DNA from: Saprospiraceae bacterium
GTDB taxonomy: Bacteria > Bacteroidota > Bacteroidia > Chitinophagales > Saprospiraceae
Length of the DNA: 64,000 nucleotides
Assembly: GCA_020631235.1 (NCBI GenBank)
Contig: JAHDHQ010000001.1
Span: 113,858 to 177,857, forward strand
Direction of reading: 5' to 3'
In this document: in pieces, positions 1 to 64,000 of the stretch
Layout: every line of letters starts with the position of its first letter
Numbering within the stretch: the first letter of the stretch is position 1
The notes under the pieces: generated by a model
The model's database searches: none
The model's input: the letters and a program-made list of their open reading frames with translations, nothing else
Told to the model about the DNA's origin: nothing
Position numbers and translations under genes: made by a program

Positions 1-2
1 CT

Positions 3-290
3 GACCTCACAGCAGACTTTTCTTGCTATGATGATAAAGAAGTGATTGACATCATTTGTACTATGGACAAACTAGAACTTGTCTTTGATGATGGTTCTAA
101 AATTCTAACAAATGTAGACTGTCCAAAAATATTTTCAATCAGTTCACCTTGCAGTGCCTTTGATCATGTAGAAACTTCACCTGGTGTATGGTCAATGAAT
201 ATAAATTATCCTCCATGTAGTTCAGCAATGGTGAACTGCCCATGTTATGATGATTGCACAGGAACGGCAATAGTAACTATTAAACAATAA
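3..290 (+). CDS. C-terminal part of a Cys-rich secreted protein, truncated by window start
   Basis: Frame is open leftwards past the listed GTG at 42 (DLTADFSCYDDKE-VIDIICTMD...); Cys-rich; ends 11 bp before the next CDS. Confidence 0.65.
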   Translation, partial: DLTADFSCYDDKEVIDIICTMDKLELVFDDGSKILTNVDCPKIFSISSPCSAFDHVETSPGVWSMNINYPPCSSAMVNCPCYDDCTGTAIVTIKQ

Positions 291-301
291 TCTGATCCAC
301 A

Positions 302-3300
302 ATGAAAAAATACCTATTATTCATATTACTATTTATTTCAGCAACAGATTCATACGCTCAATGCGATTATATATGTGATTGTATTGAAATAGAATTGCCA
401 ACACCAGTACAAAAAAATGTGTGTAGTGGAAATTCAGATGCTACGGCTGATGATATAGATTGCAGCTTTGCACCTGGTGATTGTATTTTCGACCTAGACG
501 ATTTTATTGTAGGCACACTACATCCTGGAACATGGACGCAAATTTCAGGTAGCCCTAGTATTTCATGGAATTTTCAAAATCAATTTTCTTTATATGGTTT
601 AGAAGGACTGTATGAATTTACTTACACCGTAGAATGTCATGGATGCACTTTTGAAGAAACATATAAATTAAATGTTGCACCCGTTTATGACCATGTACAA
701 TTAAATTATTGTTCTGATCAGGATGAAAATATTGATTTAGCAAATGAGTTGCCTTCAGACTATGATCTTTCAAATTATGATCCTGCTTTATGGACACCAC
801 TTTGTAGTAGTAATGGATTTGCAGATTTTGGAAATTTCAATCCTTCACAAGTAACGCCAGGTTATTATTCTTGGCTGATAACACTTGATGATTCGTTATT
901 TGATGATGAATATTGCCCTGGATCTTGTAGTTTTTATGTGGTAGCCAAAGTTTCCGCAGCACCAATAGTCAATCTTCCTGATACCGTATTTATATGTGGG
1001 AAAAATTGTGGAGGTGGTGGTTCAGGCACCAACCTAAATACTTTTTTGGAAGCTGGATCTAATACTACAGGATCATGGAGCAAAATATTTGATTGTAATA
1101 ATGATGTGCAAACTAATTTATGTCCTACGTTCACACTAACGGGTGGAATGACCTATTCAAGTATTGGGTTTGTTCAAGAATGTCTTGACAAAGTGTTTTA
1201 TTCGGTAACATCTAATGGTTGTACCACATGCGAAGAAATGTATATTCAAAACATACCTGCCCCTCCTGAAATTCCGCAAGACACGTTTTGTAATTCTCCT
1301 GGAAGTATTCTCATTGTTGGTGGCATCGGATCAGGTGCCATGCTAGAAGTAGATAATCCTTCTGACTATCAAGTAACAGGCGTACCCAATCCATTTGATC
1401 CTTCCACATTACCATTAGGAGCAAACATAGCTTATATTACTAGAATTTTTTATGAAGGTAATTCAATAGATTATATATGTTCATTTGCAGGATGTACTGA
1501 ACAAACAGCATTTATTATTGAAGATTGTTGTGGTGGAGTGGTCATTGATGTACAAGCAAATATAATTACTGATGAATATTGTCAACTTTCTGATGGAGCT
1601 ATTGATATAGACGTTTCAGGTGGTTCGCAACCATATATCTTTGATTGGAGTAATGGAGCGCAAACAGAAGACATTACAGGTTTAGAAAATGGAACTTATA
1701 CCGTCACCGTAACAGATCAAGATGATTGTCAAGTAATACAATCATTTACCATTAATTTAGATCCAGGAAACATAGATGCAGATGTAACATTTGATAATAT
1801 TAGTTGTGCAGATCCTGATGGTTACATTTATGTAAATAGTGTTTCAAATGCCAATTTGCCGATAACCATAACTGTATTTCATGTACCTAATATTTGTCCT
1901 TTCCAACAAATTACAACTTCATCATTTCCACAAACATTTACAGTTACATGTACAGGAGAATATACAGTAACATTTGAAGACCAAGATGGATGTTTATATA
2001 CTGAAACCTTAGAAATAAATGACGAATCAGGATGTTGTGATCCAATAGTCATTGATGCAACAATTGTTCATCCTACATGTGGTCAAAATGATGGAGAAAT
2101 TTTGCTATCCGTATCGGGTGGCGTTCCTGGATACACTTATGATTGGCTGCCTACTGGATTGGTAGGAAATAATCAAGTAGGTATTCCTGCAGGAGATTAT
2201 TATGTTACAGTAACCGACCAAGAAGGATGTACCGAAACTGGCCAATATGAATTAGTAGATGATAACTCAGGATGTTGTACACCTGAATTTGAAATTGAAA
2301 TGGTCATCGATGATTTATCATTAGGGAATAACTGTAACCTGCAATATAACTCACCGATTAATATGACTTGTAACGAGTGTTGCAGTGATGGTGCAGCTTC
2401 ATTTACAATTACAAAGACTTTGAAGTTAGGAAGCACCATTTTAGCCACAGTAACAACTTCATGGAGTGGGGCAGTTCCTTGTATTAATTATGGACAGACA
2501 GGAGGTATTTCTCCTGATAATCCATGTATATTAAATCCTGGTGACATAGTTACATATGAGCAAACTATATCTAACATCACAAACTTAAGTGGTTGCGATA
2601 TGGTGGTCGTAAATAGCACAGTATCAGGAAATTTGCCCCCATTGACTCAAGGTTGGATTGATGGTTGCGATTGTTGTGAAGAATGTACTTATACACTAGA
2701 AGCAGAAGATTTAATAACAGGTGGCGACATAATGTATTATAGTGAATGTGAACCTTCATCTAGCTTTAGCTTATATGGGCTTAATACAATTGTCCATGAT
2801 CTAACAGTTTTCAAATCTAAAATCAAGTATACGGTTTATGAAGATTGCGGTGATGGGCCAAGTCTATATGAAACCTGGAACGAAGAAAAGGTAGAAGTAG
2901 ATGGACAAGGTTCAAATTTTAAATCAATTGGATCAAATACATGGTCTTCAGGGTTTACAATAAACGACATTGGGCTTTGTTCAAATAATGGTTCTACAGT
3001 GAACATAGATCTTTCTAATGCAGTTTACGATGGTTCAGATCTTAATCAATTCTTTTTAGACCTCGAAGCTGAAGTAATTGTTCAAATGGGAAATGCAGGA
3101 TATACCCTTGGAACAGATTACTATGTTTATGCAACCATATCTAATTCAACTAAACAGTTGAATTTTCCATACGCATGTAATGATGATTGGTTTGTTTTTA
3201 ACTCAGATGATTGTGATATACAAAGCAATTGTTCTTCGTGTCCATCAATTGTATGTGGTACGACATGTGATTCAAATGTTGGTGGGCTTGATGATGGTGA

Positions 3301-3481
3301 ACTGGGCACTAATTACATATCTCCCTGTGGTACACTTACTTTTTCAATGATAGCAACAGGCGATTGCGGAATAAATTCTACACCATGCCCTTATGATTTA
3401 GGTGATATTATACCCTTGACAATAACAAACGGTTTATTTAATCCACAGCATAATGTGAGCTGTACAACTACTTGCCCATGA
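302..3481 (+). CDS. Large Cys-rich secreted protein with SprB-type repeats
   Basis: Signal peptide MKKYLLFILLFISATDSYAQ; SprB-like units (GGSQPYIFDWSNGAQTEDITGLENGTYTVTVTDQDDC); many CC/CxCC clusters; no recognisable type A T9SS C-terminal domain. Confidence 0.85.
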   Translation: MKKYLLFILLFISATDSYAQCDYICDCIEIELPTPVQKNVCSGNSDATADDIDCSFAPGDCIFDLDDFIVGTLHPGTWTQISGSPSISWNFQNQFSLYGLEGLYEFTYTVECHGCTFEETYKLNVAPVYDHVQLNYCSDQDENIDLANELPSDYDLSNYDPALWTPLCSSNGFADFGNFNPSQVTPGYYSWLITLDDSLFDDEYCPGSCSFYVVAKVSAAPIVNLPDTVFICGKNCGGGGSGTNLNTFLEAGSNTTGSWSKIFDCNNDVQTNLCPTFTLTGGMTYSSIGFVQECLDKVFYSVTSNGCTTCEEMYIQNIPAPPEIPQDTFCNSPGSILIVGGIGSGAMLEVDNPSDYQVTGVPNPFDPSTLPLGANIAYITRIFYEGNSIDYICSFAGCTEQTAFIIEDCCGGVVIDVQANIITDEYCQLSDGAIDIDVSGGSQPYIFDWSNGAQTEDITGLENGTYTVTVTDQDDCQVIQSFTINLDPGNIDADVTFDNISCADPDGYIYVNSVSNANLPITITVFHVPNICPFQQITTSSFPQTFTVTCTGEYTVTFEDQDGCLYTETLEINDESGCCDPIVIDATIVHPTCGQNDGEILLSVSGGVPGYTYDWLPTGLVGNNQVGIPAGDYYVTVTDQEGCTETGQYELVDDNSGCCTPEFEIEMVIDDLSLGNNCNLQYNSPINMTCNECCSDGAASFTITKTLKLGSTILATVTTSWSGAVPCINYGQTGGISPDNPCILNPGDIVTYEQTISNITNLSGCDMVVVNSTVSGNLPPLTQGWIDGCDCCEECTYTLEAEDLITGGDIMYYSECEPSSSFSLYGLNTIVHDLTVFKSKIKYTVYEDCGDGPSLYETWNEEKVEVDGQGSNFKSIGSNTWSSGFTINDIGLCSNNGSTVNIDLSNAVYDGSDLNQFFLDLEAEVIVQMGNAGYTLGTDYYVYATISNSTKQLNFPYACNDDWFVFNSDDCDIQSNCSSCPSIVCGTTCDSNVGGLDDGELGTNYISPCGTLTFSMIATGDCGINSTPCPYDLGDIIPLTITNGLFNPQHNVSCTTTCP

Positions 3482-3741
3482 TAATAGCTTTCAACTTGTT
3501 TTTTCGAGATTGGATCAATATTCTAGGTTTAGGAGGCATTACTACTTCCATAGTAAGCTATATGAAGGATTTCACGGAAGGTGCATTTGTAGGGATCATA
3601 TTTGTGATTCTAGCAGTCATAAAAACCATATTCGAATTAAACAATAAAAGAAAAGAAGGAAAATTATTAGACGCCAAAATTCGAACTGAAGAAAGTAAAA
3701 ATTACCACTTAAAAAATAAAATAGATGAAGAAGAAAAATAG
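3472..3741 (+). CDS. Small membrane protein (holin-like size, function unknown)
   Basis: Hydrophobic segments plus charged C-terminal helix; start overlaps upstream stop by 10 bp. Confidence 0.65.
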   Translation: MPMIIAFNLFFRDWINILGLGGITTSIVSYMKDFTEGAFVGIIFVILAVIKTIFELNNKRKEGKLLDAKIRTEESKNYHLKNKIDEEEK

Positions 3742-3916
3742 AAATTTAACAGCAATAGTTTTAGGAGTACTAGCATTTTTCTACCTAAGTAAGAAAGACC
3801 CATTTTATGGGAAACCCGATGTAAATTATACTGCTCCTCCTTTGCCACCAGTACCTACAACGTTTGATCAATCAAATAATTTACCATCAAATACCAGGTT
3901 AAATACTACGCTATGA
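3725..3916 (+). CDS. Small N-terminally anchored single-TM protein
   Basis: MKKKNRNLTAIVLGVLAFFYLSKKD; overlaps genes on both sides. Confidence 0.6.
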   Translation: MKKKNRNLTAIVLGVLAFFYLSKKDPFYGKPDVNYTAPPLPPVPTTFDQSNNLPSNTRLNTTL

Positions 3917-4545
3917 CCACACCCGTACTTTTAGGTTTAATGTTAACACTTTGGGCTTTCATTACCAATAAAAAAGAAAATGTAGTTTTTGTTCCAGGAA
4001 ACGACAACGGTAATGACATTCCTGCTATTGAAGAACTGCAAAACAGAAATGTACAAGCCTTCCTTTCAGTGATCCAATACGCAGAAGGTACTTACAGTCA
4101 AAACAATCCATATGCAGTTACTTATGGATATAGTCACGTAATTTCTAATTTTTCAGACCATCCTACCAATACAGGAGAATGGAACGGTGAAGTATTGCCT
4201 GATTCATTTTGTATCAATGTCGGCCTTAGTCCTGGTTGCAGATCAACGGCAGCTGGTGCATACCAATTTTTGCAACCTACCTGGAATGAAGTAAAAAATG
4301 TTTTGCAACTGCAAAATTTTTCTTCAGAGTCACAAGATATTGCAGCAAAGTATAGAATCAACCTAAGAGGAGGATTGGAAATGGTAAAAAATGGACAGTT
4401 TACAGACGCAATTTTTAAGGTAAATCGAGAATGGGCGAGCTTACCAGGTTCACCATATGGACAGCCCACAAAATCTATGAATGAATTAAAATCATTCTAT
4501 GAATCACAAGGTGGATTATATAACTATCAAATGCCTATAGCCTAA
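3913..4545 (+). CDS. Membrane-anchored lambda endolysin (R)-like lysozyme / lytic transglycosylase (GH104-like)
   Basis: N-terminal TM; VQAFLSVIQYAEGT, SDHP, STAAGAYQFLQPTW, SQDIAA, AIFKVNREWASLPGSPYGQ match the lambda R pattern (AWSEGT, SDHP, STGAGRYQLL, SPKSQD, IWASLPGAGYGQ). Confidence 0.85.
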   Translation: MTTPVLLGLMLTLWAFITNKKENVVFVPGNDNGNDIPAIEELQNRNVQAFLSVIQYAEGTYSQNNPYAVTYGYSHVISNFSDHPTNTGEWNGEVLPDSFCINVGLSPGCRSTAAGAYQFLQPTWNEVKNVLQLQNFSSESQDIAAKYRINLRGGLEMVKNGQFTDAIFKVNREWASLPGSPYGQPTKSMNELKSFYESQGGLYNYQMPIA

Positions 4546-4546
4546 T

Positions 4547-5038
4547 ATGACCGTATATAAAATTGTAATACCCTTAGAAAATGAAGTTGGATTTGACCTG
4601 GCCAATAGGGTAGTGGATGAAAATAGAAACTCTAATCCGTCGGGTTCGGTCGGACTTAGATCTTATTCAAACGTACCGATTAGTGTAAATCAAACAGATC
4701 CTACCTATTTTATTACCAAGGAAATAACTAATGGCAACGATGTAGAAAGACAATATCTAGTAGCAGTGCAAGGCCCTACAACTTTTGAAAAATTAAACCA
4801 AATATTCAAAAACGCCATCAATGGTCAATTCGATATTTCTAACGGTACGGTGCTAATTACTGGAAATGGTGACGGTGGTTTAGGATTTGGTTTTGGCTTC
4901 GGCATGTTTCCAAATTGGATATTTCTTGCAGCTATCGGAGTTTCCAGTATTCAAATATTAAGGAAAAAAAATCCTGCATTATGGGGAAGTGTAGCTTCAG
5001 TAGCAGCGATGCAGTATTATAAATCAATACAAAAATAA
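4547..5038 (+). CDS. Hypothetical protein with glycine-rich segment and C-terminal TM
   Basis: GDGGLGFGFGFGMFPNWIFLAAIGVSSIQIL; compact operon position. Confidence 0.65.
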   Translation: MTVYKIVIPLENEVGFDLANRVVDENRNSNPSGSVGLRSYSNVPISVNQTDPTYFITKEITNGNDVERQYLVAVQGPTTFEKLNQIFKNAINGQFDISNGTVLITGNGDGGLGFGFGFGMFPNWIFLAAIGVSSIQILRKKNPALWGSVASVAAMQYYKSIQK

Positions 5039-5508
5039 TGAGAGATCAAACATGTACAATAGACGGATGCGAGATACCAAACTCAAATAATGGTAATTCC
5101 AATAACACAAATACACCTGGAACTTCAAACACAAATACAAATCCCGGGTATTTAGTTGCCGTATTTGAACAAGAAAATTGTTCGGCTTGTGATCAAGCTA
5201 AACCATTTATTACTTCAATAGAAAGTAAACTTCCTAATAATGTTTCTTTCCAAAGAATCGATGCGCCAAGTAGGCAGGATCTTATAACTAAATATAGTTT
5301 AAGAATAACACCGACATTGTTAGTGCTTAACGGTTCAACAGTATTAGCTAGATATGAGGCTCAACAGATTGAGCAAGCAGAAGTTTCAGGAGATATCTAT
5401 CAATATTTTGAGCAGGATAATGACATCATTCCAGGAAACAGTAAAAAATCGAATGTAGGAATTATTGCTGCAATTGCAATCATAGCATTTTTCATTTTCA
5501 AAAAATAG
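5038..5508 (+). CDS. Thioredoxin-fold protein with CxxC and C-terminal membrane anchor
   Basis: NCSACDQAKPFITSIESKL...LRITPTLLVLNG (CxxC and cis-Pro TPT); C-terminal VGIIAAIAIIAFFIFKK. Confidence 0.75.
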   Translation: MRDQTCTIDGCEIPNSNNGNSNNTNTPGTSNTNTNPGYLVAVFEQENCSACDQAKPFITSIESKLPNNVSFQRIDAPSRQDLITKYSLRITPTLLVLNGSTVLARYEAQQIEQAEVSGDIYQYFEQDNDIIPGNSKKSNVGIIAAIAIIAFFIFKK

Positions 5509-5512
5509 ATTC

Positions 5513-5848
5513 ATGACAAAGAAAGAAAGAAACAACTACTTAACAGTTGGCTTAGTCGCTTTGGCTTTTTTCATGTTTACGAGAAGGGGAGTAGGGCAAG
5601 GAAACAACAGTCAATACCCGTATTACCAATTCGAAAATGTGCCAGCAGCACCAATACAAAGTCAATCTGCTTTAATAGATTGGATTCAGGCAATAGTTGC
5701 CGTTTATGGTGTAGCAGCTCCATTGTTCGAACCTGGCCAACCGTTTTACAACTTATTTAAAAAGGATGCTGAAAAGGAAATTAAAGACGGAATGATAGAT
5801 CTATCAGCTTTCAATCAAATTAATTGGAATCAAATTTTAAACGCATAA
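5513..5848 (+). CDS. Small N-terminally anchored membrane protein
   Basis: MTKKERNNYLTVGLVALAFFMFTRRG; operon position. Confidence 0.6.
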   Translation: MTKKERNNYLTVGLVALAFFMFTRRGVGQGNNSQYPYYQFENVPAAPIQSQSALIDWIQAIVAVYGVAAPLFEPGQPFYNLFKKDAEKEIKDGMIDLSAFNQINWNQILNA

Positions 5849-5862
5849 AACATTGAAATCAT

Positions 5863-6126
5863 ATGAATAATTTTTTAGTGAATTTATTAGTCAAAGCAAT
5901 CGACAAATTAAGATTAAAAAGCCCTATAATTTTTGCGATTGTCATAGGTATTATTTGGGCAGTTTGGGGAACATTAAATTCAATGGATTTGTCAAACATA
6001 AATCTACCACTTGGATTAAATATTGAAATGGCCATAGATTTTGTGACCATTGTTCTTACAAGTTTACTATCAAGTAAAAACTATCCGTTCTTAAAGCAAA
6101 TAGAATTAAAAGAAAAAGGGAAGTAA
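5863..6126 (+). CDS. Small two-TM membrane protein (holin-like architecture)
   Basis: Two hydrophobic segments and a Lys-rich tail; last gene before a terminator. Confidence 0.6.
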   Translation: MNNFLVNLLVKAIDKLRLKSPIIFAIVIGIIWAVWGTLNSMDLSNINLPLGLNIEMAIDFVTIVLTSLLSSKNYPFLKQIELKEKGK

Positions 6127-6162
6127 GAAGAAATTTTTTCATTGAGGTTTACTTTTTGGTTA

Positions 6163-6196
6163 TGGCCCTTGGGATTTATCCCAGGGTTTTTTTTTG
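6163..6196 (+). terminator. Intrinsic terminator ending the 302-6126 operon
   Basis: CCCTTGGGATTTATCCCAGGG followed by T-tract. Confidence 0.75.
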
Positions 6197-6308
6197 TGGG
6201 ATGTACTATTATATTGACACTAAATAAACAAATGCTTGTATTTATGTAATAATAAATATATATTTGTTGTGATAAATATAATGTTTGTCGATGTATAGAA
6301 GTTGGTAT

Positions 6309-6344
6309 AAAAACTAGGATGAATAAAGATTTATCCTAGTTTTA
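6309..6344. terminator. Bidirectional terminator-like hairpin
   Basis: AAAACTAGGAT...ATCCTAGTTTT flanked by A/T tracts. Confidence 0.5.
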
Positions 6345-6423
6345 AAAAAAAGAAAAGATTTTCTAGTCTTCATATCAGATGTTCAAAAAGTTGAATGTCA
6401 ATAACCCCATCCTAAAAATAGGT

Positions 6424-6455
6424 AGCCACTAACTCAGATTGTTAGTGGCTTTTTT
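6424..6455 (+). terminator. Intrinsic terminator
   Basis: AGCCACTAAC-tcagatt-GTTAGTGGCT then TTTTT. Confidence 0.75.
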
Positions 6456-6482
6456 AAGTGTAAATTTTAAATAAATAAGCTC

Positions 6483-6728
6483 GTGATACTAAAATTAGAT
6501 GATTTAATTTCTGCTGGATTTTACTATCCAAAAGACAAAGATAATTTGCCAAATTTCGATTTAGTTTGCATAGATCTACCTGCGTTTGATCTTTACGGAT
6601 TAGCATTGACAAAAGAAAAATATCCCGAAGGTATTGAGTTAAAAAAACTAATTAATATTATTGAATCTGCTTGTCATGAAAGAATGGTGGACATAATTCA
6701 TGAAGAGCGAATGGGTCAAGATCTATAA
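6483..6728 (+). CDS. Hypothetical protein
   Basis: ORF track, 81 aa, GTG start. Confidence 0.45.
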   Translation: MILKLDDLISAGFYYPKDKDNLPNFDLVCIDLPAFDLYGLALTKEKYPEGIELKKLINIIESACHERMVDIIHEERMGQDL

Positions 6729-6740
6729 TAAACTTAAACT

Positions 6741-7001
6741 ATGATTAAATACTGGAAATGGGCTCATAAAAGATATTACCAACTAGGAAGTGAAAATACA
6801 CATATCGTTTTTTGGTGGCGTGGGTTTTCACATGGGCGTGCAAGTTATTTTTGGATTAAAATGTTTGGGTTAAACTTAATTACATTTTTAATAGCACATC
6901 CGAAAAGCCAAATAGGGTGGTGGTTTAAAGGTTTATGTAGTCGAATTCAAATAAAAATATTAAAATGGAATATAATTCCCATTCAACAAATAGATGACTA
7001 G
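6741..7001 (+). CDS. Hypothetical protein (Trp/Lys-rich)
   Basis: ORF track, adjacent to the previous ORF. Confidence 0.4.
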   Translation: MIKYWKWAHKRYYQLGSENTHIVFWWRGFSHGRASYFWIKMFGLNLITFLIAHPKSQIGWWFKGLCSRIQIKILKWNIIPIQQIDD

Positions 7002-7019
7002 ATTATTAATTATAACTTA

Positions 7020-7298
7020 ATGAAAAAGGGGAAATCTGTATTTTTTGAGTTAAGCAAAATTTTAAATTATTTATATATGAAAAAAGAAGTAGGATTTTAC
7101 ATGATTTACTTAGATGGAGGAGGTGCTCCATCATACCAACACGGTAACTATGAAAGAGCCTTAATCGAAGCAAAAAGATTATCGAGAACTCATAATCGAA
7201 AAGCCTATGTATTAAAAACCAAAACATCTGTTATGATTAAAGATGACTTCGATGTAGTCAAAGTTGGAAAACCTGATGAGGATTCATTACCTTTTTAA
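7020..7298 (+). CDS. Hypothetical small protein
   Basis: ORF track; soluble, plausible composition. Confidence 0.45.
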   Translation: MKKGKSVFFELSKILNYLYMKKEVGFYMIYLDGGGAPSYQHGNYERALIEAKRLSRTHNRKAYVLKTKTSVMIKDDFDVVKVGKPDEDSLPF

Positions 7299-7425
7299 AA
7301 TGCGGGAGGGCAAAAATACATATGATCGTCATACGCCATATTATCATTGGCGTATGGCTTTGCCATATGACTGATAATGGGATTCGGATATGTGCTGATT
7401 TTTCTAAAGATTTGAAACAATAAAT

Positions 7426-7695
7426 ATGGTTAAAAAACAAGAAGTTAAACACCTAAAAGAAACTGTCGGAAGGCTCTACGCTTTAGCTTTGCAACACGAT
7501 GATTTTGGAACAGATGAATATCACCTATGCAATAACGCTTTAATTACACTCGATGCTTTAGAAAAATTGGCATCATCATCCGAAATTATCTCAACGAAGC
7601 AAAGCGAAGTGGCGGTCTGTGACTTTACACATCATGAGCTACTTATACAATCAGGAATAACAATTTGCAGTAAGTGCGGAGATACTTTACTATGA
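7426..7695 (+). CDS. Hypothetical small protein
   Basis: ORF track; C-terminal H..CxxC (GITICSKCGDTLL). Confidence 0.45.
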   Translation: MVKKQEVKHLKETVGRLYALALQHDDFGTDEYHLCNNALITLDALEKLASSSEIISTKQSEVAVCDFTHHELLIQSGITICSKCGDTLL

Positions 7696-7746
7696 GCAGA
7701 CTGAGAGATAATATGATATAAACGGCATAATGCCATTTATATATAA

Positions 7747-8082
7747 TTAAACATGTATTTTACTTGGAAAATATCTTATTATCTCATTAGGTCTATACAC
7801 TTTTTCCTTCTTAAAATAATGGACAGTTCTACCACGTTTAGGAGTAAATTTCCGATCATATTCATCTACAAGTCTAATAAAGGTTTTGATGTAGCTAATA
7901 TCAGGTAATTCAAATTTGATCTTTTCTAATTTTCTGTTTTTATAAGATCTTCTCATTGTTTCATAGAAATAGAAATGAGTTACCGCAGCTTTAATATTTA
8001 CCGCTGGAATTTTAAGATCAAATAAAATCCAATTCTCACGTTTCATTGTTTCTGTACCGTAATGGAATGAATAAAATTTCAT
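7747..8082 (-). CDS. Hypothetical protein
   Basis: ORF track, 111 aa. Confidence 0.5.
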   Translation of the reverse strand: MKFYSFHYGTETMKRENWILFDLKIPAVNIKAAVTHFYFYETMRRSYKNRKLEKIKFELPDISYIKTFIRLVDEYDRKFTPKRGRTVHYFKKEKVYRPNEIIRYFPSKIHV

Positions 8083-8301
8083 GTGGTTGATTTGTTAACA
8101 AAGTTCGTACATATTTTTCACCCATATATGTATGTATCTGATGCTCAATTCTAAATTTTGCCTATAATTAATATTATGTTAAATAGACATATTGGGAAAT
8201 ATGTAGATACTCCCTACCTAAACCATTTTATAAAACAACAAGATCTTTATTCCAAATAAGTTTGTATTTTGACAATTTAAATCTTTTAACAAACTTCCAT
8301 T

Positions 8302-9492
8302 ATGTACAAAATATTTTTCTTTATTCATTGTTCCATTATTTGCCCTTGCCTAGCAAATGCTCAACAAAATGATTTTTCTAACAAAGACTTAGCATTTGAT
8401 TATTTAATAGAAAAAGCCCATACTTCGATTCAATTTCGTGGTGAGACTAAATTACTTGACAGCATCTTAACTTATTCTTTTGTTGACGATATGGATATCC
8501 TGGCTAACAGAGATATAATAACGCTTGATGGAGATGGTAATACCATTTTTTCTGAAGGCACTGAATATTCCATTGACGGCGAAATCATAGGTTCTTCTGA
8601 AGAAACCAGAAGCTATGATGAGAATAATAATCTCATTTCAGCTAAAAACTTCATCTGGAATGAAGATGCTGGTGATTATATCTTATATACTGAATGGACC
8701 TACATTTACGATGAAGAATCTAATCAAACCTTAAGACAATATCAAAGATTTAATAATTTGGGTGAAACTGCTTTTGGATCTAAACAAGAACACTTTTATA
8801 CAGGTTCAGTTAGAGATAGTACTCATGATTTTGATTACGAAACATCTCTTGAAGATTTTGTTTTAGATCAACGTCATTTTCATACTACAGAAGATGACAA
8901 ACTAATTTCAACATTGTATCTGCGATATGATGAAGTCTTAGATATTTGGAATAACTATTGGCTTAGAACATATAATTACAACAACGATGGATTGCAAACT
9001 GGTTTTGAAACTTATGGGTGGAATGGCACCGAATTCGAAACCCCAGTTTTAATCCAAGAAAACGAATATGACGCATCAAATAACATTATCAAAAGATGCA
9101 CAGAACTTGGAAATATCTTTACCGGCGAGTTTGAACCATGGAATTGTTTTGAATGGTTACGTGATGAATGTGGCAACATTCTAAGTATTTCAATATTTGA
9201 TTTTGAAGAAGATGAATATATCCAAACTCAAAGAATTGATTACTATTATTCTATTCAAAGCGATAGTAAAGATTTAGCTTCTCAAAATATTCAAATATAC
9301 CCAAACCCTGTCTCTGATATTCTTTATGTAACTGATACAGATCTGAGGAACGATTTTCAAATATTTAATCAAGATGGAAAGATCATTCAGACATATTCTA
9401 AACAAAAAACATCAATTGATTTAACTAATTTAAAGCAAGGAACCTATTTCTTAAAAATTGGCAATAACATACAAAGATTCGTAAAAATATAG
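8302..9492 (+). CDS. T9SS type A sorting domain-containing secreted protein
   Basis: Signal peptide; C-terminal IQIYPNPVSDILYV...GKIIQTY...LKQGTYFLKIGNNIQRFVKI. Confidence 0.85.
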   Translation: MYKIFFFIHCSIICPCLANAQQNDFSNKDLAFDYLIEKAHTSIQFRGETKLLDSILTYSFVDDMDILANRDIITLDGDGNTIFSEGTEYSIDGEIIGSSEETRSYDENNNLISAKNFIWNEDAGDYILYTEWTYIYDEESNQTLRQYQRFNNLGETAFGSKQEHFYTGSVRDSTHDFDYETSLEDFVLDQRHFHTTEDDKLISTLYLRYDEVLDIWNNYWLRTYNYNNDGLQTGFETYGWNGTEFETPVLIQENEYDASNNIIKRCTELGNIFTGEFEPWNCFEWLRDECGNILSISIFDFEEDEYIQTQRIDYYYSIQSDSKDLASQNIQIYPNPVSDILYVTDTDLRNDFQIFNQDGKIIQTYSKQKTSIDLTNLKQGTYFLKIGNNIQRFVKI

Positions 9493-9510
9493 ACCCTATA
9501 CCCTTTTAAA

Positions 9511-9548
9511 AAAAGAGTGCTTTACGGATGTGAGCACTCTTTTTTTAT
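9511..9548. terminator. Intrinsic terminator
   Basis: AGAGTGCT-ttacggatgtg-AGCACTCT with T-tract. Confidence 0.75.
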
Positions 9549-9602
9549 TTATTAGCTCTACCAAATCCAATTTCTTCTTTTCTTTGTTGCTTATTATTTG
9601 CC

Positions 9603-11372
9603 ATGATCAGCCCTATAGAATTCTACACAAAAGAACTAGCGAAATATACTCTTCAAGCAGAAACTATACAAATGCGTTTACGACGATTAAGTATATTTAG
9701 GCTTTTAGTTGTTGCTATTTCAGGTATAGCTATTTACTTTACTTATAGCAACAAACCATTGGTTTTACTTATCATTATTTTAGGCGCTATTGCATTTGCT
9801 AGACTGGTTATAAGTTATGTACGATCAACAAAGCATAAAAATCTAACAAAATCATTAATAGGTCTTAACCAGGAAGAATTACGCATTTCTAAGAGTGAAT
9901 ATGAACATCGACCTGATGGTCGTTTGTATCAAGACCCAAAACATCATTATGCCCATGATATTGATTTATTTGGGAAAGGAAGTTTTTTCCAGTATATGCA
10001 CCGTACCATAACCAAGGAAGGTTCTGATTTATTAGCTTCTTTACTGATGGCTAATGACCCAAAGAAAATAGTTCAGAAACAATCTGCCGTTAAAGAATTA
10101 GCAGAAAAAGCTATCTGGCGTCAGACATTTTATGCTAGGTCTACCCTAGTCGATGTAAACACTCCAGCTATTCAAATTATAGATTGGCTTAAGGAATATA
10201 CCTCCTTCGTACCATCATTTTTCAAATGGTTTAGTAATCTATTTTCCATGGCTTCTTTAATACTTGTAAGTATATATATACTGGGCTATATTCCGGGCTC
10301 TTTCATTGGTTTATGGTTGATTATAGGTTTGTTAATTACAGGTATTTATGTGCAAAAAGTAAATGCATTATCTAATCAATGTGATCAACTAAAATCAACT
10401 TTTAGGCAGTATGGCCAACTCTTAGATCTTATCGAAACTGAATCATTTGACTGTCCCCTACTTCAAGAAAAACAAAACCAGATCCATTCTAATATCTCAA
10501 AAGCTTCCCTCATATTTAAACAATTTTCTAAACATCTGGATGCACTAGACAATCGAAACAATCTACTGATGGCATTAGTTATTAATGGCCTTGCACTTTC
10601 CGATTTAAGACAGTCATTTAAGATCGAAGCCTGGATCAAAAAATATAGTCACAAAGTGGATGATTGGCTGCAGGCAGTAAGCTTCTTTGAAGCATATAAT
10701 TCACTAGGTAATTATTGTTTTAATCATCCACGATTTGTTTTTCCAGAAATAACATCATCACACAAGACCACTAATATCGAGCAATTAGGTCATCCACTCT
10801 TGGACCCTATCAAACGTATTGACAGTGATTTCAGCATTCAAAATCAAGCCTTTTTTATTGTTACAGGCGCAAATATGGCTGGAAAAAGTACTTTTCTAAG
10901 GACTATTTCATTGCATATTGTGATGGCCAATGTTGGTCTTCCTGTTTGTGCACGAAAAAGCACTTATTCACCTGTGAAATTGGTTACCAGCATGCGTACC
11001 ACTGATTCGCTAAATGATGATTCCTCTTATTTTTTCGCTGAATTAAAGCGCTTAAAGTTTATCGTGGATGCCATTTCTTCAGAACCATACTTCATTGTTC
11101 TTGATGAAATATTAAAAGGAACCAATAGTACCGACAAAGCCATAGGCTCAAAAAAGTTTGTTGAAAAACTAGTCGCCTCTGATGCCACCGGAATCATTGC
11201 CACTCACGATTTAAGCCTGTGTGATATAGCTGATAAACTTGAAGATGTAAAAAATTACTATTTCGATGCAAGTATTATTGATGACGAATTACATTTTGAC
11301 TACACACTAAAGAAAGGAATATGCCAAAATATGAATGCCTCCTTTCTACTTAAAAAAATGGAAATAGTATAG
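9603..11372 (+). CDS. Membrane-associated MutS-family ATPase (MutS core without N-terminal mismatch-recognition domain)
   Basis: Walker A GANMAGKSTFLRTI, STYSPVKLVTSMRTTDSLNDDSSYFFAELKRL, Walker B FIVLDEILKGTNS; two pairs of TM-like segments. Confidence 0.85.
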   Translation: MISPIEFYTKELAKYTLQAETIQMRLRRLSIFRLLVVAISGIAIYFTYSNKPLVLLIIILGAIAFARLVISYVRSTKHKNLTKSLIGLNQEELRISKSEYEHRPDGRLYQDPKHHYAHDIDLFGKGSFFQYMHRTITKEGSDLLASLLMANDPKKIVQKQSAVKELAEKAIWRQTFYARSTLVDVNTPAIQIIDWLKEYTSFVPSFFKWFSNLFSMASLILVSIYILGYIPGSFIGLWLIIGLLITGIYVQKVNALSNQCDQLKSTFRQYGQLLDLIETESFDCPLLQEKQNQIHSNISKASLIFKQFSKHLDALDNRNNLLMALVINGLALSDLRQSFKIEAWIKKYSHKVDDWLQAVSFFEAYNSLGNYCFNHPRFVFPEITSSHKTTNIEQLGHPLLDPIKRIDSDFSIQNQAFFIVTGANMAGKSTFLRTISLHIVMANVGLPVCARKSTYSPVKLVTSMRTTDSLNDDSSYFFAELKRLKFIVDAISSEPYFIVLDEILKGTNSTDKAIGSKKFVEKLVASDATGIIATHDLSLCDIADKLEDVKNYYFDASIIDDELHFDYTLKKGICQNMNASFLLKKMEIV

Positions 11373-11385
11373 GCAATAAATAAAA

Positions 11386-11416
11386 AAGAGATCACACAAG
11401 TGCAATCTCTTCTTAA
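11386..11416. terminator. Bidirectional terminator between convergent genes
   Basis: AAAAAAGAGAT...AATCTCTT hairpin between convergent CDS. Confidence 0.6.
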
Positions 11417-11433
11417 TCGAACATTCAATTTAT

Positions 11434-13365
11434 TTAATTTTTTGTAAACTTTTGACTGTGTATCAAACCTGTTTCACGGTTTTCTACTTTAAGGATATAC
11501 AATCCTTCTGAAAAAGTAGACACATCCACTACCCCTTGTTTATTGAGAGACTGGCTAGTCATTAATTTTCCATCACTTGAATAAATGTACAATTGATTAC
11601 CTGCATTTTGATTATCGAGCATATTTACATATATGGATTCCGAAGCTGGATTTGGTGACATACTAAAGATTGGCGCATCAACTTCTTCATCGATATTTAC
11701 GATGGCATTATCTATAATATGAGTAGTGATATTAGTAATTACAGGATCATTAAAATCAAAGAAAATGCCTGCTTGGTTTTCGATGATATCTCCATCTACT
11801 AAATCTTCTACTTGCTCTATGGTGTAATTTACAAAACCATTACTACCCAACTCATTTGTTGTGCTGTCAACTAGGTTAATATCATTAAATGTAAACTTCA
11901 CTAATCGATCTTCTAAAATTTCTACTTCCACATCATGACTTGAAACTCCAGGTCGTAGTGTCGAAAGATCCAAATTTTCAGAAATAACGTCATCGATCAT
12001 GACTGTAAATGCAGTATCCGTTCCTACATTTTGAAACCTAATTTGATAATGTATTGGTGTATTTGATTTAATTCGGTATTCATCAGAACCTGAAAGTGGA
12101 AAGGCTCTCTTATCATTTGGATCATAAGAACCTATTACTTCTTGACATTCGTAAGTTAATCCATATGAATCATTACTACAAGGGTCTGTAGGGTAAATAT
12201 TAACACTATAACATTGTTCTGTGCCTAACTCTATCTCACAATCAGGCAAAACAGTAATTTTAATTTTACCACACTCCCAAACATCTAGATCACCTACATT
12301 AAAATAAAGGGTTTGTCCATCGATCTGATCAGGACTAATGCTACTAGAAACAAACTCTAAGTATTCGTCTAAAGTAACTTCGATGACAGTACCTTCTGTC
12401 GGAATAGTCCCTTCGTTACAATAGTCAACATAAATATTAGAATCAAAACATCTTCTTAACAAACTTGAAGAAATAGCTGCCACAGGACTCAGACAATCCT
12501 CTTTAGGTTGAAGTCCGAAATCTAAATTTATAGTTTCATCGGTCCCTGTAAAAGTCGCTGTTTGTGTACCATTACAGGCTTCCCATAAATCATTAGGTTC
12601 TATTAAATCAATGGTATATTCTCCAGCAGTAGCTAGAAATCTAAATTGTCCATCATCGTCAGAAATCCTAACAAAATCACCATTAGGTCCTGATATTTCA
12701 GCTGTCACAAAAGGTACTCTACCCTCTCCATCATCTTCACAATTTAAGTTAGGATCTTGATAAACCAAAGCTTCACATTGATCTACTTCAAAGGCAGTAC
12801 CACAAATGTCAATCATAAAATCAACAACATGGTCAGTCGAAACAAGATTAGCATAAACTAAACGTTCATCCCCATTATCCATTTGCCCTCCGAGATCATC
12901 TGTAGTCACAGAACCATCAGGACAAATCAATCGAGAAGTAGGAAAATAGGTAATATTAAAATCTGCCCAAATCATATTACTAGGCGCATTAATAATCGGA
13001 AAAGGATTATCACTAATCATATCATAACCGCTATTTGAGTTAGGCCCAGTTCCATACAAATCATCTAAAGTGGTACTCTCATCTGCCTCTATAAAGAGAA
13101 ATACGGCATCTCCAGCTTCAGCATATAAATTATGAAATTCTTGCATCACGCCAGTTTCCATCCAAAGCTCATCAAATGGACTCCAAGCAACTCCAAAAAT
13201 GATAAAAACCGTTTTACCTTGATCGAGATAATCTGCATACAGATTGTGGACTTCGCCATTGATGTCTTCTAAAGAAAAATCAGGAGCCACTAATTGTGCT
13301 TTAGAAACAGAAGTAAATGCTACACTAAATAGCAAAAATAAAATGAAAGTGTAATTGTTTTTCAT
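11434..13365 (-). CDS. Redoxin-like N-terminus plus repeat domain plus T9SS type A sorting domain
   Basis: APDFSLEDINGEVHNLY...VFIIFGVAWSPF; YDPNDKRAFP...YQIRFQNVGTDTAFTV; C-terminal SMSPNPASESIYV...GLYILKV. Confidence 0.8.
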   Translation of the reverse strand: MKNNYTFILFLLFSVAFTSVSKAQLVAPDFSLEDINGEVHNLYADYLDQGKTVFIIFGVAWSPFDELWMETGVMQEFHNLYAEAGDAVFLFIEADESTTLDDLYGTGPNSNSGYDMISDNPFPIINAPSNMIWADFNITYFPTSRLICPDGSVTTDDLGGQMDNGDERLVYANLVSTDHVVDFMIDICGTAFEVDQCEALVYQDPNLNCEDDGEGRVPFVTAEISGPNGDFVRISDDDGQFRFLATAGEYTIDLIEPNDLWEACNGTQTATFTGTDETINLDFGLQPKEDCLSPVAAISSSLLRRCFDSNIYVDYCNEGTIPTEGTVIEVTLDEYLEFVSSSISPDQIDGQTLYFNVGDLDVWECGKIKITVLPDCEIELGTEQCYSVNIYPTDPCSNDSYGLTYECQEVIGSYDPNDKRAFPLSGSDEYRIKSNTPIHYQIRFQNVGTDTAFTVMIDDVISENLDLSTLRPGVSSHDVEVEILEDRLVKFTFNDINLVDSTTNELGSNGFVNYTIEQVEDLVDGDIIENQAGIFFDFNDPVITNITTHIIDNAIVNIDEEVDAPIFSMSPNPASESIYVNMLDNQNAGNQLYIYSSDGKLMTSQSLNKQGVVDVSTFSEGLYILKVENRETGLIHSQKFTKN

Positions 13366-13521
13366 AGTTGTTTATTTGTTCTTATTGATAGTATCCTATT
13401 TAGGTAAAAAACGTTGCGTCAAATTATCATTTAATGCATAATTATTTTGAAACATTGGTAAGATAAGCATTTAACGGTCATGAGACATTAAGATCAAACC
13501 ATTTAACTACTTTTGTATACT

Positions 13522-13974
13522 ATGAATACCATTAAGTCTTTAGCCTTTTTCTTAGTCCTAATTTTTTGTTTTTGTAGCTCCTCTTGCCATAAAAAATCAA
13601 AAGACACATTATCCACATTAAAAGAAGCAAGCGTTATCGATCGATTACAAGGCAAATGGAAGTTGATAGAACTAGACGAGCGAAATGTTTTCCAATTTGG
13701 AGCTACTCTCCTATTTCAAGATACAATGGCAACAGCCTATTCAGGATGCAACACCATGAGTCAAATGATAGCAAAAACCATCAATGATGACCAAAATCTC
13801 AGTTTCGACCTATCTGCATCAAATACCACACTCATAGCCTGCCCTGTAAAGCATATCGAAACTCAATATTTTGATTTATTACAAAAAAACTATCATGTGA
13901 TCATTAAAGGAAATGTAATTGTACTAAGCACGATCACCGGGATAGAAATGCTCTTTACTAAACAAAATAACTGA
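13522..13974 (+). CDS. META-domain (HslJ-like) lipoprotein
   Basis: Lipobox-like CSSSC; GKWKLIELDERNVFQFGATLLFQ...YSGCNTM...ACPVKHIETQYFDLL; ATG at 13522 preferred over listed TTG 13513. Confidence 0.75.
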   Translation: MNTIKSLAFFLVLIFCFCSSSCHKKSKDTLSTLKEASVIDRLQGKWKLIELDERNVFQFGATLLFQDTMATAYSGCNTMSQMIAKTINDDQNLSFDLSASNTTLIACPVKHIETQYFDLLQKNYHVIIKGNVIVLSTITGIEMLFTKQNN

Positions 13975-14036
13975 ATGTATTCAGGCTAGCTGATAACCTT
14001 TTATAATCTATAACACTCAGTTATAAATAATAGATT

Positions 14037-14216
14037 ATGAAAAAATTATTGAGCATAATTTCCCTGGGCTTTTTATTACTTTCTCTTGCATCTTGTGCAA
14101 GCACTAAAAAATCAGGTTGCCCAGCACATATAAGTTTAATCAATATTGATAAAGATCAATATCCCGTAATTAATAATGTTAGGACTACCCATAAAGTGTT
14201 TGTTGTTTCGGAATAA
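14037..14216 (+). CDS. Small lipoprotein (59 aa), not in supplied ORF list
   Basis: Own translation: MKKLLSIISLGFLLLSLASCASTKKSGCPAHISLINIDKDQYPVINNVRTTHKVFVVSE; lipobox LASC. Confidence 0.65.
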   Translation: MKKLLSIISLGFLLLSLASCASTKKSGCPAHISLINIDKDQYPVINNVRTTHKVFVVSE

Positions 14217-14251
14217 ACGTTTAAAGAGTAGTACAATCTTACAAGTTTAGT

Positions 14252-14288
14252 AAAGAGAAGTGAAGTTTTTCATTTCTCTTTTTTTATA
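14252..14288 (+). terminator. Intrinsic terminator
   Basis: AAAGAGAA...TTCTCTTTTTTT. Confidence 0.55.
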
Positions 14289-14345
14289 CATACTTATTAG
14301 AAATAGCCTGAAGATTCATAGCTTAGTTACTTTAAGTAATTGATT

Positions 14346-16061
14346 ATGCATAAACCTACTTTTTTCTGCTTTCTTTTTTTGATTGGATTTGTGGCATGTA
14401 CATCTGAATCTTCTGGAGATTTGGTCATTTTAAATGCCAATGTATACACGGCTATAGATAAACAAGCTCAGACTCACCTTGATTATGGAATTGTCGTGCG
14501 GAATGGACGTATAAGCAACATTGAACCAAACGAAAAAATTAAAGCGTATATAGGAGAAAACACGGAAGTCATCGACGCCAATGGAAACTTTGTTATGCCG
14601 GGTTTTATCGAAGCTCACGGGCATTTTATGGGTATCGGCCAACAACTTATCAATGTGAATCTGATGCAAACAAACAATTGGGAGGAAGTAACCGAATTAG
14701 TTAAAGAAAAAGTAGCAAGCACTCCAAAAGGTTCGTGGATCGTTGGTCGTGGGTGGCATCAAGAAAAATGGAACCAATTACCAGAATCATCGCACGAAGG
14801 ATATCCTATGCACCAATCCATAAGCAAACACACTCAAAATCATCCTGTACTTCTTAAACACGCAAGTGGACATTCTTTATTTGCTAATGAAGCAGCCATG
14901 AAACTAGCATGTATTGAGCTGGAAACACCTGACCCAGTTGGTGGTAAAATCATCCGAACTTCTCAAGGTGAGGCTATTGGTGTATTCGAGGAAAGAGCCA
15001 TGGAGACCATTGAATTAGCCTACGAAACATATAGGAATAGTTTAAGTCCAGATGAGTTAAAGAAAGAATGGTTAAATGTGATGGAGTTGGCTCAAGAAGA
15101 ATGCATACAAAAAGGGATAAGCAGCTTCCAGGATGCAGGTACTGAAATCCAATATTTGGACGATATGGAAGCCTATGTTACTAATGACTCACTGAGATTG
15201 CGCTTATGGGTCATGGGGCGAGATAGCCTACACAAATTACAAAACAACATTGCCAAACATAAAGTGATCGGCCTGGGTGATAACCATTACACCTGTCGAG
15301 CTATCAAGTCTGAAGTAGATGGGGCATTAGGTGCTTTTGGAGCTTGGCTTCTTAAACCATATCATGATAAACCTGATTTTAAAGGTCAAAACACCACAGA
15401 CATAAAAGAAGTAGCTGCTATTGCCGATTTAGCTATACAAAATGACATGCAATTGTGCGTACATGCTATCGGTGACAGAGCAAACCGAGTAGTTTTAGAC
15501 ATCTTTGAAGCTAAAATTGGATCTAGCGATTCCACTAAGCCTAATCCTAGGTGGAGAATCGAACATGCACAGCACTTGGACACTGCAGATATTCCTAGAT
15601 TTAATGCTATGGGGGCCATAGCCTCGATGCAAGGTATTCATTGTACTTCAGACGCACCTTTTGTGGAGAAACGCTTAGGTAATACGCGTGCTAAAAAAGG
15701 TGCCTACGCTTGGCGATCTTTACTAGACGCAGGAGTCTTGATTGCTAATGGAACGGATGCCCCAGTAGAAGATGTAGATCCAATCAAGAATTTTTATGCC
15801 ACCGTTACTCGAAAAAGAGCTGATAATGGTATGACATTCTTCCCTGAACAAGCCATGACTAGAGATGAAGCTTTAAAATCTTATACGATATGGAATGCCT
15901 ATGCCGCTTTCGAGGAAGAGTTAAAAGGGAGCATAGAAGTGGGAAAATTAGCGGATTTTGTGATTTTGTCCAATGATCTATTAAACTGTCCTGATGACAA
16001 AATTCTTTCAACTCAGGTATTATATACGATCATTGATGGAGAAATCATGCATCAGTTATAA
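14346..16061 (+). CDS. Amidohydrolase (YtcJ-like) family lipoprotein
   Basis: NGNFVMPGFIEAHGHFMGIG, GRGWHQEKW, HAIGDRANR, RIEHAQHL, GTDAPVEDVDP; lipobox FVAC; ATG at 14346 preferred. Confidence 0.88.
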   Translation: MHKPTFFCFLFLIGFVACTSESSGDLVILNANVYTAIDKQAQTHLDYGIVVRNGRISNIEPNEKIKAYIGENTEVIDANGNFVMPGFIEAHGHFMGIGQQLINVNLMQTNNWEEVTELVKEKVASTPKGSWIVGRGWHQEKWNQLPESSHEGYPMHQSISKHTQNHPVLLKHASGHSLFANEAAMKLACIELETPDPVGGKIIRTSQGEAIGVFEERAMETIELAYETYRNSLSPDELKKEWLNVMELAQEECIQKGISSFQDAGTEIQYLDDMEAYVTNDSLRLRLWVMGRDSLHKLQNNIAKHKVIGLGDNHYTCRAIKSEVDGALGAFGAWLLKPYHDKPDFKGQNTTDIKEVAAIADLAIQNDMQLCVHAIGDRANRVVLDIFEAKIGSSDSTKPNPRWRIEHAQHLDTADIPRFNAMGAIASMQGIHCTSDAPFVEKRLGNTRAKKGAYAWRSLLDAGVLIANGTDAPVEDVDPIKNFYATVTRKRADNGMTFFPEQAMTRDEALKSYTIWNAYAAFEEELKGSIEVGKLADFVILSNDLLNCPDDKILSTQVLYTIIDGEIMHQL

Positions 16062-16084
16062 AACCACTTTACATATAGCAAAGA

Positions 16085-17044
16085 TCACCGCTTAAAATAT
16101 TCTGCTTTTGTATAAATATTTACAAAGCCCTCATTGGTCTCTGTGTAACTAACTTTAGCTAAATGAAACTGAATGATTTCTACCGATTTATAAATGGGTG
16201 GCAGGAGCACCTCTCCACGATTGGATAGAATACCCCAATGGTTTTTGTATTTAAATGGTACTTTATCCACACTATATTGCTCGTATAATCCGGCGAATGT
16301 CTGATAATTTAGTATCAGTTCATCAAATGGCAGATAAACATTTCTTTTTATTCCATAATAATCAACAGAGTACTTTTCAGCAGTGGTATCTATCGGCGGT
16401 GAGCTTTGTGGATGCAGTCTCACATTATGCAAACCATATTTACTTCCTTTTCTTACCACCAAGTGACTCGCACTGAAAGGTATTATCTCATCTAAAAAGT
16501 AGTCAGTGGTATCCTTACACCGCTCATATTTTTGGCTCTGGGAATCATATGTCGAGGATTCATAAATTAGGGCATATTTATCGTCTTGATAACAAGAAAA
16601 AGTGTCAGGAACAGCATATTTTGGCGGCGGAATACATCCTCCTTCTAGATAAAAAGATGTTTTGTAGGTTCGATTATTCCGATCAATAAGTTTAGTTTTT
16701 CCATCTTTTATCACTTCGGCACAGTGGTGATTAAATGTGCTTGCATGCTCATACATCGGTTTTATATGCCATGCTCCCTTCTTATTTATATAGCCATAAT
16801 GACCATTTAATTTAGCTACGGAAAGACCCCGGCTAAAAAAATAAACAGTATCGAATGCACAAGGGATTTTACTGTTTCCGAACTCATCGACAAAACCCCA
16901 TTTTCCATTAATACCTATGGGATAGAGTTGGCTATCATCTTCGTCTAATTTGGAGATCGACTGCTTAGAAATACAAGAGGAAAATAAAAGTGTAGCCAAT
17001 AGTCCTATGGCAAATTTTCTAACAATAGCTAAGCTTCGCTTCAT
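16085..17044 (-). CDS. WG-repeat containing lipoprotein
   Basis: GINGKWGFVDEFGNSKIPCAFD, LNGHYGYINKKGAWHIKPMYEHA, YKNHWGILSNRGEVLLPPIY; lipobox FSSC. Confidence 0.8.
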   Translation of the reverse strand: MKRSLAIVRKFAIGLLATLLFSSCISKQSISKLDEDDSQLYPIGINGKWGFVDEFGNSKIPCAFDTVYFFSRGLSVAKLNGHYGYINKKGAWHIKPMYEHASTFNHHCAEVIKDGKTKLIDRNNRTYKTSFYLEGGCIPPPKYAVPDTFSCYQDDKYALIYESSTYDSQSQKYERCKDTTDYFLDEIIPFSASHLVVRKGSKYGLHNVRLHPQSSPPIDTTAEKYSVDYYGIKRNVYLPFDELILNYQTFAGLYEQYSVDKVPFKYKNHWGILSNRGEVLLPPIYKSVEIIQFHLAKVSYTETNEGFVNIYTKAEYFKR

Positions 17045-17078
17045 ACAAAGACTAAGGAAAAAACAGAAAAAATAGTTG

Positions 17079-17573
17079 CTAGTCTTCGTTTAATTTAGCT
17101 TCTATGTCCGCTGGAGAATAATTAATGGATTTTAATACCTTACCATCATAATCACGATAGACTAAATACTCATCTCCTTGTTGTTTGATGTATCCATCAG
17201 TATCTTTTTCTTTTTTATAGTGGGCCAATGTCGCTTCGGCCTCAGCAAGAGACTTGCAAGTCTTACTCATATTGGACCGTTGGACTTCGTCAAATAGGGA
17301 TCTAAACTTGTCTGCCAGTCCAAACTCTAAAATGGCGCCAGAAAGCACATATTGGATATCACAAAAAGCATCAGCCACTTCTACTAAATCATGATTATCT
17401 ATGGCTTCTTTGAGTTCCCTAAGCTCTTCTTCAATCAAATTTATCCTCAAAGCGCATCGCTCTTTTGCTGGTATCTGAGGATCATCTAAAACAGGGAGAT
17501 TAAAGGTTTTATGAAACTTTGCCACATCGTTTAATCCTTGTGGCTCTTTATATAAAGGCTTATCCTTATCCAT
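17079..17573 (-). CDS. MazG/PRA-PH-like nucleotide pyrophosphohydrolase family protein
   Basis: EEELRELKEAIDNHDLVEVADAFCDIQYVL (ExxE...ExxD). Confidence 0.8.
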   Translation of the reverse strand: MDKDKPLYKEPQGLNDVAKFHKTFNLPVLDDPQIPAKERCALRINLIEEELRELKEAIDNHDLVEVADAFCDIQYVLSGAILEFGLADKFRSLFDEVQRSNMSKTCKSLAEAEATLAHYKKEKDTDGYIKQQGDEYLVYRDYDGKVLKSINYSPADIEAKLNED

Positions 17574-18990
17574 TCTTTGCTGCGTTTTCTGATTTGATTA
17601 TTTCGTCCATCACTTCTGGTAATTGCTCCCCTCCTATCCCTTTGATCAGGATTTTTTTGTCTTTGTCCAGAATAAATATTTTCGGTGTTGTCCTGATGTC
17701 GTACTTTGTCTTAAAAGATGATTTGTGGTATTGATCCGCGGCATTGATGAAGCCTAGCATATCCTTTTCTTTAACTGCTTCCCAGCAAGTAGGCAATTTA
17801 TCCATGTGCTTAGTGCAAATAGCAAATACCTCTACTCCTTTTGATTTGTACTCTTTTCCAAACTCTACAATGTTAGGCATGACTTTCTTACAATGACCGC
17901 AGTCTGGCGCCCAGAATAATAGTACTAAATATTCGTAATTAATGGAATCCAACGAGACAGGGCTTCCATCTTCTTTATAAACCGTGATATCTTGAGCTAT
18001 GTTACCCATTAAGGTAGGTCTTATTTTATTTGCGTTATCTGCAATTTTTGCCATGTTTTCTTCACTCATCCAAGGCGCTAAACCTTGTATGTAATAATTA
18101 TCGACTAGATGCACAATCACAGCGTCCATCCCTACGACTTTAGATTTTGCGTATTGATTGTACAATGATCCTAAATAGTATTTAAATAAGCTCGATTCTG
18201 TACCCATCATACTAAACAATTTATCGATGGTAGGATTTATGGAATCAGGTAGTTGGATCGTCAGTTTTTCTAAGTAGTATTTAACTCTATCGTCTATAAA
18301 AGGTGAATATAGCGTTACAGAATCTGTAAGATCAATATGATCAAAATAATGTTCTTTATAGTATCTGTATCGTTTCATTTTCCGTTCTTCTTCTGGAACT
18401 TCTGAAAAATCAGGTACTTCTACTTCTTGGTTAGCTTTAAGAAGCATGGTGGTCAAAGTTTCTGGATGATCTGCAATGATGGCTGCTTGCTTTGCTTTAA
18501 CTTCAGTATCTATCGCACGCATTTCGTCCTCATATGTCTTTTTCAATGCTCCATCAGTCCCTTCCATTTTAGCCTTAATTTGTTCGATTACAGGTCGTTT
18601 CGTGGCTAAAAAATCTACGTATTCACTGAATAGTTCATTGTCTGTCGATCCTTTGTAACTTAGGTCTGAAAAGTCTTCTTTAGAACTTAACACTTCGAAT
18701 TCTTGATCTTCTCTTGGCATCAGAAATTGGTAAAAACCATTATCTGGGTGAGTAAGAAAAATATACACTCCTGGATGCAATAAAGAATCACCTTCCATCG
18801 CGAAGTGCCCTGGTGTATCTTGGGCATACAACGTATCGATAACCAGCTGTCGTTCGCCAAAATAGTACCCGACTACAAGCGTATCATTTTGATATTGATC
18901 AAACTTAAATTGGATATTATGCTTGTTCTGACTAGTCCCAACATTGGACAAAACCAAAGCAAAAATGGCTATAAAAAAATATCTACACAT
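17566..18990 (-). CDS. TlpA-like thioredoxin domain protein with N-terminal extension
   Basis: YLVLLFWAPDCGHCKKVMPNIVEFGKEYKSKGVEVFAICT...TPKIFILDKDKKI. Confidence 0.85.
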   Translation of the reverse strand: MCRYFFIAIFALVLSNVGTSQNKHNIQFKFDQYQNDTLVVGYYFGERQLVIDTLYAQDTPGHFAMEGDSLLHPGVYIFLTHPDNGFYQFLMPREDQEFEVLSSKEDFSDLSYKGSTDNELFSEYVDFLATKRPVIEQIKAKMEGTDGALKKTYEDEMRAIDTEVKAKQAAIIADHPETLTTMLLKANQEVEVPDFSEVPEEERKMKRYRYYKEHYFDHIDLTDSVTLYSPFIDDRVKYYLEKLTIQLPDSINPTIDKLFSMMGTESSLFKYYLGSLYNQYAKSKVVGMDAVIVHLVDNYYIQGLAPWMSEENMAKIADNANKIRPTLMGNIAQDITVYKEDGSPVSLDSINYEYLVLLFWAPDCGHCKKVMPNIVEFGKEYKSKGVEVFAICTKHMDKLPTCWEAVKEKDMLGFINAADQYHKSSFKTKYDIRTTPKIFILDKDKKILIKGIGGEQLPEVMDEIIKSENAAKNG

Positions 18991-19003
18991 ACGAAACTTA
19001 CAA

Positions 19004-19954
19004 TTAATGTTTTAAACCTCTTTTATTGGCTAATAAATATAAAACGGCCATCCGCACAGCAACGCCGTTTTCTACTTGTTGTAAAATGATGGAATGATCA
19101 GAGTCCGCAACATCCGAAGTAATTTCTACTCCCCGATTAATAGGTCCTGGATGCATTATAACGATTTCTTTATTTAAACGGTTCAAACGTTCATTATTGA
19201 TACCAAAGTATAAAGCGTATTCTCTTAATGAAGGAATAAACTTAATGTCTTGTCTTTCTAACTGTATTCTTAAAACATTTGCTATATCACACCAAGCTAG
19301 TGCTTTATCGATGTTGTATTCGACTTCGATCCCTAGCTTTTGTATGTTTTTAGGAATCAATGTTGGTGGCCCACAAACTTTTACTTGTGCACCTAGCTTC
19401 TTCAAACAAAAGATGTTACTTAAAGCCACTCTAGAATGCATAATATCACCTACTATCACTATTTTCTTACCTTGCAAATCTCCTACCTTTTCCATCATTG
19501 AAAAAGCATCTAATAAAGCTTGAGTGGGATGCTCATGGGTACCATCTCCTGCGTTAATAATATTAGCGTCAATGTGTTTAGAAAGAAAAAAATGGGCTCC
19601 GGGACTCGGATGTCGCATGACTACCATGTCCACTTTCATGGATAGTATGTTATTTACTGTATCCAGTAAAGTTTCTCCTTTTTTAACTGAGCTACTAGCA
19701 GCTGAAAAATTAATTACATCTGCACTTAATCGCTTTTCTGCTAATTCAAAAGATAATTTAGTCCGAGTAGAATTTTCGAAGAATAGATTAGCAATGGTTA
19801 TATCTCTCAGAGAAGGGACTTTTTTAATCGGACGATTAATGACTTGTTTAAACTCTTTTGTGGTTCGAAAGATTAAGTCTAAATCATCTTTTGTCAGGTA
19901 TTTTATTCCCAGTAAGTGCTTCGTTGATAAAAATCCTTCAGTACTTGGACTCAT
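19004..19954 (-). CDS. pyrB: Aspartate carbamoyltransferase catalytic subunit
   Basis: FFENSTRTKLSFELAEKRL, MRHPSPGAHFFLSKHIDANIINAGDGTHEHPTQALLDAFSM, MHPGPINRGVEI. Confidence 0.96.
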   Translation of the reverse strand: MSPSTEGFLSTKHLLGIKYLTKDDLDLIFRTTKEFKQVINRPIKKVPSLRDITIANLFFENSTRTKLSFELAEKRLSADVINFSAASSSVKKGETLLDTVNNILSMKVDMVVMRHPSPGAHFFLSKHIDANIINAGDGTHEHPTQALLDAFSMMEKVGDLQGKKIVIVGDIMHSRVALSNIFCLKKLGAQVKVCGPPTLIPKNIQKLGIEVEYNIDKALAWCDIANVLRIQLERQDIKFIPSLREYALYFGINNERLNRLNKEIVIMHPGPINRGVEITSDVADSDHSIILQQVENGVAVRMAVLYLLANKRGLKH

Positions 19955-20509
19955 TTAATCTTCGTTTTTTCCAGAGAATAATAAAATCTGATCGGTTCCC
20001 TCTATATTTTCCCATTGGACACGCACATATGACTCATCTATAGAATCCACTTTTATGCCGGAATAATCTGTTTGTATCGGTAAATGACGGTTGTACCGCC
20101 GATCGACCATACAAAGCAATTCTACTTTAGCGGGTCTTCCAAAGTCTTGTAAAGCACTCATAGCCGCATGGATGGTACGTCCTGTATAGACAACATCATC
20201 TATAAGAATTACTTGCTTATTATCCACTAAAAAATCTACTTCTGTGGCACTTGCTTTTAAGGGCAAATTGCGCGTTCGGAAATCATCTCGATAAAAAGTT
20301 ATATCAAGTTTCCCATATTCAATTTTGAGCTTAGGATGGGTCTTTTTGATGATTTCTATTAATCGCTCGGCAAGGATAACTCCTTTTTCTTGTATTCCTA
20401 CAATGCATGTATTCTCAAAGGATTCACAATTTTCGATTAATTGGTGAGCCAGTCGAGCTAATGTAATGCCGAAGATGTGACTATCTAGTATGACTCTACC
20501 TTTTTGCAT
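19955..20509 (-). CDS. pyrR: Bifunctional pyr operon regulator / uracil phosphoribosyltransferase
   Basis: VILIDDVVYTGRTIHAAMSAL PRPP motif; directly upstream of pyrB. Confidence 0.93.
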   Translation of the reverse strand: MQKGRVILDSHIFGITLARLAHQLIENCESFENTCIVGIQEKGVILAERLIEIIKKTHPKLKIEYGKLDITFYRDDFRTRNLPLKASATEVDFLVDNKQVILIDDVVYTGRTIHAAMSALQDFGRPAKVELLCMVDRRYNRHLPIQTDYSGIKVDSIDESYVRVQWENIEGTDQILLFSGKNED

Positions 20510-20811
20510 GCTGCAAAAATATATAATATATGTTTAATGTGAATTATTGAAAGGAATATTGTTTTTGGAAATAGAGCAGTGTCGCATGACTTATTGAATT
20601 TTAGTTAAAAAATATACAATTCCAAGTTTACAATAGTGACAATTCCATCGTAACTTGTCTAATAATTAAAATAATGCCTTAGTCAGTGCACAAAATGGCA
20701 TTCTAATTCGTTCTTATACCGATTATCATCCCCAAAAATCAAAGGCAAATCGGACTTGATAAAAAAATAAAAACATTAAGTCTTTGTAAATAAGGTTTTG
20801 CCAGATAAAAA

Positions 20812-23800
20812 ATGGAGTTGAAAAAAGTCATATATCTATTAACTTTTTCCTTAGCCGCACAATGGCTAACGGCCTATCCTAGCGCAAATCATAAACTTAA
20901 TGATTCTGATATATTATGGAATGTGCAAGACACCATTATCCCTCAAATAGTCACAAAACACGAATTTTGTTTAGTTGATTCTTTGGCATTGGCTGTAGAC
21001 ACTTCGTATGCTTTAATAGAATGGTCTACTGAACAAAAAGATTCCATGATTTATGTCTATACACCTGGAGTGTATAAAGTGACCGTTTATGATGAAGAAG
21101 GCAACTCTGGAGAAGCCTTCCAAGAAGTAAAAGACTTTATTGTCGAAGGCCCTGCCATCATAGGTAATCCATTAATGTGTGATGAAAACACTCAGATCCT
21201 GAGAGTCAATGAAGAACTCTATACCAGATATCAATGGTTCAGACCTGAAGAATCTGCACCGGATGAAAAGGATTCAACGGCACAAATAGAAATAGCAAAG
21301 AAAGGAACCTATACTATAAGAGTACTTGATTCTTTAGGTTGTTCTGCATATGACAGTTTAAATATTGGCTATTACGATAGCTTGGGATTATCCGTCCTTG
21401 GAGATACTGTTTTCTGTCCTGGTTCCACTAATACGATAAATATCGATACGCTTAATCTCATCTCTTTTATTTGGAGCACTGGAGATAGCATTAATAGCAA
21501 TCAAACGATAGAAGAAGAAGGAATTTACTCAGTCCATGGAATCAACAAAGATGGCTGTCAAGTGGATGGGGAAATAAAGGTTAGTTTATATGATACGTCA
21601 CCGGTTTTATTAGAAAGCGATTCTTTATTTTGTGAAGGTTCGACCATAACCATCAAAGCGGATACTTCTAATGTATCAGATTTAAAATGGAGCAATGGAT
21701 CTTCTGCGGATTCTATTATTGTGGATGAGGCTGGAATCTATGAAGTAAGTGGATTAGATAGCAATTTATGTCAGGTTAATGGCATTACTGAAGTTGCTTT
21801 TTTTGAAACAAATGAGATTGAAATCCTAGGCGGCACCCAATTTTGTCAAGGAGAATCCATCGAGTTATTTATTAATGATACTGATTTAAAGGATATCGTT
21901 TGGAGCGATGAATCTACTGGATCATCGATAATCATCAATCAAATCGGAGAAGTAAGTGTGAGTGCCATTGATACGAATGGATGCCGAGTATACGGTAGTA
22001 CTTCTTTAGAGTACTACTCCACCGAGTCCATAAACATATTGGGCAATCAAACCCTTTGTCCAAATGAAGTCGGTGTACTTTACGTAGATCCTAGTCTCTA
22101 TGACAATATCGAATGGAACTCTGGCGTAAAAAGCGATTCATTGTATATCGTAAGCACTGGGGAATATTCTATTACAGCCACTGATATCAATGGATGTTCT
22201 GTCGAAGGAAACATTATCATATTAGAAGCCGAACCTTTCAGTCCAGAAATAGAAGGTGACATTTCCATATGTTCTAATCAAGTAAGCACGCTCATGGTGC
22301 CATCTGGATATGCAAGTGTTGAATGGAGTAATGGCAAGTCCACAAGAGTCATTCAAGTAACAGAACCGGGTACTTATTCAGTGACAGTGACAGATGAAGA
22401 TGGATGCATTGGCATCAATGCTATAGATGTCGAAGTGGCGCAATTTATTCCACCTGTCATTTTAGGTGACGAATTTATTTGTGTCGGCGGACAAACTAGC
22501 TTAAGCATTGCTGGGCAAGGATATACAGATGTGATCTGGGATAATTTCGAACAAGGCGAACAAATCACAGTTTCAGAAGCCGGAAGTTATACCGTTAACG
22601 CTACTGATGCACAAGGATGTCAAGGAACCAGTACATTCATTGTTTTTGAATATCCTCAAGTGGAAGTAGAAATAGAAGGTGATACACGAATTTGCGCGGA
22701 TGCATCTGGTGTTTTAGAAATCAATAATAACAGTGTCAGTACATTCAATTGGGATAATGGGAGTAATGAAAATGCCATAACTATCAATGAATGTAATCGT
22801 AATTACAGTCTAGAATATGTCGACTTAAATGGATGTGGCTATTATGCTGAGTTGTTTGTCCAATGTCACGATAGCATAGAAATAAACCTACTTAATACTA
22901 TCGATATTTCTTGTAATGGAGGAGCAGATGGATTACTTGCTGTAGAAGCTGAAGTAAATAATGAAAATGGGCAATTTATGTACGAATGGTCCACAGGATC
23001 TTCAAACCAATTAATAAACAACCTATCAGCAGGAAATTATAGCATCACCGTTACTGATCAGTTTGGCTGCACAAATATAGCCGCCTACCAAACGACAGAA
23101 CCAAGTCCTTTGCAACTCGAAATCAATACACTCATTAATCGCACCTGCTTTTACAGCCTAGATAATTTTATCGATATCGAGGGCGAAGGTGGTGCTGGTA
23201 ATTACAGGTATACATGGTTAGATGATGATATTCAGTCAGCATTAGAAACTCAATTTTTACCGGGCGATTCCGTGCATGCAATCCCTGATGGGTACTACCA
23301 AATCCAATTAATGGATCAAAACGAATGTGTGGATACTTTCGAAATTAATTTCCAAGGACCTGATACCATTAAAGTAAATAATGTGGAATTAACCGAAGTT
23401 ACTTGTTATGGTGATTCTTCAGGAACTATCAGTTTGGAAGCCATTGGTGGTACGGGTACTCTTAGTTATGATTGGGATCATGAAGCGACTGGAAACAACA
23501 TTGGACAACTAGCTGCTGGAACATACACAGTAGCTATTATCGATGAAAAATCTTGCTCTATAGAGCGTGCATTCGATATAAATCAACACCCAGAAATTAC
23601 GGTACAAGATCAGATCAACAATGAATCCATACCTGGTGCTATGGATGGTAGTATCACTATCAATGTTTTTGGTGGTGTAGGAACCAACTATGAGATTAAA
23701 TGGAGCAACGGTAATTCTACTAGCACTATCAATGGCTTATCTCCTGGTGAATATACGGTTACCATTCAAGATGAAGTTGAGTGCTCCAAGGTACTTAGTT

Positions 23801-25506
23801 ATATTGTAGGCGCCGGCGACTGTATGTTAGATGTATCCTTCAATACCCAAAAAATAAGTTGTTATGGACTTAGCGATGGTGGCCTAGACGTATTATTAAC
23901 TGACCTTGTACTACCCTATCGTGTGTTTGTTAATGGATCGTCATATGCTGACCCAGCAGGTACAACTGCATTTAATAATCCTAACTTTTCTATAGGCCAA
24001 TTAGCTCCTGGAGATTACAGCATAGAATTTTTAGATGCGGCCAATTGCAATCAAACCATTGAATTTAATCTAGAGGAGCCAGCTGCTTTAGCTTTAGATT
24101 TGTTTGTTGGAGATTTTGCTAGTTGTGCAGATAGTGAGGACGGAAATATAATTTCCAACATCGGTACACAAGAAATAAATGGATATTTATGGAGTAATGG
24201 AAGTATGGAGTCTAATTTAACTAATGTGGCGCCTGGTTTTTACGAATTAACCATTACCGACATTAACGAATGTACAACGAGTCGCTCGATAGACTTAACT
24301 TTTGAAGATGTAGCGCTTCCTATCTTATCGCTTCAAGATGTAGAAGTTTATTTAGATATCGAAGGACAGTTTACTTGGCCAGCGGCAAATGCATTTGACA
24401 ATGGTTCAAGTGATAATTGTTCGGCAGTTAGCTTTAATTATGAAATTCCATCTGCCTATGATTGCACAATGATGGATACAATCATTTTAACCATTGCGGG
24501 TAGAGATATTAATAGCAATGTGGCTATTGGTGAAGCGAACATCATTGTCAAGGATAGTTTGTTTCCTGAAATTATGTTGGATACCATACGATTATCTACA
24601 TGTGACTCTGTAGAACTAAGCCTAGCAGCATCAGATTTCAGAGATAACTGTCAGGTAAAAAGTTTTGGATGGGATGATAGTGAAGCGGCCAAAGGTCCAT
24701 TCCCGGAAGGACTTAGCACATTATTATTGAAGGCGGAAGACCGGTATGGGAATGTTAGCACAAAGGAAATCGTGATACTTAATGAAGTTGTTTTAGATGT
24801 AGAATATACGCTTTTTGAGCCGAGTTGTTTTGGGTTCAATGACGGTGAAATAGTGTTCGAAACTGATGGAACCAATGAACCTTTTAAAGTTAACTATGAT
24901 GACAACATTGATATTGAAGCATTAACAGAAGGTATATACACTTTTACTGTTAACGATAAAACAGGCTGCGAAAGGATTATAGAAATCATCATTGAAGAAC
25001 CACCTTTATTAGAATTCACTGTTATCGATTTTAATGACCAGCCGGATATAGGTTTCATCGAGATCCATTTATTTGGTGGTACTGCTCCGTATGGCTTCCA
25101 ATGGTTAAAAGATGGTTTGCTTTATTCTAATGATAAAGATATCTACAATCTGCCTGCAGGACTTTATGAATTAAGTATGCTCGACTCAAAAGGCTGTACG
25201 ATAATAACTGATCCTTTTTATGTTGGCATCTCTTCGAATGAAAACATTGCTAATGACCATGTCGTTAATGTGTTTCCTAATCCTACAGATGGTCAGGTCA
25301 ATATCTCGATTAGCGACATTGAACCTAATAAAACCATGGAAATTAGTGTATACAATTTACAAGGAACACTGGTATATAGCGAACGGACATATACTAAAGA
25401 GAACTACTCTATCGATCTAAGTCACCTTGCAAGCGAAATGTATTTGCTGCGATTAAAAACAGATGATATGGATTATATCCACAAACTCGTCAAAAGTCAG
25501 TTATAA
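20812..25506 (+). CDS. Large secreted protein with Ig-like/SprB repeats and T9SS type A sorting domain
   Basis: Repeated CxxxxxxxxW..G..S..I.V...G.Y.V...D..GC units; SprB units; C-terminal VNVFPNPTDGQVNISI...YSIDLSHLASEMYLLRLKT. Confidence 0.88.
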   Translation: MELKKVIYLLTFSLAAQWLTAYPSANHKLNDSDILWNVQDTIIPQIVTKHEFCLVDSLALAVDTSYALIEWSTEQKDSMIYVYTPGVYKVTVYDEEGNSGEAFQEVKDFIVEGPAIIGNPLMCDENTQILRVNEELYTRYQWFRPEESAPDEKDSTAQIEIAKKGTYTIRVLDSLGCSAYDSLNIGYYDSLGLSVLGDTVFCPGSTNTINIDTLNLISFIWSTGDSINSNQTIEEEGIYSVHGINKDGCQVDGEIKVSLYDTSPVLLESDSLFCEGSTITIKADTSNVSDLKWSNGSSADSIIVDEAGIYEVSGLDSNLCQVNGITEVAFFETNEIEILGGTQFCQGESIELFINDTDLKDIVWSDESTGSSIIINQIGEVSVSAIDTNGCRVYGSTSLEYYSTESINILGNQTLCPNEVGVLYVDPSLYDNIEWNSGVKSDSLYIVSTGEYSITATDINGCSVEGNIIILEAEPFSPEIEGDISICSNQVSTLMVPSGYASVEWSNGKSTRVIQVTEPGTYSVTVTDEDGCIGINAIDVEVAQFIPPVILGDEFICVGGQTSLSIAGQGYTDVIWDNFEQGEQITVSEAGSYTVNATDAQGCQGTSTFIVFEYPQVEVEIEGDTRICADASGVLEINNNSVSTFNWDNGSNENAITINECNRNYSLEYVDLNGCGYYAELFVQCHDSIEINLLNTIDISCNGGADGLLAVEAEVNNENGQFMYEWSTGSSNQLINNLSAGNYSITVTDQFGCTNIAAYQTTEPSPLQLEINTLINRTCFYSLDNFIDIEGEGGAGNYRYTWLDDDIQSALETQFLPGDSVHAIPDGYYQIQLMDQNECVDTFEINFQGPDTIKVNNVELTEVTCYGDSSGTISLEAIGGTGTLSYDWDHEATGNNIGQLAAGTYTVAIIDEKSCSIERAFDINQHPEITVQDQINNESIPGAMDGSITINVFGGVGTNYEIKWSNGNSTSTINGLSPGEYTVTIQDEVECSKVLSYIVGAGDCMLDVSFNTQKISCYGLSDGGLDVLLTDLVLPYRVFVNGSSYADPAGTTAFNNPNFSIGQLAPGDYSIEFLDAANCNQTIEFNLEEPAALALDLFVGDFASCADSEDGNIISNIGTQEINGYLWSNGSMESNLTNVAPGFYELTITDINECTTSRSIDLTFEDVALPILSLQDVEVYLDIEGQFTWPAANAFDNGSSDNCSAVSFNYEIPSAYDCTMMDTIILTIAGRDINSNVAIGEANIIVKDSLFPEIMLDTIRLSTCDSVELSLAASDFRDNCQVKSFGWDDSEAAKGPFPEGLSTLLLKAEDRYGNVSTKEIVILNEVVLDVEYTLFEPSCFGFNDGEIVFETDGTNEPFKVNYDDNIDIEALTEGIYTFTVNDKTGCERIIEIIIEEPPLLEFTVIDFNDQPDIGFIEIHLFGGTAPYGFQWLKDGLLYSNDKDIYNLPAGLYELSMLDSKGCTIITDPFYVGISSNENIANDHVVNVFPNPTDGQVNISISDIEPNKTMEISVYNLQGTLVYSERTYTKENYSIDLSHLASEMYLLRLKTDDMDYIHKLVKSQL

Positions 25507-25511
25507 TAGAC

Positions 25512-26822
25512 TTAACTTACTAACTCCCCATAAAGATCAAAATCTTCGGCATCCGTGATTTTTACCGTGCTAAAGTCTCCAAGTCTAACATAATATTTAC
25601 TGGCATCGACGAGTACTTCATTGTCTACTTCGGGCGAATCAAACTCTGTTCGTCCCACAAAAAATCCACCTTCTTTTCTATCGAACAACACTTGCAGCGT
25701 CTTGCCGATCATGGCTTCATTTTTTTCAGCAGCAATTTCTCGTTGAATTTCCATAAGTTGATTAGCTCTTTGCACTTTAACTTCTGATGGCACATCATCT
25801 ATTAATTGATGAGCGGAGGTATCTTCTTCATGACTATATTGGAAAACACCCAATCGATCAAACTTCATGGCTTGTACAAAGTCACATAAAATATTAAAGT
25901 CTTCATCCGTTTCTCCAGGAAAACCGATGAGCATGGTTGTTCGTATGGCCATCCCAGGTACACGTTCACGTGCATAATTAACCAACTCCATCGTTTCTTC
26001 CATGGTAATTTGTCGACGCATATCTGCAAGGACTTTATTGCTGGCATGCTGAAGTGGCATATCTAAATAGTTACACACTTTTTCTTGACGGGCCATGACA
26101 TCAAATATCTCTCTTGGAAATTTAGAAGGATAGGCATAATGCAATCTAATCCATGTAAGTCCCTCAATCTCGCACAAAGCATCTAATAAATCCGCTAATT
26201 TTCGCTCTTTGTAGATATCTAAACCATAGTAGGTTAGTTCTTGCGCGATGAGCATAATTTCCTTCACCCCATATTTAACTAATTCTTTTACCTCATCCAC
26301 CAAAGCTTCAATCGGCTTAGAAATATGTTTACCTCTCATGAGTGGAATCGCACAAAAAGAACAAGTACGATTGCAACCTTCAGATATTTTCACATATGCA
26401 TAATGTGCCGGCGTTGTAATTTTACGTTCGCCTAACAATTCATGTTTATAATCGATGTCAAATTTCGCTAAAATAGCGGGCAATTCCATCGTTCCGAAGT
26501 AAGCGTCCACTTCGGGTATTTCCACTTCAAGATCTGATTTATACCGTTCTGATAGACAACCTGTTACGTAAAGTTTTTCTAATTCGTTTTGACGCTTTAG
26601 TTCGGCATATTGTAGGATGGTATTTACTGATTCTTCTTTAGCTACATCTATAAATCCGCATGTGTTGATGATGACCACATCTGATGCTTCATTAGAATCA
26701 TGCACTACTTCAATTTCATTGGCTGCAAGCTGAGTAATCAGATTTTCAGAATCCACTAGATTCTTGGAACAACCTAGGGTGATTACATTTACTTTTTCTT
26801 TGTCTATTCTTTTCGTCTTCAC
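25512..26822 (-). CDS. rimO: Ribosomal protein S12 methylthiotransferase RimO
   Basis: VITLGCSKNLVDSENL, NTCGFIDVAKEES, SEGCNRTCSFCAIPLMRGKHIS, C-terminal TRAM-like region. Confidence 0.95.
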   Translation of the reverse strand: MKTKRIDKEKVNVITLGCSKNLVDSENLITQLAANEIEVVHDSNEASDVVIINTCGFIDVAKEESVNTILQYAELKRQNELEKLYVTGCLSERYKSDLEVEIPEVDAYFGTMELPAILAKFDIDYKHELLGERKITTPAHYAYVKISEGCNRTCSFCAIPLMRGKHISKPIEALVDEVKELVKYGVKEIMLIAQELTYYGLDIYKERKLADLLDALCEIEGLTWIRLHYAYPSKFPREIFDVMARQEKVCNYLDMPLQHASNKVLADMRRQITMEETMELVNYARERVPGMAIRTTMLIGFPGETDEDFNILCDFVQAMKFDRLGVFQYSHEEDTSAHQLIDDVPSEVKVQRANQLMEIQREIAAEKNEAMIGKTLQVLFDRKEGGFFVGRTEFDSPEVDNEVLVDASKYYVRLGDFSTVKITDAEDFDLYGELVS

Positions 26823-26863
26823 TTGAACCTGTTTTATTTATTCTCTTATATAACTTAGCGCCT

Positions 26864-26871
26864 TATATTTG
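26864..26871 (+). promoter_or_regulatory. Bacteroidota -7 element
   Basis: TATATTTG (TAnnTTTG) 24 bp upstream of the 26895 CDS; no clear -33. Confidence 0.4.
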
Positions 26872-26894
26872 CGTTAAGCTATAAAGGTAATCAT

Positions 26895-27638
26895 ATGCGA
26901 TTTTGTTTTCTGTTCTTATCCATGGTATTCTTCACTTTATGTGCAGATGCACAATTTTCAGTCCAATATAAATACGGTTTAACCACTACAGATGCTCAAG
27001 ATGAGCACTCTCGATTGGTGGGTGAAAGTGAGGTGTTTAATTTGTCACATGAAGTTGGTTTAGCTTACTGGTTTAAATTAAAAGAACGTAGAGTAGAGTT
27101 CCACCCTTCCATAAATTACGGCACAAATCAAGACATGGATGTGACTATTGATGGATCGACCAAAGAGTATAATTGGCAAAGTTTCTATTTAGATGTACCC
27201 ATGCACATTTACCTATTGGATTTTGAAGGCGATTGTAATTGTCCCACTTTTTCTAAAGATGGTAATGTCTTCGAAAAAGGGGCTTTTGTGTATTTTTCAC
27301 CTGGTATCGGTTATCATCTTTTTGATGATTATTATGCTTCTGGAAGTTTTATTGGTGCTGGAGATTACAAGGTAGAAACAAACAATAGTGCTTTAAATTT
27401 CAGAGCAACCCTAGGCATGGGAATAGACATAGGTTTAGGCGATTTAATTACGATCACTCCATCGGTAGGTTTTGCTTATGGCACAGCCGTACAAAGGGAT
27501 TTATTAGATGGATTGGACACTGAAATCGAGTCGGTTGATATGGTAGAAGCTTCAAATGCTTATACCCAATTTTTACCAGCATTGCGTCTAACTTTCAGGC
27601 CAGATTATCTCAAGGAAAGACGTGGTATGTTTAGATAA
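26895..27638 (+). CDS. Outer-membrane beta-barrel-like protein
   Basis: Signal peptide; alternating beta pattern (LAYWFKLKERRVEFHPSINYG...TPSVGFAYG). Confidence 0.65.
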   Translation: MRFCFLFLSMVFFTLCADAQFSVQYKYGLTTTDAQDEHSRLVGESEVFNLSHEVGLAYWFKLKERRVEFHPSINYGTNQDMDVTIDGSTKEYNWQSFYLDVPMHIYLLDFEGDCNCPTFSKDGNVFEKGAFVYFSPGIGYHLFDDYYASGSFIGAGDYKVETNNSALNFRATLGMGIDIGLGDLITITPSVGFAYGTAVQRDLLDGLDTEIESVDMVEASNAYTQFLPALRLTFRPDYLKERRGMFR

Positions 27639-27658
27639 AACGTTTGTCCCGTCCTACT

Positions 27659-28405
27659 TCAGTCTTTTGAAACAAGTAAGGCCATTCCGAATGATAAGCA
27701 GTACTTAAGAAAGTTCCATTTTTTAGGGAAATGCCACACCATAGAAAGTCCTTCTTTTATCAGAAGTAGACTCAGATGCACATATAATGTTAGCTTAGGT
27801 TTTAGCGCAATTTGTGCTGACTTATAATCGCTGCGAGCATCAATTAACAAATCCGCAATGCCCATTAATGTACAAAGCTTAGTAAAGAAAATACCGAAAG
27901 AACTATCCGCTTCGATTAGCATAACTGATAAGGGTAACTCTCCAGTGGACTTCCCTTCTTCAAGCACTAATTGTATGAGTTTTTGAGATTCCAACACATG
28001 GCGCTTTTCTTCCGTCTTGTGGAAAATATTAGTGGCTGCAGTTAAAAACCTTTTTTCGATGGCCAATTCTTTGACAATGTGTTTTAAAGTATCAATATTT
28101 TGCTTTAGTAGATCATTTGCTCCGGGATGCTTCCAATGAACTTCTGTATTTTGAAGAAACTCAAGGATTGATTGGGTGATAGAATCTCGATCTATTTTAG
28201 TAGGCAAATCATCAATGGTTTGATCAATGTTGTCGATTCCTAGAATGAGGTGATCCAACATTATTTTTGTACGATTATCAATAACTATGTTATAAGCATC
28301 GGTGAGTACATGAAATTCGTCACTCAATTTTTTGTAAATAGATCTAGTTTTAGACCAATCTATCGAAGGTAAGAAGTCGTCCTTATGGCTATGGGTGCTG
28401 ATCAT
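27659..28405 (-). CDS. Hypothetical protein
   Basis: 248-aa ORF convergent with neighbour. Confidence 0.6.
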   Translation of the reverse strand: MISTHSHKDDFLPSIDWSKTRSIYKKLSDEFHVLTDAYNIVIDNRTKIMLDHLILGIDNIDQTIDDLPTKIDRDSITQSILEFLQNTEVHWKHPGANDLLKQNIDTLKHIVKELAIEKRFLTAATNIFHKTEEKRHVLESQKLIQLVLEEGKSTGELPLSVMLIEADSSFGIFFTKLCTLMGIADLLIDARSDYKSAQIALKPKLTLYVHLSLLLIKEGLSMVWHFPKKWNFLKYCLSFGMALLVSKD

Positions 28406-28446
28406 TTAATGCCTAAAATACAAAGTTTCAAGTTTTAGGACAATAT

Positions 28447-30608
<2,162 letters not shown>

Positions 30609-30819
30609 TCATTATGGGATTCAAAAGTACATAATCGAGTTTTAGGAATAAGAAATAATTACAAACAAATGTGGATAAAGCACCGATAAAAATCAGAAGC
30701 TCAATAAAAATGGGGCTTAAAAAGGAGGTGAATAAAAGTATGTTTTTTACTCAAATACTTAATGTAGATTGAGAATTATAAAAAAGTGAAAATATTCTTT
30801 ACTAAAAAGGTATGAATAC

Positions 30820-30849
30820 TTTGTTAAGATAAAATGCTTTGTATATTTG
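30820..30849 (+). promoter_or_regulatory. Bacteroidota-type promoter of tRNA-Lys
   Basis: TTTG (30820-30823), 18-nt spacer, TATATTTG (30842-30849); tRNA begins 30867. Confidence 0.7.
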
Positions 30850-30866
30850 CAGTCGATTTTAAAGGA

Positions 30867-30939
30867 GATCGCTTAGCTCAGTTGGTAGAGCAACGCCCTT
30901 TTAAGGCGTGGGTCCAGGGTTCGAGCCCCTGAGCGATCA
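30867..30939 (+). tRNA. tRNA-Lys (anticodon TTT)
   Basis: GATCGCT/AGCGATC acceptor stem, ACGCC-CTTTTAA-GGCGT anticodon arm, GGTTCGAGC T arm. Confidence 0.97.
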
Positions 30940-30945
30940 CTTAAA

Positions 30946-30981
30946 AAACTCTTGTAACTAGTTTTACAAGGGTTTTTTTTT
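30946..30981 (+). terminator. tRNA terminator
   Basis: ACTCTTGTAA-ctag-TTTTACAAGGGT plus T-tract. Confidence 0.7.
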
Positions 30982-31004
30982 GCCGGTAATTTAAGAAATA
31001 AATG

Positions 31005-31059
31005 GGGCGAGAAGTCTATCTACGATTGCTGTAAGCACATCGGGAAGCCCCTGAGCGAT
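31005..31059 (+). repeat. Direct repeat containing tRNA-Lys 3' end, copy A
   Basis: gggcgagaagtctatctacgattgctgtaagcacatcgggaagcccctgagcgat, identical to 31128-31182. Confidence 0.9.
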
Positions 31060-31127
31060 CACTTCTGAAGCTCTTGCAAAATACTTTGTAAGGGCTTTTT
31101 TTATATGAGTAGTTTAAAGAAATAAAA

Positions 31128-31182
31128 GGGCGAGAAGTCTATCTACGATTGCTGTAAGCACATCGGGAAGCCCCTGAGCGAT
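31128..31182 (+). repeat. Direct repeat containing tRNA-Lys 3' end, copy B
   Basis: Same 55-bp sequence as 31005-31059, 123 bp downstream. Confidence 0.9.
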
Positions 31183-31215
31183 TATATTGTTAAGGATTTT
31201 TTTATTAATAATTAT

Positions 31216-31367
31216 CTCAGCTACAAGCTGAGATAAAGCTAAACTTCATGGTTGATTTAAATGCCTTATCTATGCTAGTAGAGGCTTGTAGCCTCGATTA
31301 AAATTGGCTAACCACCTGCCAATTTTTACATCTTTAGCCTTTTACTAATGCTCAGCTTTAAGCTGAG
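31216..31367. repeat. Composite palindromic repeat, unit 1
   Basis: CTCAGCTACAAGCTGAG (31216), GAGGCTTGTAGCCTC (31281-31295), CTCAGCTTTAAGCTGAG (31351-31367). Confidence 0.9.
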
Positions 31368-31384
31368 ACGAGCACATCTTGAAG

Positions 31385-31530
31385 CTCAGCTACAAGCTGA
31401 GCTAAACTTCATGGTTGATTTAAATGCCTTATCTATGCTAGCAGAGGCTTGTAGCCTCGATTAAAATTGACTACCCACCTGCCATTTTTTACATCTTTAG
31501 CCTTTTATTAATTCTCAGCTTTAAGCTGAG
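31385..31530. repeat. Composite palindromic repeat, unit 2
   Basis: Palindromes at 31385-31401, 31444-31458, 31514-31530; same linkers as unit 1. Confidence 0.9.
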
Positions 31531-31539
31531 ATGAACGAA

Positions 31540-31682
31540 GAGCTAAAAGCTAAGCTAAACTTCATGGTTGATTTAAATGCCTTATCTATGCTAGTAGAGG
31601 CTTGAAGCCTCGATTAAAATTGACTACAGACCTACCATTTTTACATTTTTAGTCATTTATTAATTCTCAGCTTTAAGCTGAG
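31540..31682. repeat. Composite palindromic repeat, unit 3 (degenerate first hairpin)
   Basis: agctaaaagctaagct; GAGGCTTGAAGCCTC 31597-31611; CTCAGCTTTAAGCTGAG 31666-31682. Confidence 0.85.
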
Positions 31683-31742
31683 ACTAGCACATTGGGAAGC
31701 CCTTGAGCATTTTATTATTAAGGCTTTTTTATTAATAATTAT

Positions 31743-31839
31743 CTCAGCTGCAAGCTGAGATAAACTCGATTAAAATTGACTACCCACCTGCCATTTTTTA
31801 CATTTTTAGCCTTCTATTAATTATTAGCTTTAAGCTGAG
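31743..31839. repeat. Composite palindromic repeat, unit 4 (internally deleted)
   Basis: CTCAGCTGCAAGCTGAG 31743-31759 joined directly to the ctcgattaaaattgac linker; middle hairpin missing. Confidence 0.8.
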
Positions 31840-31847
31840 ATGAACGA

Positions 31848-31992
31848 AGAGCTACAAGCTGAGCTAAACTTCATGGTTGATTTAAATGCCTTATCTATGC
31901 TAGTAGAGGCTTGTAGCCTCGATTAAAATTGGCTAAGCACCTGCCAATTTTTACATCTTTAGCCTTTTATTAATTCTCAGCTTTAAGCTGAG
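31848..31992. repeat. Composite palindromic repeat, unit 5
   Basis: gagctacaagctgagc; GAGGCTTGTAGCCTC 31906-31920; CTCAGCTTTAAGCTGAG 31976-31992. Confidence 0.9.
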
Positions 31993-32098
31993 ACGAACGA
32001 AAGTTAACCGGATTAATCTCTATTTCGGAAATCAAATTAAAATCAATATATTTAATTGGAATTTTTATCCTTCTTGGACACCTTAATCCAAAATCATT

Positions 32099-35000
32099 AT
32101 GATCAATCTGAAAGTACTTTTCTTCTTGAATATATTGCTGTTGCCAGTTATACTCATTGCTCAAAATGAACCTCCAGAATTATGTACTGATGGATCCCAA
32201 AACACCTGTCAATGTGATACAGCTCCTATATTGTGCAGTATAGATGAATTAGATGGCTATCAATATGAGATGAGTACTTTTCTTCATCCAGATGATGGTC
32301 CTGATCCGATGTGTCCTTCTCCAGAAGGAGACAATACAGCTTCACATAACCCAACATGGTTTGCTTTTGTTGCTTTCTGTGAGGATATGGATATTGAAGT
32401 GGATTACTTTAATTGTACAGATGAAGGTGTCTTTGAAGTTTGTTCTGGAATTCAGGCTGCGGTTTATGAAGATTGTAGTTTAAATCCTAGCTCAGCCATT
32501 GCATGTGATACTAGTATTGATGGATGTGATGGTGACAATATAAGGGTAGTAGAAATCACTGGGATGACAGTTGGCAATATTTATTATTTTCTCGTGGATG
32601 GATGTTGTGGTTCAGCCTGTGAAATAATTATAACTACCACCTTCGGTTGTGATCCAGAAGAAATATTTGACTACGAATGGGATCAAGAAATAATGGGAAA
32701 TTGCGATGTATCTGAATTTGGTTCTCAAAACTACTCAATTGAAGCAATCACGGGTGTTGAAGAATATACCTGGTCCTTGGATGGCGACGTAATATATTCT
32801 GGTCCTAATGAATTCGTAACGTATGATTTCATGTCAGATGGCGAGTATACTTTGTGCGTAGATGTTGATTTTGGGGCTTGTGTTAATACTATTGAAGAAT
32901 TATGCAAAACCATTTCAGTGATTTCAACCCCTCCAAACGACGATTGTTCGGCTGCAATCGGCATAAATTCTGGTGTAAGCATAACGGCTGACAATTCTTC
33001 TGGCACAATTGAATCTGGAGAAACAGATGGCAATTGCAACTCAGGAGCAGATGATGCATCTATATGGTTTAGTTATACGCTTCCAAATGATCTTCACAGT
33101 TACACAGTCATTGTTGAAGCTAATGGAATACAAAATCAAGTTTTAGCTATCTATGATGGATGTAATGGTTCATTAATTGCTGAAGATTGTAACGGATCAG
33201 AAATATATGTTGAGTGTCCTTTGGATCAAACCATTTGGATTCAAGTTATATCTTCAAATGATGACGCAGGTGAATTTGATATTATAATAGAAGAGGGTCC
33301 AATAACTAGTTATAATAATTCATGCGTAGATAGCGAGGTTATAGTTCTTGCTGAAGTATGTAGTTTTGAAGAAATAGTAGGTGACAATTCACTAGCTTGT
33401 CCAGAAGATTTTAGTATTGCAGGTTGTACTATTGATAGTGATCCAACGAGTTGGTTACAATTTACTACTGGTCCAGATATTAACTCAATGGTGCTGAGTA
33501 ATCTTTCTTCCAATTTATCTTTATCACTATTTTCTAGCTGCTCCCCGGGAAGTTTAATTCAAGCTTGTATTACATCAGATATTGAATTTAATGTACTTGC
33601 AAACTCCACCTATTTGTTAGCTGCTACAACTTCAAACAATGATGATCAATACAGTTTTGAAATATTAAGCAAACCATCTACTCCCAATGATTTATGTAGT
33701 AATGCGATATCAATTCCAGAAGGACAATCAAGTAATTTTGATAATTTCTGTACTGAATTAGAAGCATGGGAGTTTACTGCCTGCAGTAATGATGATACGG
33801 ATGGTTCGGTATGGTTTACTCATTTAGTTAGTGAAGATTATGTCGAAATAAGCATAGAATTGCTGAATAACCAAGGTAATAATACCTTGTCAATTTATGA
33901 TGATTGTAATGGCGTAGAACTGGGAAGCTCTTGTAATGCAGAACCTGTGGTAATACCTTGCCCAGGTCTGGGCAGCTTACTCTACATTCAAGCGACATCT
34001 GATGCATCTGAAGGTAGTAGTTTTGATATTAATATTGAGGGAGGAGAAACTAAACTGGTTAACAGTAATTGCGAAGAAGCCATAAATATTAGTCCGCCAA
34101 GCAGTTGTACAGAATATACAATTGAAGGAACTACCATCAATGCTCTACCCCAAATAGATGCTCAAGGTAACTCAACTAATTATGGCTCTACTTGTCCCTT
34201 TGATTTATATCCCACCAGTTGGTATAGTCTCACCATTCCACCAAATGTTACCAGTGTTTCTTTTACCAACTTTACATTTAATGTATCCATAAGCCTTTTT
34301 GAAAATGATTGTGTTAATCCAGTATTGATTAACCAGGCGGATTGTTTGGACGATGATATTATTATTGATGTAGAGGAGAATACTACCTATTTGTTAGCAG
34401 CAGTTGTTATCCCAATTGCTTCGAATTGGTCAGTTGATATTAAATACTTTGAATCTTTATCTAATGACATTTGTGAACAATCGACTACCTTATCTTTGGA
34501 TGAAAGTTTACCAGACGAAAGTACTCAATGTGCTGCGCCAGATAATATATCATTAGGATGTTTTGGCTATGAGAGTATGGTGTTTTATAACTACACGGTT
34601 CCAGAGACAGGCCATGAGTCAGTTTCCATTAGTATTCCAATGTTTTATGGATCAACAGATGATATTAATGTCTTCGTGTTTGAAAGTTGTCAAGATCTAA
34701 CTTTGCTTAGTCAAACTGATGGAACTGAAGCCAATTACTGTGGTGCTGCTGGAAACGATTTGCTTCAGTTTACCTGCCTTGATCCTGGAGATTCCTTTAT
34801 TATTGCTATCGCCAGTCCTACGTATAATGAAGGCACTTTTGACATTCTTATTCATGAAGGACCTCCTGCTGAATGTGCTGAAGTATCCAATGATCAATGT
34901 GATGAAAACTTGCCTGACATATCACTCAATGAAATGTGTGTATTTCAAAGCATTTCAAATAATAATTTAGAAAGTAGTATTGGAGGTGGATTACTACAAT

Positions 35001-38000
35001 CTATTGATTTTCTAAACGATCAAGATGTACTTATAATTAACGATTGTAATCAGCAAGAAGCGACATTGGACAATCAAATAAATATTGTACAAATAACTAA
35101 TGAACATATACGTATTGCTGATGTAGAGGGAAGTAATTGTTTAGAGGATGCAGATCAGGATGGCAATCCAGAAAATGAAGGCGATAATAACAGCTATTAC
35201 GAAACAATCAATTACCTTTTTGACTGCTCACAAGATGTTTTATTAAGCTGCCAGTTAAAGTATATTAATCTTTCAACTAATGTGGATGACACAGCATTAG
35301 ATGATTCCGATTATTTACGATTTGAGGTTTCTACAGATAATGGTCTTACTTGGTTATTTCTAGATGAAGGTAATCTCGCGCCAATAATTGGGGATGGAAG
35401 TTTAAGCTATCATTCTCCTCCCATATCGAAAGTTAATCAACTCAAAGTCAGAATACATTTTGGCACGCAATTACCCGAAAAAGGAATAGAAATGAGTGAC
35501 TTAGAAATATATAATAGTGCTTCAAATTATCACTCAAATCATTCAAAATTAAATACGGTATTTTCAGCATTTACCACCAGTTCTTCTACACACAGTATTA
35601 GTTTTAGGAATATTCAATTTCCGAATGATGGGATGGGTGCAATTAGTATTATAAATCACGAAGATTGTAAATGCAATACGCAAATAATATCCGATATAGA
35701 TCATAATCAACCCGTACATACCATCACGGTCGAACCATCAACGAAGTACATTCTTGTTCAAAGTTCTGTCGAATTAGGGGACTTAACTTGTGAGATGAGA
35801 TTCAATGAAAATGTCGAAAATGATCATTGTATAAATGCACAGCCTCTTGATCTAAATATTATTGAAAATGTTTCTACTGTTTGTTCTACGGAAGATTTAG
35901 CTATCGATCAATGTGAATTTTACCATAGCACCATTTGGTTTAGTTATGAGGTGCCAGCCAATGGTATAGACGCATTAGCTATAAATGCTACATCAACACC
36001 AAGTGTGTCTGCAGAAATTGCTTTAATGGTATTGGATGCATGCGACGCAACAACACCAATCTTGCAAGGAGATGGTGCTATGGCCAGTTATTGTGGACCT
36101 TTGGATAATGAACTAATTTCATTAAACTGTTTAGCAGGAGGTTCTCAGCTATGGATTATGGTTGCTAGCAAAACCGGGGAAGAATTAGATTTCCAATTGT
36201 CCATAAGCGGGGACATTAATGAGCAATCACCTAGTATTGAGATAACGGAGACCGACTGTACATTAAATGGTACCCTGGTCACGTTTGTAACTAATTCAAC
36301 TCAAGAAGTCATTATTAACATTGTTGATGAAGAAGGGAATCAAATAGGTGAAGACTTTATTAATGAAGGATCTTACTTATTCGCTGAACCAGGTACTTAT
36401 TCCTTAGTAGCTGAAAATGGAAGCAACAATAGTTGCTTGACTTCGATTTCTATTGAGATACCTGTAAAATACAGTCCAATTTTTGAGGTAAACCCTGTAT
36501 GCAAAGGACAAAATTCCATAGCCGTTTTAACTAATACTAATGATATCGATAAAGTGGTTTGGCTTGATGGTGATGAAGTCTGTGCATTAGACTATACCTT
36601 GGAAAATATTGAAAATGATACAACAGTACTTATTCAATACGAAGATATAAATGGTTGTGTTGGTTTCTCTAGTGTTACATTTACCGTTCTTGAAGATTTA
36701 TCCGTCAATATTGAAGGCCCTACACAAGTTTGTCTTGGTTCAACAGCCACATACCAAGTTAATTTAGACGAAGATGATTACACTTATCATTGGATTCCTG
36801 AAAATGCAAACACCAGTTCTTTCACAACTGAAATTTTTGAAGATCTTAATTTGTGTGTAGTTGTATCCGATCAAAATGGATGTACCGGTAGTACATGCAT
36901 TGATGTAGAGGTAACTGAGACCATACTTTTACAAGAATTTACCACAAATGTTTGTGAAGGTCAAACAGTAAGTATTGGAGTACAATCAGATTATACGAAT
37001 ATTTTATGGATACCGGGAGACCACACTACCGATTCTATACAAGTAAATGAAACTGATCCAAACGAGTACATAGTCTATTTTGTAGATTCAAATGGTTGCG
37101 AAGGCTCAGGTAGTTTTGTGATTAACTTTGAATCTGCTGGTCAAATAGATATTATTCCATTGGGAGAAATATGCCATAGTTTACCAGATGTAACCATCAT
37201 TGATTTGACAAGTTTTGAAGGAGAAAGTGATCCTGGATATTGGGTGGACACAGATGCTGTTTTTGGGGCCGATTTCGATCCATCATCATTGGATTTTAAT
37301 GGGTTTGATCCTGGAGTATACAATTTTGAGTTTGTTGTAGAACCTGATAATGAAAGCTGTCCTGTATTAAGCCAAACGCTTGAAATTTCAGTCATTGATT
37401 GTGATTGTGAAACGACGGTCTATTATGTTGATCAAGATGGTGATTTGTATGGAAATCCTGATGAATCTGTAGAAAGTTGTTATCCCTTAGAAGGATATGT
37501 AGAAAATAATTGGGATTGTGATGATCAAGATCCAAATATTAATCCCAATACACTAGAAATACCTAACAATGATGTAGATGAAAATTGTGACGGGATTGCA
37601 GAAATAATTGATAACGATGGGGATGGGTATAACAATGAAGAAGACTGTGATGATACAGACCCGTCCATAAATCCTGGAGCGGATGAAATCCCAAATAATG
37701 GCGTAGATGAAGATTGTGATGGGATCATAGAAATCATAGATTTAGATGGCGATGGATGGAATAGTGATGTCGACTGTGATGACTTGAACGGCGCTATAAA
37801 TCCAGGCCAAATGGAAATTCCTTATAATGGATTTGATGATGATTGTGACGAAACAACTCCTGATGATGATCTAGATGGTGATGGTTATATACTTATTAAT
37901 GATTGTGATGACACTGACGCCGAAATAAATCCAGATGCGATAGAAATTCCAAACAACGATATTGATGAAGATTGTGATGGAGAAGTTTTGATCATAGACG

Positions 38001-38377
38001 AAGATGGTGATGGATTTAATTCTGATGAAGATTGTGATGATTTAAATCCAGATATTAATCCTTCTGCAGACGAGATACCCAATAATGGTATTGATGAAGA
38101 TTGCGATGGTGAAGATTTGATATCCTCTAATGAAGATATTGCCACTCTAGGTATACGCTTATTTCCGAATCCAACTAAAGATATAGTATTCATAGAATCT
38201 GAATATAGTGATGAAATGCAATATGTGCTATATTCCACCTCCGGCAAAATGATAAGTAGCGGCACTACTAAGAACAAGACCATTGACCTTGTGACGATAC
38301 CTGTCGGTTTGTATTATATTGAGATTCTAATCCAAAATGAAGGTAAACGATATATGAAAAAAATGATTAAGATTTAG
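32099..38377 (+). CDS. Giant secreted protein with MopE-like Asp-rich metal-binding repeats and T9SS type A sorting domain
   Basis: Signal peptide; C-terminal repeats DxDGDGxNxDxDCDDxxxxINPxxxEIPNNxxDEDCDG; LGIRLFPNPTKDIVFIES...VPVGLYYIEILI-type end. Confidence 0.88.
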   Translation: MINLKVLFFLNILLLPVILIAQNEPPELCTDGSQNTCQCDTAPILCSIDELDGYQYEMSTFLHPDDGPDPMCPSPEGDNTASHNPTWFAFVAFCEDMDIEVDYFNCTDEGVFEVCSGIQAAVYEDCSLNPSSAIACDTSIDGCDGDNIRVVEITGMTVGNIYYFLVDGCCGSACEIIITTTFGCDPEEIFDYEWDQEIMGNCDVSEFGSQNYSIEAITGVEEYTWSLDGDVIYSGPNEFVTYDFMSDGEYTLCVDVDFGACVNTIEELCKTISVISTPPNDDCSAAIGINSGVSITADNSSGTIESGETDGNCNSGADDASIWFSYTLPNDLHSYTVIVEANGIQNQVLAIYDGCNGSLIAEDCNGSEIYVECPLDQTIWIQVISSNDDAGEFDIIIEEGPITSYNNSCVDSEVIVLAEVCSFEEIVGDNSLACPEDFSIAGCTIDSDPTSWLQFTTGPDINSMVLSNLSSNLSLSLFSSCSPGSLIQACITSDIEFNVLANSTYLLAATTSNNDDQYSFEILSKPSTPNDLCSNAISIPEGQSSNFDNFCTELEAWEFTACSNDDTDGSVWFTHLVSEDYVEISIELLNNQGNNTLSIYDDCNGVELGSSCNAEPVVIPCPGLGSLLYIQATSDASEGSSFDINIEGGETKLVNSNCEEAINISPPSSCTEYTIEGTTINALPQIDAQGNSTNYGSTCPFDLYPTSWYSLTIPPNVTSVSFTNFTFNVSISLFENDCVNPVLINQADCLDDDIIIDVEENTTYLLAAVVIPIASNWSVDIKYFESLSNDICEQSTTLSLDESLPDESTQCAAPDNISLGCFGYESMVFYNYTVPETGHESVSISIPMFYGSTDDINVFVFESCQDLTLLSQTDGTEANYCGAAGNDLLQFTCLDPGDSFIIAIASPTYNEGTFDILIHEGPPAECAEVSNDQCDENLPDISLNEMCVFQSISNNNLESSIGGGLLQSIDFLNDQDVLIINDCNQQEATLDNQINIVQITNEHIRIADVEGSNCLEDADQDGNPENEGDNNSYYETINYLFDCSQDVLLSCQLKYINLSTNVDDTALDDSDYLRFEVSTDNGLTWLFLDEGNLAPIIGDGSLSYHSPPISKVNQLKVRIHFGTQLPEKGIEMSDLEIYNSASNYHSNHSKLNTVFSAFTTSSSTHSISFRNIQFPNDGMGAISIINHEDCKCNTQIISDIDHNQPVHTITVEPSTKYILVQSSVELGDLTCEMRFNENVENDHCINAQPLDLNIIENVSTVCSTEDLAIDQCEFYHSTIWFSYEVPANGIDALAINATSTPSVSAEIALMVLDACDATTPILQGDGAMASYCGPLDNELISLNCLAGGSQLWIMVASKTGEELDFQLSISGDINEQSPSIEITETDCTLNGTLVTFVTNSTQEVIINIVDEEGNQIGEDFINEGSYLFAEPGTYSLVAENGSNNSCLTSISIEIPVKYSPIFEVNPVCKGQNSIAVLTNTNDIDKVVWLDGDEVCALDYTLENIENDTTVLIQYEDINGCVGFSSVTFTVLEDLSVNIEGPTQVCLGSTATYQVNLDEDDYTYHWIPENANTSSFTTEIFEDLNLCVVVSDQNGCTGSTCIDVEVTETILLQEFTTNVCEGQTVSIGVQSDYTNILWIPGDHTTDSIQVNETDPNEYIVYFVDSNGCEGSGSFVINFESAGQIDIIPLGEICHSLPDVTIIDLTSFEGESDPGYWVDTDAVFGADFDPSSLDFNGFDPGVYNFEFVVEPDNESCPVLSQTLEISVIDCDCETTVYYVDQDGDLYGNPDESVESCYPLEGYVENNWDCDDQDPNINPNTLEIPNNDVDENCDGIAEIIDNDGDGYNNEEDCDDTDPSINPGADEIPNNGVDEDCDGIIEIIDLDGDGWNSDVDCDDLNGAINPGQMEIPYNGFDDDCDETTPDDDLDGDGYILINDCDDTDAEINPDAIEIPNNDIDEDCDGEVLIIDEDGDGFNSDEDCDDLNPDINPSADEIPNNGIDEDCDGEDLISSNEDIATLGIRLFPNPTKDIVFIESEYSDEMQYVLYSTSGKMISSGTTKNKTIDLVTIPVGLYYIEILIQNEGKRYMKKMIKI
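37420..38118 (+). repeat. Tandem MopE-like metal-binding motif repeats (about five) within CDS
   Basis: Periodic GATGGxGATGG...GATTGTGATGA...GAAATxCCxAAxAATG...GAAGATTGTGATGG. Confidence 0.85.
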
Positions 38378-38389
38378 TGAGATATCAGC

Positions 38390-38475
38390 CAAGCCTCTAT
38401 TTCTTGCCATAATCTTTGGTTTAGCTGCATGCTGAAAAATGATCCCTGGCAAACGCTCTCAGCTTGCTAAGTTTA
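38390..38475. repeat. Decayed remnant of the composite palindromic repeat
   Basis: aagcctc, ttagctgcatgctgaa and ctctcagcttgctaag in proper order after the CDS. Confidence 0.35.
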
Positions 38476-38545
38476 ATTATTCCTTTAGGGGTATTTTCGA
38501 AGAAACATATTATTAAAATATTATATTTGTTTTAAATCGAAACTA

Positions 38546-38866
38546 TTGGGAGAACTTCGCAGAAAGAAGCATACGGAATCACTTTACTACCACCCTATTA
38601 ATCAGGTGTTTAACCAAAAGAAAAAGCGATATAAAGGAGGCGGAAAGACTTTAGCGAAGCAAAACGCTCATCGCACTAACATAGAAAATTATCGTGCACT
38701 AAAGGGACTATCGGCCGAAGAAATGAAATGTGCAATGCACGAAATACGGCTTAAGATAAGTTGGGAAGAATCATCCATTTATCCCAAAAATGATGTGTCT
38801 AAACAGCTTGATTACGAACAATTAATCAGCGATCATCGTTCGAGAAATAGCGAATTTGGATTTTAA
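38546..38866 (+). CDS. Hypothetical basic protein
   Basis: 106-aa ORF, Lys/Arg-rich N-terminus. Confidence 0.5.
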   Translation: MGELRRKKHTESLYYHPINQVFNQKKKRYKGGGKTLAKQNAHRTNIENYRALKGLSAEEMKCAMHEIRLKISWEESSIYPKNDVSKQLDYEQLISDHRSRNSEFGF

Positions 38867-38975
38867 AGAAACGTGTTTATTTTTTGTTAGATTTCATGCG
38901 GTCACAGATTGTTCCTTATAATAAAACACAAAGCATAAACGTTCTTTATATGGAAACAAATTGTGCATTAGATAA

Positions 38976-39317
38976 ATGAATCTGAATAAACCAGTTGAAA
39001 TAAAATTGCTAAAAGAAGCGATCTCATATTTCGATGAATGTCCTGAAAAGATTCAAATCAAATTTATTTTGGCATTTGACAAAACTTCGATTGGTTTGAA
39101 AGGCAAATGGTTCAAATCAATTGGTGATAAAATCCGGGAATTCAAACTTAGAGATAATGAAAAATTTTACAGAATCTTCGCATTCTGGGACAAATCTCAA
39201 AACCCAAATACTCTCATTGTTTTGACTCATGGTATGAATAAAAAATCAAACAAAACACCTTCAAAGGAGAAATCTAAGGCAATAAAATTGCTGAAACTGT
39301 ATTTCAAAAACAAGTAA
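38976..39317 (+). CDS. HigB/RelE-type (Gp49-like) toxin
   Basis: KFILAFDKTSIGLKGKWFKSIGDKIREFKLRDNEKFYRIFAFWDKSQNPNTLIVLTHGMNKKSNKTPSKE; 2 bp before an XRE ORF. Confidence 0.85.
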   Translation: MNLNKPVEIKLLKEAISYFDECPEKIQIKFILAFDKTSIGLKGKWFKSIGDKIREFKLRDNEKFYRIFAFWDKSQNPNTLIVLTHGMNKKSNKTPSKEKSKAIKLLKLYFKNK

Positions 39318-39319
39318 GA

Positions 39320-39619
39320 ATGAATTTAAATGAACTAAAAAATACTTATTTAGGTGAAAGAGGAACTCAAAAAAGAGAAATATATGAACAAGAGTTAAGA
39401 GTTCAAATTTTAGCTGAAAGAATCAAGCAGTTAAGAAAAGATAGAAAGTTAACACAAGCTCAATTAGGCAAACTAGTTGGTGTCCAAAGAGCTCAAATAT
39501 CAAAACTTGAAAATGGAATGTCAAATGTTACAATTGGCACAGTAATCAAGCTTATGAATGCTCTCAATGCTCAAATCAATTTTTCAATTTATAAAGAAGA
39601 AGAACTTATAACATCGTAG
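39320..39619 (+). CDS. HigA-type XRE antitoxin
   Basis: HTH IKQLRKDRKLTQAQLGKLVGVQRAQISKLENG; coupled to toxin. Confidence 0.88.
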   Translation: MNLNELKNTYLGERGTQKREIYEQELRVQILAERIKQLRKDRKLTQAQLGKLVGVQRAQISKLENGMSNVTIGTVIKLMNALNAQINFSIYKEEELITS

Positions 39620-39684
39620 GACGTTATCTCACAATAGGTAATCTCAGTATATCTGTTCGTACCTTACAGAGACGCTGGATACCA

Positions 39685-40362
39685 TTATCCGTTTTTTATT
39701 TCTCTTCTGATTTTTTCCGGTAAGTCCTCCCATTTTCTACGCTGAACATAATACTTTACCGGGATAACAATAAAGCCTATTTTTATTGCATAATAAATCC
39801 AAGGGAATATTGCATTTATTATGGTAATCACATTAACCATTTGTTTGTCCCCAAATCTACCTAAGTTAGGAATCAATACATTAGGCAATCCAAGTATAAC
39901 AAACTCTATTATCAGAAAAACGATCAGTCCCAAAATCAGCAACGCAGCCGTTTTTAAAAGATGAAAATCTGCCAGTTTTATATAGATCAAAGTGCCGATG
40001 CCAGCAGCTAGACTATATAAAGACTGATTATAATTATTACCATTTAGAATAAACGACAGAACTAAAAGGATCGAGCCTAGAATAATAAAAGCTATACCTA
40101 CAGTAGTTAAATTACCAAAAGTGCTTTCGAGTTCTTGTTTCAGGTAGCTCGCATCAATCACTCTTCTTTTGTGTATTAAGCTTGCCTGATCATGAGGTTT
40201 ATCAGTGTTCTGCACTTGACTAAAAACTCGACTTGATATCCAGACTCTGTCTTCTTCACTGGAAGCTTTTTCTTTAATCCACTTATAGATATCACCAGGA
40301 CTCCAACCATTTTTTAGCAATTCTTTGGCCGAATGCAGTAGTTTTTCATTGGTAGAATTCAT
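39685..40362 (-). CDS. Multi-TM membrane protein with soluble N-terminus
   Basis: Several hydrophobic segments; 225 aa. Confidence 0.6.
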   Translation of the reverse strand: MNSTNEKLLHSAKELLKNGWSPGDIYKWIKEKASSEEDRVWISSRVFSQVQNTDKPHDQASLIHKRRVIDASYLKQELESTFGNLTTVGIAFIILGSILLVLSFILNGNNYNQSLYSLAAGIGTLIYIKLADFHLLKTAALLILGLIVFLIIEFVILGLPNVLIPNLGRFGDKQMVNVITIINAIFPWIYYAIKIGFIVIPVKYYVQRRKWEDLPEKIRREIKNG

Positions 40363-40408
40363 CCTTCATTCATTTATTTTACCGTGTGATCTCATGACTC
40401 AAAGCTTA

Positions 40409-40900
40409 TTATAACTCCACGCCATTCCAATCTACATCTTCAATTACTTTGGTTTTAGAAATCGAATCATGCCAACCATTGTCTCCAAAAAATGAAAACT
40501 GTTCGAATGGAATAATTCTCCCAAAACTTCTAGCTAAGGCATTTGTGATGCTAAGTTGTCTATTCCCTTCTGTAACCGCTCTTGTTCGAGTAACATATTT
40601 ACCTATAGATTTGCCTTTAAGTAAATACTCCATAGCGGTATAATAGCTTATCAACAGTAAAGCAGATATTAAATAATCTAAGGCCCGACTCCCTGATAAG
40701 GTATCGCTATCATTGACTAAGCCGTAACTTGTTTCTACTAATAACGCATAGCACACACCGATTAAAATTGCAAAAGCATAAAATCCTAGTAGATCAACGA
40801 TATAATTTATAAACCGCTTTTCCTTAGAAGCTCTTTTAAAGTTAATACTATTTGACTCTAATATTGAAGGTGTGTCTAGAATTCGGTCTTGATTTTCCAT
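40409..40900 (-). CDS. RDD family membrane protein
   Basis: KRFINYIVDLLGFYAF...YYTAMEYLLKGKSIGKYVTRTRAV...RSFGRIIPFEQFSFF. Confidence 0.82.
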   Translation of the reverse strand: MENQDRILDTPSILESNSINFKRASKEKRFINYIVDLLGFYAFAILIGVCYALLVETSYGLVNDSDTLSGSRALDYLISALLLISYYTAMEYLLKGKSIGKYVTRTRAVTEGNRQLSITNALARSFGRIIPFEQFSFFGDNGWHDSISKTKVIEDVDWNGVEL

Positions 40901-41010
40901 GTATTTAAGTTATTCTATCATAGATTATGATTACTTAAGATATAAAATATACATCAACTTAACTACTTTACCTCTTTCAAAATTTCGTGTTATTAATGCT
41001 TTTCCAACAT

Positions 41011-41047
41011 AAAAAAGACCAAATCAATCTGTATGATTTGGTCTTTT
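41011..41047. terminator. Bidirectional terminator
   Basis: AAAAGACCAAATCA-atctgta-TGATTTGGTCTTTT. Confidence 0.75.
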
Positions 41048-41074
41048 AAAACAAGGCTTTTTTAATGATAGTGC

Positions 41075-44000
41075 TTAATCATTATGAATGATTAAGCTTT
41101 CCTGATATATTATTCCTTTTGTCTTTATTCTACACTGATAAACACCAGGAATAACATCTAAATCAAGCGATAATTGTTGCTTACCAAGTATCATTTGCTC
41201 ATTGATGGTAAGGGATTTAACCAAGGCTCCTTTACTATCTAACAATTCGATGTTTAAGCGCTCTGTATCTTCAACCAAGTCAAATTCTAATATTACTTGC
41301 CCATTGGATGGATTTGGGTAAATTAACAATTGCTCAAAAGTTTCTGCCGGTGTTTGCGCCGAGACAATTTGAGTGTAGCTGTTGCTGACATGATTTACAC
41401 CTTTTACTCGATAGTAATACATTTTCGAAGCTTTTATTTCCTTATCCATAAAGGTGTATTCTTGTTGAATATCCTTAGCTACTGTGCCTATTGATTCAAA
41501 TTTAATAGCATCTTCACTTCGTTCTATTTCGAAATATTCAATGGCATGTTGATCCGCCAAGGTCCAATCCACATTAATAGATTCATTTTTGTACTGAGCG
41601 GTAATCGATTGCCAAAGAATTGGGACAACTATGTTAATTAAACCTACATCTACATTGGAAATAATAGAACCCGATTCTAGAGTATAATTATCTGAAGTGT
41701 TTTCTCCAAAACTCATATCGATATCGTTATCGATTGAATCATCGCCTAAATTCGCTCCAGTAATACTATAACCTTCTGGTGGATGTACCTTAATATAGAC
41801 TTCTCGACAACGCTGATTATTAAAAATATAATTACCTTCTTTATCAGTAGTGGTTGTGGCTAATAAGTTTCCAAATACATCATACAAATCAATAGTAACA
41901 TCTGCTAAAGAGGCTTCTGAAAATTCTCGTATACCATCATAATTTTCGTCTAACCAAACCTTTCCTTCGATGATGGCTTCTTCGAAAAATCCTGCATCAA
42001 TATCCAATAAGCTTTCGCCACTCAACATCTGATAAGAGGCCGTTGTATTTTCTCCATTTGTTTCATCTATATCTGAATCGGAAACTTCTAAACCTTCATG
42101 TTCTTTCACAGCAACCATCCCGTCAGGAATACCACGATATTGAACATAAAAATCACCTGGAGGCACACATAATTGCCAGTATCCATCTTCACCATTAGCT
42201 GGATTAACATCAGAAAATGTATCATCCCAAAGAATGTATTCTCCTTCAAACCAATAATATACTTCGACTTGTATTCCATTTATTCCCGATTCGAAACTTT
42301 CGAAAGAACTGTTTCCATTTTCGTCATACCAGATTTTATCGCCTAAGCTGATACACCGATAAAAACCAGCATCCCAAGAAGTATTTGTAGATCCTAATGC
42401 TACTTCTGCCATCATCGTTGTTCCATTACCATTTGCATTATCAATATCACTATCCATCTCATCATCTCCTGCTTGGTTAGCGAAAGTGATATCAAAATTT
42501 GATGAGTAAAAACGAAGATAATATTCACCTGGATATAGTCCATCAAAAAGATATCGACCTTGATCATCTGTATACTCAGTAGCCACGAATGCAGCATCGG
42601 CATCATAGATTTCTACTCGTACACCTTCAATTCTTGGTTCGCCTGTGTCTTGTACTCCATTTCCATCCATGTCTTCCCAAACATCTCCACCCAACGCAGC
42701 TAAATCTATTAAGGCCGCATCTATATCAAGCTTATTGGAACCAGAAATGGTAAAACAACTTGTATAACCATTTAGCTGAGCATCATTGTTTGATGTTGTT
42801 TGGGTAGCATCCATAATTTTAGAAAATCCAATATTGTCAAATCCAAGTTTATTAAATTGAATTCGGTAATCCCCATTTTCTATCTCACTAAATAAATAGT
42901 TACCATTTTGATCAGTATTTGTAGATTTTACAAAACTACCATCACAATTAAAAAGTCTAACTTCCATGCCTTCAATGCCTGGTTCGCCTGAATCTTGAAG
43001 TCCATTATTATTTAGGTCATTCCAAACAAAATCACCGATTTCGTTATAGCAAAAATCAGCCATCTCACAGCAGTCTATGTCTTCTTCTATAACGAGCATA
43101 CTTTCACAGTCATTAGCATCTTTCACACTTAAAATATACACGCCTGGCAGGACATCCACTAAATCTTTATCATCAGATTCGAAACCATTAGGACCTTCCC
43201 ACCAATAGCTTATAGGCTCTGTCCCATCCGTGACACTTGCCGACATACTTATCAAATCAACACCCACACATTCTGTATCAACAGAAACAACCGGTCCACC
43301 ATTGCTAGAGATAAGTTGCATAGCCCTAGTTTCACAATCATCTTCATCTTTAACGACAATATCATAAGCTCCAGGAGATAAATCCGTAAATAATGGCTCT
43401 TCTTGAAAGCTCACACCATTATCAATACTGTACTGTAATATGCTGCTTTCATTCTTTGGTGTAGCAAGAATATTTATGGTTCCATTATTTGCTCCACAAG
43501 CTGCATCTGTTACTGAAATATTACTAATCACCATTTCGGCTGCTGGGAGAATGGTAACAAAACATTCCGCTGTACATGCTTCGGCATCTAAGACAAGAAT
43601 TGAATAATCTCCAGCCATCAGATTGGTTGCGATTGCACTTTCTAAAGCTGAGTCATGGTCCCACTCATAACTGTATGGCGCAGCCCCTCCTTCTGGTGAA
43701 ATTTGGATACTGCCGAAATCACCTACACAGACAGGTGAAGTCAAGGATAAATTACAAAATCCCGTATTATCACAACATTCATCATTTGTGATCATGTCCA
43801 TGGTCTGACAATCGTTGGCATCCTTTACCGTAATAATATATGTTCCAACAAGCACATCCATTAAGTCTTCTGTATCGTAGTTTGTACCATCAGGTCCTAT
43901 CCATTCTATGGTGTATGGGCTCGTTCCCCCACTAATGCTTGCTTCCAGATCAATATTTGCCCCATTGCACGAAGACGCAAGGCTTACCACAGGGCCTTCG

Positions 44001-47000
44001 ACATCAGAAATCATCAGTGTTTTTTCAAGCGAACAACCATCTGAATCTAGTATAACTACAGGGTAATTACCTGCTGTTAAATTCTCAAAAAATGGGCTTT
44101 CTTGGAAGTTTGTACCGGCATCTATGCTATACGTCAATGTAGAAGTGTTATCCTTTGGTGTGGCTATTATTTGAGCACTACCATTAGCCATTCCACAAGT
44201 GGATGGTGTAATAATCGGGTCTTCAACATTTATTTTTGCGACGGGCTCAATAGTAGCCATGCATGCTGCTTCACAATTTTGAGCATCTGTAATGGTGAAG
44301 TGATAATTCCCTGCCACTAAATTAGTGGCTGTCATATCTTCTAAATTTGCGTCATGATCCCAGCTATATGTGTAGGGTTCTTCACCGCCTTCCGGCATTA
44401 AAGAAATACTACCTGGCTCTGCAAAACACACCGGTTGATTAATCGTCATATTGCAAAAATTAGAGGTCTCACAACATTGGTCAATAATCACTGATTCCAT
44501 GGCTTGACAATCATTAGCATCTTTAACACTTACAGTGTATGCACCTACGGGAACATTGCTTAAGTCTTCTGTATCATACTCTTGGTTGTCTGGCCCAAGC
44601 CAAGCAATTGTATAAGGCATCACTCCACCTGAAATGCTTAAATTAATATCCATATTAGCACCATTGCATGATGGTTCAACTTGTAAACTAGGACTTCCTT
44701 CATCCGAAATCGATACCATCTCTGACGCTTGACACCCATCCTCATCTTGTACTAGAATGGAGTAAGCACCTGCAGCAACATTGGCAAAAATATTACTCGT
44801 CTCAAAACTAGCACCTCCATCGATGCTGTAACTCAGTGTGCTATTAATCCCCGCATCTTTAGGTGTGGCTTCGATGATGATACTTCCATTATTTTCTCCA
44901 CAGGTAGAAGCTGTAGTTTGTATTTGTTCAATGCTGATACTCGCTACTGAAGTTATGTTAATCGAGCAAATAGTCATACAAGCATTTGCATCGCTGATCG
45001 TTATTGTATAATCTCCACTCACTAGATCATCTGCCCATGAACTAGTGTAGCTGGCATCATGACTCCAAGTATAATCAAAAGGTGCCGCTCCGCCACTAGG
45101 ATTTAGGCTAACATATGCCAAGTCATCTGCACAAATCGGCTGAGTAAGCGTCATATTACAGAAATTGCTAGGATCACAACAATCATCTTTAGTGATCATT
45201 TCACTCGCTTGACATCCGTTATCATCGCGTACACTTAATAGGTAGGTACCCGCTGGAACATTGGCTATATTTTGAGTATCATAAGTCACATCATCTGGTC
45301 CAAGCCATTCAAATGTGTATGGCATTTGACCTCCATTTACTTCGGCATCTATTTCGATCAGGCCTGCTTCTAAACAACTGGCTGATAAAACTATGCTAGG
45401 TGCTCCATCATCAGACACCATGATTATCTCCGTCGCATTACAACCGTCCATATCTTGCACAAGGATGTTGTATGTACCTGCAGCTACATTGGTAAATATA
45501 TTACTGGCCTGAAAGCTAGATCCTCCATCGATGCTATAGGATAACATACTGTTTGCATTTGCATCTTTAGGGACGGCTGTCACCTCGATGACTCCATTAG
45601 TCTCTCCACAAGATGAGGCTTGAGTATTTATTTGTTCAATGTTGATTATCGCCACTGAGTTTATGCTAAATGAACAAACAGACTCACAAGCGGCATTATC
45701 CGTTATGGTTACTGTATAATCACCACTTTCGAGGTTGGCCCAGTCACTATCATAGGCAGTGTCATGGCTCCAAGTAAAAAGGTATGGTGCTTCTCCTCCT
45801 TCAGGATTAAAACTTATATAGCCAAGATCTCCAGCACAAAGTGGCTGATTAATCGTACGATTGCAAAACTCTGTCGTTTCACAGCAATCCTCCTTAATAA
45901 TCATCGCACTGCCTTGACACGCATTAGCATCTTTAACAGTGAGCATGTAGGATCCTTGAGGCACTCCCATTAGATCTTTGGTAGTATAAACTTCATCATT
46001 TGGACCTGTCCACTCGTATGCAAATGGTTCGACTCCGCCGGTTAATACAGCTTCTAATATTAAACTGAGTCCATCACATTTTGCCGCAATATCTACTTGT
46101 GGGCCTTCCTCATCAGAGATCATTGCCATTTCATCAGTCATGCAATCATCTTCATCTCTAACGACAATAATATAATTCCCTGCTGCTAGATTATCAAAAC
46201 TATTATCAGAGGAGAAAGTCACTCCTCCATCGATACTGTAACTTAAAGTGCTACTAGGATTTGCATCCTTAGCTTGTGCCTCGATCGTCAGGCTCCCCGT
46301 AGTTTGACCACAGCCTGTATTTTTGACTATGATATTACTGATTATAATTGGGGCTACACTGAGTATGGATGCACTACATTCTGCTGCACAGCCATTAGCA
46401 TCGGTGATTGTATAAAAGTAATTTCCTGGGTCTAACTCTAATGCTGCATCTTCTTTTAAATCAGGGTCGTGACTCCATACATAATCAAATGGATACACTG
46501 CGCCGACGGGTCCTGCAATAATAGTACCTGTACCATCAGCACATACCGGTTGTCCTATGGCTTTATTGCAATAATTAATGGTATTACAACAATCTTCTCT
46601 AGTGATCATATCTGAGGTTTGGCAGCCATTCGCATCTTTTACTGTTAATTGGTAAGTCCCTTCTGGTACTCCATCTAATTTATCGGTACTGTATTCAGTC
46701 CCATCCGGTCCAATCCATAGGTAACTATACGGGCTGAGTCCACCGGACACATTGGCTATAACATCAATAATAGCCGTTCCTGCACATGCCGCAACTAATG
46801 ATAGACTAGGACTCCCGTCATCTGATAACATGATCATTTCAGTAGCCATGCATCCATCAGCATCAAGAATGACTATCTCATAAGTGCCCGCAGCTAAATT
46901 TTCGAATAAAGAAGAAGACTGATAGCTATCTCCACCATCGATACTGTAACTTAGATCAGTGGGAGGATCATCATTTTTTGGTGTGGCTGAAACTCTAATC

Positions 47001-49897
47001 GAACCATTACTTTCTAAACATGTGGATGGAGTCGTTTGTATTTCATCTATGGTAATAGACGCTCCAGGTAAAACCGTAAGCTCACATACTGCCATACATC
47101 CATTATCATCTTGCACGGTAATGGAGTAATCTGCTGGAGTGAGATCAGTAGCTATAGGCCCTTCATAACTCAAATCATGACTCCAAGTAAAATCATATGG
47201 CGGTAAACCTCCATACGAGGTTAGACTGATTACTCCTAGATCAGTATCACAAACAGGGTCTATACTGGCTATATTACAAAAATTTGTCGTTACACAACAA
47301 TCTTCTAAGGTGATCATATCCATACTGACACAAGCATTAGCATCCGTAACTTTTAACATGTAGCTACCTTCTGGTACTGCTGTTAAATTTTGCATATCAT
47401 ACATGCTCCCATCCGGTCCAGTCCACTCGATTAAATAGGGCTCTTGTCCACCTGTAATGGCGGCTAAAACATCTATTTTTGCTGTACCATTGCATGCAGC
47501 AGCCAAACTGATAAAAGCTCCATTTTCATCAGATACCTGAGCCATAGCTCTGACTGTACAGCCATCTGCATCCCTGACGACTATTTCGTAGTTATCAGCC
47601 AATAAACCTGTGAACATTGGGTTTTCTTGGAAGGTATCTCCATTATCGATGCTATAACTAAGTAAACTGTTAGACTCCGCATCTTTTGGTTGAGCTACGA
47701 TTTCCAAGGCACCGTTGTTTTCACTACAAGTAGCATTAGTCACTAAAATATCCGTAATCTCTATTTGCCTAGTCTCTATGACTTCAAAATCACAACTTGT
47801 GCTTAATCCATTCATGTCTTCAATGAACACTGTATATAGACCAGCTCCTAAGTCAGTTGCCACTGCTTGATTAAGGCTCGCATCATGCGACCAAGCATAG
47901 GAGTATGGTGCTTCCCCATCCAGCACACTCACCGTAATAGAGGCGTCATTGGACATAAAACAAGTGGGTGGCGAAACTTCACCAGTGCAAGTCAATCCAT
48001 CAACTATCTCGCCTATCGGGATTAGTACTGGAATAGGTCTGAACCTAAAGGTTTCTGTACTTGCATCATACACTTCTGTGATATCGTTAATAGGAGATAA
48101 ATCGGTCACGGTAGCACTTCCATCTGTGGTAATATTATTATCTAAATAGTACCAATCTCTTGCAGCATCTACCTCATAGCTTGTCCCATTAAAATTTAGG
48201 TCTAATTCAATGTCTGACTTTGTAATACCATCGATAGTTGTCCAATCCAAATTGTTGACATTTTCTGCAAGCCAACCAACCAAATAGACTGGTTCTCCAC
48301 TTGCATCTTCCAAGGCATAAGCATATTCTTCCTGAGCTGTTTCGACGATAGCATAATTAAACTTTAAGTCGCCTGTCAGTTCGACAAATTTGTGGACCGC
48401 TTCTTTACTTTCTTTTTGGGCTACAGAGCCATCGTTTAATCGATCCCAAAGTCCACTGCTGTGGTAGGCAAAATCACAAGGGCTCGCATAATTATCTATG
48501 GCTTCATAAGCTTCTGCACGGTGCACACCATTCCTTGCTGCCATCAAGGTAGCTCGTATAATGTACAAGCCTTGAGCTTCTTCTCCTACTCCTGTCACAT
48601 TGAGGTCTCCACACTCAGGCACTTCAGAATCCCATCCAAACTCAGATACATACAAATGCTGGGATCCAGCAGGCATGTTTTCATTACTCCAACTCCAAGC
48701 ATTTTTAACAAATAAGTATTTTGATTCGCCTACGTTAGCAGCGCTCGTTTTTTCCGGCTCTGCGATTAGTCGCTGGTTATAAAACCCTGTGCCTTCATCT
48801 GCCAAATCATTAGAATATGGATGTAAATTGGTCCCATGCAGGTAACATTTTTTGTCCAATGGAATCCTAGTACCTTGGTAGTCTTTCCAATCTAAATAAT
48901 TAAAACTTACCGGATTACTATTTTCAAGGTGGTGTGCTTGATAAGCTGCGGGTATGAGTAACAATTTATTACTTGGGTCCGAATCATAGTACTCTTCGAT
49001 ACCTTGAATCATGCCATCGATGACTGCGTGATAGACATCTGCATCATATGCCCATGGTTCGTTACCAACCTCTAAGACTTCGACTAGTTTTATACAGCTA
49101 GTACAATCACTGGCTTTTGGTGCATACGTGCGAGCAAACATCATGGCATACGCACGTCCTGCTTCGAATCGCTGATCATAATTTACACCCCAATCAGATG
49201 GTGTCCACCATTGTGAAGGAAAGCTATAATCAGACTGAATATCTTGCGGGAAATTTGCCGGCACTACCGTTAATGAAATATGCGAAGGCTCTTGAAACTC
49301 ATTATATACGGAAACGGCATGGTGAAAATTCTGATTTAAGTAATTTGTATATACGTTGTATACAGATAATAATGGCTCTTCCATCATTTGATTTGCAGTG
49401 GAATCATAGTAAACCATTTTATCTCCGGGTTGTACGTTGTTACGTACTAGCGGCACCCCATTTAAATCTACTGCTAATTTCAGTCTGTTTCTATCTTTAT
49501 AAGGAGTAAATATTCGATAAGAAGATGGATCTCCTGGTTGCGGTTCGCCTACCCCATCATCCCAGTAATCTTTGTTTTGAAACTGAAATAAACGTGCATG
49601 TGAGAACATGTCGGTCAGGTTTTCCATTTGATGGAAGCTATTTTCGTTTCCTTTGAGGAGATTTACTCCTAGCATTTCATGTATGGTAGGTACTTCTCGA
49701 CCATTTGCGTAAACGCTGGCTTGATCTTGCGGAACTACGATATTACTCGGTTCGCCGATTACTCCCAAAGTTACATCTGCGGGTGCTGGAACACAAGGTG
49801 CTTGTTGGCCAATGCCGTTTATAGACATTATTAAAAGACTAGCAGTCAACAGCATGGAAAATCCATGTATGTATTTATTCATGACAGGGTATTTCAT
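41075..49897 (-). CDS. Giant (2940 aa) secreted protein: N-terminal glycoside-hydrolase-like region, repeated SprB arrays, SdrD B-like domains, T9SS type A sorting domain
   Basis: [12 protein letters not shown] and [9 protein letters not shown] TIM-barrel GH-like motifs; SprB repeats; [30 protein letters not shown] SdrD-like; [16 protein letters not shown]. Confidence 0.88.
   Translation of the reverse strand: [2940 protein letters not shown]
43060..47960 (-). repeat. About six tandem ~700-bp coding repeats in the giant CDS
   Basis: Recurring CC(x)4FCNxxxxxPVC boundary at about 43.07, 43.77, 44.47, 45.17, 45.88, 46.58, 47.29 kb. Confidence 0.8.
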
Positions 49898-50064
49898 TTT
49901 TACAATCTAGTTAGGTACTATGATCATCTCAAAATGAAATATGAGTAGGTCTTAGACGATAAAGGTATGGAATGTTTTACATATATAAAAATGTTTAATG
50001 TGTTATTTTTATAGATGCATATTCTGAGAGTAAAGGTTTGCAGCGTAGTGTGGTCTTGCAAGCT

Positions 50065-50081
50065 CGAAGCTTTTAGCTTCG
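50065..50081. repeat. Palindrome CGAAGCTTTTAGCTTCG
   Basis: Perfect 7-bp arms; start of palindrome field. Confidence 0.7.
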
Positions 50082-50109
50082 AATTATCCATTTCTTTTGA
50101 TTTTTGAAG

Positions 50110-50190
50110 CTCAGCTACAAGCTGAGGCGAACGACGCAGAGACGAACGGAATTTTTTTTTCTATATTCGTTTGTAGAGGCTTGCAGCCTC
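50110..50190. repeat. REPIN-like pair
   Basis: CTCAGCTACAAGCTGAG (50110-50126) and GTAG-overlapping GAGGCTTGCAGCCTC (50176-50190). Confidence 0.85.
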
Positions 50191-50233
50191 GACTTATTGT
50201 GATCTTGTAAGCTAATCGTGGTGTATTTTAATG

Positions 50234-50316
50234 CTCAGCTGCAAAGTGAGACAAACGACAACGGAACGAACGGAATTCCATTCTTTCTTTATTAGTTTAT
50301 AGAGGCTTGTAGCCTC
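50234..50316. repeat. REPIN-like pair
   Basis: ctcagctgcaaagtgag (50234-50250) and GAGGCTTGTAGCCTC (50302-50316). Confidence 0.85.
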
Positions 50317-50359
50317 GGTGTATTCTGGTCTTATTAACTAATCATGGTGTATCTTAATG

Positions 50360-50464
50360 CTCAGCTACAAGCTGAGACAAACGGAGCTACAAGCTGAGAC
50401 AAACGACGCAGAGACGAACGGAATTCCTTTTTTTCTTTATTCGTTTGTAGAGGCTTGCAGCCTC
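50360..50464. repeat. REPIN-like pair with duplicated first hairpin
   Basis: CTCAGCTACAAGCTGAG 50360-50376, gagctacaagctgag next, GAGGCTTGCAGCCTC 50450-50464. Confidence 0.85.
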
Positions 50465-50549
50465 GACGTATTGTGATCTTGTAAACTAATCGTGCTTGCT
50501 TTACTTGTCAGTTGTAAGCTGAGACAATCGGCAATACTAGATACTTTAT

Positions 50550-51128
50550 TTAATGAAAAATATAACCAATATTTAAGCTTAGATCAATTACTTCTATGTC
50601 TATTTCACCTTTTCCATTTAGGTAATTTGAAGCACTTGAAAAACGAAAATGTTCTGGGGAGTTAACATAACCTGCTTTTACAGGATTTTGATGGATATAA
50701 TTTAGTCTGATGTTGATCCATTTCGGTGAAATTAATTCTGTAGGTTTATTATGCCTTTGCCAAAATTGGTATTTACTATTGTTACCATTGAGTGATCCAT
50801 ATTGTTTAAATAATTTGATCATCCATTTTCTTCGACTTTCTTGCTTATTATTAGCTATATCCTTGATTATATTCTTACTGGTGTAGCTTTTGAAATCTCG
50901 AATGATGTCTGACAGGCCTTGTGCACCTTTTGCGTAGGCTATTAAATGGATATGATTGCTCATGATGACATAAGCGTTAATAACTAATCCTTTGTGTTTA
51001 ACGCAATACCGAAAGCTATCCAATACCATTTCACAGTATTTCTTTCTTGTGAATACATCTATCCAGCCAACTATCGTGAAAGTAACGAAGTGTAGACCTT
51101 CTTGATTGATTATTTTATGTCCTTTCAA
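50550..51128 (-). CDS. REP-associated tyrosine transposase (RAYT), Y1/IS200-like HUH family
   Basis: HFVTFTIVGWIDVFTRKKYCEMVLDSFRYC, NAYVIMSNHIHLIAY (HxH), YQFWQRHNKPTEL, YIHQNPVKAGYV; no paired transposase ORF. Confidence 0.9.
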   Translation of the reverse strand: MKGHKIINQEGLHFVTFTIVGWIDVFTRKKYCEMVLDSFRYCVKHKGLVINAYVIMSNHIHLIAYAKGAQGLSDIIRDFKSYTSKNIIKDIANNKQESRRKWMIKLFKQYGSLNGNNSKYQFWQRHNKPTELISPKWINIRLNYIHQNPVKAGYVNSPEHFRFSSASNYLNGKGEIDIEVIDLSLNIGYIFH

Positions 51129-51296
51129 TGATTAAGGGCTTAGTTAAGTTAATAGGGTTTGCTTTTATTTTAATTGTCCTGATCTGATTAGAGGTAAACA
51201 TTGATCGTAAAGTTTTATACTATTAAAGGCACAGTCTCTGTTTATGTGGTACAATGTTTATTGTCCTGTTGAATGCAAATTATGGGCATGTAAGTT

Positions 51297-51313
51297 CTCA
51301 GCTGCAAGCTGAG
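51297..51313. repeat. REP-like palindrome CTCAGCTGCAAGCTGAG
   Basis: Perfect arms, followed by gcaaacg. Confidence 0.85.
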
Positions 51314-51499
51314 GCAAACGTGGCTTAATATACTTAACTCTTAGCTACAAGCTGAGACGAACAAGCCACCTAAAGGACTAGCTCCTGCTAATGCACCAAA
51401 GTTCAATCCATAACCCAATAAACCGTCAACATTATCGAGTTCTAAGCTGCAAGATGAGGCGAACGGAGTTATATTCCCAATTTTTACCATTCGTTTGTA

Positions 51500-51574
51500 G
51501 AGGCTTGCAGCCTCGGCGTTTTGTGGTCTCATAAACTAGTCATGGTGTGTCTTAATTCTCAGCTACAAGCTGAG
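51500..51574. repeat. REPIN-like pair (reverse order)
   Basis: GAGGCTTGCAGCCTC 51500-51514 and CTCAGCTACAAGCTGAG 51558-51574. Confidence 0.85.
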
Positions 51575-51834
51575 ACCAACGGAGGTTGGCTAACTTCCTT
51601 AATACAACAGTAGGAGACATTCACACAACGCTTCGTGTTTAGTTGCAAGACTTCGGACAACGTGTTTTCTATATTGTAACTACATGGTGTATGTTGACGA
51701 GGCCATTCAAGGTTACTATAAACATACTCTTTTAATCCTTTTTCAAATACAGGAAGCTGATCAACATCAGTAGCACATATATCTCTGTTGTCGGCAGGTA
51801 CGAACGTGACGAGAAGAACAAGTTGTCCTATCAA
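51559..51834 (-). pseudogene. Remnant ORF, possible TonB-C-like fragment
   Basis: LPVFEKGLKEYVYSNLEWPRQ resembles a TonB C-terminal start; terminates in a palindromic repeat. Confidence 0.3.
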
Positions 51835-52190
51835 TTGTAAAAAGACTAGAATTGTCTTCTATAATATCATTAGGACGCGCAGTGATTTCACTTTCCATAA
51901 TTCCCAAATCACCACCAAGATTTTCAATTGAAGTTCCATCTTTTCGATTATCAATTGAGTATGAAGTTGACCCGTCTGCACTTTTATTTTTATGGATTTT
52001 ATTGCTTCGAAAAAATCCAGTTTTAATTCCTTCGTTTTTCGCATGCTTTTTTGCATCGGCGTATCTAGCTCTTGAATCTTTCAATTACCATTTCTAAATA
52101 AGTCCGATTCGGACTAACTAATGGAGCATAATCTGTAGATCCTGGTATTTCAATTTCCAAAAGATAATCAGCCTTGTCTCTCAACGCTGA
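51767..52190 (-). pseudogene. Degraded polymorphic-toxin C-terminal remnants
   Basis: DSRARYADAKKHAKNEGIKTGFFRSNKIHKNKSADGSTSYSID... overlapping another frame ending RDKADYLLEIEIPGSTDYAPLVSPNRTYLEMVIERFKS*. Confidence 0.4.
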
Positions 52191-52397
52191 GACCAGCGGA
52201 GGTTCCTTCCATCGACAAACCAAATGAATAATAATGGTTAGATGATAACATTAAATCGCCTGATTGCTGGGTCGGAATAACGGAAGCAATAATCAGATTA
52301 ACTCTGAGCTGAAAGCTGAGACGAACGGGGCTAAGGCGAACGGAGCTACAAGCTGAGTAAAACGGATACTTTTAAGTCTTATGATTGCCAAATAATT

Positions 52398-52414
52398 CTC
52401 AGCTACAAGCTGAG
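52398..52414. repeat. REP-like palindrome CTCAGCTACAAGCTGAG
   Basis: Followed by gcgaacg. Confidence 0.85.
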
Positions 52415-52570
52415 GCGAACGAAATCTGTTAGGGAGATGTGCTTGCTTTTATATTTATTGTCTGGATTAGAAGAGAGGTAAACCTGGTTTATGTGGACTT
52501 TTCTATTGTTAAGTTCTTATAGGCTTGCAGCCCATAATTCTCAGCTACAACCTGAGATGAACGGGGTTTA

Positions 52571-53290
52571 TTATTTAGAATGTACATAAAATTTTGCATC
52601 AAAGTAATCAACTCCTCCAAAAATAGAATCATTAACCTCTTCAATAATCCCTGTCAATTTATTCCACCCTGTATCCAAAGCTGGGAATATAAAATTAACT
52701 TTATTACTTTTTACAAACTGAGAGTAATCAGACATTTCATCACCATTAACATCTATTGCGACACCTAGTTCTAGTTCGTCAGGCCCATATTCAGATACTA
52801 ATAACGATAAACTAAACCTTACTGAGTCACCCCAATATATTGATTTTTCGTTCAATATTTGAACATCCAAAGGAAATCTAAAATCTGCTTTAGTATACTC
52901 ATCATTTAATGCTTTTTTGTAATGATAAATTGTATCCCTATCATGAGTATAAAAATCATATGACCAACGCTTTCCATTTTCATAATTCAATATCCACTTT
53001 CCAACTTTTTCTCCGTCTAATTCAACACCCTTTTCCATTAAATTTCCATTTCTGTAGTATCTCCTAAAAAAACTTGTATCGCCTTTCAGTTCTTGGTAAA
53101 CTAAAGTATCAGAGAATTCTGATAAACAAACGATTTTCATTGGTTTATCTCCTTTATAATATGCTTTACAGTTTCTTAGAGTATCACTTTTATATTGGTT
53201 GGTAAAAACAAAAGAACTATTGACTATCCGACTTTCTTCCATGCAAGAAAACAATGTTAAAACGAAAATAAAAGGAATGTATTTTTTCAT
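52571..53290 (-). CDS. Lipoprotein with MORN/YwqK-like motif; putative immunity protein
   Basis: MKKYIPFIFVLTLFSC lipobox; YYRNGNLMEKGVELDGEKVGKWILNYENGKRWSYDFY; 3' of an orphan toxin tail. Confidence 0.65.
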   Translation of the reverse strand: MKKYIPFIFVLTLFSCMEESRIVNSSFVFTNQYKSDTLRNCKAYYKGDKPMKIVCLSEFSDTLVYQELKGDTSFFRRYYRNGNLMEKGVELDGEKVGKWILNYENGKRWSYDFYTHDRDTIYHYKKALNDEYTKADFRFPLDVQILNEKSIYWGDSVRFSLSLLVSEYGPDELELGVAIDVNGDEMSDYSQFVKSNKVNFIFPALDTGWNKLTGIIEEVNDSIFGGVDYFDAKFYVHSK

Positions 53291-53301
53291 ATTTACCACT
53301 T

Positions 53302-53700
53302 TTATTCAGGCACCGTTGAAACTGGTTTTGTTGAATGAATAACATTTCCTTTTCGATCAGTTGTATAATTCATTGTATCTAATGAACGAATAAATGTAGC
53401 AGAATCACCATTTGGTGAAGAATACTGTTGTGTATTCATTCCTGGTATTTGTCCATTACCCTCCCATCGGCTATTATCAGCCCCGAAAAACTTGGCTATT
53501 GTACTAGCAGCTGTACCTTTTAATGAGGCTCCATCAAGTGGGAATTCAATTTGTTCAATATTTTTAACATCTCTTTGCATATTAACATTTTCATTAAATT
53601 GGGAGTTTTTTCCTGTATAATAAAATCCTGCACCACCTCTATTTCCATCATCGCTATTAGTTATTGATAATTCAGCAGAAACGGTCGATTTGATCTCCTG
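53302..53700 (-). pseudogene. Orphan RHS/polymorphic toxin C-terminal tail
   Basis: Toxin-tail-like sequence without RHS core, fused to a primase fragment at 5' end, stop 3 bp before the immunity-like ORF. Confidence 0.45.
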
Positions 53701-53881
53701 ACCCTGCATTACAGTTTGATGAGAAGCATGTCCAGGTATTTGTCTTTGGGTAGATCTGTAGGCTTGGGGTTTTGTCATTGTGCCAAGGACAACAAAGGCG
53801 GTGGTTTCTATCTGGGGTGAAGTTGTAATGGGAAAGAACAGAAGTAAGTGAAAGTTGGGCTTTGACCTCTTGGATTTCCAT
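53672..53881 (-). pseudogene. Truncated DnaG-like CHC2 zinc-finger primase fragment
   Basis: LTSVLSHYNFTPDRNHRLCCPWHNDKTPSLQIYPKTNTWTCFSSNCNAGSGDQID, then abrupt stop. Confidence 0.75.
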
Positions 53882-54000
53882 AGAACTAAATTTTAACAAA
53901 AATTTCTTACTATAAGCATACTTGCTCACAAATATAGCAAACTTAGTTTCATAAAAACAAGCACTTTGTACTATTAATAGACTCAGATGCTTACATAAGC

Positions 54001-54031
54001 TTGTAAATACTATGCATCATAGCTATCTTTG
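54001..54031 (+). promoter_or_regulatory. Promoter with embedded palindromic operator for XRE gene
   Basis: TTG (54001), N20, TATCTTTG (54024-54031); CTATG-CAT-CATAG palindrome (54010-54022) in between. Confidence 0.55.
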
Positions 54032-54063
54032 TATAAGCATTCATAGCATAAATAATTAGTTAT

Positions 54064-54411
54064 ATGGCTTTCAAAGACAGATTAAAGCAAGAAAGAACAG
54101 GAAAGGGATTATCTCAAAGCAAGCTTGCTGACATCGTTGGTGTACATGTCACAAATATCTCTCGGTATGAAAGGGGTGAAAATAAGCCAACCACTGAAGT
54201 GCTTTCTAAACTTGCTAATGCTTTGTCTGTTTCAGCTGACTTTCTTATGAGTGGTACAATAGAAGAAAATGCTACCAAGTCTATTTCTGATAAAGAACTG
54301 CTCGAACAGTTTAAAAAAGTAGAGCAGCTCCCCAATCAAAAGAAGCTACTCGTTAAAGAATTTCTTGATGCCTTTATTATGAAAGCGGAACTGCAATCGA
54401 AGTTTGTGTAA
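54064..54411 (+). CDS. XRE-family transcriptional regulator
   Basis: FKDRLKQERTGKGLSQSKLADIVGVHVTNISRYERGENKPTTEVLSKLANALSVSADFLM. Confidence 0.9.
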   Translation: MAFKDRLKQERTGKGLSQSKLADIVGVHVTNISRYERGENKPTTEVLSKLANALSVSADFLMSGTIEENATKSISDKELLEQFKKVEQLPNQKKLLVKEFLDAFIMKAELQSKFV

Positions 54412-54485
54412 TAAAACCTTTGTATTTTTACAAGAGCTTCTGTATCTGTTATAACAGTTGTAGACGGGATATCTTTCTCAAAAAA

Positions 54486-54908
54486 TCATCTTCTGGAATA
54501 GGTTTTAAGAACTAAATAGCAAAAAATTATGAGTTTAAAACCTATTCCTAGGTAAGAAATTGTCCCAAGGAACTTCAAAATTGTCAACCTAGACAGTTGA
54601 TCGTCAGCAGCAATCAATTGATTTGAATACCTAAGATAATATAACAAAGCTAGAAGAATCATTGCAAAGAAAATAAGAATCCAAAATATAGTTCTATGGA
54701 ACTCTTCTTTCAAGATAAGTTTTTCAATCGCAAAAATCAATAAACAGCCAATCACTAATAATTCAAGCCCAATAAAGAAATAAACCTCTTTTATTGTTTT
54801 TATATCAACAAAATAATCAAGAATAATTGGAGATACAACTGCAATTTTATCTAAGACAAAATAGAATAATACACCTAAAATAAACCACCTAAGATTTTGA
54901 GTTTCCAT
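54486..54908 (-). CDS. Four-TM membrane protein, putative immunity to the RHS toxin
   Basis: Four hydrophobic segments; starts 5 bp after the RHS C-terminal stop. Confidence 0.6.
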   Translation of the reverse strand: METQNLRWFILGVLFYFVLDKIAVVSPIILDYFVDIKTIKEVYFFIGLELLVIGCLLIFAIEKLILKEEFHRTIFWILIFFAMILLALLYYLRYSNQLIAADDQLSRLTILKFLGTISYLGIGFKLIIFCYLVLKTYSRR

Positions 54909-54913
54909 AATGA

Positions 54914-56341
54914 CTAAAATTTTAAAATAACTCTCTCTTTTATTAAAATATCTGGATGAAATGATTGAATAGCCTCCATATCATACTTCGGCGAATTATT
55001 TTGAAGTTGTGGATTAAACATATTCATTTTCCCTTCCTTTCTATGTCTTACTCCAATTTTTCTGCCCTGTAAACTTTGAGTGGAGAACTCACGTTGATCC
55101 ATCCCTACCATGAAATCCATTCCAGGCTGTGATTTTTCATCTTTATAGCCAGTTAAATAGCCAGAATGAAATCCTGCATCTCCGTACGCAGATCCTACGG
55201 GGAAGCCTCCGTAAGCATTTTCCTCTAAGTCATTGAGGTTAAAGCCATTTGATTCACCTATTTCATGATTCGCTTGAATGTCTGATTCTTGCCCGTCCTG
55301 TACTAGGTCCACAATGTCATTCTCAAAATTTGCCATATTATTCTCAGTGATTACAAAGACTTCATCACTGCCATCTTTTGTTTCTATCAGAGTATTTCCT
55401 TGCTCATCGACAAATTTGGTTTCTATCCCATCAATCTTCATTGCAAACATACCTGTGGGATCGATTAGGTTAATCGGATTATTATGCACATAGTGGTATG
55501 GATTCCAAGTTGGAAACTGATCAGCTAGCGGATCTATCTGTAAAAACCTTCCTATACTCGGATCATAGAACCTAGCGCCATAATCATACCACCCCAAATC
55601 TAATTGACTAATAAACTCTTTGCCATTATATAAATACTTGTTATCCTCTCCAAATTCTGGCGCCCAAGTTCCTTCCATAGACATTCCAAATGGGTAATAA
55701 TGATTAGATGACAACAACTCATCTTCTTCTGGTGCATCTTCATCTACTAAAATCGAATTATTATTATCCTTATCTGCAAAACGGACTCTTGTATTACCTA
55801 AGTGATCATTTAAGTACCATTCAAAGTATTCTCCTACTGGAGCATCATTTTCGTCTCTTTCATAGACATAGCGGCCTTCTTCATGGTAGATCGCTTCTAG
55901 CTGATTATCTTTATACTCAACGCCATTAAGATAATGATAAGTGGTGGTTTCTCCACTGTTTTCATTAATAATTGTTTTGTACTTTATACCGTCCGCATCA
56001 TAAAAGTGTTCTATCGTTCCATCATCCATTTGAATAAATGAAGGCAGGTCATTGTAGGTATATTGTATGTTGTTTATTCCTTTACCTGTATCACTGGTTA
56101 GATTTCCCGTGTTGTCGTAACCATAAGTGCTTCCTGCGGATGCATAACCTTTTTCAGGATTTGATGATTCATTTATTCCTGTTAAAAGACTTGTACCTGC
56201 ATATGAATACTTAAGCTTGTCTATAGGTCCATAGGTTGGTATATCATCATTATCTATAGACAATAGACCATTTCTTGAGAGCGATGATATGTTTCCTAGT
56301 GGATCATAGCCACCTATCATTACATTGTATGCAGGATCAGC
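54914..56341 (-). CDS. RHS core and C-terminal toxin region (downstream part of split RHS gene)
   Basis: YYPFGMSMEG...YLYNGKEFISQLDLGWYDYGARFYDPSIGRFLQIDPLADQFPTWNPYHYVHNNPINLIDPTGM, then a variable tail. Confidence 0.88.
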   Translation of the reverse strand, partial: ADPAYNVMIGGYDPLGNISSLSRNGLLSIDNDDIPTYGPIDKLKYSYAGTSLLTGINESSNPEKGYASAGSTYGYDNTGNLTSDTGKGINNIQYTYNDLPSFIQMDDGTIEHFYDADGIKYKTIINENSGETTTYHYLNGVEYKDNQLEAIYHEEGRYVYERDENDAPVGEYFEWYLNDHLGNTRVRFADKDNNNSILVDEDAPEEDELLSSNHYYPFGMSMEGTWAPEFGEDNKYLYNGKEFISQLDLGWYDYGARFYDPSIGRFLQIDPLADQFPTWNPYHYVHNNPINLIDPTGMFAMKIDGIETKFVDEQGNTLIETKDGSDEVFVITENNMANFENDIVDLVQDGQESDIQANHEIGESNGFNLNDLEENAYGGFPVGSAYGDAGFHSGYLTGYKDEKSQPGMDFMVGMDQREFSTQSLQGRKIGVRHRKEGKMNMFNPQLQNNSPKYDMEAIQSFHPDILIKERVILKF

Positions 56342-59300
56342 TCATAATTCACATTCTTCAGTTGAAAATTTACCATAGTTGGCTTTTCTTAAAAGATCTA
56401 CCGGATCGTAGGTAAATCCATAGGCCATTTGGTCTTCACCTTTTACTCTCCATTTCATCCAAGAAATATTGCCATTATATTGTGGTGGAGCTGATAATGC
56501 AGCATTACCTTTATCGTAAAATATCTCCATTCCAAATAATGGCGCTGCTGGTTGTGGACCTGAGCTTGCCTGCAATGCATTTTGTATTTCATGATACATA
56601 ATATCTGCTAATTGGGGCGGATGCTGATCATTTTCAAGACATAAAATAATTTGTTCGACGATGTAGGTCAATATTTGTTCTTCGTCATTATTATTATAAT
56701 TGATAATTACTTCGAATTGATTAGGTAAAGCATTATCTGTTCCAGCCTGCCATCCAAATAATCCCGCTGTAAACACGCGTTCTGTCCCTTGATTATTAAA
56801 TGTTTGATCTCTCGAAGTCAATTCTATGTATGTAGGTATTTGTTGGTCTATTTCTGTGCAATTAAAAGCCACCGACAATTGTGTTATGCGCTTATCATCA
56901 TCCCCATGACCAAAGTCAAATAAATCTTCACAATCATCTTCCGGTAAGATAGGTCCACATGGATCTTCGTCATAAGTGGCATCTACACTATTTATTTTAG
57001 TCAGCCATCCTCGCGGGTTGTATTGATAGTCTATTTGTTGGATACCGTTGCCAATGATCTTCTGAGTGAGATAGTCATTATTGTTATAGCTTAGTGCGTT
57101 TAGGGTAGTTGCTTGACCATTAATCTTTGCTGTAGTTGACTCGAGACGAAGTCCTTTATCATATGCAAAATCTTTAACCGATGTGGTTGTAGGGCCAAAA
57201 CCATTTACATTAGTTTTTTCTTGCAGGACATTTCCGGCATCGTCATAATTCAGCTGTACAATACTTGACAATCCATCCAAAGATGCGTTAATGGTATTTA
57301 TCGAAACTCTTCCGATATCATCGTATACAAAAGAAGAGGTAGCATATCCAGGATTATTCATCATTTTACTTTCGGCATTTTTCACTCTACCTGACACTCC
57401 ATCTTGCACAAAGGATTTAATAACCTGACTACCTGCGGATGATGTGAGAAGAAAATCATTATAAATAGGATCGTAATCGTGAATCAATTGGGTCCCATTT
57501 GGTAAATCTTCAATTGCAATTTGATCAAAATTATTATACTGGTAATTGTAAGTACCCTTGTCTGGAATTGTTTTCGAAGCTAACAAACCATCACTGTAGT
57601 AAGTATATGTGTATGGGGATCCTGAAGGAGGATTTATCTGGGTTACCTGATCTCTATCATCATATTGATAAGAAGTAGTTAAGTTTAATGCCCCGAAGCC
57701 ATTTATTTGTTTTAATTGCCTACTAAATGCATCATTTATTGTAATCGATGAATTTCCATTTTCATCAGTGGTTTTTACAGCCATTTGATTTTCAATAACT
57801 AAATAATCCATTAAGATGGATTTTGTGGAACCTGCAGGTGTTGTACTGATCATTCTATTTAATGGAGAATTTTCATAAGAACTGCTAGTTGTTCCACCGG
57901 TTAGAGGATCGTTTGTTGCAATTACTCTACCAGCAGCATCATACGATTGAGTTAATACATAGTCTGATCCATCCTGAAAATACCCAGGTATGGTTTGTTT
58001 AATCATACGGCCAAATCCATCTAAAGTTTGACTGGTGCTCAATGAAGATGTCCCATCCGAATAGCTAATGGTCGTATTAAACAGATTTTCTCCACCTGAG
58101 GCCAATCCATAGACATAATCATAGTCGCTTGTTTGTCGACCATTAAGGGCAACCATTTGGCTTAATCTACCCAGTCCATCGTATGTGTAGTTACTTGTTA
58201 TTCCTTGATGATCTGTTTGACTTGTCAGCTGTCTTAAATTATTATAACTATACGTCCAGTTTCTAGCTCCATACGATTTACTCATTACTAGACCATAGTT
58301 AGGACCAGATCCCCAAGTTAAAATTTCCGGTTGAGCTTGTGTATTTCTTTGTATTTCGTCTGGATAAGAATCTCCATTGGTATAGTTTAGTGAGACCAGT
58401 TCTTTCCATGATCCATCTATATTGGCTGAGTAATATTTTGTTGGTAATAATTGGGTATAAGAATTATTAAATTCTATTTTGGTTCCTCCACCATGCCCTC
58501 CATTCACAGTAGTTTCTAATGGGACAGAAACCATATTTTTACTAATGAGAACTGAATTTGAAAGATCATTAGCATACTTATTTTCAATAAGCTTAGTGGT
58601 TTGGGGTCCAGATATTTCTTGGGATATTAAATTGTAATAAAGGTTTGTATAGCTATTTGATGTAATTGTTTCGACAAAGCTAGAACCGTCCAATGCAAAT
58701 GTTTTTGTACTAGTATTGTCTAAGGTTACCCATTTTGAATAATGGTGATAAGGGTTATTAATCACAGGGTTTATGGATGAACAAGATGGATTAGCAGGAT
58801 TATGAGATACCGCATATCCGGTAACAATATTTAGATTGTCTCCTGAATCCTCCCTATATGAATACTCATTGGTGATTTCTTGAACGAGTTTCCCAGAATC
58901 GTTAAATATCTTTCTACTTTCTAAATGACCTCTTCCATATTCATGACTTGTAATTTGAGGTAAGGGGAATCCTGCAGCTCCACTGTCACCTTTATACGAA
59001 TAGTTATCTAATTCTAAAGAGCCATCTTTATTTGTCACTTGCACATCCTTATACATTATATGGCTTCCTTTTGTTACCATACCATTAAATAAATTTGAAG
59101 AAACTATAGTCTTCATTTTACAAGTAGGACAGCTTAAATCACAATCTTCTAAGACAGCCTGCTGGAAATTATATGAGTAGATAAGTGGCGCATTTAACCT
59201 TCCGCTTGAATGTGCATTTATATCCTTATATGAAAAAGACATTGTCCCATCATTGTCTTTAATTTCCTTAACCCTTGCTCCACCAGCTAAAAAGGGTCCG

Positions 59301-61090
59301 AAAATTGGGTTCCCATTATCGTCTAACTCATACTTTTGATATGTTAAAAAATAACTCATGCAACAATATCCCAATTCAGCCTCTAACACAACTAGATAAT
59401 TTCCTTCATTCAAAGCCAAAGTTGCAGAATTTCCATTTAGTCCTGTCAATCCAAAAGATTGAATTAAATTTCCACTACTATCGAGAATTTTTATAGTTCC
59501 TGAAAACTCACCTGGGATTTGAGGAAAATAGTTCCTCCAATCAAAAGAAATTGTTTGATCAAAATCTAATGTAAACGGGAATGTTTGAATTTCATCTTGC
59601 AATAATGGAAGACCACATAAAGTATTCACTACATCTTGGCATCCAAAACAAGCTGATTCATAATCTTCATAAGTTGAATAATTGGGTGTAAAGCCTCCTT
59701 CAGATATATAATTATAATCGTGAGGTTCGTAGGTTATTTCATAATTTAATCCTAATGGGTTTTGGACTTTATATAATAATCCGGAGATTGCACCCTCTGG
59801 GTGTGCCTCTCTATTTCCAAAATGAGGACTATTTGTGTGATTGTCTCCCTCAATTTTAGGTAATAAAGTAGCATTGGTTTCTTTTTTATTATAATATCCC
59901 CAGTGATCTTGGGCATTACTTAATCTAGAAGGCAATTTATAGATATTACTAAGTTCATGTAAATAGTTGAATTTATAAGGTGGAAGGCCAGCACTTGGAC
60001 CGCTTTCACTAATTTGCTTTAAAATCAAACGATCATTGTAAAAGTGGTCATAAGTAAATGAAAAAGTTCTGTAACTCGTTCCATTTCGAAGAATTGAAAT
60101 GTTGTTTAACTTGACTTGGCCTTCAACTCCATTATTTTTTTCGGCTTGAGAATAGCTAAATAATGCTCTTTCATTATTTGTGATAATGGATGAAATCTGA
60201 ATGTTTTCATTGGATGTAAATGAGTTTTGTGATGAGATTGGCAATATATTTTCAACAAGGCTTGTGGGTAATGAACTGCATGATGGTGCTCCCTGGCACC
60301 CCGATTGAACACTGAAAGAATAAGATCTAGAACTTATATATGTCAATTCAGGTATTTCTCGATTAGTTTTGTAGTTTATTATGGCATACTCACCATTTGG
60401 ATGATTTATCCTAGTTAAGTACCAAGCTGTTATTCCATTAGAAGTAACTGCATCATTATTTGAATTAGTGCTATATTCTATTTTTTTGAAATAATATTTA
60501 ATTCCTTTTGGATCCACAGCTTCCCAGGTATCATGCGGAAAACCAGGTATTTTATTGAATTTAATTGCCGATTTATTTAATTGAACTATCTCTCCAGCTC
60601 GGTTATAAACAAATTTTCCAGAATATCCGCCAAAATTATATGAAAAAAGATCTGGATCAAAATCTAGTTGACTCCAATCTGTAGTTGGTTGTGGTGAAAC
60701 ATTTGGATTATAATCATTATTTAACCATCCTTGATTATAATCAAAGTCGTCTTTGCTTATAATTGTTCTGCTGATGACCCCACCAGCATTTAAACTCCAT
60801 CCTAAGCCAATGTTTGAAGCCACTTGATCTACTCTAATTCCATTTGTTGCATAAGAAGCTGAAATGGGTATAGAGAAACCATTTTGTGACAGTGTATATA
60901 AAGGAATTGAAATATTAAGTGCGCCAGTAGAACGATCTACACCGACATCGCTTGAAACAGTCATCGATTTAGCACTCGGTGAGGCTGGTAATACTTCAGA
61001 AAAACTAGCAGCGCTTTCTATCTGTTCGTTTTGAGCAAATAAAGATATGGTACAGAAAAGGAGTATATATGTTATTATGTTAGTGTTCAT
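56342..61090 (-). CDS. RHS/YD-repeat protein, N-terminal part, ends at in-frame TGA
   Basis: Signal peptide MNTNIITYILLFCTISLFAQ (ATG 61090); YD repeats (SYNNLRQLTSQTDHQGITSNYTYDGLGRLSQMVALNGR). Confidence 0.9.
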   Translation of the reverse strand: MNTNIITYILLFCTISLFAQNEQIESAASFSEVLPASPSAKSMTVSSDVGVDRSTGALNISIPLYTLSQNGFSIPISASYATNGIRVDQVASNIGLGWSLNAGGVISRTIISKDDFDYNQGWLNNDYNPNVSPQPTTDWSQLDFDPDLFSYNFGGYSGKFVYNRAGEIVQLNKSAIKFNKIPGFPHDTWEAVDPKGIKYYFKKIEYSTNSNNDAVTSNGITAWYLTRINHPNGEYAIINYKTNREIPELTYISSRSYSFSVQSGCQGAPSCSSLPTSLVENILPISSQNSFTSNENIQISSIITNNERALFSYSQAEKNNGVEGQVKLNNISILRNGTSYRTFSFTYDHFYNDRLILKQISESGPSAGLPPYKFNYLHELSNIYKLPSRLSNAQDHWGYYNKKETNATLLPKIEGDNHTNSPHFGNREAHPEGAISGLLYKVQNPLGLNYEITYEPHDYNYISEGGFTPNYSTYEDYESACFGCQDVVNTLCGLPLLQDEIQTFPFTLDFDQTISFDWRNYFPQIPGEFSGTIKILDSSGNLIQSFGLTGLNGNSATLALNEGNYLVVLEAELGYCCMSYFLTYQKYELDDNGNPIFGPFLAGGARVKEIKDNDGTMSFSYKDINAHSSGRLNAPLIYSYNFQQAVLEDCDLSCPTCKMKTIVSSNLFNGMVTKGSHIMYKDVQVTNKDGSLELDNYSYKGDSGAAGFPLPQITSHEYGRGHLESRKIFNDSGKLVQEITNEYSYREDSGDNLNIVTGYAVSHNPANPSCSSINPVINNPYHHYSKWVTLDNTSTKTFALDGSSFVETITSNSYTNLYYNLISQEISGPQTTKLIENKYANDLSNSVLISKNMVSVPLETTVNGGHGGGTKIEFNNSYTQLLPTKYYSANIDGSWKELVSLNYTNGDSYPDEIQRNTQAQPEILTWGSGPNYGLVMSKSYGARNWTYSYNNLRQLTSQTDHQGITSNYTYDGLGRLSQMVALNGRQTSDYDYVYGLASGGENLFNTTISYSDGTSSLSTSQTLDGFGRMIKQTIPGYFQDGSDYVLTQSYDAAGRVIATNDPLTGGTTSSSYENSPLNRMISTTPAGSTKSILMDYLVIENQMAVKTTDENGNSSITINDAFSRQLKQINGFGALNLTTSYQYDDRDQVTQINPPSGSPYTYTYYSDGLLASKTIPDKGTYNYQYNNFDQIAIEDLPNGTQLIHDYDPIYNDFLLTSSAGSQVIKSFVQDGVSGRVKNAESKMMNNPGYATSSFVYDDIGRVSINTINASLDGLSSIVQLNYDDAGNVLQEKTNVNGFGPTTTSVKDFAYDKGLRLESTTAKINGQATTLNALSYNNNDYLTQKIIGNGIQQIDYQYNPRGWLTKINSVDATYDEDPCGPILPEDDCEDLFDFGHGDDDKRITQLSVAFNCTEIDQQIPTYIELTSRDQTFNNQGTERVFTAGLFGWQAGTDNALPNQFEVIINYNNNDEEQILTYIVEQIILCLENDQHPPQLADIMYHEIQNALQASSGPQPAAPLFGMEIFYDKGNAALSAPPQYNGNISWMKWRVKGEDQMAYGFTYDPVDLLRKANYGKFSTEECEL

Positions 61091-61125
61091 GTTGTTTGTT
61101 TTTTGGAAGTTTGAGATTCTCACTT

Positions 61126-64000
61126 TTAGAAGCAAATATTAACTTGTCCAATCATAATTATTGTCTCGATATCACAGTTGTCAGTCAAAACGACCCTTAA
61201 ACAATAGATATCGCAATCAGCTGCATCGTTAATTTGGTAGTTTGTACCACCAGTTTGAATCAGCTGCCAATTTATGTCATCGTAGGTACAATCCTCTGGC
61301 TGCACTCCTGGGTTTTCATTTTTAATTTCCCAATACCAAGTACTTTCCTCATAGCAATCCATATTTTCAAGTTCCACAATACAATTAGGTAGATTGCAAC
61401 CAGAATATGTAATAGTTGAACAAACTTCACTTTCACATGAAGAGCAGGTTGCTAATTCATTACAATTACTTATTTTATTTGGACAGTCTGAATTTCCACT
61501 TATGATCACTTTATAACTAGTATTTGGCCCATAATTTGAGTAGCAGAATTCATCGCAATTAACATCTACACTATATTCTCCTGCACCCTGATAAACATCA
61601 TCATCACCATCATTGGGATCTTGATCTTGAAACTCAATTGTACAGGTAGATGAACCACTACAATCAGAAGACCCATCTGTATATTTAAGTGCATTTATTG
61701 TAGTCCAATTATCACAATCCTCTCCTGAGACTGTTGCAATTAATTCACATGAACCATTATCACTTAGAGTTACTTCACAGTCGCAATCGGCGCAACAATT
61801 CGTAGTTATTACATTTGAAACGTCCTCATCACAGTCATCAAAGGCTAGCATGACAACTCTGTAGGACCCGTTTCCTTCCCCATTACATATTGAATAACTT
61901 ATGTTGCCAATACCTGCATCTGTGGCAATCGTTACCCAAATACCTCCATCCAAAAATTGTAATTCACTTGTTGAACCAGAACAACCACTTCCAGCGTTAC
62001 CCCAGGTAAGAGTACAAGTACTATTATTATACAACAAAACAGGAGCGCACTCGCAAATTTGACAACAAGCATTTATCTGAGTTTGGGTGACAGATCCAGT
62101 GGCATAGCAGATATCAAATGAAGATGGTGTAAGACAAGTTGTTCCTGATATACTTGTAATTTCTATTTCGACGGTATAATCACCAGCGGAAAAATTGCAT
62201 AAATCTATTGACTCATTAACTAGGTCGGGTTGAGTACTACAGAATTCATTTTCTGTCCAACTACCACTATCAATTACTGCATTATTTTGGATAACTTCGA
62301 ATGTTCCAGATAAAATTGGTCCATCGGCACAATCACATTCGCATATGATTGTAGCAAAATTTGAAACATCAAGTTCGGAGCAACTTTCAGAGGCAGTTGC
62401 TGTATTACACGAAATTAATATTTCAGGGTCACACGAAGGACAACATGTATTAAATTCTGCATTGGAAAAATTTGCACTCTCTGTAAAGGTCTGATCAATT
62501 AAACTTGAAGCATCACATCCGGCCGGGGAGTTTATATCATCAATTGTAATCATTACTGAATAATCACCTACAGCTAAAACGTTACATAGTTCAAATTCTG
62601 CAAATAGGTCTAATTCTTCAAGACAATCTCTGTTTTGTGTTTCTTCTCCTTCTGCGACTAGTCCACCTTGAAAAACTTCCCAGGAAAACTCAATTTCAAA
62701 ATCATCATCGCAGCAATCGTTACAATCCAAATCAAGGAAATCATGCCAAATCACTCCATTACATAATGCTGCTTGATCAACATTACCGCCTTGAATCCCG
62801 GTGAGTTCGGGTGTACAATCACAGTCACAATCGTTGCTCCATAAATCCTCTTCAATTGTAAACTCTCTATTAATAACGATGTTCTCAATTAGTGAAATAT
62901 CACATTCTCCTCCTTCTGCATTATTAATCAATATTTCAAATGTCAATTCATCATTTAGTTCAAAATCACAGGCATTGAAATCCCAAGAAAAATCTATAAA
63001 ATCTCCACAAACTATTGGGGCAGTATTTTCTGATTCAGATAAAATTTCATTGCCGTTCAAATAAATAATCTTTTGGTACTCAAAAGTTAATTCTTCTTCA
63101 CAACAATTACAGTCTAAAGAAATTTCATTATTTAAAGAGGCAAATGAACATTCCGCATTTAATAATCCTCCTTCATCAAGTAAATTCATTGAACCTATTG
63201 TGCCCTCTTCAACTATAAAAGACTCCTGTATGGTGCACATTTCGTCATCAGTAATTGTAACTGTATATGTCCCAGGTGATAAGTCGTTCAAGTCTTCATT
63301 TGTGTCACCATTACTCCAAATATAAGTATATGGAATAGTTCCTCCAGTCACAGACAGGTCAATTGATCCATCGTCAAAAGCATTACATGACTCGTCTACA
63401 ACCACCCCAGTTAGACTAAAGTTATTACAACACTCATTGGCAGGGCATTCTGTAGTTAAGAATGTCGTACAAATTTCTATACCATTCAAATTATCCCTAA
63501 TACAGGCTGTATAATCTAGGCATGGATCATAATCGCAAAACTCATCACTATCTGCTACATTATCGAATCCAACATCTAACCAATTAATGTCATCCTCACA
63601 TAAATCAAAACAAGCTGAAATATCTACTGCGTTTTTAATACAAAGTGTTTCACCCGTACCAATATCTAGAATAAAAATATCTAAATCATATCCATCCTGA
63701 CATGCACAATTACCTGTAATATCAGAAAATTGTATTCCATGATTATTCCCAAAACATTCCTGAGCTATGTTAAAACTCACCAGGCCAGCTTCATGTATAC
63801 ATTCATCCATTCCTATTTCAAAAGATTCATAAGCAATGCAATAGTCGCTATCAGTTATTGTAGCTGAGTAAGTTCCTTCACAAAGACCTTCAACAACCGG
63901 TGTATTCTCGCCATTGCTCCAGGTATAATTATATGGAGGAGTTCCTCCTGCTGGAAATAAACTTATAGTTCCGCTGCAGTCATTAATATTACAATCTGTA
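61126..64000 (-). CDS. Cys-rich secreted SprB-repeat protein, N-terminus beyond window
   Basis: Frame open through the window end; own translation of 63811-64000: TDCNINDCSGTISLFPAGGTPPYNYTWSNGENTPVVEGLCEGTYSATITDSDYCIAYESFEIG joined to MDECIH. Confidence 0.85.
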   Translation of the reverse strand, partial: TDCNINDCSGTISLFPAGGTPPYNYTWSNGENTPVVEGLCEGTYSATITDSDYCIAYESFEIGMDECIHEAGLVSFNIAQECFGNNHGIQFSDITGNCACQDGYDLDIFILDIGTGETLCIKNAVDISACFDLCEDDINWLDVGFDNVADSDEFCDYDPCLDYTACIRDNLNGIEICTTFLTTECPANECCNNFSLTGVVVDESCNAFDDGSIDLSVTGGTIPYTYIWSNGDTNEDLNDLSPGTYTVTITDDEMCTIQESFIVEEGTIGSMNLLDEGGLLNAECSFASLNNEISLDCNCCEEELTFEYQKIIYLNGNEILSESENTAPIVCGDFIDFSWDFNACDFELNDELTFEILINNAEGGECDISLIENIVINREFTIEEDLWSNDCDCDCTPELTGIQGGNVDQAALCNGVIWHDFLDLDCNDCCDDDFEIEFSWEVFQGGLVAEGEETQNRDCLEELDLFAEFELCNVLAVGDYSVMITIDDINSPAGCDASSLIDQTFTESANFSNAEFNTCCPSCDPEILISCNTATASESCSELDVSNFATIICECDCADGPILSGTFEVIQNNAVIDSGSWTENEFCSTQPDLVNESIDLCNFSAGDYTVEIEITSISGTTCLTPSSFDICYATGSVTQTQINACCQICECAPVLLYNNSTCTLTWGNAGSGCSGSTSELQFLDGGIWVTIATDAGIGNISYSICNGEGNGSYRVVMLAFDDCDEDVSNVITTNCCADCDCEVTLSDNGSCELIATVSGEDCDNWTTINALKYTDGSSDCSGSSTCTIEFQDQDPNDGDDDVYQGAGEYSVDVNCDEFCYSNYGPNTSYKVIISGNSDCPNKISNCNELATCSSCESEVCSTITYSGCNLPNCIVELENMDCYEESTWYWEIKNENPGVQPEDCTYDDINWQLIQTGGTNYQINDAADCDIYCLRVVLTDNCDIETIIMIGQVNICF

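Follow-up and report, generated by a model that had tools for sequence, protein, structure and literature searches.

A Bacteroidota group 5 RAYT gene among inverted pairs of short hairpins in a Saprospiraceae genome

Introduction

A putative RAYT gene surrounded by short palindromes lies in the DNA of a Saprospiraceae bacterium, in a stretch of 64,000 nucleotides analysed here as the window (C24:113858-177857 of genome G000). The locus raises the question of whether the gene and the palindromes belong together as a REPtron and, if so, by which feature the palindromes are recognised. The genome is a draft of 4.19 Mb in 43 contigs, whose contig ends may hide collapsed repeats.

Results and discussion

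An intact RAYT gene

The gene at the centre of the locus has the following features.

50550–51128, minus strand: RAYT gene, 192 aa, TTG start, HuH motif NHIH (H59/H61), W123-Q124, catalytic tyrosine Y144 in YIHQNP

The original prediction of a RAYT-like Y1 transposase at this position was borne out. The reading frame is uninterrupted from the TTG start to the stop, with ATG at the equivalent position in homologues, and the protein matches the Pfam Y1_Tnp domain and the NCBIfam model NF047646 (REP_Tyr_transpos; 96.7 bits, cut-off 80). A phmmer search of the PDB with the single sequence gave no match. A profile of 28 sequences retrieved 4ER8, the E. coli TnpA_REP with its REP hairpin, as the top match (E 1.6e-8), and the AlphaFold (AF2) model (pLDDT 91.6) has its closest PDB fold in the same entry (E 1.3e-8), followed by the ISDra2, IS200 and IS608 transposases. 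In the family alignment H59, H61, W123 and Y144, together with the surrounding NYIHQN, are invariant. The gene is the sole Y1 transposase found in the genome by a Y1_Tnp search, and RAYT-like sequences occur in 6 of 72,556 plasmids and in no phages. A one-tyrosine HuH Y1 domain, a match to a RAYT-type model, a single chromosomal copy and rarity on plasmids together identify 50550–51128 as an intact RAYT gene, established in both identity and fold.

Two kinds of hairpin in inverted pairs

The palindromes are of two main kinds, hpB, which in the orientation showing a TGY loop reads CTCAGCTTGYAGCTGAG, and hpA, which reads GAGGCTTGYAGCCTC. Both consist of a perfect stem of 6–7 bp and a 3-nt T-G-Y loop. 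With up to three mismatches, the window contains 32 matches to hpB and 17 to hpA, against 0.14 and 0.56 expected from shuffled sequence, and both kinds are concentrated at 31.2–32.0 kb and 50.1–52.6 kb, in the arrangement below.

50064–50082, plus strand: hairpin of a third type, TCGAAGCTTTTAGCTTCGA, at the left cluster edge; it obeys the group 5 loop rule given below
50110–50190: REPIN-like unit, hpB 50110–50126 (TGY-loop strand minus), linker and hpA 50176–50190 (plus)
50234–50316: REPIN-like unit, imperfect hpB 50234–50250 and hpA 50302–50316
50360–50464: hpB/hpA group, hpB 50360–50376, degenerate hpB 50382–50398 and hpA 50450–50464
50507–50523, minus strand: degenerate hpB, nearest to the 3' end of the RAYT gene
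51297–51356, minus strand: hpB pair, 51297–51313 and 51340–51356, 5' of the RAYT gene
51442–51514: REPIN-like unit, degenerate hpB 51442–51458 and hpA 51500–51514
51558–51574, minus strand: perfect hpB
52304–52556, minus strand: hpB group at 52304, 52341 (degenerate), 52398 (perfect) and 52540 (one mismatch), with a degenerate hpA at 52520
31216–31992: second cluster, tandem units of about 155 bp (153–163 bp) directly downstream of tRNA-Lys
31216, 31385 and 31743: hpB of the second cluster
31351, 31514, 31666 and 31976: variants with a TTA/TAA loop in the second cluster
31281, 31444, 31597 and 31906: hpA of the second cluster

In the TGY-loop orientation, the hpB copies have CGTTYGT on the 5' side and AATTA on the 3' side of the hairpin in common, and the hpA copies at 50 kb are preceded by CGTTTGTA. 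The TGY strand of hpB is always the minus strand in the window and that of hpA the plus strand, so each hpB-hpA unit (73–83 bp) is an inverted pair with its tags pointing inward. Inverted hairpins with shared contexts had been proposed before and are confirmed by these tags. Alternation of the two kinds had been proposed for both flanks of the gene; it holds on the left, where the order is hpB 50110, hpA 50176, hpB 50234, hpA 50302, hpB 50360/50382, hpA 50450 and hpB 50507, but not on the right, where mostly hpB and one intact hpA (51500) are found. Folding of the unit 50110–50190 gave two hairpins and an inner stem between the tags (z -4.4, equalled by no shuffle), and the remaining hpB-hpA units fold less strongly (z -1.2 to -2.3). 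Inverted hpB-hpA units with an inner linker, foldable as one, are thus present at both 31 kb and 50 kb, as is expected of REPINs.

Comparison of the two clusters revealed that linkers inside one cluster are near-identical and that those at 31 kb bear no relation to those at 50 kb. This speaks against a plain segmental duplication and agrees with the prediction of the same hairpin pair with different linkers at 31.2–32.0 kb. Since hpA is limited to these two clusters, 18 kb apart, the inverted pairs could also have arisen once and been block-copied, the linkers diverging later.

The Y1 fold is common to IS608 and ISDra2, and the locus might accordingly be read as an insertion sequence of the IS200/IS605 type, its ends forming hairpins, together with non-autonomous derivatives (palindrome-associated MITEs). 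In IS608 the LE and RE hairpins lie on one strand. The two hairpin kinds found here, in opposite orientation on both sides of the gene and in multiple copies in each flank, are unlike this arrangement. In addition, the gene has one copy, no second unit of gene plus flanks occurs, and the protein scores 31 bits against the IS200 equivalog model, far under the 55-bit cut-off. A discrete multicopy LE-gene-RE element is therefore very unlikely.

Distribution in the genome and in relatives

A search of the whole genome found 21 perfect hpB sites and none for the reversed-pattern control; allowing up to two mismatches added degenerate copies almost solely within the known clusters. hpA has eight copies, all in the two window clusters. 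Elsewhere, hpB occurs in a cluster just past the window (C24:180.28–180.87 kb), at C6:41 kb, at C6:201 kb, and at 17.8 and 19.4 kb of C29. The C6:41 kb array (L091:2429–2885) contains five direct hpB copies with a spacing of about 100 bp, one of them with an inserted base. Each of these copies is joined to TTAGACT/ATCTAAT simple repeats, and the contig of the congener G109 breaks there. All hpB/hpA clusters of the genome are intergenic, and outside the 31-kb and 50-kb clusters hpB is unpaired with hpA. With about 20–35 hpB and eight hpA copies, the genome gives no sign of a large dispersed REPIN population. From the original proposal of a REPIN-RAYT system, the RAYT with its REPs, the inverted pairs and the extragenic dispersal stand, whereas a genome-wide population of REPINs like that of Pseudomonas is not supported, the copies being few and hpB standing alone outside the window.

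Relatives were compared in 197 genomes of the family, this one included, with one genome per species. Relatives of the RAYT protein occur in 79 of the 197, the congeners G109 and G188 being without. The hpB palindrome, with any loop, has 21 sites in this genome, three in G109, none in G188 and at most one in each of the 194 other genomes, seven of which have one. The palindromes are therefore not equally abundant in relatives that lack a RAYT; equal abundance was the outcome that the original prediction had set against itself. G019, one of the seven genomes, has its single hpB site (CGTCTCAGCTTGTAGCTGAG) 62 bp past the end of a fragmentary RAYT, which is 51% identical to the window RAYT and cut by the contig end. 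Two of the G109 copies are orthologous to the two C29 copies, indicating that some members of the population are older than the split and need no present RAYT. At the C6 array, no empty site was obtained on the Lon-side flank, where the G109 contig ends, and on L149 of G109 synteny with this genome ends about 80 bp before the hpB, giving no clean empty site. Some genomes of the family carry several divergent RAYTs each.

Tandem clusters of this kind, with units of 153–163 bp at 31 kb and of about 100 bp at C6:41 kb, would also be produced if local repeats had spread by slippage or recombination, or had hitch-hiked with Rhs-type debris, the RAYT being a mere neighbour; fragments resembling the C-terminal Rhs ORF in two REP clusters point the same way. 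Against this, the same hairpins occur with unrelated linkers in six places, hairpins are associated with this RAYT class throughout the phylum (see below), and G019 has the identical hairpin beside a diverged RAYT fragment. Taken together, we regard such a chance neighbourhood as very improbable.

A hairpin signature near related RAYT genes

To characterize the hairpins beyond this genome, we compared 80 homologous RAYT loci, 68 of them with full flanks; the 80 closest homologues come from Bacteroidota nearly throughout. Recurring hairpins lie within 400 bp of the gene at 44 of the 68 loci, compared with 0.4% of matched control segments, and the loop has three nucleotides in 162 of 244 hairpins near RAYT genes versus 54 of 255 far from them. 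A rule was derived on 44 non-redundant RAYTs, each differing from the others by more than 35%. In these, the 5' arm ends in R-Y-Y at the loop, G is third from the loop in 59% of the hairpins near RAYTs (21% in controls), and T is first in the loop in 91% (controls, 47%); the second loop base is C, G or T and the third a pyrimidine. The resulting signature hairpin, an NNGNN arm with a 3-nt T[CGT][CT] loop, was found 72 times in 56.8 kb near RAYTs and eight times in 141 kb far from them, a 22-fold enrichment, and is present at 36 of the 44 loci. When the entire window is searched with the rule, 19 hairpins are picked out, and the two clusters account for 16 of these; the test is not fully independent, since the window is among the 44 loci from which the rule was derived.

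The hairpin core is shared by 78% of RAYT pairs less than 30% divergent and by about 1% of pairs more than 45% divergent. Such rapid turnover fits cognate RAYT-REP pairs; common descent explains part of this pattern and may suffice alone. A Mantel test of all RAYT distances against the hairpin core gave a weak correlation (r 0.06, p 0.08). Inverted pairing found no support as a rule of the family, with neighbouring hairpins, oriented by the loop, being opposite in 54 cases and in the same direction in 45 at the homologous loci.

Two further observations were made in this sample. A G.T pair just outside the perfect stem (A.C on the other strand) was found at 23 loci, among them L033, L059, L070 and L084, versus 2 of 54 control hairpins, many related Pedobacter being in the sample; it is a possible strand-discrimination device. 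At L012, L041, L049 and L141, hairpins of two kinds alternate regularly in extended arrays on either side of the gene, in better order than those of the window.

GTAG and the classical REP systems

The original prediction also drew attention to a GTAG abutting the palindrome and likened it to the tetranucleotide of classical REPs. GTAG does adjoin hpA, in six of eight copies genome-wide; it adjoins no copy of hpB. The likeness to classical REPs did not hold up, as among 162 hairpins near group 5 RAYTs only 4 have a GT[AG]G at their 5' foot. In the E. coli TnpA_REP, the residues E100, H101 and R104 have been named as the GTAG contacts (PMC6006769), and the profile alignment to 4ER8 places P, T and I at these positions in the window protein.

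These data bear on whether a classical GTAG-tagged REP/REPIN system, of RAYT groups 2–4, is present in this Bacteroidota genome. The GTAG beside hpA and the inverted REPIN-like pairing agree with such a system. The commoner hairpin, hpB, is preceded by CGTTYGT instead, the family hairpins and the contact residues speak against GTAG reading, and the motifs are those of subclass 2.6, described as without GT[AG]G; we give a classical system very little credence.

Comparison with the E. coli REPtron (group 2, 4ER8, with BIMEs/REPINs of Y and Z REPs) showed that a single RAYT amid inverted pairs of two REPs, the fold and the catalytic motif are the same. The present system differs in that hpB lacks a GTAG guide and the contact residues are not conserved, and in its perfect short stems without a bulge and its tens, rather than hundreds, of copies. 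The group 3 REPtrons of S. maltophilia and Marinomonas (PMC8266576) share perfect palindromes with a short loop, but keep GTAG and belong to another RAYT subclass. A CGTC at the 5' foot, present in many hpB copies, is a likeness to the CGTC-tagged REPs, which are known from Bacteroidetes and whose families have stems of 8–9 bp with A-T at the base, loops of 4–5 nt, CCA tails and no transposase gene (PMC3733652). Membership in CGTC families 1–4 was rejected, as only the tag is alike: hpB has a stem of 6–7 bp, a 3-nt loop and an AATTA tail.

A probable group 5 REPtron and its proposed mode of action

The motifs NHIH, WQ and YIHQNP of the window protein fit NH[LIV]H, WQ and YIH[QN]NP of TnpA_REP subclass 2.6, and the gene, from a member of the Bacteroidetes, is flanked by hairpins without GT[AG]G that are copied elsewhere. 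RAYT group 5 is reportedly that of Bertels et al. in 2017. According to Quentin et al. 2018 (PMC6006769), subclass 2.6, for which a table lists the motifs and which is equated with group 5 of Bertels, comprises mostly Bacteroidetes genes; the atypical structures on their flanks lack GT[AG]G, were found by manual inspection and have copies elsewhere. No tested feature of the window locus departs from this description. By motifs, taxon and flanking hairpins, the system belongs to a RAYT kind already outlined in 2018. Added here are the hairpin rule (a 3-nt T-B-Y loop and G third from it), which the main text of that article does not state, the two inverted hairpin kinds, and the RAYT/REP clusters that bound a 17-kb segment.

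We therefore consider it very probable that gene and hairpins form a REPtron of RAYT group 5 (TnpA_REP subclass 2.6), a group specific to Bacteroidota, with hpB and hpA as cognate REPs, recognition based on the loop and copying in trans; the low copy number of hpB and hpA for REPs counts against this reading. In such a REPtron, the RAYT would be a domesticated IS200-type HuH nuclease that binds hairpins of single-stranded DNA in one orientation, introducing nicks next to them and rejoining the DNA there. The two cognate REPs, inverted and with their recognised strands opposite, would together act as a REPIN-like unit. Recognition would depend on the loop and the adjacent stem, with T first in the loop and G third from it, and not on GTAG as a guide. 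As DNA is replicated, such processing may now and then deposit REP copies in trans at new positions between genes, after which repair or unequal crossing-over could amplify them into tandem clusters. Binding, cleavage, loop reading and mobilisation are inferred; no biochemistry of any group 5 RAYT was found in the literature examined. Group 3 enzymes require particular loop bases for cleavage, and in IS608 and ISDra2 the transposase makes contact with a T of the loop (PMC8266576), which makes loop reading plausible.

Group 5 REPs were formerly found by manual inspection only; with a simple hairpin rule, they can be searched for throughout Bacteroidota. The rule also names the bases to mutate, so that strand choice without GTAG becomes directly testable; a loop code, if true, would give domesticated Y1 nucleases a second means of selecting the strand they act on.

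REP clusters at the ends of a variable segment

The 50-kb cluster lies at one end of a segment that differs between this genome and G109.

50011–64000, continuing to C24:180932: segment specific to this genome, 17.06 kb in total, with the RAYT/REP cluster at its left end and the REP cluster of C24:180.28–180.87 kb at its right end

The alignment with G109 stops at window position 50010 and resumes at L093:3933 (C24:180932), with about 340 bp in G109 instead of 17.06 kb. The giant gene to the left of the RAYT cluster directly precedes the CotH gene in G109, and in the present genome the CotH gene lies beyond C24:180932. Besides the RAYT gene and the REPs, the segment contains Rhs/YD-repeat ORFs (54914–56320 and 56342–61135), a gene for a SprB-repeat protein (61126–63810) and an HTH gene (54064–54411). 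In G188 a different gene stands beside the CotH gene, so that the 17-kb change may have gone in either direction. The difference is compatible with an insertion at REPs, with a loss through REP-REP recombination, or with REPs simply being tolerated where the genome varies. The presence of RAYT/REP clusters on either end of this variable segment gives a lead on whether REPs contribute to reshaping genomes. A broader proposal, that group 5 RAYTs across Bacteroidota read a loop code (T-[CGT]-[CT] with G third) rather than GTAG and that their clusters serve as end points for the exchange of multi-kb segments, is tentative, and we regard it as conceivable but rather unlikely.

The 31-kb cluster starts where synteny with G109 ends behind tRNA-Lys and has no counterpart at the orthologous position of G109. 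At 30867–31182, perfect direct repeats of 55 bp come after the tRNA-Lys gene and take in part of its 3' end (CCCCTGAGCGAT). G109 has similar repeats behind its tRNA-Lys, and synteny ends after them, as at an island attachment site. Within or beside REP clusters, 52195–52257 and L092:1696–1773 gave translated matches to the C-terminal Rhs ORF (54914–56320), which suggests the presence of Rhs debris among the REPs.
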